In this document: piece by piece, positions 1 to 51,155 of the stretch
Layout of the letters: the number at the start of each line of letters is the position of its first letter
Numbering within the stretch: the stretch's first letter is position 1
Assembly (NCBI GenBank): GCA_015490805.1
Contig: WFXC01000027.1
Location: forward strand, 1 to 51,155
From: Candidatus Kapaibacterium sp.
GTDB taxonomy: Bacteria; Bacteroidota; Ignavibacteria; Kapaibacteriales; WFXC01
DNA length: 51,155 bases
Direction of reading: 5' to 3'
Notes under the pieces: generated by a model
The model's input: the letters and a program-made list of their open reading frames with translations, nothing else
Told to the model about the DNA's origin: nothing
Database searches by the model: none
Made by a program: the position numbers and the translations under genes

Positions 1-1268
1 TCATCGACTAACTGTGGCCAGTTGTTCCACTCATTGTAATCCATCCCGTCCATCTCGAATACCCTATACTGTGCCTTGTCATATCCTCCATTCCGATACT
101 TCCCTATCCACATCCATTGCCCCGTATCATTGCTATCCCGATAGCTCCCAACCATCCCCATCATCTCATCAATCGTATCGGCTACCACCCGCACCTCAAG
201 GTCGTACAATCGGTTCTCCAGCACATCCATCACCACCTGCTGCGATAGCTGCGAATGCCACAGCACCTTCCCTCCCAGCACATTCCCCAGATCCCCCGCA
301 TACGTCACCGTCGCTCCTGTCACCATCTCCGTATTCCCCCAGCCCACCGCTACCACATCCACCCGATTCCGACTCTCTACCACCTCTACCTGCCGAAACT
401 CACTGCACCGCTCCTCACTCGCATACACAATGTCTCCCAACGGCATCCCGCTGTATCCATCTACTACCAACAACCACCCCTGCTGTCGCTCATTCTCACA
501 GTTGGACGGCGGCACCGGGCGCACAAAGTCCGTCACCCGACTCCCGCACAACACCACCTCCTTGCCCGCTCGATAATCCATATCCCAGCACCACAGCGGT
601 GACGCCAGATGATCCTTCGTCGCCTCATCCCAATACACCTGCACCCACCGTACAACTCCCTGATCATCTATTTGCAGCAAAAATGCTCCCTGCTCATTGC
701 CCCGCCGCACATACCCGCAAATCAGGTACAATCCCTGCACTGAATCAAACAATACCACTTCCGTCGGTACGGAAACTTCATACAGTCCCCCTACCGTATC
801 CATCAAATGCAAATGCTGCGCCCAGAGAATAGTTCCGCCAGATTGCCAGTTGGTGGTATCCGCCCGTGCGACAAACAGCAACGTATCGGTGGGACTTGCC
901 GCGCCAGCACCAATGATCAGGTATCCTCGACGATCCACGCTGCGGATCACTCCCCGACCTTCGGTCCACAGCACCGTGTCCCGAAAGCGAACGTATTCTC
1001 GCAGTGGCATTGTCGTCGAATCAACTTCCCAGATCCCGATTTCATTCCATCCTCCGTACACTTTGTAATTGACGCCCACGATTGCTTCTCTGACCACGGC
1101 GGGTTTTTCCAGATCAAAGGTTCGGGTCACAGCGTTGGACAGTCCGATGGTGCGTTCAAAGACGTGCAAGCCCTGGGCAAGCGCTGGGAGGGTCATCGCA
1201 AGCAGGAGTGTGTACACACACACACACACACACACACGATTTGCAGAAAATGTTTTCGCTTTTGTCAT
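1..1268 (-). CDS. Secreted beta-propeller-like protein, C-terminus outside the window
   Basis: An uninterrupted minus-strand frame of 422 codons runs off the left edge, so the gene is partial at its 3' end. The start at 1268 is preceded by AGGA about 8 bases upstream; the nearer ATG at 1276 meets a stop after three codons. Residues 1-32 look like a signal peptide: basic N-terminus, hydrophobic stretch, then LPALAQ. The middle of its hydrophobic core is a Val-Cys repeat (residues 12-18) encoded by a GT microsatellite. The mature part contains motifs such as LLQIDDQGVVRWVQ and WLLVVDGYSG, which resemble blades of secreted beta-propellers in Bacteroidota. No catalytic motif was recognised. It may carry a C-terminal sorting domain beyond the window. 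The reading frame is certain; the function is not known. Confidence 0.8.
   Translation of the reverse strand, partial: MTKAKTFSANRVCVCVCVYTLLLAMTLPALAQGLHVFERTIGLSNAVTRTFDLEKPAVVREAIVGVNYKVYGGWNEIGIWEVDSTTMPLREYVRFRDTVLWTEGRGVIRSVDRRGYLIIGAGAASPTDTLLFVARADTTNWQSGGTILWAQHLHLMDTVGGLYEVSVPTEVVLFDSVQGLYLICGYVRRGNEQGAFLLQIDDQGVVRWVQVYWDEATKDHLASPLWCWDMDYRAGKEVVLCGSRVTDFVRPVPPSNCENERQQGWLLVVDGYSGMPLGDIVYASEERCSEFRQVEVVESRNRVDVVAVGWGNTEMVTGATVTYAGDLGNVLGGKVLWHSQLSQQVVMDVLENRLYDLEVRVVADTIDEMMGMVGSYRDSNDTGQWMWIGKYRNGGYDKAQYRVFEMDGMDYNEWNNWPQLVD
1214..1237. repeat. (AC)12 dinucleotide microsatellite inside a signal-peptide coding region
   Basis: Twelve perfect AC units on the plus strand, read as GT units by the minus-strand gene, where they encode alternating Val-Cys. 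The tract is flanked at 1208-1213 by GTGTGT, so the junction is self-complementary and could fold back. A change of one or two units would shift the frame of the gene; three units would add or remove two residues. Confidence 0.97.
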
Positions 1269-1476
1269 TTTGTCATTCCTGAAGTTGTGAAACGGACTCA
1301 CACTGTGGGGCAAATATACAAAAAATTCCGGACACAGGCAAGACCGTCGAAGAGGGTCCGGGAGGGTATGCTGCAGCGGGCATTGCCCTCACCCGGATCC
1401 TCTCCCGGGGGAAAGAGCATTCCTCTGCATTTTGCATTATGTCCGGGAAACTTCCGGTGATGCTTGCTGGCGGTGA

Positions 1477-2316
1477 TTATTCTTTCAACGCTCCTGCGAT
1501 CATTGCCTGGACGATGTGGCGCTGGAAGAAGAGCAGGAGCAGCAGCACGGGCAGTGCGGATAAGGCAGCACCCGCCATTAAATGTCCCCAGTCGATCGAC
1601 TGCTTCCCGAAGTAGAATGCCAGTCCCACTGGCAATGTGCGGTGTGCCAGGTCGCTGGCGAACAGAAATGGAAAGAGGAAAGCATTCCACTGGCTCAAGA
1701 AAACATACAGTCCCAGTACTACCAGCATTGGCTTACTGAGCGGGAAGACGATCTTCCACAGAATCTGCCATTCGGATGCTCCGTCTAATCGAGCAGCGTC
1801 TTCCAGTTCCATTGGGAGTTGATCGATGTACTGTTTCATCAGGAAAATGCCAAAGGGCGTAATGAGCCAGGGCACAATGAGTGCCCAGTAGGTGTTCAGC
1901 CAGTGGAAGGCAACCATCAGGCGATAGAGCGGAATCATCAGAACGTGAGGCGGCACCATCATAACGAGGAGAACGGAAGCGAACACCCACCGCTTACCGA
2001 CAAAGGTTTTCCGTGCCAGTGCATAGGCACTCAGGGTACACAGCAGCACATTACCGACGGCAGTGGTACCGGCAACCAGTAAGGAGTTTGCAAAGTACCG
2101 CGCGAAGTTGTCCGAGATCCAGATATCCCGGTAATTCTGCACCGTCACAGGCGCCTGGATGAGCTCCCACAGAGAGCCAAAGCGTTGCGGGTACAATTTC
2201 AGCGACAATAGCAGCATCCAGAGCAGCGGGAAGACCATCGCCACACCGCCCAGCAACAATGCAGCCACTACCAGCTTATGCCGAAATCCCCTCATCCACG
2301 TAAAGCCGATGCTCAT
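1477..2316 (-). CDS. Carbohydrate ABC transporter permease (MalG/BPD type)
   Basis: Inner-membrane permease half of a binding-protein-dependent ABC importer, most like the MalG/UgpE family that moves sugars or sugar phosphates. There are six hydrophobic segments, and the cytoplasmic EAA loop is clear (ELEDAARLDGASEWQILWKI, then FPLSKP), which contacts the ATPase. Its 279 residues match the family. The start is uncertain: ATG at 2316 or ATG at 2295, both inside the end of nadD, so the two genes overlap by 20-41 bases and are probably co-translated. The usual partners (second permease, solute-binding protein, ATPase) are not next to it, so the substrate cannot be named. Confidence 0.9.
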   Translation of the reverse strand: MSIGFTWMRGFRHKLVVAALLLGGVAMVFPLLWMLLLSLKLYPQRFGSLWELIQAPVTVQNYRDIWISDNFARYFANSLLVAGTTAVGNVLLCTLSAYALARKTFVGKRWVFASVLLVMMVPPHVLMIPLYRLMVAFHWLNTYWALIVPWLITPFGIFLMKQYIDQLPMELEDAARLDGASEWQILWKIVFPLSKPMLVVLGLYVFLSQWNAFLFPFLFASDLAHRTLPVGLAFYFGKQSIDWGHLMAGAALSALPVLLLLLFFQRHIVQAMIAGALKE

Positions 2317-2908
2317 TGATATACCGTTCCACGGCTGCTGGTACCAGATATCGGATCGACTTCCCCTGCTGCACTCGCTGGCGAATCATCGTTGCCGATA
2401 TTGCCAGCAGCGGCGCATCAATCCACACCGGCACTTTTCCCTGATACGTCAACGTATACGTGAGTGCGCGTTCGATATCCGGCGGGACGGCAAAAGGACG
2501 GCGAGCGATACAAAGCTGCACCTGTCGAAGGATCTCTTCCCACTGATACCACTTCGTAAACGCTGCGGCTTGATCACTTCCAATGAGCAGAAACAACTGT
2601 GCATCGGGGAATTTCTGGCGAAAGTACTGCACGGTATCGACGGTATATGAAACGCCACCGCGGCGCACTTCGTATTCTTCGATCGCAAACTTCGGATGCC
2701 CCTCGATTGCCAGGCGCAGCATTTCAACTCGCTGCTGTGCCGTTGCTATTTCGTGCGGATCTTCCTCTAACTTAAACGGCGATCGGTAAGCAGGAACAAA
2801 AAAAGTTTGTTCCAATTCCATCTGCTCTGTAAACCGATCTGCGATGATCAGGTGCGCTATGTGGACCGGATTAAAACTTCCACCAATGATGCCAACTCGC
2901 CGCACCAT
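2276..2908 (-). CDS. nadD: Nicotinate-nucleotide adenylyltransferase NadD
   Basis: Transfers AMP from ATP to nicotinate mononucleotide, giving deamido-NAD, the step before NAD synthetase. The nucleotidyltransferase signature GGSFNPVHIAHL is at residues 9-20 (HIAH being the HxGH-type motif) and ISATMIR at 170-176 is the second ATP-binding motif. SDQAAAFTKWYQWEEI is typical of NadD. The frame stays open upstream to 3046, but the ATG at 2908 puts the Rossmann strand in the right place and lies 2 bases after the stop of the upstream gene. Length is 210 residues, normal for the family. The 3' end overlaps the ABC permease start. Confidence 0.95.
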   Translation of the reverse strand: MVRRVGIIGGSFNPVHIAHLIIADRFTEQMELEQTFFVPAYRSPFKLEEDPHEIATAQQRVEMLRLAIEGHPKFAIEEYEVRRGGVSYTVDTVQYFRQKFPDAQLFLLIGSDQAAAFTKWYQWEEILRQVQLCIARRPFAVPPDIERALTYTLTYQGKVPVWIDAPLLAISATMIRQRVQQGKSIRYLVPAAVERYINEHRLYVDEGISA

Positions 2909-2910
2909 TG

Positions 2911-3762
2911 CTACTCCCGAAGCGAGATCCCTATCAACAATACCCAGAGATCCGTCCGCGAAGATCGAACATTGTAGGAAACCGATCCATACTCGACATT
3001 GACATCCCCCGGAGTAAGATACTCTGCTTCTCCACCAGAGAGCCACCGGAAACCAATCTGTAACAGCAGGGGATTAGAAGTCCACTTTTGCTGAGCCGGA
3101 TCGTACTCTCCCGAAGAGAGGACCACGCCCAGGCCACCGCCGGCCCACCAATTCCACGTTATATCACTGAGATTCTCGGAACTGAGCACTTCTTTGTCCG
3201 TTTCCAAATCCTTTACCGTGGTTTTCGTATAAAGTCTACTCAACCCTCCCCCCACTTCTGCATACGCTGACATCCATCCCAGGTGTCCCTGGAGCCGAAT
3301 AACCGGATCAATGATCAAATAGTTATTCGACCGCTCTACCTCTACTGTGACATCGGGAATAAACATACTCAATGGAACGTGGCGCCGCGTCGTCCCGTAA
3401 GTGTTAAATGCAACGTTCAGTCCAACCAGTAGCGGCGTTCGAGGAAAATGGTAGAACAGCGATCCATCAAGCCCAACCCCTACGTGCGTGTTATTTTCTT
3501 TGAATTCACCGCGAGGGAAGCCAAGAAAGAGGTTGAGGTCTAATGCTACCTGGTAGTTCCCTGCAACTAACTGATCTATGGCTGCTTCACCGGTTTGTAT
3601 CGCGGATTTCTTCTGTTTCTTTTTCTCTTTACCACCAACCTCTGTCTTCGGCGCCGGCTGTTTTTTCGGCTTTGCTTTCAAAACAGGTGCTTTCTGCTGT
3701 GCAACCGCACTCAACAAGCTTCCCAGCAGAACAACGAGGATGACGATCCACAGCCTTCGCAT
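2911..3762 (-). CDS. Probable outer-membrane beta-barrel protein
   Basis: Signal peptide at residues 1-22 (MRRLWIVILVVLLGSLLSAVAQ), then a Lys/Pro-rich spacer at about 25-55, then a beta-rich domain with alternating hydrophobic strands and aromatic/glycine turns (VGVGLDGSLFYHF, AYAEVGGGLSRLY, WWAGGGLGVVLSS). This is the pattern of a small outer-membrane barrel. The last residues LWVLLIGISLRE do not end in the classic aromatic residue. No named family was recognised. The gene is 2 bases upstream of nadD on the same strand, which suggests a common transcript without implying a shared function. Confidence 0.75.
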   Translation of the reverse strand: MRRLWIVILVVLLGSLLSAVAQQKAPVLKAKPKKQPAPKTEVGGKEKKKQKKSAIQTGEAAIDQLVAGNYQVALDLNLFLGFPRGEFKENNTHVGVGLDGSLFYHFPRTPLLVGLNVAFNTYGTTRRHVPLSMFIPDVTVEVERSNNYLIIDPVIRLQGHLGWMSAYAEVGGGLSRLYTKTTVKDLETDKEVLSSENLSDITWNWWAGGGLGVVLSSGEYDPAQQKWTSNPLLLQIGFRWLSGGEAEYLTPGDVNVEYGSVSYNVRSSRTDLWVLLIGISLRE

Positions 3763-3856
3763 CGCAACAACTCCGGTTTGTGCTACATTCCGCCATTACG
3801 GCATTCTTACTTCCTGACAATCCGCAGAAATCCGAATGCGTTACACTGGCTCACTT

Positions 3857-4996
3857 TTACTGCACCATTCCCTGAACCAATCCGGACATCCAGTGCGTCA
3901 CGGCGTCCGGTGGTGCTGGTACATCATAGATGCCATTATACGCCACGCAAAGGAAAAAGATAAGAATCGCGATCCAGCCCAGGATTTTCCTGCCCGGCGT
4001 CAACGGCTGTGGATCCGGTACTGGCGGATGCGCAATGCCGATCAGGAATCGCACAAAGAGTGCCCAGACCAACCAACCACTCCACGCCTGGAAGTAAAAC
4101 GGGACCGTATCGTGTATCCATCGAAGCAGTGGCAGGAACGCTGTCTGAATCCACGTATACAATTGATCCGGCGAATCGTGTTGCAACACATCATAGAGGT
4201 ATCCGAAGACAGGACCGAGCCCCAGCAGAATCATTGCCCACCAGAGAATTTTCGCAATATGGCGGTGTGCATCGCCCAGCAACCCGTAGAGGATATGTCC
4301 TCCATCCAGTTGTCCCAGAGGGACCAGATTCAGAGCAGTCACAAAGAGTCCGAACCACCCTACGCACAGGAAGGGGTAATGGTACATTTCATTCATTGGC
4401 GGAACAAAGGCATCCTCAGGCGCCAGAGCAGCAAGCCAGTGGTATAGCGGAATATCGCCGAAGTACAGCCCCCACTCTGGAATCTTGCCGCCAAAGCGGG
4501 TAAGATACTCCGGATGGATTTGGTAGATATACTCCACGCCCGGCAGTGTGAGAAAACCGACGATCAGAATAGCGACACTCACTACAAACCCTGCCAGGGG
4601 ACCGGCAATACCGATGTCAAACAATACATTGCGATTCTGCACCGGACTGCGCATCTTAATCACTGCCCCCATCGTACCAAAGGGGAACAGGAACACAAAC
4701 GGGATGGGAATAAAGTACGGCAAAGTTACATCCACTTTATGGTAGCGCGCTGCAAAGTAGTGTCCGAACTCGTGAGAGGCAATGAACAACATCAGCAGAA
4801 GACTATATGGCAAGCCGTAGCTCCAGTTGGTAATCTCAAACGGATTTTTGCCCACCCATTGCGCTCCAGCCATCAGCGTTGATACAAAAGTCAGTGCCGC
4901 TAATAACAGATGCAAGCCAATTCGCTGTGGCGGTCTGGACAGGGCAACGGACGGCGTTTCCGTTACTGGCTCCGGTCGAATTGGCGTATAGCCCAT
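3857..4996 (-). CDS. Site-2-type membrane metalloprotease (M50 family)
   Basis: Intramembrane zinc metallopeptidase. The catalytic HEFGH motif is at residues 75-79 and the third zinc ligand is D231 in NLVPLGQLDGGH. Several hydrophobic segments surround both motifs. Length is 379 residues, with about 25 extra cytoplasmic N-terminal residues rich in Pro and Thr; no PDZ domain is visible, so it is closer to the SREBP-S2P-like group than to RseP. The ATG at 4996 overlaps the stop of the upstream dehydrogenase by one base (TGATG); a GTG one codon earlier is also possible. The substrate is unknown; anti-sigma factors or signal-peptide remnants are usual for the family. Confidence 0.92.
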   Translation of the reverse strand: MGYTPIRPEPVTETPSVALSRPPQRIGLHLLLAALTFVSTLMAGAQWVGKNPFEITNWSYGLPYSLLLMLFIASHEFGHYFAARYHKVDVTLPYFIPIPFVFLFPFGTMGAVIKMRSPVQNRNVLFDIGIAGPLAGFVVSVAILIVGFLTLPGVEYIYQIHPEYLTRFGGKIPEWGLYFGDIPLYHWLAALAPEDAFVPPMNEMYHYPFLCVGWFGLFVTALNLVPLGQLDGGHILYGLLGDAHRHIAKILWWAMILLGLGPVFGYLYDVLQHDSPDQLYTWIQTAFLPLLRWIHDTVPFYFQAWSGWLVWALFVRFLIGIAHPPVPDPQPLTPGRKILGWIAILIFFLCVAYNGIYDVPAPPDAVTHWMSGLVQGMVQ

Positions 4997-5895
4997 CACT
5001 GCTGCGATTGCTGTTGTCGATGTTCACGATATGCTTCCAGAACTCCCAGATAAAATGGAAGCATCTGCTGTTCAAGTGCGCTCCGATCCTGCGCTGCCAG
5101 CACTGCCATTTCTGCGGTGCCCGGATGCGTAAACAGGTCATTGGTCGGCGGTTCAGTAATAGCCGCCATAATCTGCCGGGCTACTTCTTCAGCAGAAAAA
5201 ACAGGGGACAAGGGTGCCAGCGGTAAACCGCGCTCTTCTGCAATCTGTTTCGATCGCCGCACTCCGTCCAGAAAGATGTCGCCGATAGCACATCCTTCGG
5301 TCACTGAGGGCCACTCGGTATCAACAGCAGCGGGACAGACAGCGAAAGCAGTAATGGAAGTATCCAGCAACTCCGTCCGTAGCGCCGCTGTAAACCCCAC
5401 ACAGGCGTGCTTTGCCGCCACGTAGGCACTGTTGATCGGATACCCCCACTTTCCCGCGACACTGGCAACATTCACAATTACTCCCCGCCCCTGCTGCTTC
5501 ATCACAGGAAGCACAACAGCGGTGGTATACCATAGCGCAAAGACATTGACGCCAAAGATCCGCTCTAACTGTTCCGGCGTTGTTTCCTCCACCAGCGCAC
5601 AATTGCCCCGACCGGCATTGTTGATCAGCACTTCAACACCGCCCCACTGTTCAAGCAATTGCTGCAAAGCCGGGGTAATCTGTTCCGGCTGCGAAACATC
5701 TGCTACGATGGGATATGCCTGACCGCCTGCCGCTTCAACCCCGGCTGCCACCGCTTCCAGCCGATCTTTTCGGCGAGCAATGAGCGCAACGGTCGCCTGC
5801 GCTGCTCCGCACTGCTGTGCAAGCGCCGCTCCAATGCCGGAGGATGCGCCGGTAATAATGACTCGCACTCCTTTCCGAATCGCAATGCCTGCCAT
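4996..5895 (-). CDS. Short-chain dehydrogenase/reductase (SDR)
   Basis: NAD(P)-dependent oxidoreductase of the classical SDR type. The cofactor motif TGASSGIG is at residues 15-22, NNAG at 92-95, and the catalytic S145, Y158 and K162 are all present. R41/R42 after the second strand suggest NADP(H) preference. The ATG at 5895 has AAAGG about 8 bases upstream; longer versions to 5973 would add a stretch without homology-like character. The C-terminal part past 200 (about 100 residues) is longer than the minimal fold. The stop overlaps the start of the downstream protease. The substrate is not evident. Confidence 0.92.
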   Translation of the reverse strand: MAGIAIRKGVRVIITGASSGIGAALAQQCGAAQATVALIARRKDRLEAVAAGVEAAGGQAYPIVADVSQPEQITPALQQLLEQWGGVEVLINNAGRGNCALVEETTPEQLERIFGVNVFALWYTTAVVLPVMKQQGRGVIVNVASVAGKWGYPINSAYVAAKHACVGFTAALRTELLDTSITAFAVCPAAVDTEWPSVTEGCAIGDIFLDGVRRSKQIAEERGLPLAPLSPVFSAEEVARQIMAAITEPPTNDLFTHPGTAEMAVLAAQDRSALEQQMLPFYLGVLEAYREHRQQQSQQ

Positions 5896-5990
5896 TTGCA
5901 ACACCTTTTGTTGCTGCCAAAACAAAGATGGCGACAGCCCCGGTCCGCAGGACCGGGAAACTATCGCCACCACCCTTGAAGAGCCCGTTC

Positions 5991-6620
5991 CTAATTTCGC
6001 CGCAACACGTCACCGACGTGTCCAACCAGTTCTTCTGAAGGCTTGAGCGTCTGCTCACCCGGCTGCCACTTTGCCGGGCACGCCTCTTCTGGATGATCCT
6101 TCAGGTACAGGCAGGCTTGAATTTTCCGATACAGCTCATCGGCATTCCGCCCCACATTGTAATAATTGACTTCGGAAGCCACCAGCGTCCCCTCTGGATT
6201 GATAACAAACGACCCGCGCAATGCCAGTCCACTTTCTGGATCATACACCCCGAACAATCGGGAAACGGTCCCGGTAGGATCTGCACCCATCGGAATCTTG
6301 AAATCCTTCAGCAACGGTTCCGCCTGTGTCCACGCCAGATGGACGTACACGGTATCGGTTGAAACACTGACCACTTCCACTCCGCTTTGCTGCAACTGGT
6401 CGTAATACTGATTCAAATCTGCCAGCTCTGTCGGACAGACGAAAGTAAAGTCAGCGGGATAGAAAAAGAGTACAACCCATTTCCCCTGCCGTTTTGCTTC
6501 TTCAAAAGAAAACTTTCCGAACTTCCCGGTCCGAGGATCATACACTTCCATCTCAAATGCAGGTACCTGCTGTCCTACAGCAACCGGTCTTTCCATTTGA
6601 ACGTCCCGCATCAGTACCAT
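5991..6620 (-). CDS. 2-Cys peroxiredoxin (AhpC/Prx1 type)
   Basis: Thiol peroxidase that reduces hydrogen peroxide and organic hydroperoxides. The peroxidatic cysteine is C62 in FTFVCPTE, and a resolving cysteine is at C181 in EEACPAKWQPG, so it is a typical 2-Cys enzyme. Length is 209 residues. The chosen ATG at 6620 has AAGAG just upstream; ATGs at 6611 and 6596 are alternatives, and the frame is open to 6677. No flavoprotein AhpF is nearby, so electrons probably come from thioredoxin. It is transcribed away from the M24 peptidase, with a perfect dyad between them. Confidence 0.94.
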   Translation of the reverse strand: MVLMRDVQMERPVAVGQQVPAFEMEVYDPRTGKFGKFSFEEAKRQGKWVVLFFYPADFTFVCPTELADLNQYYDQLQQSGVEVVSVSTDTVYVHLAWTQAEPLLKDFKIPMGADPTGTVSRLFGVYDPESGLALRGSFVINPEGTLVASEVNYYNVGRNADELYRKIQACLYLKDHPEEACPAKWQPGEQTLKPSEELVGHVGDVLRRN

Positions 6621-6684
6621 TGCTCTTTGTGAAACATCCTGACCCTGTTTTTCACCAGAATTGTATATTCGCAGCACGCTGAAG

Positions 6685-6702
6685 AGTTTTACAGGTAAAA
6701 CT
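6685..6702. promoter_or_regulatory. Perfect 18-bp dyad in the peroxiredoxin/peptidase divergent promoter region
   Basis: AGTTTTACAGGTAAAACT has two perfect 8-base arms (6685-6692 and 6695-6702) around a 2-base centre. It lies 65 bases upstream of the peroxiredoxin start and 12 bases upstream of the peptidase start. Size, symmetry and place suit an operator for a dimeric regulator. The match is not close to the textbook PerR or OxyR sites, so the regulator cannot be named. Confidence 0.5.
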
Positions 6703-6713
6703 GGAAACGGACA

Positions 6714-7913
6714 ATGCGCTTAAATATTCTACAGGCGCAACAGCTTTTGCAGCAGCACCAGATTGATGCCTGGATTCTGTACAGCTTCCGCCTCTCCAAT
6801 CCATTCATTGTTTCTCTACTGGATCCCCCACCGGACGTTCACATCACCCGGCGGTGGATTTTTTGCATACCTGCCAACGAACCGCCAATCAAAATCATCC
6901 ACCGCATCGATGCTTCCGCCTTTCAGTGGTTCCCAACGGATGAAATCCACTACACAACGCAGCTCGAATGGGAAGAAACTCTGCAATGGCTGGCACAGCG
7001 GTATCCCCGTATCGTCACCGAATACTCGCCTCAAAACAGGCTCCCCGCTGTCTCCGCTACCGACGCCGGGGTGCTGGAATTGCTACGCGCTGGAAATCCC
7101 TCCATCGAAATTGGATCCTCTGCCGACCTGCTGCAATACTTTACCGCCCGATGGTCGACAGAACAGATTGAAGAGAATCGACAGACAGCGCAACATCTTC
7201 GCACGATCATCCTCAACGCCTTCCACTGGGTGAAAGAACAACTGGCAGAGCGTACGGTGACAGAATACGACGTACAACGCTGGATTCTGGAACAATTCGA
7301 TCGTCTGGCGCTGACCACTGACCACCCACCGATCGTTGCAACAACACTGAACGCCACCGATCCTCACTACATCCCCACGGCTGAGCACCACAGTCCCATC
7401 GAACAGGGAGATCTGCTCCTCATCGACGCCTGGGCAAAAGCACGAACGCCTGATGCCACCTATGCCGATCTCACCTGGATGGGCTACGTTGGCGAGAGCG
7501 TTCCCGAACAGTACGCTAAGGTTTTTACTATACTCACGCAGGCTCGCGATGCTGCAATCCACCTGCTGGCTGACCGATACCGCGAAAATCAACCCGTGTA
7601 TGGGTATGAGCTGGATGACGCAGCCCGCACAGTGATTGAAGAAGCCGGTTATGGAAAATTTTTCATTCATCGAACCGGCCATAACATCTATACAGAAGTC
7701 CACGGTCCAGGGGCAAACCTGGACAACTACGAAACACACGATTACCGACGTATCCTACCAGCAACCTCCTTTTCGATCGAACCGGGAATCTATATACCGG
7801 GCGAATTCGGGATGCGAACAGAAATTGACATTGTGATCGCACCAGATAACGTGATTCACATTTTCAGCGAACCGATCCAGCAACGCATTCTTCCAATTTT
7901 TGGCAATCAGTGA
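6714..7913 (+). CDS. M24-family metallopeptidase (Xaa-Pro aminopeptidase-like)
   Basis: Cytosolic pita-bread-fold enzyme that would remove an N-terminal residue before proline, or act as a related dipeptidase. The N-terminal part (about 1-145) is a creatinase-like domain; the catalytic domain follows. All five metal ligands are visible: D238 (LLIDAW), D252 (YADLTW), H323 (HRTGHNI), E356 (SIEPGIY) and E370 (RTEIDI). Length is 399 residues, near that of bacterial PepQ/PepP relatives. It is the first gene of a plus-strand run and ends 27 bases before the next gene. Xaa-Pro specificity is inferred from the family only. Confidence 0.92.
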   Translation: MRLNILQAQQLLQQHQIDAWILYSFRLSNPFIVSLLDPPPDVHITRRWIFCIPANEPPIKIIHRIDASAFQWFPTDEIHYTTQLEWEETLQWLAQRYPRIVTEYSPQNRLPAVSATDAGVLELLRAGNPSIEIGSSADLLQYFTARWSTEQIEENRQTAQHLRTIILNAFHWVKEQLAERTVTEYDVQRWILEQFDRLALTTDHPPIVATTLNATDPHYIPTAEHHSPIEQGDLLLIDAWAKARTPDATYADLTWMGYVGESVPEQYAKVFTILTQARDAAIHLLADRYRENQPVYGYELDDAARTVIEEAGYGKFFIHRTGHNIYTEVHGPGANLDNYETHDYRRILPATSFSIEPGIYIPGEFGMRTEIDIVIAPDNVIHIFSEPIQQRILPIFGNQ

Positions 7914-7940
7914 GGATAGCGACAATCAGCAGGAGCAGCG

Positions 7941-8444
7941 ATGCAAATTGAAGATATTTTTCCAGAGCACAAAGAGCACATCTATCAGTTAGCGCCGGAA
8001 GTCAGGACAATTTGGGGACTTCAGCTTATGATAGGAAGCGTGCTGGTGTCTATCATTCTCTTCGTTGTGGATCTTCTCTGGCTTCCTGTCCATCTGCTCT
8101 TTGTTGGATTTCCAGCCGCCGTAACACTTTTCAGTGGATTACTGGGCGCAATTCTGTTGCCATCCCTGTACTACCAGCGGTGGCGATTTCTGATTCTGGA
8201 GAGCGAAATTGTGATCCAGCGGGGCATCATTGTGCAAACCATCACGTTCGTTCCTCTTGCGCGGGTTCAGCACATTGAGATCAGCCGATCCCTGTGGGAA
8301 CGTCTGTTTGCGCTGGCAACCTTAGTGATCTTTACTGCCGGTACCCGAAAAGCTGATGTGCGAATTCCCGGACTGGATACCAGCTTCGCGCTCTCCCTCC
8401 GGGACTACATCCGCTCTCGTCTCACAGCGTCGGACGTACTCTGA
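7941..8444 (+). CDS. PH domain-containing membrane protein (YdbS-like)
   Basis: Small membrane protein with two hydrophobic segments (about residues 27-50 and 52-76) followed by a bacterial PH (bPH2/YdbS) domain: YYQRWRFLILESEIVIQRGIIVQTITFVPLARVQHIEISRS carries the typical strand pattern with the PLARVQHIE core (given here in part of its length only). Such genes sit beside a larger YdbT protein, as here: the stop TGA at 8442-8444 shares a base with the next ATG. In Bacillus the pair is linked to resistance to certain antimicrobial compounds; here the role is only inferred. Confidence 0.85.
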   Translation: MQIEDIFPEHKEHIYQLAPEVRTIWGLQLMIGSVLVSIILFVVDLLWLPVHLLFVGFPAAVTLFSGLLGAILLPSLYYQRWRFLILESEIVIQRGIIVQTITFVPLARVQHIEISRSLWERLFALATLVIFTAGTRKADVRIPGLDTSFALSLRDYIRSRLTASDVL

Positions 8445-9937
8445 TGATGGAAGATCAGGCGCATCGGCTGCATCCTCTTACCATTCTGTACCGCGCTCTG
8501 AAAGCGGCGCCCCAGTATTTGCCGATCTTTTTCCTGATCGCCTACCAGCGAACGCAAGAGCTGAGCTGGCTGGTGATTGCCGAAACGCTCATTGGCGCCG
8601 CCGTTACAATTCCTTACTTCCTCCTGTGGTACCTGCTATTCTCATACCGCTTCACCACCGAAGGAATTATCATCCAGTGGGGCATCGTGCAGCGACAGGA
8701 ACGAATGGTTCCATACGATCGCATTCAGAATGTGAACATCCAGCGTGACCTCCTCCACCGCCTTTTGGGGCTGGCAAAAATAGAAATTGAAACAGCAGGA
8801 GCACAAACCACAGAAGTATCGCTCAACGCCATATCCGTTGCCGAAGCTCAGCAAATACAGCAACTGCTGCTGGAGCGGAAAGGACAGGAACACCTGCCGC
8901 ATTCATCGATCCCCCACCATCCACTTTCTCCCCGGCGTGCGATCCCATCGTATGCAGTTCCGAACAGTCATATTCTCCTGCTGGGACTGGTGCGCTTCCT
9001 TCCCGTCACCCTCTTCCTCATCGCCCTGATTTTTCAATTCCTTCCTGATTCGCTGCGCGACTTCATCCTGCATACTGTCACAGCTAGCATCAATCGTGCG
9101 CTGCATAATCCTCTGGACTTCCCGGTCTTCCCTACGGCAAGTCTCTTGATCGGCACCGTACTGCTCAACCAGCTTCTCAGTGCCATTCTGACCACGCTCC
9201 TCTTGGGCAATTTCCGAATCGAAGTACACCCGACGCAATTGATCACCACTTCCGGGATTCTGACTCGCCGCACTTACACGATTCCCCGGCATAAACTTCA
9301 GCACTTTACCATCACCACGAACATTGTGCTGGAACGCTTCCAGCTTGCATCCCTCGGCGGTGCTACTGCCAGTCAGCCACAGCAGGGAACAGCACAATAT
9401 CCTCTCCTGCCGTTGAGCACATACGACGTGATCGCTGAATTCCTGTACCGCCATTTCTCCATCGCGCTGCCTTCAACATTCCAGCCTGTTCATCCTCGCC
9501 ACTGGCTTCGGCTCGCTTTCTACCGCACAACCATCCTCAGCGCCATTGGCGGCTTCCTCCTGCTTTTTTCTCCCGCCGGATGGATCCTGTTATTTTTCAT
9601 TCCCTTCGCCGCTTACCGATCCTATCTCCACTACCGCCACTTCGGCTATGCTCTGAGCGACAACGTGCTCTTTCTCCGATCCGGCATTCTACGGCGGCGG
9701 CTGACCATCATTCCCCTGGCCAAACTCCAGGGTTACGGAGGAACGGCGGATCCGCTCCAGCGCTGGTGGCACCTCCGTACCCTGTGGGTCGAAACGGCGG
9801 CTGGTATGCGCTCACTCAACTCTATTGCCGACCTCCCGATCCCGACCTTTCAATCGTTGCTGCACCATATCCGTCGTTCAGTAACCCAACAGACAGCAAG
9901 TGCAACAACGGATAATCCCACAGATGGAAACTCCTGA
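8444..9937 (+). CDS. PH domain-containing membrane protein (YdbT-like)
   Basis: Larger partner of the preceding gene. Three repeats of a hydrophobic hairpin followed by a bPH2 domain can be read: residues about 30-150 (motif MVPYDRIQNVNIQRDLL), about 180-330 (TIPRHKLQHFTITTNI) and about 360-480 (IIPLAKLQGYGG). This three-domain layout and the 497-residue length match YdbT. A second ATG follows at once (8447), so the start is uncertain by one codon. The last 14 bases overlap the start of era. Confidence 0.87.
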   Translation: MMEDQAHRLHPLTILYRALKAAPQYLPIFFLIAYQRTQELSWLVIAETLIGAAVTIPYFLLWYLLFSYRFTTEGIIIQWGIVQRQERMVPYDRIQNVNIQRDLLHRLLGLAKIEIETAGAQTTEVSLNAISVAEAQQIQQLLLERKGQEHLPHSSIPHHPLSPRRAIPSYAVPNSHILLLGLVRFLPVTLFLIALIFQFLPDSLRDFILHTVTASINRALHNPLDFPVFPTASLLIGTVLLNQLLSAILTTLLLGNFRIEVHPTQLITTSGILTRRTYTIPRHKLQHFTITTNIVLERFQLASLGGATASQPQQGTAQYPLLPLSTYDVIAEFLYRHFSIALPSTFQPVHPRHWLRLAFYRTTILSAIGGFLLLFSPAGWILLFFIPFAAYRSYLHYRHFGYALSDNVLFLRSGILRRRLTIIPLAKLQGYGGTADPLQRWWHLRTLWVETAAGMRSLNSIADLPIPTFQSLLHHIRRSVTQQTASATTDNPTDGNS

Positions 9938-10979
9938 ACCCCATAGCGACCCGCAAGAAAGGACGGAATCGCTGGAAGAAACGAAGAATGCTGCTGCTTC
10001 CTCTCCTGATCTTTTCGGGAGTGCACACTTGAGCCCACCTGCGGAATCAAAGGACGCACCGGCTGCTGATTCATCCGACGACTCCGACTTCCACGCTGGA
10101 TTTGTCACCATCATCGGCGAACCGAACGTCGGCAAGTCGACGCTCTTAAACAGCCTGTTAGGAACCAAACTCTCCATCGTCACTCCAAAGCCGCAAACGA
10201 CGCGCAAGCGGGTGCTGGGCATTTACACCGACAACCGAATGCAGATTGTGTTCATCGACACGCCCGGCATCCTCCAGCCCCGCTATGAGCTGCATCGGGC
10301 AATGCTGAAAATCGTTCAGAAGAGCCTGAAGGAAGTGGATACTGTGCTTCTTCTGCTGGATGCAACCCGACGCGAATTGCCGATCGAGCGCTTAGAGCAA
10401 CAGCTCGAAATGTCACTCGATCAACTGGGTGTCCCTGTCATTGCTGCCATCAACAAAATCGATCTGCTGAAGAATCGACGGGAGCTTTTGCCAATGATCC
10501 ATCAGTTGTCACAGACCGGGAAAATCCGGGAAGTGGTTCCAATCTCTGCTGTGACCGGCGAAAATCTCGACCGCCTGCTGGACACCCTGTACCAGTATCT
10601 TCCCCAGTCTCCCCCGCTGTATGATCCAGAACTCCTGAGTACGCACCCGGAACGATTCTTCATCGCTGAATTTATCCGGGAAGCGGTTTTTCTCAGCACC
10701 CACGAAGAAATTCCCTATTCCACGGAAGTGCAACTGGTAGAAGTCAAAGAAAAAGAAAACAACACGTGGTACATTGCGGCAAACATCATCGTGGAACGAC
10801 CATCACAAAAAGCCATTCTCATCGGCAAGGATGGATCAAAAATCAAAGAAATCGGGATCAAAGCACGACAGGCGCTGGAATTCCACCTGGGCGGCAAAGT
10901 GTACTTAGATCTTCACGTGAAGGTGCAACCGAAGTGGCGCAAAAATCCGCAAATTCTCCGGTACTATGGGTACTACTAA
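9924..10979 (+). CDS. era: GTPase Era with an acidic N-terminal extension
   Basis: Ribosome-assembly GTPase that binds the 3' end of 16S rRNA. G1 GEPNVGKS is at residues 65-72, G3 DTPG at 112-115, G4 NKID at 177-180, and the C-terminal KH domain contains AILIGKDGSKIKEIG. Typical Era is about 300 residues; this one has 351 because some 58 residues rich in Ser, Ala, Pro, Asp and Glu precede the G domain. The ATG at 9924 overlaps the end of the PH gene; a non-ATG start at 9900 is less likely. The 3' end overlaps the next gene by 14 bases. Confidence 0.95.
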   Translation: METPEPHSDPQERTESLEETKNAAASSPDLFGSAHLSPPAESKDAPAADSSDDSDFHAGFVTIIGEPNVGKSTLLNSLLGTKLSIVTPKPQTTRKRVLGIYTDNRMQIVFIDTPGILQPRYELHRAMLKIVQKSLKEVDTVLLLLDATRRELPIERLEQQLEMSLDQLGVPVIAAINKIDLLKNRRELLPMIHQLSQTGKIREVVPISAVTGENLDRLLDTLYQYLPQSPPLYDPELLSTHPERFFIAEFIREAVFLSTHEEIPYSTEVQLVEVKEKENNTWYIAANIIVERPSQKAILIGKDGSKIKEIGIKARQALEFHLGGKVYLDLHVKVQPKWRKNPQILRYYGYY

Positions 10980-11541
10980 GCTGCAGGCAGCACGTGTCGG
11001 CATTTTTTTCGACCGTGACGGCATCGTTAACTACGGATCAGATGGCTATATAACAACTCCCGAAGCGTTTCGCTTCCGCCCCGATTTCTTCCCGCTTTTC
11101 CAGTGGGTCAAATCCAGCGGGTTCCGCGCCATTGTGGTCACCAACCAGCAGGGTGTTGGCAAGGGTGTGATGACCGAGGAGGACTTAGCAACGATTCACC
11201 GACAGATGCAGCAGGAACTCCAGCTTCGCACTGGCTGGCAATTCGATGACATTTTTGCCTGCACAGCGCTCAAAGAAGCCGGCAAAGCCGACTGTCACAA
11301 ACCGAATCCGCGGATGCTGCTCCAGGCGATCGCAAAATGGAATCTGGATCCCCGGTTCTGCTGGATTCTGGGCGATCAGGAGCGCGACATTGAAGCGGGC
11401 AAGCGTGCCGGTATTCACACCTGCTACGTTCACCCCACCGATCATCTGGCAACCGCCGAATGCAACGCTCCAGAGCTCCTCACCGCGCTGCGCCTCCTGC
11501 AGCAGTGGTTCGACAGGAATTTGCAGCATCTCCATCAATAG
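10966..11541 (+). CDS. HAD-family phosphatase, GmhB/HisB-N-like
   Basis: Haloacid-dehalogenase phosphatase. The nucleophile motif FFDRDGIVN gives D16 and D18, VVTNQQGVGKG is motif II, and LGDQERDIEAGKRAGI is the C-terminal acid motif. This is the pattern of D-glycero-D-manno-heptose 1,7-bisphosphate 7-phosphatase (LPS heptose pathway) and of the HisB phosphatase half. The zinc loop of GmhB is degenerate here: only CTALKEAGKADCHKPNP remains, without the CxH pair, so the substrate call is tentative. It overlaps era by 14 bases and is probably translated with it. Confidence 0.8.
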   Translation: MGTTKLQAARVGIFFDRDGIVNYGSDGYITTPEAFRFRPDFFPLFQWVKSSGFRAIVVTNQQGVGKGVMTEEDLATIHRQMQQELQLRTGWQFDDIFACTALKEAGKADCHKPNPRMLLQAIAKWNLDPRFCWILGDQERDIEAGKRAGIHTCYVHPTDHLATAECNAPELLTALRLLQQWFDRNLQHLHQ

Positions 11542-11900
11542 CGCCGGCTGGAAGTACTAACCTTCGCCGGCAATGTTTAAGCGGCATATAGAGACGAAGC
11601 GGTGCTTCGCCCGGTGGGCGACCAGCCGGTCGCCCCTACGGGTGTGTGAATAATGAGGCAAATGCTCATTGAAGCGCCCCCCACTGGGAGCGCCGACTTC
11701 AGTCGGTATGCACTTTAAAACGTGCGCTTGCAATGGATGCACACTGAAGTGTGCGCTCCCGGTAGACGTATCCTAAGGTGTGCGTTTTCAGGCATGCTAA
11801 AGCGTGCACTCCCAGTACAATGGTAGGAGCGAATCGATGTTTCACCCGATGGGTTGCAAGCGCCGACTTTCGTCGGCAAAAAATTTGCTCTTTCCCTCTA
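11542..11900. repeat. Gene-free block of hairpin repeats
   Basis: No gene is supported between the convergent phosphatase and glycosyltransferase. The stretch holds five near-perfect hairpins: GGGCGACC/GGTCGCCC arms at 11616-11635; CCGACTTCAGTCGG at 11692-11705; GCACACTGAAGTGTGC at 11739-11754; GCATGCTAAAGCGTGC at 11792-11807; and GCCGACTTTCGTCGGC at 11862-11877. Several are joined to a GGGAGCG or GCGCTCCC-like box. Related copies occur at 40562-40613, so this is a dispersed palindromic family. It may also stop transcription from both sides. Confidence 0.8.
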
Positions 11901-12542
11901 CTACCGCAGCCGTGTTGTTCTGGAATGGGTGCGGTCGTATACGTACGTTGCGTGGGGAACGGGGTAGGGCGTAATGCCCCGGCGCCGTAACCGATGGAAC
12001 AGGAAATAGTCTTCCCCGTAGCGTACTGCTGGAAATCCACCGATGTCGCGTAGAAGGGAGCGGCGAATGACGAAGGTCGCACCGATGATGCAGTGGCGCA
12101 CGTGGATTTTCCGCCGGGGATCCCGCACGTCCGGAACGTATGGATCACCGATCACCTGCGCACCGCCGTAGAACCACATCACCTCTGGATACAGATGGAC
12201 ATACAGCCATCGGCGCTGTAAATGTGCCGGGTGATACCAATCGTCGGCGTCTAAAAAAGTCACAAATGTTCCCTGTGCCAGCGCAATTCCCTGATTCCGT
12301 GCCGTTGCCGCTCCCCGGTTCTGCGGAAGGTGCACAAACCGACAGCGTGGTTCCTGCTGAATCCACCGCTGGATCACCGCTGGCGTTGCATCAGTACTTC
12401 CATCGTCGATGATCCAGCATTCCCAGTCTTGAAAATCCTGTGCCTGCAACGATGCCAGCGCCCGCAACACCAGTTTCGGCTGGTTGTAAACCGGAAGAAT
12501 AACGGAGAAAAACGGCTGCTTTTCCCTCTGTGCTTCGCTCAT
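11901..12542 (-). CDS. Family 2 glycosyltransferase
   Basis: GT-A fold transferase using a nucleotide sugar, probably for cell-surface polysaccharide. FSVILPVYNQP starts the domain, DDGST is at 46-50, NRGAATARNQG is the typical third motif, and the metal-binding DADD is at 98-101. GGFPAVRYGEDYFLFHRL carries the acceptor-side acid. At 213 residues it is a bare catalytic domain without membrane segments. It stands alone on the minus strand, divergent from rsmG, so no pathway partner is visible. Confidence 0.9.
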   Translation of the reverse strand: MSEAQREKQPFFSVILPVYNQPKLVLRALASLQAQDFQDWECWIIDDGSTDATPAVIQRWIQQEPRCRFVHLPQNRGAATARNQGIALAQGTFVTFLDADDWYHPAHLQRRWLYVHLYPEVMWFYGGAQVIGDPYVPDVRDPRRKIHVRHCIIGATFVIRRSLLRDIGGFPAVRYGEDYFLFHRLRRRGITPYPVPHATYVYDRTHSRTTRLR

Positions 12543-12589
12543 TCGTCTATGGCGCCCGTAAATGTTTTCACTAACAAATCGGTTCGTAA

Positions 12590-13285
12590 ATGTTTCCCCA
12601 GACGCAGGAAATCGAAATATCTGACATTGCCGATCTCTGGACTGTCTGTTCTCGTAATGGGATTATTCTGGAAGAAGATCAACTGGCAATTCTGGAACGA
12701 TACCACAATGACCTCGTGTACTGGAACAAGCGGGTCAACTTAGTGTCGCGCAAGGACATTCACCATCTGTACGCCCGACACTTTTTGCACTCCTTAGCCA
12801 TTTTAAAGTATGTAACCATCCCTCACAAAGCGTGGGTGATCGATATTGGCACCGGTGGCGGCTTGCCGGGATTGCCCCTGAAGATTGCACGTCCTGATAT
12901 TCGGATCGTGCTCATTGATTCGATGGCAAAGAAGACAAAAATGGTTAAAATGTTTGCCCAGCATACGGAACTTCGGGACATCACCGTTCGCACGCTCCGG
13001 GCAGAAGCTTTAGCCGATCAGCCGGAATATCAACACCATTTCCACGTTGCTGTGAGTCGAGCTGTCGCCCCGCTGGTGCAACTGCTCTCCTGGACTCACT
13101 CCATTATGCGTCCCGGCGGCATCGTTGCTGCACTCAAAGGAGGAGACCTATCAGCAGAAATTGCGGAAGCGCAGAAAAAATTTCCGGATGTGCAGATCGA
13201 AGAACACCTTATCCAGATCGCCGGCTATCCTTGGTATGAGCAAAATCAGAAAAAAATTGTCATCTGTCGATATCCAGCAGCATAG
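12590..13285 (+). CDS. rsmG: 16S rRNA (guanine-527-N7) methyltransferase RsmG
   Basis: Methylates G527 of 16S rRNA using SAM. The SAM-binding motif VIDIGTGGGLPGLPLKI lies at about residues 83-99, followed by LIDSMAKKTK and the RAEALAD and VSRAVAPL motifs of the family. The N-terminal LYWNKRVNLVSRKD-like segment is also typical (here VYWNKRVNLVS). Length is 231 residues. No clear ribosome-binding site precedes the ATG. The upstream 47 bases, shared with the divergent glycosyltransferase, contain CGTAAATGTTT twice. Confidence 0.95.
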   Translation: MFPQTQEIEISDIADLWTVCSRNGIILEEDQLAILERYHNDLVYWNKRVNLVSRKDIHHLYARHFLHSLAILKYVTIPHKAWVIDIGTGGGLPGLPLKIARPDIRIVLIDSMAKKTKMVKMFAQHTELRDITVRTLRAEALADQPEYQHHFHVAVSRAVAPLVQLLSWTHSIMRPGGIVAALKGGDLSAEIAEAQKKFPDVQIEEHLIQIAGYPWYEQNQKKIVICRYPAA

Positions 13286-13375
13286 CAGTATCCAGCGGCG
13301 GATGCAGCACAATATGGAGCGCCATCTCTCGTATCGAATCCCGGTATTGTCAACAAATGCAGGGGTTCAGCCGCA

Positions 13376-14044
13376 ATGAGATATTCCCACGTGCTCTGTG
13401 TCCTGATGCTGTGGGGGCTCACCTCTACTGCGTTTGCTCAAGCCAGCGGCAGCGAGTTCCGGATTGCACGGGTCAAATATAGCGGTAGCGGTGACTGGTA
13501 CAATGATCCGTCGGCAGAAGTCAATTTGCTCAAATTCTTTCAGCAATACACCTCCTTACCCGTTACTCCAACTTTTGAATACGTCGACCTTAAAAGCGAG
13601 AACATCTTCCTGTATCCTGTGCTGTTTCTAACCGGTCACGGTGGGGTCAAATTCACGGATGCGGAAGTCCGCAATCTGCGCGCTTATCTCCAGAATGGGG
13701 GCTTTCTGTACATCGACGATGACTACGGACTGGACAAGGACATTCGCAGGGAGATGAAAAAAGTCTTTCCTGATCGAGATTTTGTCGAACTCCCATTCTC
13801 GCATCCCATCTATTCTATCGCCTTTCCCTTTCCCCAGGGTCCACCAAAGATTCACGAGCACGACGGCAAGCCTCCACAGGGATTCGGGATCTTCTACGAT
13901 GGACGGCTGTGTGTTTACTACACCTACGAATGCAATCCCAGCGATGGCTGGGCAGATCCAGAAGTCCACGGCGATCCACCAGATAAGCGGGAAGCAGCGC
14001 TCAAATTTGGCGTGAATATCCTGCTGTGGGCACTTACGCATTAA
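13376..14044 (+). CDS. DUF4159 domain-containing exported protein
   Basis: Signal peptide at residues 1-22 (ending TSTAFAQ) followed by a DUF4159 domain: FRIARVKYSGSGDWYNDPSAE at its start (shown in part), LTGHGGVKFTDAEVRNLRAYL, and GGFLYIDDDYG. The fold is related to glutamine-amidotransferase-like domains, but the catalytic Cys is not evident. CAGGGG lies about 10 bases before the ATG. It stands 23 bases before the DUF4175 gene. In other bacteria these two families sit with MoxR ATPase and DUF58/von Willebrand proteins; those partners are absent here. Confidence 0.88.
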   Translation: MRYSHVLCVLMLWGLTSTAFAQASGSEFRIARVKYSGSGDWYNDPSAEVNLLKFFQQYTSLPVTPTFEYVDLKSENIFLYPVLFLTGHGGVKFTDAEVRNLRAYLQNGGFLYIDDDYGLDKDIRREMKKVFPDRDFVELPFSHPIYSIAFPFPQGPPKIHEHDGKPPQGFGIFYDGRLCVYYTYECNPSDGWADPEVHGDPPDKREAALKFGVNILLWALTH

Positions 14045-14067
14045 TGTTAGAATAGAACCGGGAGCAG

Positions 14068-17000
14068 ATGATGGCAGCAGCACAGCAACGAACACACCAG
14101 CTCTACCAGCAATTGAGCAGCAAGCTCCGACGCACACAGTCCAAAGAACTCTGGCTGCATACGGTCACAGGATTTCTGACCGCTACGGCTGTCGCTCTGG
14201 GCTTTTTCTTCCTGGCTGCTCTGTTAGAAATGGCCTTCCACACCTCTGCTGGTATCCGAACATTGCTCGTGCTAACTGGCATTGCGCTCTGGGTTTTCAC
14301 GTTCGCTATCTCCGCGGGAACGGCACCGCTACAGGCACTCCGAATTCTACAGCCGCCATCTCTGGAAGAATTTGCACTTCGCGTTGGGAAATTCTTCACG
14401 CACATTAACGACCGACTGAGCAATGCCTTGCAGCTCTATCGCACCAGTATGCAGCCTCGCGGCGTCTCTGCGGAATTGGCGCTGGCTCGATTTGAAGCAA
14501 TTTCATCGGATGCTCTTGCGCTTCCGTTTGATCAAATTCTGGACACCCGACGATTTCGGCGAATCCTGCTGTTGTTTATCGTCGCGCTGCTCCTTTTTCT
14601 CGTCCCCTTTGCATTCGCTCCTTCCAGCTACAGTGCCGCTCTTTATCGACTCTGGCATTTTACACAACCATTCATTCCCCCTGCTCCCTTTAGTCTCTCC
14701 GTGCATCCGATGGATACCACCGTTGCTCGTGGCAGTACAATGGAATTGGTAATCACCGCCAGTGGCACTGCTCCGGAAAAAGTGACGCTCCACCTGAAAG
14801 CAGGATCGCAGCAACAGTTCAGCAGTTACGAACTCCAGCGGGAATCAGATGGTACCTATCGATACCAACTGGCTTCGCTCAAACGTTCGGTGCACTTTTA
14901 TGCTTCAGCGCCGTGGCATACGACCGTCGTTCAATCTCCAGCGGGATCGATTCGGGTCGTCGATTTCCCTGCGGTTCGCATCATCCGCGGCACCGTCCAG
15001 CCGCCAGCATATACCGGACTCCCCACCCGGCAATTTGACGAAAGTACCGCAGACTTAGCCACACTCTATGGCTCCCGCATTCACCTGACAGCACTGACCA
15101 ACAAACCCGTGGCGGATGCTGCGCTTGTTTTTATCCCCCAGCATCCTTTAGCCGAAGCAGATACGCTGGTCATTCCGATGACCATTGATCATAACCGGAT
15201 TTCCGTGCAGTGGACCGCCCGGCAATCCGGAACGTACTTTATTCGCCTGCAGGATTCGGCTGGCTACTCCAACCGCAACCCGATTCGCTATACCCTTTCT
15301 GTTTTTGCTGATGCACCACCAACGATCACCCTGCTGTCTCCAACGACGGACGTCGAGCTCAGCGACGATGCCCGATTGCCGATTCAGGTAGCGATCACCG
15401 ATGATTTTGGATTCTCTGCCCTCACTATCTTCGTCCGATTGACGAAATCCGCTTTCACACAGCCAGATCCGCACTACACCCAACTGCGGATTCCGTTACC
15501 GCCGGAAGGGACCGCCTTTGAAGTCCCCTACATCCTGGACTTTGCAAAGTTCAACGCAACGCCCGGCGATCAATTTGAATGCTTCGTCGAAGTTCGGGAC
15601 AACGATCAACTTTCCGGTCCCAAAGCAGCACGTACTCCGGTTTTTACGGTCCACTTCCCATCGCTGGATGAAGTGTTCCAGCAAGCGGATCAGGTGCACC
15701 AGGAAGCCGAGCAACACCTGCAGAAATTAGTACAGCAAGCAGAACAGTTGCAGCAAAAAGCCGAAGCGGTACGACGGGAACTGCTTAAGCAACAACAACG
15801 CAAAATCGACTGGGAACAGCAGAAAAAAATCGAAGACATTCTCAAGGAGCAGCAACGGATTCGTGAAGAATTCCGGCAGATTCAGCAGAAGCTGCAGGAA
15901 ATGGTCCAGAAGATGCAGGAACACAAAGCCATTTCCCGCGAAACCTTAGAAAAATACCAGGAGCTCCAGAAGCTGATGCAGGAAATCGATGATCCGCTGC
16001 TTCAGCGGCGAGCCCAGCAGTTGCAGGAAGCACTTAAGAAGGTCAATCCGCAGCAATTGCAGGAAATGGTCAAAAACTTCCAGTTTGACGAAGAAGATTT
16101 CAAGCGTCGTCTGGAACGAACCCTGAACATTTTGAAGCGCCTCAAAGCAGAACAGAAGGCGGAGGAATTAGCAAAGCGGAGTGAAGAGTTAGCAAAGCAA
16201 CAAAAGGAACTCCAGAAGCAATTAGAAAACGCCAACCCTGCGAATGAGCAGCAGCGGAAGGAGCTGACAGAGCGGCAGCAGCAACTGGAGCAAGAGCTGC
16301 AGAAGCTGCGGGAGGAAATGAAGAAACTGGAAGAGCTGATGAAGGAAATCGGCAAAGATATGCCGCTGGAGGAGATGCGCAAGGCAATGGAGCAACTGGA
16401 GCAATCGCAACTCCAGCAGGATATGGAGCAAGCAGCGCAGCAGATGCAGCAGGGCAATTATCAGCAGGCGCAGCAATCGCAGAAACGGGCAGCGCAGAAG
16501 TTACAGCAGTTTGCCCAGCAGATGCGACAGTTGCAATCGAAAATGCAACAGCAGGTTTCTCAGGAAGCCATTCGAACCCTGCGGCAGTCGATCCAGTCGA
16601 TGCTGGAACTCAGCCATTTGCAGGAAGCGCTCAAGCAACAAACCACAATGCAGGAATTCAACTCGGCAGGCTTAACGAAGCTGGCGCAGCAGCAGGCGAA
16701 ACTCATGGAAGCTCTTCGCAACATCATTGCAGGGCTGAACGAATTAGCCCAGAAATCGTTTGCAGTCACACCCGAAATGGCGCACAGCTTAGCAGAAGCA
16801 ATGCGACAGATGCAGGAAGCCATCCGGCAATTAAGCAACCGATCGCCCCGAAGCGCCGCCAAAGCACAATCGAAAGCAATGGGTGCAATGAATGCCTGTA
16901 TGATGCAGATGCAGAATGCACTTTCGATGATGCAGGGAACAGGACAGGGGCAGGGACAAGGGCAGGGCAGTGGACCTGGGGATACGGGCTTTATGCAGCA

Positions 17001-17559
17001 ACTCCAGCAAATGGCAATGGAGCAGCAACTGATCAATCAGGGAATGCAGGAACTTCTGGGACAGGCTCAGGGTGAACGGCTGCAGGAAGATGCCCAGCGT
17101 CGTCTTGCCCGCCTGGCAGCGCAGCAGCGTGCGTTGCAGCAATCGTTGCAAGAACTGGCAAACCAGCAGAAGAACGCTCCGGAAGGCAAACGCATTCTGG
17201 GTGATCTGAAAAAGATCGCTGAAGAGATGAAGGAAGTAAGCTCCGATATGGAAAGCGGGCGCATCACCGAAGAAACGTTGCGGCGGCAGGAACGTATCCT
17301 GTCCCGACTGTTAGACGCTACCCGCTCGCTTCGAGAACGCGATTTCGAGAAGAAACGAGAAGCACAAACCGCAAAGAAAATGTACCGAGACAGTGCTCCC
17401 ACCATCGATCTGGAACAATTAGAGCAGCAACGCCACACGATTGAAACCCTGCTCCGTTCCCTCCAACTCAACTACACGCGGGACTATGAGCAACTGATCC
17501 GCCGCTACTTCGAAGCACTGCAACGCCTGCAAACACCATCGAAACAATCCCCGCAGTAA
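14068..17559 (+). CDS. DUF4175-family membrane protein with a very long Gln-rich coiled coil
   Basis: Large membrane-anchored protein of 1163 residues. Hydrophobic segments are near residues 34-56, 63-82 and 165-187; a beta-rich extracytoplasmic-looking region follows to about 520; residues about 530-1150 are an almost continuous coiled coil rich in Gln, Glu, Lys, Met and Leu (many LQQ, QKL and EQLQ repeats), broken by a short GQGQGQGQGSGPGDTG-type linker near 960. The N-terminal half matches DUF4175. Only two Cys residues were noticed. GGGAG precedes the start; an ATG one codon later is equally possible. The function is unknown; it may act as a scaffold or envelope sensor with the DUF4159 protein. 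Confidence 0.88.
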   Translation: MMAAAQQRTHQLYQQLSSKLRRTQSKELWLHTVTGFLTATAVALGFFFLAALLEMAFHTSAGIRTLLVLTGIALWVFTFAISAGTAPLQALRILQPPSLEEFALRVGKFFTHINDRLSNALQLYRTSMQPRGVSAELALARFEAISSDALALPFDQILDTRRFRRILLLFIVALLLFLVPFAFAPSSYSAALYRLWHFTQPFIPPAPFSLSVHPMDTTVARGSTMELVITASGTAPEKVTLHLKAGSQQQFSSYELQRESDGTYRYQLASLKRSVHFYASAPWHTTVVQSPAGSIRVVDFPAVRIIRGTVQPPAYTGLPTRQFDESTADLATLYGSRIHLTALTNKPVADAALVFIPQHPLAEADTLVIPMTIDHNRISVQWTARQSGTYFIRLQDSAGYSNRNPIRYTLSVFADAPPTITLLSPTTDVELSDDARLPIQVAITDDFGFSALTIFVRLTKSAFTQPDPHYTQLRIPLPPEGTAFEVPYILDFAKFNATPGDQFECFVEVRDNDQLSGPKAARTPVFTVHFPSLDEVFQQADQVHQEAEQHLQKLVQQAEQLQQKAEAVRRELLKQQQRKIDWEQQKKIEDILKEQQRIREEFRQIQQKLQEMVQKMQEHKAISRETLEKYQELQKLMQEIDDPLLQRRAQQLQEALKKVNPQQLQEMVKNFQFDEEDFKRRLERTLNILKRLKAEQKAEELAKRSEELAKQQKELQKQLENANPANEQQRKELTERQQQLEQELQKLREEMKKLEELMKEIGKDMPLEEMRKAMEQLEQSQLQQDMEQAAQQMQQGNYQQAQQSQKRAAQKLQQFAQQMRQLQSKMQQQVSQEAIRTLRQSIQSMLELSHLQEALKQQTTMQEFNSAGLTKLAQQQAKLMEALRNIIAGLNELAQKSFAVTPEMAHSLAEAMRQMQEAIRQLSNRSPRSAAKAQSKAMGAMNACMMQMQNALSMMQGTGQGQGQGQGSGPGDTGFMQQLQQMAMEQQLINQGMQELLGQAQGERLQEDAQRRLARLAAQQRALQQSLQELANQQKNAPEGKRILGDLKKIAEEMKEVSSDMESGRITEETLRRQERILSRLLDATRSLRERDFEKKREAQTAKKMYRDSAPTIDLEQLEQQRHTIETLLRSLQLNYTRDYEQLIRRYFEALQRLQTPSKQSPQ

Positions 17560-17561
17560 CA

Positions 17562-18557
17562 ATGAGCGAAGAACTGTGTCGACAACTGGGAACGCTACCT
17601 TCTGAACAAAAAAATCCGGCATCAGCAGCAATTGACAGTGCTTCAACGACCGAAATCCTGGAAATCATCAACCAGGAAGACGCAAAAGTACCGGCAGCTG
17701 TCCGTGCGGAGATTCCTTTCATTGCCCGTGCAGTCGATGCAATCGTTGATGCTTTTCGCTCCGGCGGGCGACTGTTTTACGTCGGTGCTGGTACCAGCGG
17801 ACGGCTGGGTATTCTGGACGCAGCGGAATGTCCTCCTACCTTTGGCACGCCACCATCGATGGTACAGGGTATCATTGCTGGCGGTCCGGAAGCCGTCTTC
17901 CGTGCTCAGGAAGGGGCAGAAGACCGGGAGGATGAAGGTCGGCAGGCTATTCAACAGCGGAATGTATCCTCGAAAGATGTCGTCTGCGGCTTAGCGGCTT
18001 CGGGGCGAACGCCCTTTGTGAAAGCAGCACTGCTGGAAGCGCATAACCGCGGTGCAACCACCATCTTCATTACCACTAACAAGCGCAACCGCCTGGCTGA
18101 GTTTGGCTTCGATTTTGTCGACATTGCGATCTGTCCCCAGGTTGGACCGGAAGTGATTGCTGGTTCAACCCGAATGAAAGCGGGCACTGCGCAGAAACTG
18201 ATCTTGAATATGCTTTCAACCGCCGCGATGATTCGGCTGGGAAAGGTCTTCGGCAATGTAATGGTCGACCTTCAGATGACCAGTGAAAAACTCCGGGAAC
18301 GGGCGCGCCGCATCGTAATGGAGCTGAGCGGCGTAGACTATGCCACTGCATCTGCAACCTTAGAACTGGCGGGCGGCAATGTAAAAACGGCATTAGTAAT
18401 GTTGTTGGGTAATTGCTCCGCCACCGAAGCCCGCTCGGCGCTCCACCGCAGCGGCGGCTTTGTGCGGCAGGCGCTCCAACTTGTGCACAATTCAAATGAT
18501 GCATCTGAATATCCGTCAACGAGCAAAAGCATAACGGGAACCAAACAACAGGATTAG
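17562..18557 (+). CDS. murQ: N-acetylmuramic acid 6-phosphate etherase MurQ
   Basis: Cleaves the lactyl ether of MurNAc-6-phosphate to GlcNAc-6-phosphate, in recycling of peptidoglycan. It is an SIS-fold enzyme with GAGTSGRLGILDAAECPPTF, GLAASGRTPFV and GPEVIAGSTRMKAGTAQK, all diagnostic. Length is 331 residues; about 25 extra Ser/Thr-rich residues at the C-terminus are unusual. The gene starts 2 bases after DUF4175. No MurNAc transporter or AnmK is next to it. Confidence 0.95.
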   Translation: MSEELCRQLGTLPSEQKNPASAAIDSASTTEILEIINQEDAKVPAAVRAEIPFIARAVDAIVDAFRSGGRLFYVGAGTSGRLGILDAAECPPTFGTPPSMVQGIIAGGPEAVFRAQEGAEDREDEGRQAIQQRNVSSKDVVCGLAASGRTPFVKAALLEAHNRGATTIFITTNKRNRLAEFGFDFVDIAICPQVGPEVIAGSTRMKAGTAQKLILNMLSTAAMIRLGKVFGNVMVDLQMTSEKLRERARRIVMELSGVDYATASATLELAGGNVKTALVMLLGNCSATEARSALHRSGGFVRQALQLVHNSNDASEYPSTSKSITGTKQQD

Positions 18558-18561
18558 CAGT

Positions 18562-19047
18562 ATGGCACTTTCAGAAAAGGAAAAACGGTTGCGAGCACAA
18601 ACCCTCTACGAAATTGGGCAGCACCTGTTTCTGGAAGGAGAACTGGAAGAAGCGATGAATTACTTCCAAAAATCCTTGCAACTCCACCCTTCAATTGAAA
18701 GCCACATAGGATTAGCCGAGGTTTATGAGCAAATGGGAATGCTGGACGAAGCCATTGAAGAATGTCGGAAAGCCATTGATATTGATGAAACGCACCATCT
18801 TCCCTATAGCCGCATTGCCCAGATACACTATGAACTCCACGATTTTGAAGTTGCAGAAGAATGGGCACGACGGGGTTTAAATCTGGCACAGTGGAAAGCT
18901 CCGCTCTATCATATCTTAGGACGCATTCACGAAAAGCAGGGACGATGGGTCGAAGCGCTGCAATCGTATGAAAATGCTCATCGAGCAGACAAAAACTTTT
19001 TTATTGCCTTAATTGCCAGTATGCGACTGCGGGCACGGTTTAACTGA
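18562..19047 (+). CDS. TPR-repeat protein
   Basis: About three to four tetratricopeptide repeats cover residues 10-155: ALYEIGQHLFLEGELEEAMNYF-like, IGLAEVYEQMGMLDEAIEEC, PYSRIAQIHYELHDFEVAEEW and LYHILGRIHEKQGRWVEALQS are successive A/B helix pairs. There is no signal peptide, so it is a cytoplasmic protein-binding scaffold. AGGA lies 8 bases before the ATG, and the gene starts 4 bases after murQ. The partner is unknown; the giant kinase downstream is separated by 216 bases. Confidence 0.85.
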   Translation: MALSEKEKRLRAQTLYEIGQHLFLEGELEEAMNYFQKSLQLHPSIESHIGLAEVYEQMGMLDEAIEECRKAIDIDETHHLPYSRIAQIHYELHDFEVAEEWARRGLNLAQWKAPLYHILGRIHEKQGRWVEALQSYENAHRADKNFFIALIASMRLRARFN

Positions 19048-19263
19048 CCAGCACATCACGGAAGAAATCTGTACCTCAACGTTTCCCGGTCTCTGGCTGT
19101 TTAATGAACGCAGTCTCTAAGATCTGTAGTCTTTCCCTTGCCTGTTTTGCTTGCTTTTCGGTGGACAATCATTCCCCGGTGCTTGATTTGGATATTTGCC
19201 AGATTTTTCTCAATTTTGCAACTACAGAAACGGGCGCAAAGTTCGGGAGCGGGCATCAAATGG

Positions 19264-22200
19264 ATGGATCAAATGGTAATACATAAAGTTTTTGTTTTCC
19301 GTATCCCATCGGAGCTGGATCATCAAATTATTGAGCCGCTGACAGCTACCTTTCCTCAATGGGAATTTCAACGGACGGATCAGCTTTCCGATATCTTAGG
19401 GTCATCTTCACACTTTGCAGTTGTCACTTATCATCCAGCAATATCTGCCGAAGAGCAGACCTTGCTGGAACACGATCGCTCTCGCGTAATTACAATTGAC
19501 CGTACGTCTAAGCAGCATTCGTATGCAGCAGTGACTCTGGCAGCATCGGAGCTCACTCCCGCCGTAATGAAAGCGGTGCTCCTGACGCTGGATAGTACCT
19601 TGAAAAATTCTCTACCGTCAAACCTCTCGCTGCTCCAGAAACTGGTCTCCCACATTCCGGGCGTTGTCTTCATTCGCCGCTCAGATCGCCAACGGGCCAT
19701 ACTGTACCTGAGTCCTAACATCTACGAACTTGCGGGATATTCAGCGGAAGATTTCCTTCGCGGTACCATCGCTTTCGATGATCTCTATCATCCTGAAGAC
19801 CGCTCCAGTGTATATGACACTGAACTGAGTGAAAGCCCCTATGTGATCGAATACCGCATCCAGCACCGCGATGGTCACTGGAAATGGATTCGAGAATACG
19901 GCTCTTTCCTGGATTCTCCACAATCCGGACTCTTGCTGGGTGTTCTGCTGGATATCACCCAAGAAAAGGAAACCATACAGCAGCACCAGAGAGTAACGTG
20001 GCAGGTTCAAACCCAGCAAGAAGCCATTACACGGTTGCTGCAAAGCACCGATATTTTTTACGAAGATTTGAATCGGGCACTACGTGACATCACTGAGGTC
20101 GCAGCCGAAGCGCTGGACATTCGATATGTCAGCATCTGGCTCTTTGACGAAGACTTCTCGAAGCTTCAGGCGCTGGATTTCTACGATCGAGAATCGGCAA
20201 CACACACTGCTGGAACGACGCTATCAGTGGAACAATACCCCAAATACTTTGCGGCTCTGCGAGAAGCATTTACAATTAATGCACCGGATGCCCGAACACA
20301 CGAGATCGCTGCAGAACTCACCCAAAGCTATTTCATCCCTTACGGGATTATCTCTCTTCTGGACGCTCCGATCCGGACCGAAGGCAAGCTGCGGGGCGTT
20401 ATTTGTTTTGAAGATAGCAAATATCATCCGTGGTCTCCGGAGGAGCAGTTTTTTGCTTTTGCCATCGCGGAAATTTTCGCTTTAGTACTGGAAAGCCATG
20501 AAAAGCGGCAGCTCTACCAACAGATCCAGTTTTCTCAGCAACGCACACAAGCTATTCTGCGCAGCATTGGTGATGCGCTTATTGCGACGGATTCGCAGGG
20601 AAAAATCACGCTGATGAATCCGGTCGCCGAACAACTAACTGGCTGGCACCAGGAAGAAGCTCTGGGTAAACCAATTGAAGAAGTCTTCAGGATTGTTCGA
20701 GAAGACACACTGGAACCAATAACAGATTTCATTCCTCGCATCCTACGGGAAGGACAGATCGTTGGATTAGCCAATCATACGGTTCTCCGGACAAAAGATG
20801 GCGCTCATATCCCCATTGATGACAGTGGAGCACCGATCATCGGAGCTGATGGTTCTGTTCAGGGAGCGGTCATCGTGTTTCACGATATTACGAAGCGACG
20901 GCGATGGGAACAACTCTTAGAATATTCCTCAAACCGCTATCAAGCGCTTTTGAACGCTCTTCCAGATGTTATCGCTGTCATCAACCGAACTACCGGAACT
21001 CTGCAGGAGATCTTTGCCTCAGACATTGCTCATCCTCTGGTAACTTCTCTTCAGCACCATAAGAACAATCTCTATGAAATTCTTCCAGAGCTAATCTGCG
21101 CTGCTGTGCAAACGCGGACGGCACAAACGGTAGAATTTTCGCTGGACTCTTCCACTTCGATCTGGTATGAAATTCGAACTGCACCGATCGACGCAGAAAC
21201 CAGCATTCTGATCTTCCGTGATATTTCGAGCTACAAAGCAATAACCCATGCACTCCAGCAACACCAACGCAATCTAAAGACCCTTTTAGATACCCTGCCT
21301 ATTGGCTGTGTCGTCACTACAGCAGACCGTATTCTCTACGCCAATGCTGCTTTCGCCACAATCTTAGGATATCCGAATGCTACCGAACTTATGGACCGTT
21401 CGCCCTTGGAATGGATACCTCCCGAAAATAAGGAGCGGATTGCAAAAGCGATTCAATCCCTGATCGATTCACAAGTAACACAGCAAACTTTCTCGCAGCA
21501 CACTCTTCACACTCGATCTGGTAAACCACTTCCTGTACTAGTGCACTCTACCGTGATTCAATGGGATGAACAGCCCGCGATGCTGGCGGTTGTCCTCAAT
21601 TTCAGCGAACTCCGGGCAGAACAGGAAACGCTTCAGCACACCTTAGATATTGCTACTGCTCTCAACCAGCTATCAACCTTAGCATTCGAAGCTCCCGATC
21701 TGGACACTTTCTGGTACACTGCATGCGAACGTGCCGCCCGCTTCCTTAATGCTGACATCACCTACATCGCTATGCACGACGCTGATCAAACCCGGATTCT
21801 CTACCAATATCCCGCCGAGGATCCATCCGTTACGAGTCTGCACAACCAGGTATTTATTGAACCCAGTGGCACGATGTACTTTACGCAGATCCGTTCACCA
21901 GAACTACCATATCAAGAGTTCTTATCCCTGCGAATTCCTTTCTCACAGGAAAGCTACTACACGTTCAACGCTGCCTTTACTACGCCTTTGTCTACTCATC
22001 GCAAGCAAGTCCTACTGAAGCAAGCAATGCACATTGCTACCCATTTTGCACTCTTAATCCGCCACCTCCAGCAACAGCAAGCCTTAGCAATGCAAATGCA
22101 GCAACTTCAGGACATACTGGATACGTCACCATCCGGAATTGCTGTGATAGAGAACAACGCACTCCGAATTGCCAATGCTGCTTTTTACGAACTCCTGGAC

Positions 22201-24387
22201 ATTCCCCCTGATCAGGAAGATAGTAGTTCTCAAGCGCTCCACCTTGTGCAGCACCTCCTTCAGGCAAGCAGTGGCAGCGCGGCAGTGATGCCACACTTTT
22301 CTTCCAGCGGTAAACTCCGATTCTTACAAATTTTAACCAGACAAACTCCGGATAACGCTACTGTACTGGTTCTGCGGGATGTAACCGATGACGTTCGTTA
22401 TCAACGCTACCTGGAACTTCAAGTGAAGTATCTGGAACTGCTTACCACAGATTCAACCTTAGATGATGCTTTTCAGCATCTTGCTAACGCACTGGAAACA
22501 TTGTTTCCACTATCGGTTCAGATTCACAGCATCATTCACAACCAATCAAAGTTTTTTACTTCTCCCAACTTTCCTTCTGACCTGCAAACTTCAGACTTAC
22601 AAGCAGGGCTTCATCCACTTAAAACCCAATTGATACAAAACAATTCCCATAATGCCCTTGCGGCACCTTACTCTTGCTATTGGCGACATCGATTCTCATT
22701 CTCGGATGATATGGAAGTGGTTTTTACCATCCTGTCATCGTCCTGCTCATTTCTCAACAGTGAAATTCCGACGCTGCAGGTGATGGTGGGTAATCTGATT
22801 AATCTTGCACTTCGCAAACGACATCTCGAACTTCAATTCAACGAGGCACTCCAAACAACGCTGCAATCCATCCTCTCTTCGTTGAACATGTACATTTTTA
22901 CTGTCCGGAAAACATCTAAGAACGAATACTACTACAGTTTAGCTCTGGGTCGAGTACCCCACCGGTTTCTTCAGCGTCCGACGAGAGAAATCGTCGGGCA
23001 AAAACTCAAGGACATTCTGCCGCCGGAAGAGTTCCAGCGGTTTTCTCACTACTTAGATCGTGCTTTTGCTGGAGAGCAAATTGCTTTTGAAGAACAATGG
23101 GCAAATAAGTACTTTTTGAGTCGATATACTCCCGTTAGAGCTCCCAGTGGTGAAATTCTTGAAATCCTTGCGGCATCCGTTGACATCACAGAACACAAAT
23201 TGCAAGCAGAGCGGGTAGAATTGAGTGAGCGACGCCTGAAATTGCTCTTAGAACACCTCCCGGTGGGCATCATTATGATCGAAACCTCACCAGACCGCTC
23301 AGAGATTCAAGATATTTTTCTCAACTCTCTCGCGCAAGCTCTTTTAGGCAAATATCCGAAATCTCCTCTTCACCTCTGGTATATGATCCGTAAACGCGTG
23401 GCACCTCAGATGTGGAATCAGATTGAAGATACCATTCGCCGCTGGCGTACTTCATCCACAGCAGAACCACCAAAATTTATCACAGAATATCATCATCCAC
23501 AAGGGCGAACACTCTACATACAGGTATACTTGTTCCGATTGCCCAGCCTTATAGCACCAGGCAATCAGACAGAAGTTGCTGTTATCAGTGACGTAACTGA
23601 TTTTAAGCGCGTAGAAGATCAGTTAAAATCTGCCTTGATCCACGAACAGCAGTTGCGAGAATTCCGGACGATGTTGATGCGCACCGTTTCCCACGAACTT
23701 CGGACGCCCCTGACCGCTATCCAATTAGCAGTAGACATTCTCAAGCAATACTGGGATAAACTCTCTTCTGAGCAACGCTTTCATGAATTGAATAATATCC
23801 GACACCACGTTCAGGACATTCTGCACTTTATGGAAGACCTTCTGAACCGCACGAAAGTTGCAGACTACCGAGAACTCTTTTCCCCCTCCCGAATCGATCT
23901 TCCCGCGCTGCTGCGTAATCTGATTCAGGCGCTCCAATCGCAGATTCAGCAGAAACAACACACCGTCAAGCTTGACACTGCCGAAAATCTTCCTCCAATC
24001 ATTGGAGATCAATTATTTCTCTCTGTAGCATTCCGCAACCTTCTGAACAATGCGATCAAATATTCACCCGACCGATCCACCATTACCATCCGCCTGTTTG
24101 TACAAGAAAATTACGTTGCTGTCCAATTTCACGATCAAGGAATCGGGATTAGTCCTGAGGAACTGCCTTACATCTTCGAAAGTTTCTACCGGGCTTCCAA
24201 TGTTGGGGAATTCACCGGCAGCGGGATTGGATTAGCAATTGTGAAGGAATTCATTGAGTTCCACAACGGGAAAATTCTGGTGGAATCGGAACTGGGGAAA
24301 GGCACTGTTTTCACCATTTTGTTGCCGATTACAGCCTCTGAGGACCTTCTCAATGGACCAACAACAACTGATCAACGAAGCGAATGA
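19264..24387 (+). CDS. Giant soluble multi-PAS/GAF sensor histidine kinase
   Basis: Signal-transducing kinase of 1707 residues from the chosen ATG. ATG at 19273 is an alternative; a TTG at 19138 is unlikely. No membrane segment is seen, so it senses inside the cell. Order: an unassigned N-terminal domain (about 5-110); PAS (125-235); GAF (260-410); PAS (425-550); PAS (560-660); PAS (670-790); GAF (800-940); PAS (950-1050); GAF-like (1055-1190); PAS (1195-1315); PAS (1325-1450); HisKA with the phosphorylated His near 1477 in VSHELRTPLT; then HATPase with NLLNNAIKYSP, DQGIGIS and SGIGLAIVKEF. There is no receiver domain. The stop overlaps the next start (ATGA). The partner response regulator is not in the window. 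Confidence 0.93.
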   Translation: MDQMVIHKVFVFRIPSELDHQIIEPLTATFPQWEFQRTDQLSDILGSSSHFAVVTYHPAISAEEQTLLEHDRSRVITIDRTSKQHSYAAVTLAASELTPAVMKAVLLTLDSTLKNSLPSNLSLLQKLVSHIPGVVFIRRSDRQRAILYLSPNIYELAGYSAEDFLRGTIAFDDLYHPEDRSSVYDTELSESPYVIEYRIQHRDGHWKWIREYGSFLDSPQSGLLLGVLLDITQEKETIQQHQRVTWQVQTQQEAITRLLQSTDIFYEDLNRALRDITEVAAEALDIRYVSIWLFDEDFSKLQALDFYDRESATHTAGTTLSVEQYPKYFAALREAFTINAPDARTHEIAAELTQSYFIPYGIISLLDAPIRTEGKLRGVICFEDSKYHPWSPEEQFFAFAIAEIFALVLESHEKRQLYQQIQFSQQRTQAILRSIGDALIATDSQGKITLMNPVAEQLTGWHQEEALGKPIEEVFRIVREDTLEPITDFIPRILREGQIVGLANHTVLRTKDGAHIPIDDSGAPIIGADGSVQGAVIVFHDITKRRRWEQLLEYSSNRYQALLNALPDVIAVINRTTGTLQEIFASDIAHPLVTSLQHHKNNLYEILPELICAAVQTRTAQTVEFSLDSSTSIWYEIRTAPIDAETSILIFRDISSYKAITHALQQHQRNLKTLLDTLPIGCVVTTADRILYANAAFATILGYPNATELMDRSPLEWIPPENKERIAKAIQSLIDSQVTQQTFSQHTLHTRSGKPLPVLVHSTVIQWDEQPAMLAVVLNFSELRAEQETLQHTLDIATALNQLSTLAFEAPDLDTFWYTACERAARFLNADITYIAMHDADQTRILYQYPAEDPSVTSLHNQVFIEPSGTMYFTQIRSPELPYQEFLSLRIPFSQESYYTFNAAFTTPLSTHRKQVLLKQAMHIATHFALLIRHLQQQQALAMQMQQLQDILDTSPSGIAVIENNALRIANAAFYELLDIPPDQEDSSSQALHLVQHLLQASSGSAAVMPHFSSSGKLRFLQILTRQTPDNATVLVLRDVTDDVRYQRYLELQVKYLELLTTDSTLDDAFQHLANALETLFPLSVQIHSIIHNQSKFFTSPNFPSDLQTSDLQAGLHPLKTQLIQNNSHNALAAPYSCYWRHRFSFSDDMEVVFTILSSSCSFLNSEIPTLQVMVGNLINLALRKRHLELQFNEALQTTLQSILSSLNMYIFTVRKTSKNEYYYSLALGRVPHRFLQRPTREIVGQKLKDILPPEEFQRFSHYLDRAFAGEQIAFEEQWANKYFLSRYTPVRAPSGEILEILAASVDITEHKLQAERVELSERRLKLLLEHLPVGIIMIETSPDRSEIQDIFLNSLAQALLGKYPKSPLHLWYMIRKRVAPQMWNQIEDTIRRWRTSSTAEPPKFITEYHHPQGRTLYIQVYLFRLPSLIAPGNQTEVAVISDVTDFKRVEDQLKSALIHEQQLREFRTMLMRTVSHELRTPLTAIQLAVDILKQYWDKLSSEQRFHELNNIRHHVQDILHFMEDLLNRTKVADYRELFSPSRIDLPALLRNLIQALQSQIQQKQHTVKLDTAENLPPIIGDQLFLSVAFRNLLNNAIKYSPDRSTITIRLFVQENYVAVQFHDQGIGISPEELPYIFESFYRASNVGEFTGSGIGLAIVKEFIEFHNGKILVESELGKGTVFTILLPITASEDLLNGPTTTDQRSE

Positions 24388-25106
24388 ATCGCGCACCTGC
24401 CACCACAGACTTTCTTGTCCGACGGCTCGAACAAGTACAGGAACGAATTGTGCACGCTGCCCGGCAAGCCAGACGCGATCCCTCGACCATTACCCTTATT
24501 GCTGTCACCAAAACCCATCCCCCAGCCCTGATCCGGGATGCTTACCGGGTGGGACTTCGACACTTTGGCGAAAACTATGTTCAGGAATGGCGGCAAAAGC
24601 AAGAGCATTTTCCACCAGCAGCATTTCCAGATTTGCACTGGCACTTTATTGGGCATCTCCAGCGGAACAAAGCGAAATTTCTCGTCGGCAAAGTCGCGTT
24701 GATCCATTCGGTTGACAATGTGCGATTAGCAGAAAAAATTTCTCAACTGGCAGTTGCTCGCGAAGTGACAGTGCCCATCCTCCTGCAGGTCAACACTTCG
24801 GGAGAACCATCCAAATATGGTTGCGCACCGGATCAGCTTTTGCCCTTAGCAGAAAAGATTCTTCTGCTCCCTAATCTCCACATTCGGGGACTTATGACCT
24901 TAGCAGCCTATGTCACTCCGGCTGAGCGTGCTCGCCCAATGTTTGCGCTCTTGCGCCAACTTCGCGACCAACTGGAATCTGCATTTCCGGAGTTTGCTCC
25001 TTTTCCAGAATTATCGATGGGAATGAGCAATGACTTCGAGATTGCCATCGAGGAAGGAGCAACGATGATCCGTATTGGCACGGCACTTTTTGGGGAACGA
25101 TCGTAA
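24384..25106 (+). CDS. YggS/PROSC-family pyridoxal-phosphate homeostasis protein
   Basis: PLP-binding protein with an alanine-racemase-like barrel. The PLP lysine lies in LIAVTKTHP (K43), HFGENYVQEW and WHFIGHLQRNK follow, and SMGMSNDFEIAIEEGATMIRIGT-type motif (phosphate-binding region) is near the end. It has no known enzyme reaction and keeps free PLP in balance. Length is 240 residues, normal for the family. It overlaps the kinase gene by 4 bases, so it is translationally coupled; that pairing is unusual and probably reflects operon packing. Confidence 0.95.
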   Translation: MNRAPATTDFLVRRLEQVQERIVHAARQARRDPSTITLIAVTKTHPPALIRDAYRVGLRHFGENYVQEWRQKQEHFPPAAFPDLHWHFIGHLQRNKAKFLVGKVALIHSVDNVRLAEKISQLAVAREVTVPILLQVNTSGEPSKYGCAPDQLLPLAEKILLLPNLHIRGLMTLAAYVTPAERARPMFALLRQLRDQLESAFPEFAPFPELSMGMSNDFEIAIEEGATMIRIGTALFGERS

Positions 25107-25245
25107 GCAAGAGCGCTGTTGTTACTGGGCAGCACTCAAAGGCATCCAGACTGTAAAAACACTTGGAAAGCGCCGCTTGCCAGAATGCGTGTTCTTTCGT
25201 CTGACTGATTTCAGAAGAATTCCAGAAGCCTGCCCATTGTCACCC
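25107..25245. other. Short intergenic gap between convergent genes, nothing recognised
   Basis: The YggS and Sua5 genes converge here. No convincing hairpin with a T-run and no small gene were seen. Confidence 0.6.
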
Positions 25246-26223
25246 CTATGAAGTAGCAGCTTTCAGAATGCGATTGTACAGCCCTCGCCGACGCTGCACT
25301 TCTTCGTCGACCAGGATCCAGACCGCTTCCCATCGGTCGCGATCCGCCTCCCGAAAGGTTTCATACAGCGTCTGCTCAGACAACAGGCGGTATCCGGGGG
25401 AATGCTGAAAGCGAGTGCGCCACTGCGGTAATGCTAAAACCAGAATTCGCTGTTCTGCCGCATCCTGCAATGCCTGCTCCAATTCCTCTGGACTCTCGAA
25501 GAGCCGAACCGGAACGGTCGGAGCATAGTGGCGATACTTCATCCCCGGCGCTACTGGACGATCTGCATCGCCCGGCACCGCTTCCTCTACTGGGATTCCC
25601 AGTACTGCCTCTAACGCTTCTTTTGTCACCACACCCGGACGTACGATTCGGGGCGGATCCGTGGTGAGCACAAGAACGGTGGATTCAATGCCAATCTGGG
25701 TTGGACCAGCGTCCAGTACCGCGGCAATACTGCCAGCCAGATCTTCAACAACGTGCTCTGCGCGGGTCGGGCTGGGTTTACCAGAACGATTGGCGCTGGG
25801 TGCTACCAGCGGTTCTCCAACTTTCTCAATGAGTGCCAGCGCCACTGGATGGTCCGGCATTCGTATCGCCACCGTTGGCAATCCTGCGGTCACGATCGAA
25901 GGCACATTTCCTCGATGCTTCACAACCAGGGTGAGTGGTCCGGGCCAAAAATGGCGAGCAAGGAGTCGAAATCTATCCAGTGGTTCCCTGACCAGTGGCA
26001 GTGCCATCTGGACGGAGGCAATATGGACAATCAGCGGATTGTCCAGCGGACGCCCTTTTGCAACAAAAATCTTGCGCACTGCCTCCTCATTCCAGATAAC
26101 GGCACCCAGACCATAAACGGTTTCCGTTGGAAAAGCTACAATCTCGCCTCGGTGCAACAATTGCGCCGCTTGTTCAATAGCCTGATTTCCCAACCGCTGT
26201 ACATCCAGCAGCACCGTTTCCAC
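25246..26223 (-). CDS. L-threonylcarbamoyladenylate synthase (Sua5 type)
   Basis: Makes threonylcarbamoyl-AMP from threonine, bicarbonate and ATP, the first step of the t6A37 modification of tRNAs. The YrdC domain spans about 1-205 (FPTETVYGLGA, KGRPLDNPLIVH, FWPGPLTLVV, APSANRSGKPSPT); the linker APGMKYRHYAP and a C-terminal Sua5 domain follow to residue 325, so it is the long Sua5 form and not the short TsaC. It converges with the YggS gene. The other t6A genes (tsaB, tsaD, tsaE) are elsewhere. Confidence 0.94.
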   Translation of the reverse strand: METVLLDVQRLGNQAIEQAAQLLHRGEIVAFPTETVYGLGAVIWNEEAVRKIFVAKGRPLDNPLIVHIASVQMALPLVREPLDRFRLLARHFWPGPLTLVVKHRGNVPSIVTAGLPTVAIRMPDHPVALALIEKVGEPLVAPSANRSGKPSPTRAEHVVEDLAGSIAAVLDAGPTQIGIESTVLVLTTDPPRIVRPGVVTKEALEAVLGIPVEEAVPGDADRPVAPGMKYRHYAPTVPVRLFESPEELEQALQDAAEQRILVLALPQWRTRFQHSPGYRLLSEQTLYETFREADRDRWEAVWILVDEEVQRRRGLYNRILKAATS

Positions 26224-26328
26224 AGAAACACCCTTTTACTGTCCTGCTTTGCCTGTACGGAATCACGAATCAATCCCATCTCTCCTGTATCCACCTCTCC
26301 CTGCTTCTCACAGCTATCAGTGATCGCC

Positions 26329-27282
26329 TTATTGCTTGAGCCAATAGGTTGCCCCCAGATACGCAGCGTAAAGCAGCAAAAAGAAAATTCCCTTAGAGCG
26401 ATTCAGCAGGTGGTGAGGTCCTAAAAAGAGCAGAAAGAGCAGGAGTAAACTGGCAATGACGCCCATCCAGACGTCAATTGTCACAGCAGAGGTAATATGA
26501 TACGGACGAACAACTGCCGTGACGCCGAGCACATAAAACACATTGAAAATATTGGATCCAACAACATTGCCTACAGCGATATTCGTACGATTTTTTGCAG
26601 TAGCAGCCAAAGAGGTTGCTAACTCAGGTAAGGAAGTACCCACAGCAACGATCGTTACTCCGATAAAGGTTTGATCGATGTGTAGCCAGCGTGCCACAAA
26701 CAGCGCGCCATCTACGACCCACTGTCCCCCAAGCGCCAGTCCAATAATACCTCCCAAAACTGCCAAACTTGCCGTCGTTACAGGCAACTCTGGCAGCTCT
26801 GCTTCCGCCGAGCTTGTCCGGGCAGCTTCATAGCTATAGCTGAGGAAAATCAGGAAAAACCCCAACAATATCAAACCATCAGAACGATAAATCGTTTGTG
26901 TCGCTATGCCATCCAGCGTTTCACGGCTCAGCATAACCAACAGCACACACGCTGCTAGGAGTGCAAATGGAATTTCCTTCCACACCGTACTGCGTTGTAG
27001 ACGAATCGGCGTTACAATAGCTGCTGCACCCAGAATGAGCAAAATATTGGCGATGTTACTGCCCAACACATTGCCCAGAGCGATATTGGAGGATCCCTTC
27101 AACTGAGCGATGAGTGTAACAAAAAACTCTGGGGCAGAAGTACCGAATGCCACGATGGTCAATCCAATCACCAGTGACGACACATCGAAACGCTTCGCAA
27201 TCGAACTGGCACCTTCCACCAGCCAATCGGCGCCCTTGACCAGCAATACAAAACCAACAAGGAAGAGCCCAACTTCCAGCAT
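26329..27282 (-). CDS. Calcium/sodium antiporter (CaCA family, YrbG-like)
   Basis: Inner-membrane cation exchanger of 317 residues with about ten hydrophobic segments and two inverted alpha-repeats. The ion-binding repeats are FGTSAPEFFVT (about residues 47-57) followed by GNVLGSNIANI, and VGTSLPELATS followed by GNVVGSNIFNV in the second half; each contains the conserved acidic residue. These are the signatures of Na+/Ca2+ exchangers such as YrbG. The gene lies 6 bases after the DUF5916 gene; no link in function is obvious. Confidence 0.93.
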   Translation of the reverse strand: MLEVGLFLVGFVLLVKGADWLVEGASSIAKRFDVSSLVIGLTIVAFGTSAPEFFVTLIAQLKGSSNIALGNVLGSNIANILLILGAAAIVTPIRLQRSTVWKEIPFALLAACVLLVMLSRETLDGIATQTIYRSDGLILLGFFLIFLSYSYEAARTSSAEAELPELPVTTASLAVLGGIIGLALGGQWVVDGALFVARWLHIDQTFIGVTIVAVGTSLPELATSLAATAKNRTNIAVGNVVGSNIFNVFYVLGVTAVVRPYHITSAVTIDVWMGVIASLLLLFLLFLGPHHLLNRSKGIFFLLLYAAYLGATYWLKQ

Positions 27283-27288
27283 TGCTTC

Positions 27289-29469
27289 CTATCCCGCAAC
27301 TCCGATCCAATAGTTCATTTTGAGCGCCACCCCCATCGCCGGTGGCTGCGTTACCCCCTGCTCTACGCCCTGGCGCAGGGTATAGACGAAATACAGATCG
27401 CTCATCGGTAGAAATCGCCATTGCAGTCGAACATTGGCTTCCAGGCGTTTTGACTGCGTTGAATACTGCACTAATCCCGAAAGCGTCAGCGTAGGGGAAA
27501 AAGAAAGCTTGTTTCGCAACCGCACCAGTGCTACATCAGCAATGCCGTACGGAGCTGGCAACTGGATACGGGAATAGGAAGCATCAAGGCTGATGTTGCC
27601 ATAAGGGCGAAACTGATACCGAATGCTCAGCTTACCACCGTAGAGTTGTCCCAAATAATAATGCTTCCATTGTCCCTGAACCTCCATAGCAAATGGCTGA
27701 CGATAGTCACTACCGTACCCCACGGTAATACCAGCAATACGATACTGGCCTGGTGGCAAAGGACGAATTCCCGTCCCCGTCACATCAAAAGAATCCGGAA
27801 GTACCGTAAGGCGATGCTGGTAACTCACATCCAGCGAGCTGGTACTGCGAAAATTCACGAATCCCTTCATCTCAATCACTCGATCTTGCGTCTGCTTCCA
27901 ATCTGGATTCACATACCAATCAAATCTGAGGCGAACCCCAACATCGTTAACTACATTGCCAAAAAAATAGTATCGATACGCTGCGGAGGGTTCCAAACGC
28001 CAATGCCCTTTACGCGGAACAAAGCCTACTTCTGGCGTGTAATTGCTATCCACATATTCGTGGTTCCAGTTCACAACAACCGAAGGAGTCTTGTACATCA
28101 GCCATCCTCCGGTAGCAAAACTGATAGGGCGAACAGGTGAAAAATTCAAATGATAAAACAGCTTACCCCGCCACCGATTATTATTCGTTGCCAGAAAAAG
28201 GTCACTCCCAACCGTTGCATTCCAATCATTACCTATAATGCCATCGAAGTCTCGGCCGAGACGGGCAACGGCAAGAAAACCAATGTCCGAACGCTGAAAA
28301 ATACGATACTGTGTTGTAGCCACAGCATAGGTCTGCGGCGCCAAATGTGCCTCTGGTAACTGATTTGTGCGCATAGCTAAAATCCCCAAACGGAGTCGCG
28401 GTGTAGGACGCCCGGTCACTTTCACACCCCCAAAAATAGGAACCTGCTGACCGCGCCAAATACCAATACGCCGAGAAAAGAAAGGGCGAATGCGGAAGAA
28501 ACCAAAGTAGGCAAACAAATCCTGATTCTCTAAGAAGAACGGGCGTTTCTCGGGCAAGAAGATACTAAATCGCTCCAAGTTGATTACCTGCTCATCTATT
28601 TCCACTTGAGAAAAATCGGGTAGGAAGGTAGCATCCATTTGTAGGGAAGACAACAAAGGTACCTTAGCATCGAATCCCAAGTCTGCTGTATGCCTCAATA
28701 CGGAGGCTCTACCCAGCTCATAATGTACTTGGGAACTATGGTAAGGCTGCAGGAACACTTGGAATCCTTTGCCCGGCAAAGGATGCTCAAAACGTAAAAC
28801 ACCAGTATACGCCAATCCTGCTACATTCCGGTTGCGCGGTACCGGCTGCCACGCCGAATTTTCGTTGTACTTTAAATTGTTGCGAGAAAAATTCACATAC
28901 CACTCCTGCGAACTCGCTGGAAACTGAATGGCAGAGAACGGAATTGCCATTTCCACGCTCCAGCCGCTATCGGTGTGAAATACTGCTCCATACCATTCCT
29001 GATCCCAATTCGTGGAGACTCCCCAATCTCCACCGCTGCTGATGGTCCCTTCACGTTGCACCCCATACGGGCTGATGGTAAAATTATAGCCTTCCGTTCG
29101 AGTGCGCGAGGGATCCAGATACACGGCAAAAGCATCGTTCTTTGGATAGGAAAAATCCCGCTGCATCGACTCTACCACATAGTCGCCCGGCTGTGGATCG
29201 TAGCAAAAGGCTCCAATGTACAGGTACCGAGTGTTGTATAAAACTCGTACGGTCGTTTGATACTTTGCTGGAATGCTATCCTGCGGATACACCTGCCAGA
29301 AGTGATTGACTGCGCTGGCTTCCTGCCACACAGGTTCATCCAGACGACCGTCAATTTTCAGATCACCGGGAATAAAGTGTGCAACCACGGTATCTGTTTG
29401 CGCGAAACCGGCAGCTACCAATACCAACCACAGCAATGCTGTCAGCATCCACCGACGCCACAATTGCAT
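27289..29469 (-). CDS. CBM9-like / DUF5916 outer-membrane protein
   Basis: Signal peptide (WMLTALLWLVLVAAGFAQ, residues about 7-24) then a carbohydrate-binding family 9-like domain at about 30-230: DLKIDGRLDEPVWQEA, LYIGAFCYDPQP, FAVYLDPSRTRTEGYNF. The rest is a DUF5916 region with a long run of amphipathic beta strands, likely an outer-membrane barrel (FLPEKRPFFLENQDLF and FFSRRIG are family hallmarks). The ATG at 29469 has GGAG just upstream, 16 bases after ald; earlier starts lie inside ald. Length is 726 residues. The ligand is unknown. This family is common in Bacteroidota. Confidence 0.88.
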   Translation of the reverse strand: MQLWRRWMLTALLWLVLVAAGFAQTDTVVAHFIPGDLKIDGRLDEPVWQEASAVNHFWQVYPQDSIPAKYQTTVRVLYNTRYLYIGAFCYDPQPGDYVVESMQRDFSYPKNDAFAVYLDPSRTRTEGYNFTISPYGVQREGTISSGGDWGVSTNWDQEWYGAVFHTDSGWSVEMAIPFSAIQFPASSQEWYVNFSRNNLKYNENSAWQPVPRNRNVAGLAYTGVLRFEHPLPGKGFQVFLQPYHSSQVHYELGRASVLRHTADLGFDAKVPLLSSLQMDATFLPDFSQVEIDEQVINLERFSIFLPEKRPFFLENQDLFAYFGFFRIRPFFSRRIGIWRGQQVPIFGGVKVTGRPTPRLRLGILAMRTNQLPEAHLAPQTYAVATTQYRIFQRSDIGFLAVARLGRDFDGIIGNDWNATVGSDLFLATNNNRWRGKLFYHLNFSPVRPISFATGGWLMYKTPSVVVNWNHEYVDSNYTPEVGFVPRKGHWRLEPSAAYRYYFFGNVVNDVGVRLRFDWYVNPDWKQTQDRVIEMKGFVNFRSTSSLDVSYQHRLTVLPDSFDVTGTGIRPLPPGQYRIAGITVGYGSDYRQPFAMEVQGQWKHYYLGQLYGGKLSIRYQFRPYGNISLDASYSRIQLPAPYGIADVALVRLRNKLSFSPTLTLSGLVQYSTQSKRLEANVRLQWRFLPMSDLYFVYTLRQGVEQGVTQPPAMGVALKMNYWIGVAG

Positions 29470-29485
29470 TCGCTCCGGACAGCTT

Positions 29486-30610
29486 TTAATCTGCCGCTGG
29501 TATAAATTTTGTCGAATCTTCGTACGGCAAATCGAACGCTTCAGCGACCGCTTTGTAGGTGATGATGCCATAGTACATATTCAAGCCTTTCCGCAACTCA
29601 GGATTTTCTCGAATTGCTCGTTCGTATCCTTTATCTGCCAGTTCGATGACATACGGCAAAGTTGCGTTGGTCAATGCAATCGTGGAGGTATAGGGTACAG
29701 CGCCCGGCATATTCGCAACACCATAATGGACAATGCCATCTACCACAAACACCGGGTCGTGATGGGTGGTGGGACGACTGGTTTCAACGCAACCGCCCTG
29801 ATCCACAGACACATCGACAATGACAGCACCGGGTTTCATCTCCTTCAGCATTTCCCGCGTAACGAGATACGGCGCTTTGGCACCGGGGATCAAGACTGCA
29901 CCGATGACCAGATCTGCCTGGCGAATGCCTTCCACAATGTTCTGATGATTGGACATCTGGGTTACGACATTCTTTGGCATAATATCATCCAGATATCGGA
30001 GCCGATAGAGATTGATATCCAGAATCGTTACCCTGGCACCAAATCCTGCTGCAATCTTCGCTGCATGCGTTCCTACTTCTCCGCCGCCGAGAATCAGCAC
30101 GTGAGCCGGCAACGTCCCCGGTACGCCACCCAGCAGCACACCGCGTCCTCCCATTGGTTTCTCCAGATACTTTGCTCCCTCCTGCGGCGCCATTCGCCCC
30201 GCTATTTCGCTCATTGGGATCAACAGTGGCAGAGAACCATCTGCTTTTTGCACCGTTTCATAGGCAATAGCAATACACTTGGTGCGCATCACTGCCTCCG
30301 TTAGCTCCTGGGATGCGGCAAAGTGAAAGAAGGTAAACACCACCTGTCCTTCACGGATCAGATCATACTCTGGCTCGATCGGTTCTTTGACCTTCACAAT
30401 CATATCTGCCTGTCCATACACTTCCGCTGCCGTTGGAACAATTTCTGCCCCAACGGCACGGTAGTCTTCATCAGAATACCCACTACCAACCCCGGCATTA
30501 GTTTCGATTAAAACCGTATGTCCCCGTTCAACCAATGCATGCACCCCGCTGGGCACCATAGCAACACGATTCTCATCCGGCTTGATCTCTTTGGGTACGC
30601 CAACAATCAT
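29486..30610 (-). CDS. ald: Alanine dehydrogenase
   Basis: Interconverts L-alanine and pyruvate plus ammonia with [21 protein letters not shown] starts the protein; the nucleotide loop GGGEVG is at 175-180; R15, K74, H96 and D270 fall exactly where the substrate and catalytic residues of characterised enzymes lie when the ATG at 30610 is used. AAAGGA stands 6 bases upstream of that ATG, which supports it over ATGs at 30613 and 30625. Length is 374 residues. It may supply pyruvate and nitrogen from alanine, or NADH balance. Confidence 0.96.
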
Positions 30611-30686
30611 CATTGATCCTTTCATCTTAGTGGAACGAACCGAAGCAGCTAATGACTCAATCTCTATGGCTATCCAGGCAGCACAC

Positions 30687-31694
30687 CTACGCTGCCGATA
30701 CTACCGTTCCAATGACAGGTACAGTCTCACCCAACCGGTGCCGTACGGCATCGACGTGTTCCGGTGCCACCACCACGATCATCCCAATACCCAGGTTGAA
30801 GACGCGCCGCATTTCGTCTTCAGCAACCGGTCCCAATCGCTGAATCAGTTGAAACACCGGCGGAATTTCCCATTGTCCCCAATAAATCTCAGCCGCTGTT
30901 CCGTCCGGCAGTATCCGCTGCAAATTCCCCAGAATCCCGCCACCCGTTACGTGCGCTATCCCCTTAATCCATCTTGTTGGAAGCAAAGGCACTATCAGAG
31001 AGTAATAGCTGCGATGGACTTTCAACAGTTCCTCTGCCACCGTCGTCCCCAGCTCCGGCACATACTGATCCAGCCGATAATGTTGCAGTAAGACAGCCCG
31101 CGCTAAGGAGTAACCATTGGTATGCAATCCCGAAGAGCGCAGCCCAAGCAAGACATCGCCCGGTTGTATGCGTGATCCATCAATGATCTGATCTTTCTCA
31201 ACTACACCGACAATGGTTCCTGCCAGATCATAATGGCCATCGGCATAGAGCGAAGGCATCTCGGCTGTCTCACCGCCTAAGAGCGCGCACTGATGCGCCC
31301 GGCACGCCTGTGCAATGCCGGTTACAACGGCAACAACGACCGATTGCTCCAGCTTGCCCGCGGCAAAGTAATCCAGGAAAAAGAGGGGATGAGCACCACC
31401 ACTTAAAATATCGTTTACACAGTGATGCACCAGATCCTGTCCAATAGTGTGATGAATTCCACTTTGAATCGCAACCAGTAGCTTGGTCCCAACGCCGTCT
31501 GTACTGGCAACCAGCACCGGATGGCGGTAATCAGCAAAACGCGCGTCAAAGAATCCACCGAACAGCCCAACATCCCGCAGGACCAGCGGCGTAAACGTTT
31601 GTTGAATGACCGTCTTAAGCTGCTGCAATGCTGCACCAGCACTGTCAATATCCACGCCAGCGCTTCGATAATCCACGACTGCCCCTCTCTTCAT
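30687..31694 (-). CDS. purM: Phosphoribosylformylglycinamidine cyclo-ligase (AIR synthetase)
   Basis: Fifth step of de novo purine synthesis: FGAM plus ATP gives aminoimidazole ribotide. [13 protein letters not shown] at the start, [59 protein letters not shown] and [10 protein letters not shown] are all family signatures. The frame runs open to 31805; the ATG at 31694 gives the usual N-terminus and a length of 335 residues. No other purine gene is adjacent. A gap of about 100 bases separates it from the PorV-like gene. Confidence 0.96.
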
Positions 31695-31798
31695 TTGCAA
31701 AGGCACAAAGACGAACATTGGTAACAAATGATTTCGCCCAGAGTCGCTGCTGTCGGGGCGCAGTGTGCGGTTGCTTTCTCTGTCGAGGATTGGTTCAG

Positions 31799-32836
31799 CT
31801 ACCACCAGAGCAGTGTGAGCCCGAAATGGTGATTGAGCCGGGAAGCGGTTGTGATATAATCCTGGGAAACAGCGTAATCAATTTGCAGAAAGAAGGGGAG
31901 ATCCGGAATCTTCGGCTGGAAAGAAAGTCCCAGCGCAAAGTCGGATAGCCGAAAATAGCGTAATCCATCCAGGGTCGGCTGTACAATGGGAAATCCCAGG
32001 CGAAACTGGAGTTCTTCAACGGGAACAATTTCTGCGCCAAACGTCACGCCAAGATGCGCCTCCTGTTGCACCCACTGGGCTTCCATCGTCAGCAGCGCAT
32101 ACTGACGCGATCGCTGCTGCACGCGTTTTTTAGCTCCCGTTCCCACGCGAATAACTTTTGTCTTCATTCGAAATGGTATTTCCACCGCAACGCCGGCGTG
32201 GATCGAGTATCGGAGCGTTTCTTGCAGCCGGTCTGCATTGTTCCAGATCATCACTCCCAGCACATTCCGTGCAGCAAGCCCAACAGCGAAGAAAGGCGCG
32301 CGGATCAACATTCCCACATCAAATGCATAGCCATCGCCGCGAATATCGGAACCCCGCAATAAATTTAGCAGGTATTTACCGCTCACCCCCAGCGTGACGG
32401 CAGCAATCTGATAAGCAATGCCAGCCTGCGCCAGGAACTGATCATTCGTATACTCACCCAGCACCTGCCCATTGCGCTGCCGAGCCGTAAAACGCCCGCT
32501 CCGATAATGGATCACCCCAGCCCCAATGCCGAAGGAGGGCACCACTTGCTGCGCATAGGTTAACGCATTGAGCATTCTGCCAAAGCTCATCGCTGTCGCC
32601 ATCACGCTGATTTGCGGATATTGAGCCAGTTGGGCCATTCCCGAAGGATTATCCCACAAAGTAGCTGGATCATTAGCAACCGCAACGAATGCTCCTTTTA
32701 GTCCTATCGCTCGGACTCCAATTGGCAGATACGTATACGCTTCCACCGATGCAAATCCTGTTTGCTGTCCCCACGCTCCTGATGGAACCAGCAGTATTAC
32801 TATGATGGCTGCCAGTATTTTCACCACTTTTACCAT
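31799..32836 (-). CDS. PorV/PorQ-family outer-membrane protein
   Basis: Outer-membrane beta-barrel of the PorV/PorQ (UPF0164-like) family; PorV shuttles T9SS cargo from the translocon to the attachment complex. Signal peptide at 1-23 (ending SGAWGQ), then LPIGVRAIGLKGAFVAVANDP and ATLWDNPSGMAQL, which are the hallmark motif of this family (NPAG-type box). Many amphipathic strands follow and the protein ends in an aromatic pair (LLWW). Length is 345 residues. The ATG overlaps the last 7 bases of the upstream gene, which encodes a T9SS-cargo-like protein. Assignment to PorV proper versus a paralogue is not decided. Confidence 0.83.
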   Translation of the reverse strand: MVKVVKILAAIIVILLVPSGAWGQQTGFASVEAYTYLPIGVRAIGLKGAFVAVANDPATLWDNPSGMAQLAQYPQISVMATAMSFGRMLNALTYAQQVVPSFGIGAGVIHYRSGRFTARQRNGQVLGEYTNDQFLAQAGIAYQIAAVTLGVSGKYLLNLLRGSDIRGDGYAFDVGMLIRAPFFAVGLAARNVLGVMIWNNADRLQETLRYSIHAGVAVEIPFRMKTKVIRVGTGAKKRVQQRSRQYALLTMEAQWVQQEAHLGVTFGAEIVPVEELQFRLGFPIVQPTLDGLRYFRLSDFALGLSFQPKIPDLPFFLQIDYAVSQDYITTASRLNHHFGLTLLWW

Positions 32837-34257
32837 TGACCAATGATCGTTGTCCACCGCTGCTGTCCCTGTTGCACGATGCAAAAATACGTACCCGGCG
32901 GCAAGAAACCAACAGGATGGGACCATCGGTCCCCTGTCACAGACCACTGCTGCACCAACTGTCCGGTCACCGTGTACAGCGCGACCGACCACGGTCGAGC
33001 TGAAAAGTGAGGAAACTGTACCCGGAGCAAACCACCAGCGAGCCATACGGCAGGAGTATTGGATTGATACGGTTCCTCATCCACCGCCGTTGGAATTGCC
33101 ATCAGCGCCGTCGTCTTAATAAATCCAATGGCAGGCGAACGAGCAAGTCCTCCGCCATCGAGCACAGCCATCACTGTCGAATCATTCAACTGAAACAACT
33201 TGCGCACCTGGGTTCCCGCCAGTCCCTGGGTCGAATCCTGCGTCTGATTTGCCATTATCCACGTCAATCCCCCATCGGTTGTGAGCAATACACCTCCGAA
33301 TCGAGTTCCCACCAGAATGGCTAATTGAGTGCTATCGATCCGGACCGGAAGTATAGAAAGCACCTGCCAGAACCACTGGGGATTGTAACGTGAAGGACTG
33401 ATGTCTACCCACAACTGTGGCAGGATAAACAGCGAATCGTAGAGGACAGGGCAGAAGTAGAGATTCCGTCCTTCTCCTGTACCGATCAAGAATCCTCGTG
33501 CCTGCAGCGTATAATCCGGCGGATAGTGGTAGATCAAATCTGGCTCCTGCAGAGCGGTCACGGCATAAATTGACAATGGCAACAAAGTATTGGGTGTGAC
33601 ATTGTACAACACACACTGGGTGTTGGTGGTCCCAAAGCATCGGGGATCGTAATAAAATCCACCTTCCAGCTTACTGCCAGCGAAGACTCCCTGCGGGAGC
33701 GTTGCCAGGCTAAGCAAAAACGGCGTATGAGAGGTGTCCGCTGGCCGCCAGATGTTCGTCGTCGCTGCTTGTTCCAACGTTGCCGTCGTTGGAATCTGTA
33801 CCACCTGATACAACAACCCATTACTGGTTGCTGCTACCAGCAAAGAGTCCTGGACCACCAACTCCTGTACCTGATACGAACTCAACCCATTGTTCCACTC
33901 AATCCACGCATCTGGCATACAGGCAGGAATCGAGGTAGCGGAAAGCTGAGACACATAGACGCCGCCTTCTTCATCCGCAACAAAAATGAGAGAATCTTTC
34001 ACCGCAACACTTTGCACAGAATGTCCCGCCAGCTCTCCGGAAATATCGATCCACGTTGCCGGAACAGCCGTCTCGGTAGGATTGAGAAAGATCCCTTTGG
34101 TGGTGGTGGCAATCAACATCTTTGCTCCACCACAGCGAATAGTATCCAGATCGGTAATAAACGCTCCTTCCATCTGCCACGGCGTGTAAATCTCCCATTG
34201 AGCCCAGAGCGGGATTGTAAGCATCAGGATAATGCCCGTACGCAGGATTTGCCGCAT
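32830..34257 (-). CDS. Secreted protein with T9SS-like C-terminal sorting domain
   Basis: Signal peptide at 1-19 (ending IPLWAQ), then a beta-propeller-like body with repeated two-strand units (MLIATTTKGIFLN, LIFVADEEGGVYVS, LLVAATSNGLLY, TRFGGVLLTTDGGLTW), resembling sortilin-type or two-component-regulator propellers. The last 75 residues have the pattern of a type A T9SS sorting domain: VALYTVTGQLVQQW, then GFLPPGTYFCIVQQGQQRWT. The gene overlaps the PorV-like gene by 7 bases, linking a likely cargo with a shuttle protein. Its ligand or activity is unknown. Confidence 0.78.
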   Translation of the reverse strand: MRQILRTGIILMLTIPLWAQWEIYTPWQMEGAFITDLDTIRCGGAKMLIATTTKGIFLNPTETAVPATWIDISGELAGHSVQSVAVKDSLIFVADEEGGVYVSQLSATSIPACMPDAWIEWNNGLSSYQVQELVVQDSLLVAATSNGLLYQVVQIPTTATLEQAATTNIWRPADTSHTPFLLSLATLPQGVFAGSKLEGGFYYDPRCFGTTNTQCVLYNVTPNTLLPLSIYAVTALQEPDLIYHYPPDYTLQARGFLIGTGEGRNLYFCPVLYDSLFILPQLWVDISPSRYNPQWFWQVLSILPVRIDSTQLAILVGTRFGGVLLTTDGGLTWIMANQTQDSTQGLAGTQVRKLFQLNDSTVMAVLDGGGLARSPAIGFIKTTALMAIPTAVDEEPYQSNTPAVWLAGGLLRVQFPHFSARPWSVALYTVTGQLVQQWSVTGDRWSHPVGFLPPGTYFCIVQQGQQRWTTIIGQW

Positions 34258-34259
34258 CG

Positions 34260-35834
34260 CTACTTTTCCTCTTCCGTTGTTGCCGGCTGTTCGGTTTTCG
34301 TCAGTGATCGATACCAGCGCAGCAGAGACCGAGGAACGCCCAGCTTGCGAGCCGTCGTTGCCTCCTGATACGAATTCATCGTCCCATTGTCTGGGACGGC
34401 TGCTGCGATCTCCGACGGAATAGGAACCGATGGTGCTTTTGCGCGCACCCGTTCCTGTTGATCCAGTTCTTGCAGGAGCGCATCCAGATGGGTGTGATGT
34501 GCAGATGGCTTTTCTGCTTCTGACGCTGCCTTTGATGCTACTTTTGAGGCTGCCTTTGATGCCGCTTCTGATACTGGTTGGTCATCGGTATCTTCTATGG
34601 TCTCACCCCTCCGGACGTCGACATCGCCCTCCTTCTTTTGCTTGTTCTGTGCTTCCGACTCTGCTGCTGGCTGCTGGCTTTTCAGAGAATCTTCCGCCGT
34701 CTCTGAGGCCCCCCCCGGTTCTTTACGCTGTACTGCTTCCGCAATCTCCATCTGCTCAGCCAGTTGCAGCATCTGCTGAAATGCATCTTTCACCTGCCGC
34801 TGCCGGCGCCAGCGGAAGTAGAAAAACAGCAGCAGTCCTGCCGCAATCAGGAGGGCAATGGCTACGCCGGAAAGCAGATATAGCGACCAGGGCAGCGATG
34901 GGAGCGGTGCCGATGCCGGTGACGTTGTTTGTCTCTTTCGAGATTCCCCAGCAATCCCAGAACCCTTGCGCTTGCCTTTCATCTTCGCCGACGATGCCAC
35001 CACAGGCTGTTTCTCCTCCGCCTGATGTACCGATGGTTGTTCCCGGATCCAGCGGGCAACGCTATCTAACAGTGGCAACGTGAACCGTTGTGCTAACTGA
35101 GCAGCCAGACTGAGTTGTCCCGGCTGTAGCGACAGGGTATCGAGCAAAGTAAATAACAGGGTAGGAACCGCCTGCTGTTTGTACCGTGACCGGTACTGCT
35201 GTCGGAAAGTCTCTGCCAGATCCGGACGCTGATAATACAATGCCAGATCTGCCAGTGCCACCATCACATCCGGTACTGCCACGCGTGCCCGCACTGCCGC
35301 AGCGAAATTCAGCAGTGCTTCAGCAAATTTTCCCTGTTGCAAAGCAGCAAACCCAGCGTACGCATACCCTCTGGGCTCTCCCAATTTCCCCGCTGCTTCG
35401 CAATATCGTTGCGCCTCCGACCATAAGCGGGATTCCAGCGCCAGCAATCCAGAATAGTAAAACACCTGTGCCTGCGATAGGTCTTTCCAGTGAAAAATTT
35501 CAATTCCGAGGGTTCGGGAATACGGCAACGGAGCTAAAGCATAGCCAGTAGCTTTGCGAAAGAAGATGTGGATAAAAGCAGTGTCGTGGCGATTGAGCAC
35601 CAGAAATTCTTTGAACACAGGATGCCGCAAATAATGCTGGCTCGGTTTCAGTTGAACGTTCGGCATCACAATCGTAAGCTGGAGCTTATCCGCTGAGAGA
35701 AACGAGAAATATTGATCCGGGAAATGTGCTGAAAAAGTCAGAGCCAGCGTATGATCGTCAAGTGTGTAGTGAACCTCCGCCATCAGCAGCGCTGTAGACA
35801 ACAGCCATCCTGCGATGAAGAACAGTCGTTTCAT
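34260..35834 (-). CDS. TPR/single-pass membrane protein with a long cytoplasmic tail
   Basis: Signal peptide at 1-19, an unassigned beta-rich domain to about 115, TPR-like helices at about 120-235, then a linker, one transmembrane segment at 316-340 and a basic stop-transfer RWRRQRQ. The cytoplasmic tail is acidic and low in complexity and includes four imperfect four-residue repeats (AASK/VASK) at 423-440. The last 35 residues, SYQEATTARKLGVPRSLLRW (490-509), look like a small helix-turn-helix. Four bases overlap with the kinase gene (ATGA), so it may be the membrane sensor for that kinase. No known family fits the whole. Confidence 0.72.
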   Translation of the reverse strand: MKRLFFIAGWLLSTALLMAEVHYTLDDHTLALTFSAHFPDQYFSFLSADKLQLTIVMPNVQLKPSQHYLRHPVFKEFLVLNRHDTAFIHIFFRKATGYALAPLPYSRTLGIEIFHWKDLSQAQVFYYSGLLALESRLWSEAQRYCEAAGKLGEPRGYAYAGFAALQQGKFAEALLNFAAAVRARVAVPDVMVALADLALYYQRPDLAETFRQQYRSRYKQQAVPTLLFTLLDTLSLQPGQLSLAAQLAQRFTLPLLDSVARWIREQPSVHQAEEKQPVVASSAKMKGKRKGSGIAGESRKRQTTSPASAPLPSLPWSLYLLSGVAIALLIAAGLLLFFYFRWRRQRQVKDAFQQMLQLAEQMEIAEAVQRKEPGGASETAEDSLKSQQPAAESEAQNKQKKEGDVDVRRGETIEDTDDQPVSEAASKAASKVASKAASEAEKPSAHHTHLDALLQELDQQERVRAKAPSVPIPSEIAAAVPDNGTMNSYQEATTARKLGVPRSLLRWYRSLTKTEQPATTEEEK

Positions 35835-37315
35835 TTTTCCGCTCCTTCCTGCTGCCCGGCTTGCGATTTTCCCATCGATACAATGGGTAACAAAATGCGA
35901 ACGATGGTTCCTTTGCCCACTTCGCTACTTACCGAAATGTGCCCGTGGTGGTTAAGAATAATATCACGTGCAATAGCCAGCCCAAGGCCAGTTCCTTTCC
36001 CCGGTGGTTTTGTTGTAAAAAATGGATCGAAAATTTTTGGCAAGTTCTCCTCTGGAATACCAACGCCGGTATCTTGAATCAAAATTGCCACAGTTTGTTC
36101 ATCCCACCGTACCACACTCACACTGAGCGTTCCCCCATCGGGCATCGCATCGCGAGCGTTCAGAATCAAATTCATAAACACCTGCTCCAATTGTAAAGCG
36201 TTACCCAATACCCAACATTCCTGCATTTCAAACTCTGTGACCAGCTCAATGCCATCACGTTGTAACTGGGCTGAAAGGAAGTTCAGCACAGAGCGTAAGG
36301 CCTGTACAACATCGACCGGTTCCGGAGGACTTTCCGATGGAATACTGCGAGCTAATTGCAGCAGGTGTTGCGTAATATCCCGAATCCGATACACCTGCTG
36401 CTTGATGACCCGAATACGGGCTTTAGGATCTCCAATGCCATTTTCCAGCAATTGAACGTGTCCCAGCAGAATCTGCAAGGGATTGTTAATCTCGTGGGCA
36501 ACCGTTGCTGCTAATTCTCCCAGAGATGCCAACTTTGCTGATTGTAGTAGTTGTCGATTAAGTTCTTGCAACCGCTGATTCATTTTCTGAATTTCTTGAG
36601 CGCTCCGAATGTTGTCAATCGCCACCGCTGCCGATTCTGCCAAAATGGTAAATACCTTCAGGTCTTCATTATTTATTTCCGCTGGTGTTGCCTCAGTCTG
36701 CGCAATAAAGATACCCAGTTTGGCACCCCGGAGATACAGCGGCACCAAGATGTAGTGCAAATGCGGATTTTCTTGCGCGTGGATATCAGGAATGATAACG
36801 GTGCGGCGATTATTCATCACCCAATCGATAATGCCCTCCTCCATAAAATGGTCGATGGTTTGCTGAATAGTACTATCCGAACCCAAAGCCACGACCGGCT
36901 TCAACTCGGAACCCTCAAATAGAAACATCGCCGACTCAAAGACCGGAAATCGCTGTGAAAGATACCGATGAATCTGCTGGAGAATCTCCTCCGGCGAATG
37001 GGAGAATTTAATCAATTGAATGGTATATCGCAGTCCTTCTTCCGCCTGAGATAGTTGATCCACCGGCAACGAGGGCAGCGCTGGCTGCTGCGCTCGCAAC
37101 CGCTCGATCTCCCGCTGGAGCAGTTGCACACTCTGCTCCAGAACTCGAATATACTCCTCTCGTGTTAAAGTGTATTGCTGATACTGTGGGAAAATCTCTG
37201 GTGGAGCTTTTCCGGACCGATCCGACCTCTCTGGCACCGGACTGCTCGATTGTGGTCTGTCCTGTGACGATTGCTCCGCCATTAGCTGCAGCGCCGTTCC
37301 CCACTGAGTCCACAT
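35831..37315 (-). CDS. GAF-domain sensor histidine kinase
   Basis: Soluble two-component kinase of up to 494 residues. A short coiled coil (about 50-80) is followed by a GAF domain (about 95-240), then HisKA with H274 in ATVAHEINNPL, and a HATPase domain with NLILNARDAMP, DTGVGIPEENLPKIF and GTGLGLAIARD. The FFTTKPPGKGTG lid resembles NtrB-type kinases. The start at 37315 follows an A-rich run; ATG at 37282 is an alternative. It is coupled to the downstream TPR/membrane protein. It shares a short divergent region with radA. No response regulator is adjacent. Confidence 0.92.
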   Translation of the reverse strand: MWTQWGTALQLMAEQSSQDRPQSSSPVPERSDRSGKAPPEIFPQYQQYTLTREEYIRVLEQSVQLLQREIERLRAQQPALPSLPVDQLSQAEEGLRYTIQLIKFSHSPEEILQQIHRYLSQRFPVFESAMFLFEGSELKPVVALGSDSTIQQTIDHFMEEGIIDWVMNNRRTVIIPDIHAQENPHLHYILVPLYLRGAKLGIFIAQTEATPAEINNEDLKVFTILAESAAVAIDNIRSAQEIQKMNQRLQELNRQLLQSAKLASLGELAATVAHEINNPLQILLGHVQLLENGIGDPKARIRVIKQQVYRIRDITQHLLQLARSIPSESPPEPVDVVQALRSVLNFLSAQLQRDGIELVTEFEMQECWVLGNALQLEQVFMNLILNARDAMPDGGTLSVSVVRWDEQTVAILIQDTGVGIPEENLPKIFDPFFTTKPPGKGTGLGLAIARDIILNHHGHISVSSEVGKGTIVRILLPIVSMGKSQAGQQEGAEK

Positions 37316-37331
37316 TTTTTTTGACAGTAGC

Positions 37332-37342
37332 TCGTTAAACGA
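37332..37342. promoter_or_regulatory. Dyad TCGTTAAACGA between kinase and radA
   Basis: Perfect 5-base arms around a single central A, in the divergent region. A TTGACA lies just to the left at 37321-37326 and could be a -35 element for radA, though no good -10 was seen at the right distance. Candidate operator only. Confidence 0.35.
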
Positions 37343-37355
37343 TTAGACCCCGCAA

Positions 37356-37369
37356 TAGTTGTGCAACTA
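37356..37369. promoter_or_regulatory. Dyad TAGTTGTGCAACTA just before radA
   Basis: Perfect 6-base arms around TG, ending 9 bases before the radA ATG at 37379. Its position suits an operator or a small hairpin in the leader. It is the second dyad in the same short region. Confidence 0.4.
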
Positions 37370-37378
37370 ATATGCCAG

Positions 37379-38761
37379 ATGGCAAAGATGAAGCGGAAAA
37401 CGGTGTATGTATGCCAGAGCTGTGGTGCACACTCCCCCCGATGGGTGGGACGATGTCCCGCCTGCGGTGAGTGGAACAGTATGGTTGAAGAGCAACAATC
37501 AAGTGTTACGAAGAAAACGGAAACTCCAGTGCCCTCGATTATTCCGCTGGATGCAGATGATACCGAGCCACTGGAGCGAATTCTTACGAACATTGGCGAG
37601 TTTGATCGTGTCGTCGGCGGCGGTATCGTCCCCGGCTCCACCATCCTCATTGGTGGTGATCCCGGCATTGGAAAATCCACTCTAATGCTGCAAGTATTGA
37701 GCCAGCTTGAACAATATCAGCCACTCTACGTTACGGGGGAAGAGTCGGTTCAGCAAATACGCGCCCGCGCCGCGCGTCTGGGCATCCTTCACCCCTCAAT
37801 CGGGCTGGTAACCACCACCTCCACTGAAGCAGTGCTGGAATTGCTGGAGCAAAGCAGTACGCGGGTGATGGTCATCGATTCTATCCAAACGATGGCAACC
37901 GCAACCTTAGAGTCAGCACCGGGCAGCATTGCCCAGATTCGGGAATCGGCTGCGCTCCTTACCCGAGCAGCAAAACAGCGCAATGTTGCATTGCTACTGA
38001 TTGGACACATCACCAAAGAAGGTGCATTAGCTGGTCCGAAAGTACTGGAACATATTGTTGATACGGTCTTGCAATTTGAAGGCGAACGCTTCCACACATA
38101 TCGGTTACTCCGTGCACTAAAGAATCGCTATGGTTCCACGAACGAACTGGGTATTTTTGAAATGACGGATCTGGGATTGCGCGAAGTTCCCAATCCTTCC
38201 GAATTCTTTCTCTCCGCGGCAACCCAGGGAGAATCCGGCTCTGTCATCACGATTGCCGTTGAGGGCAGCCGTCCTCTGGCATTGGAAGTGCAAAGTTTGG
38301 TCACACCGTCCAGCTACGCCACGCCGCAGCGCAGCTCTATGGGATTCGACATTCGCCGGCTTCATATGCTGATTGCTGTTCTGGAAAAGCGACTGGGACT
38401 GGCGCTGGGACGTTACGACGTTTTTGTCAACATCGCTGGCGGTATGCGAACTTCTGACCCCGGTGTTGATTTCGCCGTCGCCACGGCTATCATCAGCTCC
38501 CTGCGCGACATTCCCGTTGCGAAAGATCTGGTAGTTTTTGGAGAGATCGGTCTAACCGGTGAAATCCGCCCCGTCCATTTGCTGGAACAACGGGTCAAAG
38601 AAGCAGCCCGGCTGGGAATGAAAACCGTTTATGCACCCCAACTTCCTTCAGCGCCGCAATCTCTCCCGCTCCAGTGGCGTTCTGTGGAACGCCTGGTTCC
38701 TGCCATTGTCCAGATCTTTGGAAAACACCACACTCGCCAGGCGGCAAGCCATTCTTCATAA
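37379..38761 (+). CDS. radA: DNA repair protein RadA (Sms)
   Basis: Branch-migration ATPase of recombination repair. The zinc finger uses C12, C15, C26 and C29 (CQSCGAHSPRWVGRCPACGE region); Walker A GGDPGIGKS is at 92-100; the RadA-specific KNRYGSTNE is at 248-256; the C-terminal Lon-protease-like domain follows from about 280. Length is 460 residues. ATG at 37379 was preferred; ATG at 37388 and GTG at 37361 are possible. It is divergent from the GAF kinase and precedes a tRNA gene by 44 bases. Confidence 0.95.
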   Translation: MAKMKRKTVYVCQSCGAHSPRWVGRCPACGEWNSMVEEQQSSVTKKTETPVPSIIPLDADDTEPLERILTNIGEFDRVVGGGIVPGSTILIGGDPGIGKSTLMLQVLSQLEQYQPLYVTGEESVQQIRARAARLGILHPSIGLVTTTSTEAVLELLEQSSTRVMVIDSIQTMATATLESAPGSIAQIRESAALLTRAAKQRNVALLLIGHITKEGALAGPKVLEHIVDTVLQFEGERFHTYRLLRALKNRYGSTNELGIFEMTDLGLREVPNPSEFFLSAATQGESGSVITIAVEGSRPLALEVQSLVTPSSYATPQRSSMGFDIRRLHMLIAVLEKRLGLALGRYDVFVNIAGGMRTSDPGVDFAVATAIISSLRDIPVAKDLVVFGEIGLTGEIRPVHLLEQRVKEAARLGMKTVYAPQLPSAPQSLPLQWRSVERLVPAIVQIFGKHHTRQAASHSS

Positions 38762-38805
38762 AATCCAGCGACAATCGTCAACACCATCCGAAAAAGGCAG
38801 GATGC

Positions 38806-38897
38806 GGAAAGGTGCCGGAGCGGTCGAACGGGCTCGCCTGGAGAGCGAGTGTGCCCTTAGCGGGGCACCGTGGGTTCGAATCCCACCCTTTCCGCCA
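38806..38897 (+). tRNA. tRNA-Ser (anticodon GGA)
   Basis: Acceptor stem GGAAAGG (38806-38812) pairs with CCTTTCC (38887-38893), with discriminator G and an encoded CCA. The anticodon stem CTCGC/GCGAG encloses the loop CTGGAGA, so the anticodon is GGA (reads UCC/UCU). A long variable arm (TGTGCCC...GGGGCACC) and the T arm GTGGGTTCGAATCCCAC confirm a class II serine tRNA. The array of 98-bp repeats begins about 100 bases downstream. Confidence 0.97.
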
Positions 38898-38993
38898 ATC
38901 GGAGAACGCGGTCGCTGCGGATTCAATAGTGCCTGAACTCCCCCTTTACCTCCTGTCTAATCTTCCGGGAGAAAAACAATTTCGCAGGCTACC

Positions 38994-40312
38994 GCAAAAA
39001 ATTGTCCGCTTAGGTGTATATAAGAGTAGAAAGCCCGTGACTCTTTCCGCCCCCCAACTCTGCAAATGTACCTCCAATTTGTTCCGCCAGCGCAAAAAAT
39101 TGCTCGCTTATGTGTATATAAAAGTAAGGAGCCGATCGCTGTTTCCCATTGCTCTCCTTTGAATTCGGAATCGCAGCAGCCAATTTCCCTTACCAATGCA
39201 AAAAATTGCCTGCTTGCGGATAATAAACAGTGAGAAGCTCTTTGGAGGGCTTCCCCTCCTCCAGCCTCCCGGTATCTTCTTTCCTTGCCGCGCAAAAATT
39301 TGCCCGCTTAGGTGTATATAAAAGTAGAAAGCCACAGGTTATTTCTGCCGCCGAATTCACAAATGCACCTCCGACCTGTTCCGTCAGCGCAAAAAATCGT
39401 CCGCTTATGTGTATAAGAGTAGAAACCCAGTGGTGTTATCTGCTCCTCAGGCTTCCACAAAATCCCTATTTTTTCCATTGGCGACGCAAAAATTTGCCCA
39501 CTTGCGGATAATAAATAGTGAGAAGCCCTTTTGGAGGTTTCCCTCTCCGGTCCTTCCGGCGTCTTTCTTTCACCGCCAGCGCAAAAAATTGCCTGCTTAC
39601 GTGTATATAAGAGTAGAAAGCCGGTGGCTCTTTTCGCCCCCAAATTCGCAAATGTACCTCCAATTTGTTCCACCAGCGCAAAAAATTGTCCGCTTGCGTG
39701 TATATAAGAGTAGAAAGCCAGTGGCTCTTTCCGCCACCGAATTCATAAATGCACCTCCGATCTGTTCCACCAGCGCAAAAAATTGCCCGCTTCTGTGTAT
39801 ATAAGGGTAGAAAGCCGGAGCTTCATTCCCGCCACCGAATCCACCAGAACAGTTTTAATCCTTTCCACCAGCGCAAAAAATTGCCTGCTTATGTGTATAT
39901 AAGGGTAGAAAGCCAATTCCTGTTCTCCCTTGCCCCTGAAGCTTCAGGATACAGCCGCCATTTCTCTGGCTAATGCACAAATTTGTCCGCTCGCGGATAA
40001 TAAATAGTAAGCAGCCCTTTGGAGGTTTCCCTCTCCGGTCCTTCCGGCGTCTTTCTTTCACCGCCAGCGCAAAAAATCGCCTGCTTACGTGTATATAAGA
40101 GTAGAAGCCGGTGGTGTTATCTGCTCTCCCCGCAGGTGCCCGCCAAAATTCCTATCCTGCCGCGAGCAACGCAAAAAATCGCCCGCTTAGGTGTATATAA
40201 AAGTAGAAAGCCAGTAGCATTTCCGCCGCTGAATTCGCAAGTGCACCTTTCTGATCCGCTCCGCCAGCGCAAAAAATTGCCTGCTTGCGTGTATATAAGA
40301 GTAGAAAGCTGA
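38994..40312. repeat. Array of at least 14 diverged ~98-bp tandem units
   Basis: Cores start at 38994, 39092, 39198, 39292, 39389, 39486, 39581, 39678, 39775, 39873, 39975, 40069, 40171 and 40269, with periods of 94-106 bases. Most cores read close to GCAAAAAATTGCCTGCTTA followed by a TATATA box and AGAGTAGAAAGCC. Three (39198, 39486, 39975) replace the box with GGATAATAAATAGTGAGAAG. The inter-core segments fall into a few homologous classes rather than being unique. No gene of convincing length is present on either strand: the period is mostly not a multiple of three, and short open frames here are translations of the repeat. No cas gene or transposase was found nearby. Function unknown. Confidence 0.93.
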
Positions 40313-40711
40313 TTGGGGTTCAGCGGTTCCCGGCAAAATCAAATTTTTATCTACCATTTTTAAGCATAGCCAGGTCACTGGTTATGCTCACCAATTATGG
40401 AAAAGCCGGGCACATTGTTCTCGCAACGTTCTCTATGTGACTGAGACCGTCAAAAAAAGCAAACAATCCCAAAGCAGTGAACTGGACACCTCACCGAGAA
40501 CACCACTTTAGCCGATAGAAATTTCCCCTCCCTTTGAGATAAGGTCAGGATGAGGAACAATGCACGCTGAAGCGTGCGCTCCCAGCGAACCGGGAGCGCC
40601 GGCTTTAGCCGGCAAAAGAAAAAAGAATGCTCGTTGCAGCAGGCGTTTTCAGACAATCCACACCACCGTGTGCGCTCCCAACAGAGCACAAGGTGCCAGC
40701 AAGGTGCAGCG
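40313..40711. other. Gene-free stretch with dispersed palindromes
   Basis: No gene seen. It holds the palindromes GCACGCTGAAGCGTGC (40562-40577) and GCCGGCTTTAGCCGGC (40598-40613), bracketing GCTCCC and GGGAGC boxes in opposite orientation, and a partial copy near 40657-40680 (CACACCACCGTGTG then CGCTCCC). These belong to the same family as the hairpins at 11692-11877. Confidence 0.75.
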
Positions 40712-41593
40712 TCATTTGTCGTTTAAGAAAATAGGTGGAACGGTCTGCCCACCACCGAGAATGAGGATTTTCGTATTCGGTGATTTTGCCAGTTCCTTCT
40801 GCACTTTGAGCATTTCATACTGCAACACTTCCGGTGTAAGCGCTTTGGCAAGAATGCGTTGTGCATCAGCGATGCCCTGTGCTTCTATGCGCTTCAGCTC
40901 TGCTTCCTTGCGACCCTTTTGCAGCACAAATTCCATTCGCTGCGCTTCTTGAATCGCCGCAATTTTCCGTTCGATGGTTTCTTTGATCGACGGTGGCAAC
41001 GCAATGTTGCGAATCAGCACTGATTCCAGCTCAATGCCACGGCGGCGGTAGTCATCAGCGATCACCTGAGTAATCCGCTGTTGAAATTCATCCCGTTTCT
41101 CCGAATACAGATCCACCGCATCGTACTCCACTGCTAACTCTCGAATTCGAGAGCGAGCAATGGGTCGTACGATCTTATCCTCGAAATCAAAACCAATAGT
41201 TCGATAAATCTCCGGCGCTTTTTCTGGAATAACCCGGTACAGAATAGTCACATCCAGCGCAACTTCCAGCCCGTCTTTACTCAGTACCCGGATCGCATCG
41301 GTTTCTCCCGCCATTGTGTAATTGCGCGTTTTGATCGAAATGGTTCGGATTTCTGCCAGTGGATTGACCACATTCAGTCCCTCGTGCAACACTTCATCCC
41401 GCACTTTACCAAACAGAATTTGGATGCCCACTTCGCCGGGCTCGATCTGCTCGATCGATGCCATTGCGAACCCCACCAATGCTAAGATCACGCCTGCGGA
41501 TAGCAAGGGCGTCCGAAAGCGGCGCAGCTCACTGGATTTTGCCATAAATAAAGCGGCAACGATGAACAAGATCCCAAAAATAACCAGTCCCAT
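40712..41593 (-). CDS. Prohibitin-like SPFH-domain membrane protein
   Basis: Inner-membrane SPFH (stomatin/prohibitin/flotillin/HflK-C) protein of 293 residues that would form ring scaffolds and often controls proteases such as FtsH. Hydrophobic segments are at 1-18 and 28-46, then the SPFH domain (VGIQILFGKVRDEVLHEGLNVVNPLAEI region to about 215) and a charged helical tail rich in Ala, Glu and Lys (IERKIAAIQEAQRMEF). The end ILILGGGQTVPPIFL is typical of the prohibitin group. It stands alone between the repeat region and pta. Confidence 0.92.
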   Translation of the reverse strand: MGLVIFGILFIVAALFMAKSSELRRFRTPLLSAGVILALVGFAMASIEQIEPGEVGIQILFGKVRDEVLHEGLNVVNPLAEIRTISIKTRNYTMAGETDAIRVLSKDGLEVALDVTILYRVIPEKAPEIYRTIGFDFEDKIVRPIARSRIRELAVEYDAVDLYSEKRDEFQQRITQVIADDYRRRGIELESVLIRNIALPPSIKETIERKIAAIQEAQRMEFVLQKGRKEAELKRIEAQGIADAQRILAKALTPEVLQYEMLKVQKELAKSPNTKILILGGGQTVPPIFLNDK

Positions 41594-41725
41594 CGTTTGA
41601 ATTCTTCATTGTTCAACAAACCCTTCGCTCCTCATCGTTTTGATGACAACGAAGGTCTTAGCAGTGTGTTGCGTCTTTTTCCCTTAATTCCGGAATGGAA
41701 TCAGTTGCACAAAAGTCTCCCTTCA

Positions 41726-42739
41726 TCACTCCTTCTGCGCCATCAGGGCGGCGATATGAGCACTGAGGACAATATCCGCAGGACGACAACCGCGAGAAAG
41801 ATCCAGGTAGGGCTGTGCCAATCCCTGCAAATTGGGACCGATTGCCTGCGCTCCTCCCACTCGCTCCGTAATCTTGTAGCTGATATTGCCCGCATCCAGA
41901 TTGGGAAAAATGAAGACGTTCGCTTTTCCTGCCACTGGCGAATCTGGCGCTTTGCGCTGCGCAACCTCCGGAACCACTGCGGCATCAAACTGCAACTCTC
42001 CATCGCACTGGAGCACAGGATCCCGCTGCTGGGTGAGCTGCACAGCACGCCGGACTTTATCCACCATTGGGTGCTCTGCACTCCCTTTGGTTGAAAAGCT
42101 GAGGAAAGCAACCCGGGGCTCGTTCCCTGTAATTTTCTGGTAATTCTGTGCTGTTTGAATGGCAATAGTCGCCAGCTCCTCACTGGAAGGATCCGGAACC
42201 ACGCCACAGTCTGCATACGCCCACACAACACGGTTTTGCGGAAAGAGCATCAAAAAAAAGCTACTCACTGTTTCTACGCCTTCCGCCAATCCCACTGTTT
42301 GCACCGCCGCACGAATCACATCCGCCGTCGTAGAAAGCGATCCAGCAACAACGCCATCCACAAATCGATTCACCAGTAAAGCACCGGCAAAATGGAGCGG
42401 CGACTGGCGAAGTATTGCCGCTGCCTCTTCCTTTGTAATTCCTTTGTGGCGCCGGCGCTGGTAAAACCAGTCAACGAGCTGAGACAACGCCGGGAATGTC
42501 TCCACATCAAAAATGGTTAATCGATCCAGCAACTGGCGATTCCCCGATTGTTCTGCAAAAGCACGTAACTGCTGAGCATCGCCTATTAGCGCTGGTGCAA
42601 TTTGCGGCACGCGAGCAAGGAGAAAAGCAATTGCGTCCCACGTCCGTTCATCGTATACATCCGGGAAAGCAATGGTATACTGTCTGGAAAGCCGCTGCTG
42701 TAGTTGCTCCAGAAACCACGTACTTGGAATCTCCAGCAT
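41726..42739 (-). CDS. pta: Phosphate acetyltransferase (phosphotransacetylase)
   Basis: Interconverts acetyl-CoA and acetyl phosphate. It is the catalytic PTA_PTB domain only (337 residues, no N-terminal DRTGG part). Hallmarks are NRFVDGVVAGSLSTTADVIRA-type (residues about 122-142), VVWAYADCGVVPDPSSEELA, VAFLSFSTKGSAEHPMV, DGELQFDAAVVPE and NVFIFPNLDAGNISYKI. No acetate kinase gene is adjacent. It is the last gene of a run PNP-lipoprotein-cheV-pta, 21 bases after cheV. Confidence 0.94.
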   Translation of the reverse strand: MLEIPSTWFLEQLQQRLSRQYTIAFPDVYDERTWDAIAFLLARVPQIAPALIGDAQQLRAFAEQSGNRQLLDRLTIFDVETFPALSQLVDWFYQRRRHKGITKEEAAAILRQSPLHFAGALLVNRFVDGVVAGSLSTTADVIRAAVQTVGLAEGVETVSSFFLMLFPQNRVVWAYADCGVVPDPSSEELATIAIQTAQNYQKITGNEPRVAFLSFSTKGSAEHPMVDKVRRAVQLTQQRDPVLQCDGELQFDAAVVPEVAQRKAPDSPVAGKANVFIFPNLDAGNISYKITERVGGAQAIGPNLQGLAQPYLDLSRGCRPADIVLSAHIAALMAQKE

Positions 42740-42760
42740 CTGCGCTATTTCAACACGCCG

Positions 42761-43741
42761 CTATGCCGTCTGAGCTTCTTCCAGATGTTCCGCCTGGAAT
42801 TTCAGCAATTCCTGGATGGTGTCCAGCAAAATGGAAACCTGCGGCTTCGTTAATTGCGCATCTGCACCTGCAGATTTGCCTTTGTGCAGGACATCATCGG
42901 TGACCATCGACGAGAAAATGATCACTGGCAGATTTTGCAGCAATGGATGTTGCTTGATCTTCTTCGTCAGCGTATAACCATCCATCTGTGGCATTTCAAT
43001 ATCGGTCACCACAAGGTTCACTTTTTTGTACAACTCTGGAAGAGATGAAACGCTATTGGCAATTTCCTCCAGCGCTTTCCACGCATCCTCGCCATTGTGG
43101 AAGGAGCGAACTTCATAGCCTGCCAATTCCAGGCGCGACATCAACAGCTTGCGAATCGTTGGGGAATCCTCGGCAGTGAAAATTGTTTTCCCCTTACCAG
43201 GCAACTCTTCTGTAATATCTGCCTGCACCTCTGCAACTGCCAAAGTAGGATTAAGGTCGGCGATGATCTTTTCAACATCCAGCATCAAAATGTTGCGATC
43301 CTCTGTTTTAACAATGCCGATGATGTAGTTATTTTCCCGCGCAAACTCCGAAACAATATCCGGCGGTTCCACCTGCTTCCACGAAAACCGATGGATACGA
43401 TACACCTGGTTGACGATGAATCCATACTGCGAACCACTAAACTCGGCAATGATCATTTTCCGATCCTCACCCGTATTGGGATATTGCCACAACAGATAAG
43501 CTAAATCCAGTGCGGGGATGATCCGAGACCGCAGATTAAATATCCCCACAATGCCCGATGGTAAGCCCGGTACAGGGGTGATCTGCGGCATTCTCATAAT
43601 CTCTCGAACTTTCGTCACGTTGATCCCAAAGGATTGGGTTACCATTTCACCTGTGTTCGGATCTGGATGCTGAAGCGAAAATTCGATGACTTCCAACTCA
43701 TTGGTCCCGACCGTCAGAAGGATGTTTGTCATCTTCCCCAT
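42761..43741 (-). CDS. cheV: Chemotaxis coupling protein CheV (CheW-receiver fusion)
   Basis: Adapter that links receptor arrays to CheA and adds a phosphorylatable receiver. The CheW domain occupies about 12-165 (GINVTKVREIMR, GIFNLRSRIIPALDL); the receiver has acidic E191-D192, phosphoacceptor D247 (VVTDIEMPQMDG) and K299. AGGAG lies 7 bases before the ATG at 43741, fixing the start over a TTG at 43747 and an ATG at 43732. Length is 326 residues. It lies 12 bases after a lipoprotein gene and upstream of pta; an MCP is in the same window, 4.4 kb away. Confidence 0.95.
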   Translation of the reverse strand: MGKMTNILLTVGTNELEVIEFSLQHPDPNTGEMVTQSFGINVTKVREIMRMPQITPVPGLPSGIVGIFNLRSRIIPALDLAYLLWQYPNTGEDRKMIIAEFSGSQYGFIVNQVYRIHRFSWKQVEPPDIVSEFARENNYIIGIVKTEDRNILMLDVEKIIADLNPTLAVAEVQADITEELPGKGKTIFTAEDSPTIRKLLMSRLELAGYEVRSFHNGEDAWKALEEIANSVSSLPELYKKVNLVVTDIEMPQMDGYTLTKKIKQHPLLQNLPVIIFSSMVTDDVLHKGKSAGADAQLTKPQVSILLDTIQELLKFQAEHLEEAQTA

Positions 43742-43753
43742 AGGCAACTCCTT

Positions 43754-44740
43754 TTATTTTTCAACGAAAAACTGCGTTTCGAACGGCAGGGTAATAGAAG
43801 TAACAAGCTGTCCTCGATTGTCAAACTTTCGATACTCTGTTCCCCGTACGATCACGCTAAAACTCCCATTCGGAAACAAAACAAAATCACTCAGAGGTCC
43901 CTGCTGAACTGGTACCATTCGCTGCGGCGCAAGCAGATCAATCCGGTAGATCCCAGCAGAAGTGAAGAGATACAAAAAATCAACGACATTCAATTGTGCC
44001 CCCAGCACTGGTTTCTCCGAAGGTAAAGAAAGAGAAAACTGCCATCGTACATCGCCTGCTTCTTCATCGACCCATCCAAATCGAGCACTTTTTCCTTCTA
44101 CTTCCGGAACGGCAAGCCATATTCGCCCCTGCAGCGGTTGGGATTGGAGAAAGATTGGATGAGTAGCAAAAGTATCTACTGCCAGTAACTGGAATGGTGG
44201 AAAATATCCCCGATAGAGCACTCGATCTGCAACAATCCACATCGTTCCCTGCTGTACTGCCCACTGATCTGGTGGCGCAGGAAATCGAATGGTATCCGTG
44301 ACGATTGGCGAAGCATAAACTACACCGGAGTAATCAACAACAAATGCGGTCGCACTCTCCGGAGATAGCATCAATGCCGTTGCACCATCCAGAGCAACCG
44401 GGGAATATGCCGCTGCCGGCAATGCAACCCTTGCTCCTATGCTCAAAGGCTGAAGCTGCAGAAAATACCCGGTTCGATCAGCGCATTCCAGCCAGAGCCA
44501 GGGGCCCAGACGGCTCAATCCCTGAACATCACAGGATAGTCCCAGAGAATCCAGCAAAAAATCTCTGACGACCTGCTTGGTCGCTCCATCGAATTGGTAG
44601 AGATTGGTATCGGGGATGATCCGAACGCCATAAAGCTGCGAAGACAAAATCGCTGGTGCATTCCGCAGTGGAGCATCAACGGTACAGCCGCCCGCAATCA
44701 GCATTCCCAAAACAACCACCGTATACCATCTCGCTTTCAT
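43754..44740 (-). CDS. Putative lipoprotein, beta-propeller-like
   Basis: Lipoprotein signal peptide with a lipobox-like IAGGC (Cys at residue 19), so it is probably anchored to a membrane. The mature 310 residues are beta-rich with repeated hydrophobic pairs and DG/GxY turns (ALMLSPESATAFVVDYSGVVYAS, LFTSAGIYRIDLL, FVLFPNGSFSVIVRG), resembling a propeller. No named family was recognised. It overlaps the phosphorylase gene by 4 bases (ATGA) and lies 12 bases before cheV. Confidence 0.78.
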   Translation of the reverse strand: MKARWYTVVVLGMLIAGGCTVDAPLRNAPAILSSQLYGVRIIPDTNLYQFDGATKQVVRDFLLDSLGLSCDVQGLSRLGPWLWLECADRTGYFLQLQPLSIGARVALPAAAYSPVALDGATALMLSPESATAFVVDYSGVVYASPIVTDTIRFPAPPDQWAVQQGTMWIVADRVLYRGYFPPFQLLAVDTFATHPIFLQSQPLQGRIWLAVPEVEGKSARFGWVDEEAGDVRWQFSLSLPSEKPVLGAQLNVVDFLYLFTSAGIYRIDLLAPQRMVPVQQGPLSDFVLFPNGSFSVIVRGTEYRKFDNRGQLVTSITLPFETQFFVEK

Positions 44741-45582
44741 AACGCAGCGACCACTCCCGCAATAATGGCTGCCATCTTCGGTTCTGTCTCGCCTGCAACC
44801 TTAATAACTTCTTCCAGCGATAGCGGTTGCAGCGCTTCTGGATAGCACTCATCGGTCACAATGCCGAAGCCCAGCACCTCCATATTCATATGCCGGGCAA
44901 CTAAAACTTCCGGGACCATACTCATTCCAACCGCATCCGCCCCGATGATCCGGAGGAAACGGTATTCCGCCGGGGTCTCCAGATTCGGACCGGATAGTGC
45001 GACGTACACGCCCTTTTCAACGCGAACCTTTTTCTCTAGTGCCACCTGCTCCGCCAACTGCAAAAGTCGACGGGAGTACGGCTCGCTCATATCTGGAAAC
45101 CGAGGTCCCAGCTCGTCATCATTGGGACCGATCAGCGGATTATCTCCCATTAGGTTGATGTGATCCGTCACCAGCATCACCGATCCTTTACGAATGAGGG
45201 GATTCATCGATCCACAGGCACTGGCAATGATCAGTGTTGCGATCCCCAGTTCTCGCATCACCCGAACGGGGAAGGTGATTTCCTTCATCGAATACCCTTC
45301 GTAATAGTGCATTCGCCCCTGCATTGCCAGCACGGGTTTGCCTTCCAGGATACCAGCAACCAGTTGCCCGGAATGTGACTGCACGGTTGAGGCAGGGAAA
45401 TATGGAACTGCTTCGTACGGTACTCGCTCCTGCTGTTCCAAACGCTCAACAACACTTCCCAATCCCGTTCCCAGAATCAGTCCTATGGTGGGCTGGATCG
45501 AAAATTGGGAACGAAGAAATTCTGCTGCTGCCTGTCGCTTCTGCCGCCACGTCTCGATTTCTTCTGCAAAACGTTTGAGCAT
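44737..45582 (-). CDS. Purine nucleoside phosphorylase (trimeric NP-I type)
   Basis: Cleaves purine nucleosides with phosphate to the base and ribose 1-phosphate. Phosphate-binding GTGLG (38-42), H70, R90 and H92, S221 and the base-binding E202 (GPNLETPAEYR) match the trimeric PNP/MTA-phosphorylase family. Two sites differ from the common PNP pattern: SACGSMNP replaces TNAAGGxNP, and D244 (IVTDECYP) stands where many 6-oxopurine enzymes have Asn. Length is 281 residues. It heads a run of four minus-strand genes. The specificity (inosine/guanosine or adenosine/methylthioadenosine) cannot be fixed from the sequence. Confidence 0.93.
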   Translation of the reverse strand: MLKRFAEEIETWRQKRQAAAEFLRSQFSIQPTIGLILGTGLGSVVERLEQQERVPYEAVPYFPASTVQSHSGQLVAGILEGKPVLAMQGRMHYYEGYSMKEITFPVRVMRELGIATLIIASACGSMNPLIRKGSVMLVTDHINLMGDNPLIGPNDDELGPRFPDMSEPYSRRLLQLAEQVALEKKVRVEKGVYVALSGPNLETPAEYRFLRIIGADAVGMSMVPEVLVARHMNMEVLGFGIVTDECYPEALQPLSLEEVIKVAGETEPKMAAIIAGVVAAL

Positions 45583-45773
45583 ACGATCCTCCGCTTTCGT
45601 TACACCCGCCGTTCCACTTTCTCTCCACGAATCGGAAATTTACAAAATTTCCTGCAGATGATTACCGGCTCTTATACCACGTCCTGCACGAATGATGGAA
45701 AGCCGGAACTATCGCAGTCACATTAATCAGGATTGCTGCACTTCACCCGCATCCAGTCTCCCCTATACAGGGG

Positions 45774-47927
45774 TCAGCGAGACACCAACGGTACTTCGAC
45801 CATTACTGCTGGGCTGAGCGGGGAAAGCCCGAACAACTGGCGACGCACCTGCACTGCATACCGATAAACGCCAACTCCGATAAGGTCCCGGTCGACAAAT
45901 GTCCGCTGCGTTGACGGTACTGCTTTGTACGGCTCCAGTGGGTGATCTTGATATCCCCGGTAGACAACAAACCAGAACGGCTGATTGGGAACATAGGGAT
46001 ATTCCCATTGCAATCGGACAACGTGGCTATCCGGATCATACCGGGCACGGAACTGCACGACTGGATCTGCCCCTGCTCTTTTGGGAAGCGATGTAAATCC
46101 CGGAAGCGAGGAAACGGATCGGTTCCCGCTTTGATCCACTGCTACGATACGGTAGTAGTACACAGTATCGGGCGCTACCGCCTGATCGAGGAACAAACTA
46201 TCGTTCGGCGGCAGCGTTATTAACACTCTCCAGGCAGTATCACTGGCTGCCCGGCGTTCCACAAGTTGATACGCCACATCCCGACTGGTACTCGGAACCC
46301 ACGCCACCTGAATTGCTGCTACTGCCGCAGTTACCTCCCGCAACACTGGAGGAACAGGCGGAAGTGTATCGGGACGGCGGAGTGCTACGATTTTCGATGG
46401 AGCAGAATGGTTCCGGCGGAAGTCAACTGCCGCAACGCGGTAGTAAATGAAGGGGGTCAACGTGTTTAACGCCACAGTATCCACGAACACCGTATCCTGC
46501 AAAATGGTATTCGTTGCCTGCGAGAACTCGTGCGTGGTATCATTTGCCCACAGCACCCGATAGCCCAGCAAATCCGGCTCTGGTCCCAGCCGCCACCACA
46601 GGCGCACGATACCGTTGGAATCAATGCTTCCCCACACTGTATCCGGTGGTGCTGGCGGCACCGTATCGATCATCACTGCTCGATAGGGCAAGGAAAAAGC
46701 TGCATTCCGCGCCGTATCCAATGCAGCGACCATATAAAAGGGTTCCGCTTCCGCTGCTGTCGTATCCACAAACTGGCGAGCAGTCGGCGGTAGTGGTTGC
46801 GACATCAGCGGGTGATATCCTTCTCGACCATCCGCACTGCGATAGACCACAAATCCCTGGAGATCCTGCGCCTGCGGATCGTCCCACTCCCACCGCACCT
46901 GAATCCACCCCTCTATGGTGGACGTTGGTTGGAGCAAAGTTGGTGGCTGAGGCGGCGTCCGATCTCGCCCCATCGCGTCAATTTCCGCCGGTGGACTCTG
47001 TTCGCCAAACGGTGTAATACCGATAACCCGATACCGATAGCGCACGTAATTCTGCACCGTTGTATCCCGGTAAATCCAGTGGTGTCCCTCTTCCCCTTCG
47101 CCATAGACCCGTACCAACGGAACGGTGGTCAGTCGACGATACGTTTGTCCACCATCTTCTGATCGTTCGACCCAGAAAGCCGTAAAACCGCCGATATTGT
47201 TCCAATGGAGCAGAATTTCTCCGTCGTTTTCTTCCGCCCGAAGATTCGTTGGTGCTACAATGGGAGAAGATTCACCGACCCGAACAATCGTCGTTGCTGG
47301 ACGAATTTCATAGAGAGAGTCCGGGACAAGTGCTGCAACGGTGTACAAATACGTGCGACCACGTTCAGCAGTATGATCGACAAATCGCAGTGCCAGCCCA
47401 CTGGCAACGGGTGGATCAATATCAGCAACAAAGAGGGCAAAACCGTAACGATTCTGGAGTGCCACTGCCGCCTGCCGCAACGGAGTCAACCATCCCTGCT
47501 GCAAATTCTGTGGCGATTGCCCCCATTGCTTACCATAGAGCACCTGCGCAGCAACAGCAGCAGTGATCCGATGAGTATCCGCAGCAAACCGGCGTTTCCA
47601 CTCAGCCAGTGGCCACGGTCGAAGCGGCTGCGGCGTCAGCAGCGCAGCAGCACCAACTAATTGCGCTGTATCGCTGATCGTTGTATCTCCTTGCAATTCC
47701 TGTCGCCACACCTGATAGCCATAGCGATTTGCCAGCCGCCACGCTCCCGGCGTTGCCGGTGCCCAGCGGAGCACGACCGAATCACCGAAGGAACGGGCAA
47801 GCAACCGAATCTGTGCTGTACGCATCCGGATCGTATCGAGCTGCGCCCGGCTGTACACTGGTGAAAAGATGAGAGTGTGAAGAACCATCACCCCCAACAT
47901 CCACCACCGTATATCTCCACCCCTCAT
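45774..47927 (-). CDS. Secreted protein with about six fibronectin type III domains
   Basis: Signal peptide at 1-28 (MLGVMVLHTLIFSPVYSRAQ). FN3-like domains lie at about 45-205 (with an insertion), 222-315, 323-420, 424-515, 521-615 and 630-712, shown by repeated PPxxP entry, LxWxx strand and YRVxAxD strand motifs, e.g. YRYRVIGITPFGEQSPPAE and YYRVAAVDFRRN. Length is 717 residues from the ATG at 47927, which has AAAGGGA upstream; the frame stays open to 48107 without a signal peptide there. No catalytic domain and no T9SS C-terminus were seen. It is likely a surface or matrix protein. Confidence 0.85.
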   Translation of the reverse strand: MRGGDIRWWMLGVMVLHTLIFSPVYSRAQLDTIRMRTAQIRLLARSFGDSVVLRWAPATPGAWRLANRYGYQVWRQELQGDTTISDTAQLVGAAALLTPQPLRPWPLAEWKRRFAADTHRITAAVAAQVLYGKQWGQSPQNLQQGWLTPLRQAAVALQNRYGFALFVADIDPPVASGLALRFVDHTAERGRTYLYTVAALVPDSLYEIRPATTIVRVGESSPIVAPTNLRAEENDGEILLHWNNIGGFTAFWVERSEDGGQTYRRLTTVPLVRVYGEGEEGHHWIYRDTTVQNYVRYRYRVIGITPFGEQSPPAEIDAMGRDRTPPQPPTLLQPTSTIEGWIQVRWEWDDPQAQDLQGFVVYRSADGREGYHPLMSQPLPPTARQFVDTTAAEAEPFYMVAALDTARNAAFSLPYRAVMIDTVPPAPPDTVWGSIDSNGIVRLWWRLGPEPDLLGYRVLWANDTTHEFSQATNTILQDTVFVDTVALNTLTPFIYYRVAAVDFRRNHSAPSKIVALRRPDTLPPVPPVLREVTAAVAAIQVAWVPSTSRDVAYQLVERRAASDTAWRVLITLPPNDSLFLDQAVAPDTVYYYRIVAVDQSGNRSVSSLPGFTSLPKRAGADPVVQFRARYDPDSHVVRLQWEYPYVPNQPFWFVVYRGYQDHPLEPYKAVPSTQRTFVDRDLIGVGVYRYAVQVRRQLFGLSPLSPAVMVEVPLVSR

Positions 47928-48139
47928 CACCAATTCCCTTTGCTTTTTAAGCCTATCACGTCCAGATTTCCTCCCTATTGGAAATGCCTTCCGTCTTGAT
48001 CTGGCGACGCTCCTTTTGCAAAGAAATCCGATCCCGACAGCTTGCTTTCTACTGGAACGTGCAATAGATCTGGGAATCTCAACATCGAGTAGCAACGCAA
48101 GCAGCAATCAACTGTTCAGGAATGACAGCAGCAGACAAG

Positions 48140-48160
48140 ACGCTTGCCTTTTGCAGGCGT
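48140..48160 (-). terminator. Hairpin after the MCP gene
   Basis: An imperfect hairpin (arms ACGCTTGC and GCAGGCGT, one mismatch, 5-base loop) lies 28 bases beyond the MCP stop on the minus strand. There is no strict T-run after it in that direction, so its role as a terminator is possible but unproven. Confidence 0.35.
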
Positions 48161-48187
48161 TCCTTTTTCCAAACAAATAATCTTTTT

Positions 48188-50794
48188 TCACTGTCCCAAT
48201 GCCTTGCGCTCCTCTGCCAATTGAAATTTGCGCAGAAGTTGCTGCAGATCTTCTGCTAATTGCGAGAGGTTCCGAGCAGCCTCTGCCAGATCAGAAACAC
48301 CCTTAGCACTTTGATCAATGACCTGGGACATTGCCGTAATGTTCTGCGCCATTTCTTCACTGGTTGCTGATTCTTCCTCCACTGCCGCAACGATCTGCGC
48401 CAGCATCTGCTCAACCGTATCCGAAGACTGAACAATTTCTTCCAGTGCCGTTTGTGCCCGATTGGTCCGCTGCATCCCCTCATCGACAGTTGTCTTGACC
48501 TCTTCCATTGCGTGGACCGTATCGGTTGTCGACTGTTGGAGTCGCTGAATAATATCAGCAATCTCTTTAGCAGATTCGCCCGTGCGCTCTGCCAATTTTC
48601 GAACCTCATCAGCCACTACAGCAAACCCGCGTCCCGCATCGCCTGCCCGCGCTGCTTCGATTGCAGCATTGAGCGCTAAGAGGTTGGTCTGATCCGCAAT
48701 TTCGGTGATCACCGCCGTAATCATCTGAATCTTACCAGCCGCTTCCTGTAACATTGTCAACTGCTGCGCCGCTGCCTCAACCCGCTGTGCGATTGCTTGC
48801 ATTTGCGTTAACACTTCTTGCAGTACCTTCTGTCCATCTTCAGCAATATCGGCTGCCTTCTTGGAGGCTTCACCCACCTGATGCACATGCTGGGAAGTAT
48901 CAGCAATCGTCCGGCTCATTTCTTCGACCGCCGCTGCGATCTGCGCACTCTGTGCTGACTGCTCCTGCGCTGCTGTTGCCAGCTCCTCCGTTGTTGCACT
49001 CATCTCGGCTGCCGCTGATGCTACCTGTTCCGATGCTATTCGCAACTTGCTAATTAACACATTCCACGCATCTAATAATGCCTGAATTTCCCGCTGTATT
49101 TGCTGAATCACCAACGATTCCTTCCCGCTGATCTGAAGCACAGCATCCAGATTCCCCTGTGCCATCTCCTGCAATACCACCCCGATCAGGCGGGCATCTT
49201 CTTGAATCTGTTCGTTGAACGCTGTAATTTCTTGTTGCATCAAGTAAGCCACTAAAATGCTACTGATCACTGACCCCATACCCTGCAAAACTTCCTGTAC
49301 ATCTGAAGCCTCTGCCTGTTCCAATGCTGGACGTTCTACTATCAGATAGCCAACGGTCTTTTGGTTTGCAACCAGTGAAACTTCTATCTGCTGCTGCCCG
49401 GAGGCGCTACCCTGTCCGCGCAACGCTCGCGCTTCTCCTTGAGCGCCTGAGTGAAAACGCTGTGCTGGGACCCCGTTGTCATCGACGAGTACCAATTCGG
49501 CTGACACCCCATTACTAACAGCAATAGCAGCTTCTGCAATACGACCTCCAACATCTTCCAGCGGTTGTCCCGCACTTGCTGCCTGAGCCACTTTCTCCAG
49601 CCATTGCACCATTCGCAGGCGTCGCGCCAATCGTGCTCCAACATCCAGAATAGAGCGCGCCAGCTCGCCAATCTCATTTTCAACTGTCGATACAGATACC
49701 AGCTCCTCTTGCTCCAACTGCCCTTGCCGAAGCGAAAGGAAAGCCGTAATGATGCAGCGAAAACCCTGTGCGAGAATGTTACTCACCGCAACCATTATAC
49801 CTATTAAGGCAGCAACGATCAGTATCGCTATCGCTATGGAACCATATACAATCACTGCCTCTGTTTGATAGGCACGCTCAAACTTTTTTGCTACATCCGT
49901 TGTCGCTTCTTCATCCCACTGATACAGTGCATTGAGAATCTGCGTTGCTGATTGGAAAAATTGCTGAGGATCGGTTGCGGCATTGTCGGCAAACAGCACG
50001 TGCTGTTCTGCCGTTTCCAACAACCGGGTTACCGCTGGCAAAAGCTGCTGTAATTTTTGTAGCAACGGTTGCATTTCCGACTCCTCATTACCATAACCAA
50101 GCATTCGCTCTACCCGCGCTTTTTCTGCTAATGCTTGTCGTAGCAACGCATAGATAAAAGCATCCTCGGGAATGATCAGGCTATCACTTCCTCCCGTTAG
50201 CACACTTCTGCCTTTGTCCCGTAATTGCCCTATAGCTTCAGCAAGCTGCGGAACGTGGCGATATAACAACGCCATAAACGTTTCCATTTCCTCCGGGAAC
50301 TTCGTTGTCTGTAACACTGCATCTGTCAATTCGAAAGTCGTATGAACTAATCGATTGTGCTGCCAGAAGGCTTCTGATGGCGTCATCTCTTGCCATTTGC
50401 CCTTCCACTGCTGCCATTGTTCCGCAAGTTCCCCTGCTAATCCCATAATGGCTGCGATTTTCTTCACTGTAGTCTCTGATTGCAATTGCTGCTGCACGCT
50501 CTGTATCAATTCATCAATTCTTTGCTGCACCTGCTGAATGCGGAATGATTCGCTTCCACCTTCCAGCTCCTGAAGAACCAAAGCCCGATGCTGCTGGAAA
50601 CTATGCGACAGCTCCACCAGCGAGCTCAAAACATGAACCAGCACTCCATTCTGCTTCGGTATCTGCAACGCGACCGTGTTACCTCGAATGGCGGCTATGA
50701 GCAGTAATACGGTCACAACGGCTACACCGGGAATAAGAAGGTGCCGGAAAAGTTTCTGCAAAGGCAGAGAAGCAAGACGCTGGAACAGTTTCAT
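48188..50794 (-). CDS. Methyl-accepting chemotaxis protein with extended cytoplasmic region
   Basis: Chemoreceptor of 868 residues. TM1 is at about 18-36, the helical periplasmic sensor spans 40-312, and TM2 is at 315-338. A HAMP region follows (340-395), then an extra GAF-like domain (400-520), a second HAMP-like segment (525-590) and the MCP signalling hairpin (590-865), whose tip contains [18 protein letters not shown] and [15 protein letters not shown]. There is no C-terminal CheR-binding pentapeptide. ATG at 50794 has GGGGAAAAG upstream; a TTG at 50818 is less likely. Signals are probably relayed through CheA with CheW or the CheV encoded at 42761-43741. Confidence 0.95.
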
Positions 50795-51155
50795 CGTTCT
50801 TTTCCCCGTTTTATCCAACCCTCAATCGTTGCTCCCCATAGTGGCGCGAAGGCAGGTGTTCTGCGCTTCGCAGGTGGGCTCAAGGTGTTGCGAGGTTTTC
50901 GACGTCCTGGAACAGAGCTGGATGGGGAATTATCTCTACCCCCCCCCCTCCCCCCGATTTTTCTTTTTCACTCTCCCTACTGAATGGTGCAGCAACTTCC
51001 GGTTATGTGTCCAATCTACTGACCCTTCGGAAGCAAACTGCCCCCGAGAATTCTCAAACCTTTTTTGTTCTTCGAATCTTGTGGAAGATGTTACCTTTGC
51101 TGAGGAAGGGTAAGATTGCTCGTACAGTGATCTCGAAGGATCCATACTTCTACCC
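50795..51155. other. Upstream region of the MCP gene, no gene supported
   Basis: The last 361 bases hold no convincing gene. A poly-C tract (C10-T-C6) lies at 50939-50955. A short open frame from ATG at 51088 runs off the right edge in the plus direction, but it is too short to judge. Confidence 0.5.
50939..50955. repeat. Poly-C tract (C10 T C6)
   Basis: A run of ten C, one T and six C lies about 145 bases upstream of the MCP start. Homopolymer runs of this length slip during replication and may change promoter spacing, or may be a sequencing-sensitive site. Confidence 0.9.

Follow-up and report, generated by a model that had tools for sequence, protein, structure and literature searches.

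Beside a tRNA-Ser gene of Candidatus Kapaibacterium sp., a gene-free stretch is filled with direct repeats. An initial annotation of this locus had proposed three possible roles: an array that binds protein, a set of units for small RNAs or terminators, or the remains of repeated insertions next to the tRNA. What are these repeats, and what might they do? The window analysed here is the whole stretch of 51,155 nucleotides, contig C27 of a genome of 2.67 Mb in 48 contigs; genome-wide statistics were obtained by searches of this genome. The RadA encoded in the window shares 97% identity with one from 'Candidatus Kapaibacterium sp.', which places the organism in the Kapaibacteria group of Bacteroidota.

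Results

A tandem array at the same site in three species

The array consists of 14 direct units whose cores start 94-106 bp apart, mostly 97 (Table 1, where each unit is given from its core start). TRF also detected this array. With radA and tRNA-Ser(GGA) on its left and an hflK/C-like gene on its right, the annotated array of at least 14 units beside tRNA-Ser was confirmed. Unit lengths of 94, 95, 97, 98, 102 and 106 bp have no common codon phase, as had been noted before, which rules out a protein-coding array.

Two genomes of the same genus carry arrays at the same place and with the same flanks, namely radA-tRNA-Ser on the left and a conserved right flank with an hfl-like gene on the right. 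These arrays comprise at least 12 and at least 16 units, as the contigs break inside them, and the unit orders differ. Because the two congeners were assembled separately, an assembly artefact can be ruled out. Some units of a single array are identical or nearly so. In 58 other genomes of the order no array was found; two of these contain one stray core match each, with 1-2 mismatches. A search for tandem repeats of at least 40 bp in the other retrieved radA loci yielded one unrelated 45-bp array. The hfl-side flank carries species-specific insertions. REP-like GC-rich imperfect palindromes or short repeats are dispersed, lying at 40560-40620 in the window (GCACGCTGAAGCGTGCGCTCCC ... GGGAGCGCCGGCTTTAGCCGGC) and at 36457-36843 of contig C44.

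Table 1. Features of the array locus (window coordinates).
Feature	Coordinates	Strand	Remarks
radA (sms), upstream gene	37361..38761	+	TIGR00416, E 8.5e-169
tRNA-Ser(GGA), left neighbour of the array	38806..38897	+	
Tandem array, 14 direct units	38994..40312	+	each a ~42-nt bipartite core and 51-64 nt of inter-core; last unit core only
Unit 1	38994..39091	+	inter-core class A
Unit 2	39092..39197	+	inter-core class B
Unit 3	39198..39291	+	GATAATAA box; inter-core loosely C-type
Unit 4	39292..39388	+	inter-core class A
Unit 5	39389..39485	+	inter-core class D; box shortened to TGTGTATAAG
Unit 6	39486..39580	+	GATAATAA box; C-type inter-core
Unit 7	39581..39677	+	inter-core class A
GCAAAAA upstream box of a typical unit (unit 7)	39581..39587	+	putative -33/-35 box
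GTGTATATAAG downstream box, unit 7	39601..39611	+	putative -7/-10 box
Unit 8	39678..39774	+	inter-core class A
Unit 9	39775..39872	+	singleton inter-core
Unit 10	39873..39974	+	singleton inter-core
Unit 11	39975..40068	+	GATAATAA box; C-type inter-core
Unit 12	40069..40170	+	inter-core class D
Unit 13	40171..40268	+	inter-core class A
Unit 14	40269..40310	+	core only; continues into the segment listed next
Conserved structured segment after the last unit	40329..40438	+	candidate RNA; genus only; 96-100% identity in three species
hflK/hflC-like gene, convergent right neighbour	40712..41593	-	TIGR01933, E 4e-9, below curated cut-off

The core consists of two conserved boxes at a fixed distance

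The conservation ascribed earlier to the whole core was located more precisely by pairwise differences among 15 class-A units of the three species. The upstream box GCAAAAA differs by 1.9% and the GTGTATATAAG box by 2.3%, figures that are descriptive in their exact values since the box boundaries were set after inspection. The two boxes thus bear out the claim, but the 13 bases between them are as variable (23.3%) as the inter-core (25.2%). Despite its variable sequence, this spacer has a constant length in nearly all units. Directly after the second box, AGTAGAAAGCC differs by 9.5%, against 25% in the inter-core of the same class. In a permutation test of the whole core against the inter-core, which treats sites as independent, heterozygosity was 0.10 and 0.23, respectively (p 0.0002). 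Core identity is 84% between units of different inter-core classes and 84% within one class. The low variation of the boxes compared with spacer and inter-core supports the view that the units contain a selected element. The evidential strength lies in the many diverged units; footprinting of the C44 sites described below has low power, the three species being close relatives.

Three units (3, 6 and 11) carry a GATAATAA box; two of them have near-identical inter-cores, to which the third is loosely similar. In unit 5 the box is short by two bases, and the 'strict' conservation of the A/T box, while nearly correct, was therefore worded slightly too strongly. The core is bipartite, with two conserved boxes at a fixed distance. 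A constant distance with free sequence between the boxes is the signature of a promoter; a bipartite operator gives an equal picture.

Inter-core sequences fall into unrelated, pyrimidine-rich classes

The inter-cores form several classes. Class A is large and occurs in all three species, as do B and D; the C type, which goes with the GATAATAA box, occurs in two species and E in one, and there are several singletons. Core and inter-core had both been taken as homologous throughout the array. This is true of the core, but inter-cores are homologous within classes only: alignments between classes reach 53%, compared with 49% for shuffled sequence. The inter-core classes that were queried do not occur elsewhere in the genome.

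On the + strand the inter-cores contain 59-75% pyrimidines in all 37 units examined. The word ACCTCC, complementary to ribosome-binding sites and thus anti-Shine-Dalgarno-like, is over-represented in the array of this species (4 copies versus 0.3 expected), all four copies lying within class A and hence not being independent. Individual units form hairpins, for example units 3 and 8. A hairpin or fold common to the units was not found, and the folding z scores scatter around 0; a shared RNA hairpin was therefore rejected. No intrinsic terminator-like site was detected on the + strand of the array either; together with the missing common hairpin this leaves terminator units without support on the + strand. 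With Rfam covariance models the tRNA was the sole match in the window, and the C44 and congener loci gave none, so that a known Rfam RNA family was rejected.

The longest word shared by array and tRNA is 10 nt, a length reached by 12% of control stretches. This is chance level and dismisses tRNA-derived repeats; with the absence of the queried inter-core classes elsewhere in the genome, it also removes support from a relic of insertions at the tRNA. The earlier statement that the array is not a CRISPR was upheld: instead of unique spacers matching phages or plasmids, there are inter-cores that recur in classes and have no phage, plasmid or viral match.

The same motif recurs at a cluster of genes for probably exported proteins

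A 29-bp core pattern with at most 2 mismatches has 16 matches in the genome and none in the reversed control. The two-box motif (17 fixed positions, at most 3 mismatches; 5 matches in the reversed control) was found solely in the array, in one cluster on contig C44 and in three background matches with 3 mismatches each. The C44 sites, at 38998 (-), 40995 (-), 41049 (+), 44686 (+), 49163 (+), 51496 (+) and 53638 (+), are confined to 15 kb. The proteins encoded in this cluster are probably exported, several have a thioredoxin-like part (CxxC) and some form paralogue pairs; none has a family name. Considered over C44:36958-54632, the proteins of this cluster are thioredoxin-like or coiled-coil.

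The core at C44:53638 terminates in TATATTTG, which is a perfect Bacteroidota -7 box. AAGGAG (Shine-Dalgarno) comes next, and 38 nt after the core an ATG (53706) starts a probably secreted protein of 309 aa. This arrangement has textbook promoter geometry. A variant core at C44:40995 (-) lies 35 nt upstream of a gene start. The core at C44:41049 is followed by a 108-nt hairpin (fold z -5.8) that is 98% identical in a second species. This near-perfect hairpin (C44:41079-41187, L010:1080-1188; G001:C63:78847-78956 in the second genome) is a candidate RNA and belongs to no Rfam family. Among the leaders of the other C44 cores, four of five have no notable fold and one has a z score of -2.0.

Both congeners possess the C44 cluster together with its cores. 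Here, homology between species breaks exactly at the core ends, gene cassettes between cores having been lost or gained. The C44 cores are embedded in longer direct repeats.

The core resembles a variant Bacteroidota promoter

The consensus of Bacteroidota sigma-ABfr promoters is TTTG at -33 and TAnnTTTG at -7 (PMC7366714). In the genome the pattern TTTG-N-TAnnTTTG has 61 matches against 20 in the control, mostly with a spacing of N19-N20. The core agrees with these promoters in the position of its boxes, as GCAA/CGCA occupies the exact TTTG register and the distance from the first box to TAnnTTTG is 19-20 nt. Array copies read TATATAAG, matching TAnnTTTG at 6 of 8 positions; the copy at C44:53638 matches perfectly. 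Unlike in sigma-ABfr promoters, the copies have GCAAAAA instead of TTTG in the -33 register. We infer from this comparison a variant Bacteroidota promoter, the first box of which would be read by another sigma factor or by an activator. The proposed protein-binding array thus gains support as a protein-DNA element, and is narrowed to a promoter-like one whose motif is common to the C44 gene cluster.

A simple scan for sigma-70 type promoters, the scope of which excludes Bacteroidota promoters, remained at chance level. On the minus strand two class-A units read TTTG-N22-TACATTTG. Minus strand promoters were rejected, as the usual spacing differs from N22 and classes other than A are without the pattern. 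Very similar TTTGG-N-TAnnTTTG promoters lie near several contig starts (among them C18:173-204, C31:173-204, C33:123-154 and C40:332-363) and probably mark a mobile element present in repeated copies, at which the assembly breaks.

A conserved segment follows the last core

An inter-core of the array type is missing from the last unit; its core is continued by a conserved segment in which an 11-bp hairpin and a closing stem can form. This segment folds better than shuffled sequence (z -2.97), equally well on the minus strand (z about -3 on both strands), and is only moderately more conserved than the neighbouring gene. No + strand terminator was found between the array and the segment. A short open frame (MLTNYGKAG...FSM) lies within the segment, its stop at an equal position in all three species.

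Discussion

We tentatively favour a reading of the array as tandem copies of one regulon-specific promoter that would produce short CU-rich RNAs. Each unit would be a small transcription unit on the + strand. Its core would be the promoter of one regulon, with GCAAAAA in place of the Bacteroidota -33 TTTG and TATATAAG or GATAATAA as the -7 box. Transcription would start near AGTAGAAAGCC and yield a short CU-rich RNA, the sequence of which would depend on the unit class. GCAAAAA might be read by an alternative sigma factor or by an activator, and through this shared signal the 14 or more units would fire together with the genes for exported proteins on C44. The resulting burst of small RNAs could pair with purine-rich ribosome-binding sites, and the last unit might also express the conserved structured segment. 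In this proposal we infer transcription, start sites, regulator and RNA targets alike. As no intrinsic terminator was found on the + strand of the array, processing or read-through would be required for discrete short RNAs. Transcription of the minus strand is also possible: a purine-poor transcript reverses the usual mRNA composition. A more specific version is possible too, though on the unlikely side, in which 14 or more near-identical promoters release a genus-specific mixture of different short RNAs with several unrelated bodies together with the exported-protein cluster, while the set of units changes between species by gain, loss and reordering.

The lack of an RNA structure shared by the units counts against small RNAs, and a bipartite operator would leave the same two-box pattern as a promoter. 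The main rival, in our estimate a rather unlikely one, is a decoy array: its units would capture the sigma factor or regulator of the C44 regulon and so stabilise the amount that is free, with inter-cores as spacers and incidental transcripts. Such titration agrees with a bipartite motif common to array and regulon, with 14 sites in the array against about seven at genes, with conserved boxes next to inter-cores that drift and switch freely between classes, and with the lack of a unit-shared structure or terminator. A pure decoy, however, would need neither the conserved AGTAGAAAGCC after the second box nor a pyrimidine bias kept in every inter-core class, and a structured segment that is conserved follows the last core. 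If all units instead fired into this segment as their one product, its near identity in three species, its occurrence nowhere else, its fold and the missing terminator between it and the array would fit, and the core at C44:41049 likewise precedes a strongly folding conserved segment. We consider this improbable, given that 14 promoters for one RNA are unusual, that the minus strand folds just as well and that the segment exceeds the neighbouring gene only moderately in conservation.

The array might also have no role, being a promoter fragment duplicated by slippage and spread by unequal exchange. Copy number and order vary between species, and identical or near-identical units in one array look like recent duplications. 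Even drift would then be expected, but variation is concentrated outside the two short boxes, as the permutation test of core against inter-core reflects, and three species have retained the array; passive turnover is improbable. A core acting as a recombination or insertion site, in the manner of integron or CRISPR cassettes, would fit the breaks of homology exactly at the C44 core ends and the loss or gain of a cassette between two cores. For these breaks ordinary homologous recombination between the longer direct repeats around the C44 cores suffices, however, and with inter-cores that repeat by class and gave no match to phage, plasmid or viral contigs, cassettes are very improbable.

If the units do fire, the Kapaibacteria would have a multi-copy promoter/small-RNA array in which RNA bodies are exchangeable and the promoter is fixed. 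It would then be a natural system for asking why many copies of one switch are kept, be it for dose, target diversity or titration of the regulator. The analysis yields a putative promoter motif specific to the genus, and it delimits a set of probably exported thioredoxin-like proteins; both are directly testable.

Comparison with known systems

The rtT repeats of E. coli tyrT are non-coding, arranged in tandem, and directly follow a tRNA gene. The array units differ from them in lacking the tRNA 3' end. MIRU/VNTR minisatellites have units of 50-100 bp arranged head-to-tail in variable copy number, and by this general description the array is like them in unit length, order and varying copy number. 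It is unlike them in its two conserved boxes, in a motif common to a gene cluster and in drift that is uneven along the unit. Literature searches for natural promoter arrays or decoys returned nothing useful.

In Listeria, LhrC1-5 are near-identical small RNA genes, four of them at one locus; a single regulator controls them, and their CU-rich motifs pair with a Shine-Dalgarno sequence (PMC4132741). The copies are 111-114 nt long and have defined stem-loops and a terminator. The units of the array, ~97 nt including the promoter, differ in having no common fold and no + strand terminator.

NsiR1, known from heterocystous cyanobacteria, is encoded in Nostoc sp. PCC 7120 upstream of hetF in 12 tandem copies of ~60 nt in a gene-free stretch, each copy with its own regulon-specific promoter (DIF1 motif), and some copies are identical while others have diverged (PMC9045159). 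The array shares with NsiR1 the tandem direct repeats in a gene-free stretch and, as predicted here, a promoter-like two-box core with a free spacer in all 14 units. As with NsiR1, the promoter motif also stands at genes elsewhere, here at the C44 cluster only, which suggests co-regulation. Unlike NsiR1, the array has no single RNA body, its inter-cores forming several unrelated classes; its promoter boxes are of another type, and it lies by a tRNA-Ser gene in a Bacteroidota lineage and is known from its sequence. We therefore do not file it as a member, for want of a common RNA body, but in architecture it would work like NsiR1. By analogy, the pyrimidine bias and the ACCTCC words would fit short CU-rich RNAs in the style of LhrC, produced in the way of the NsiR1 array.
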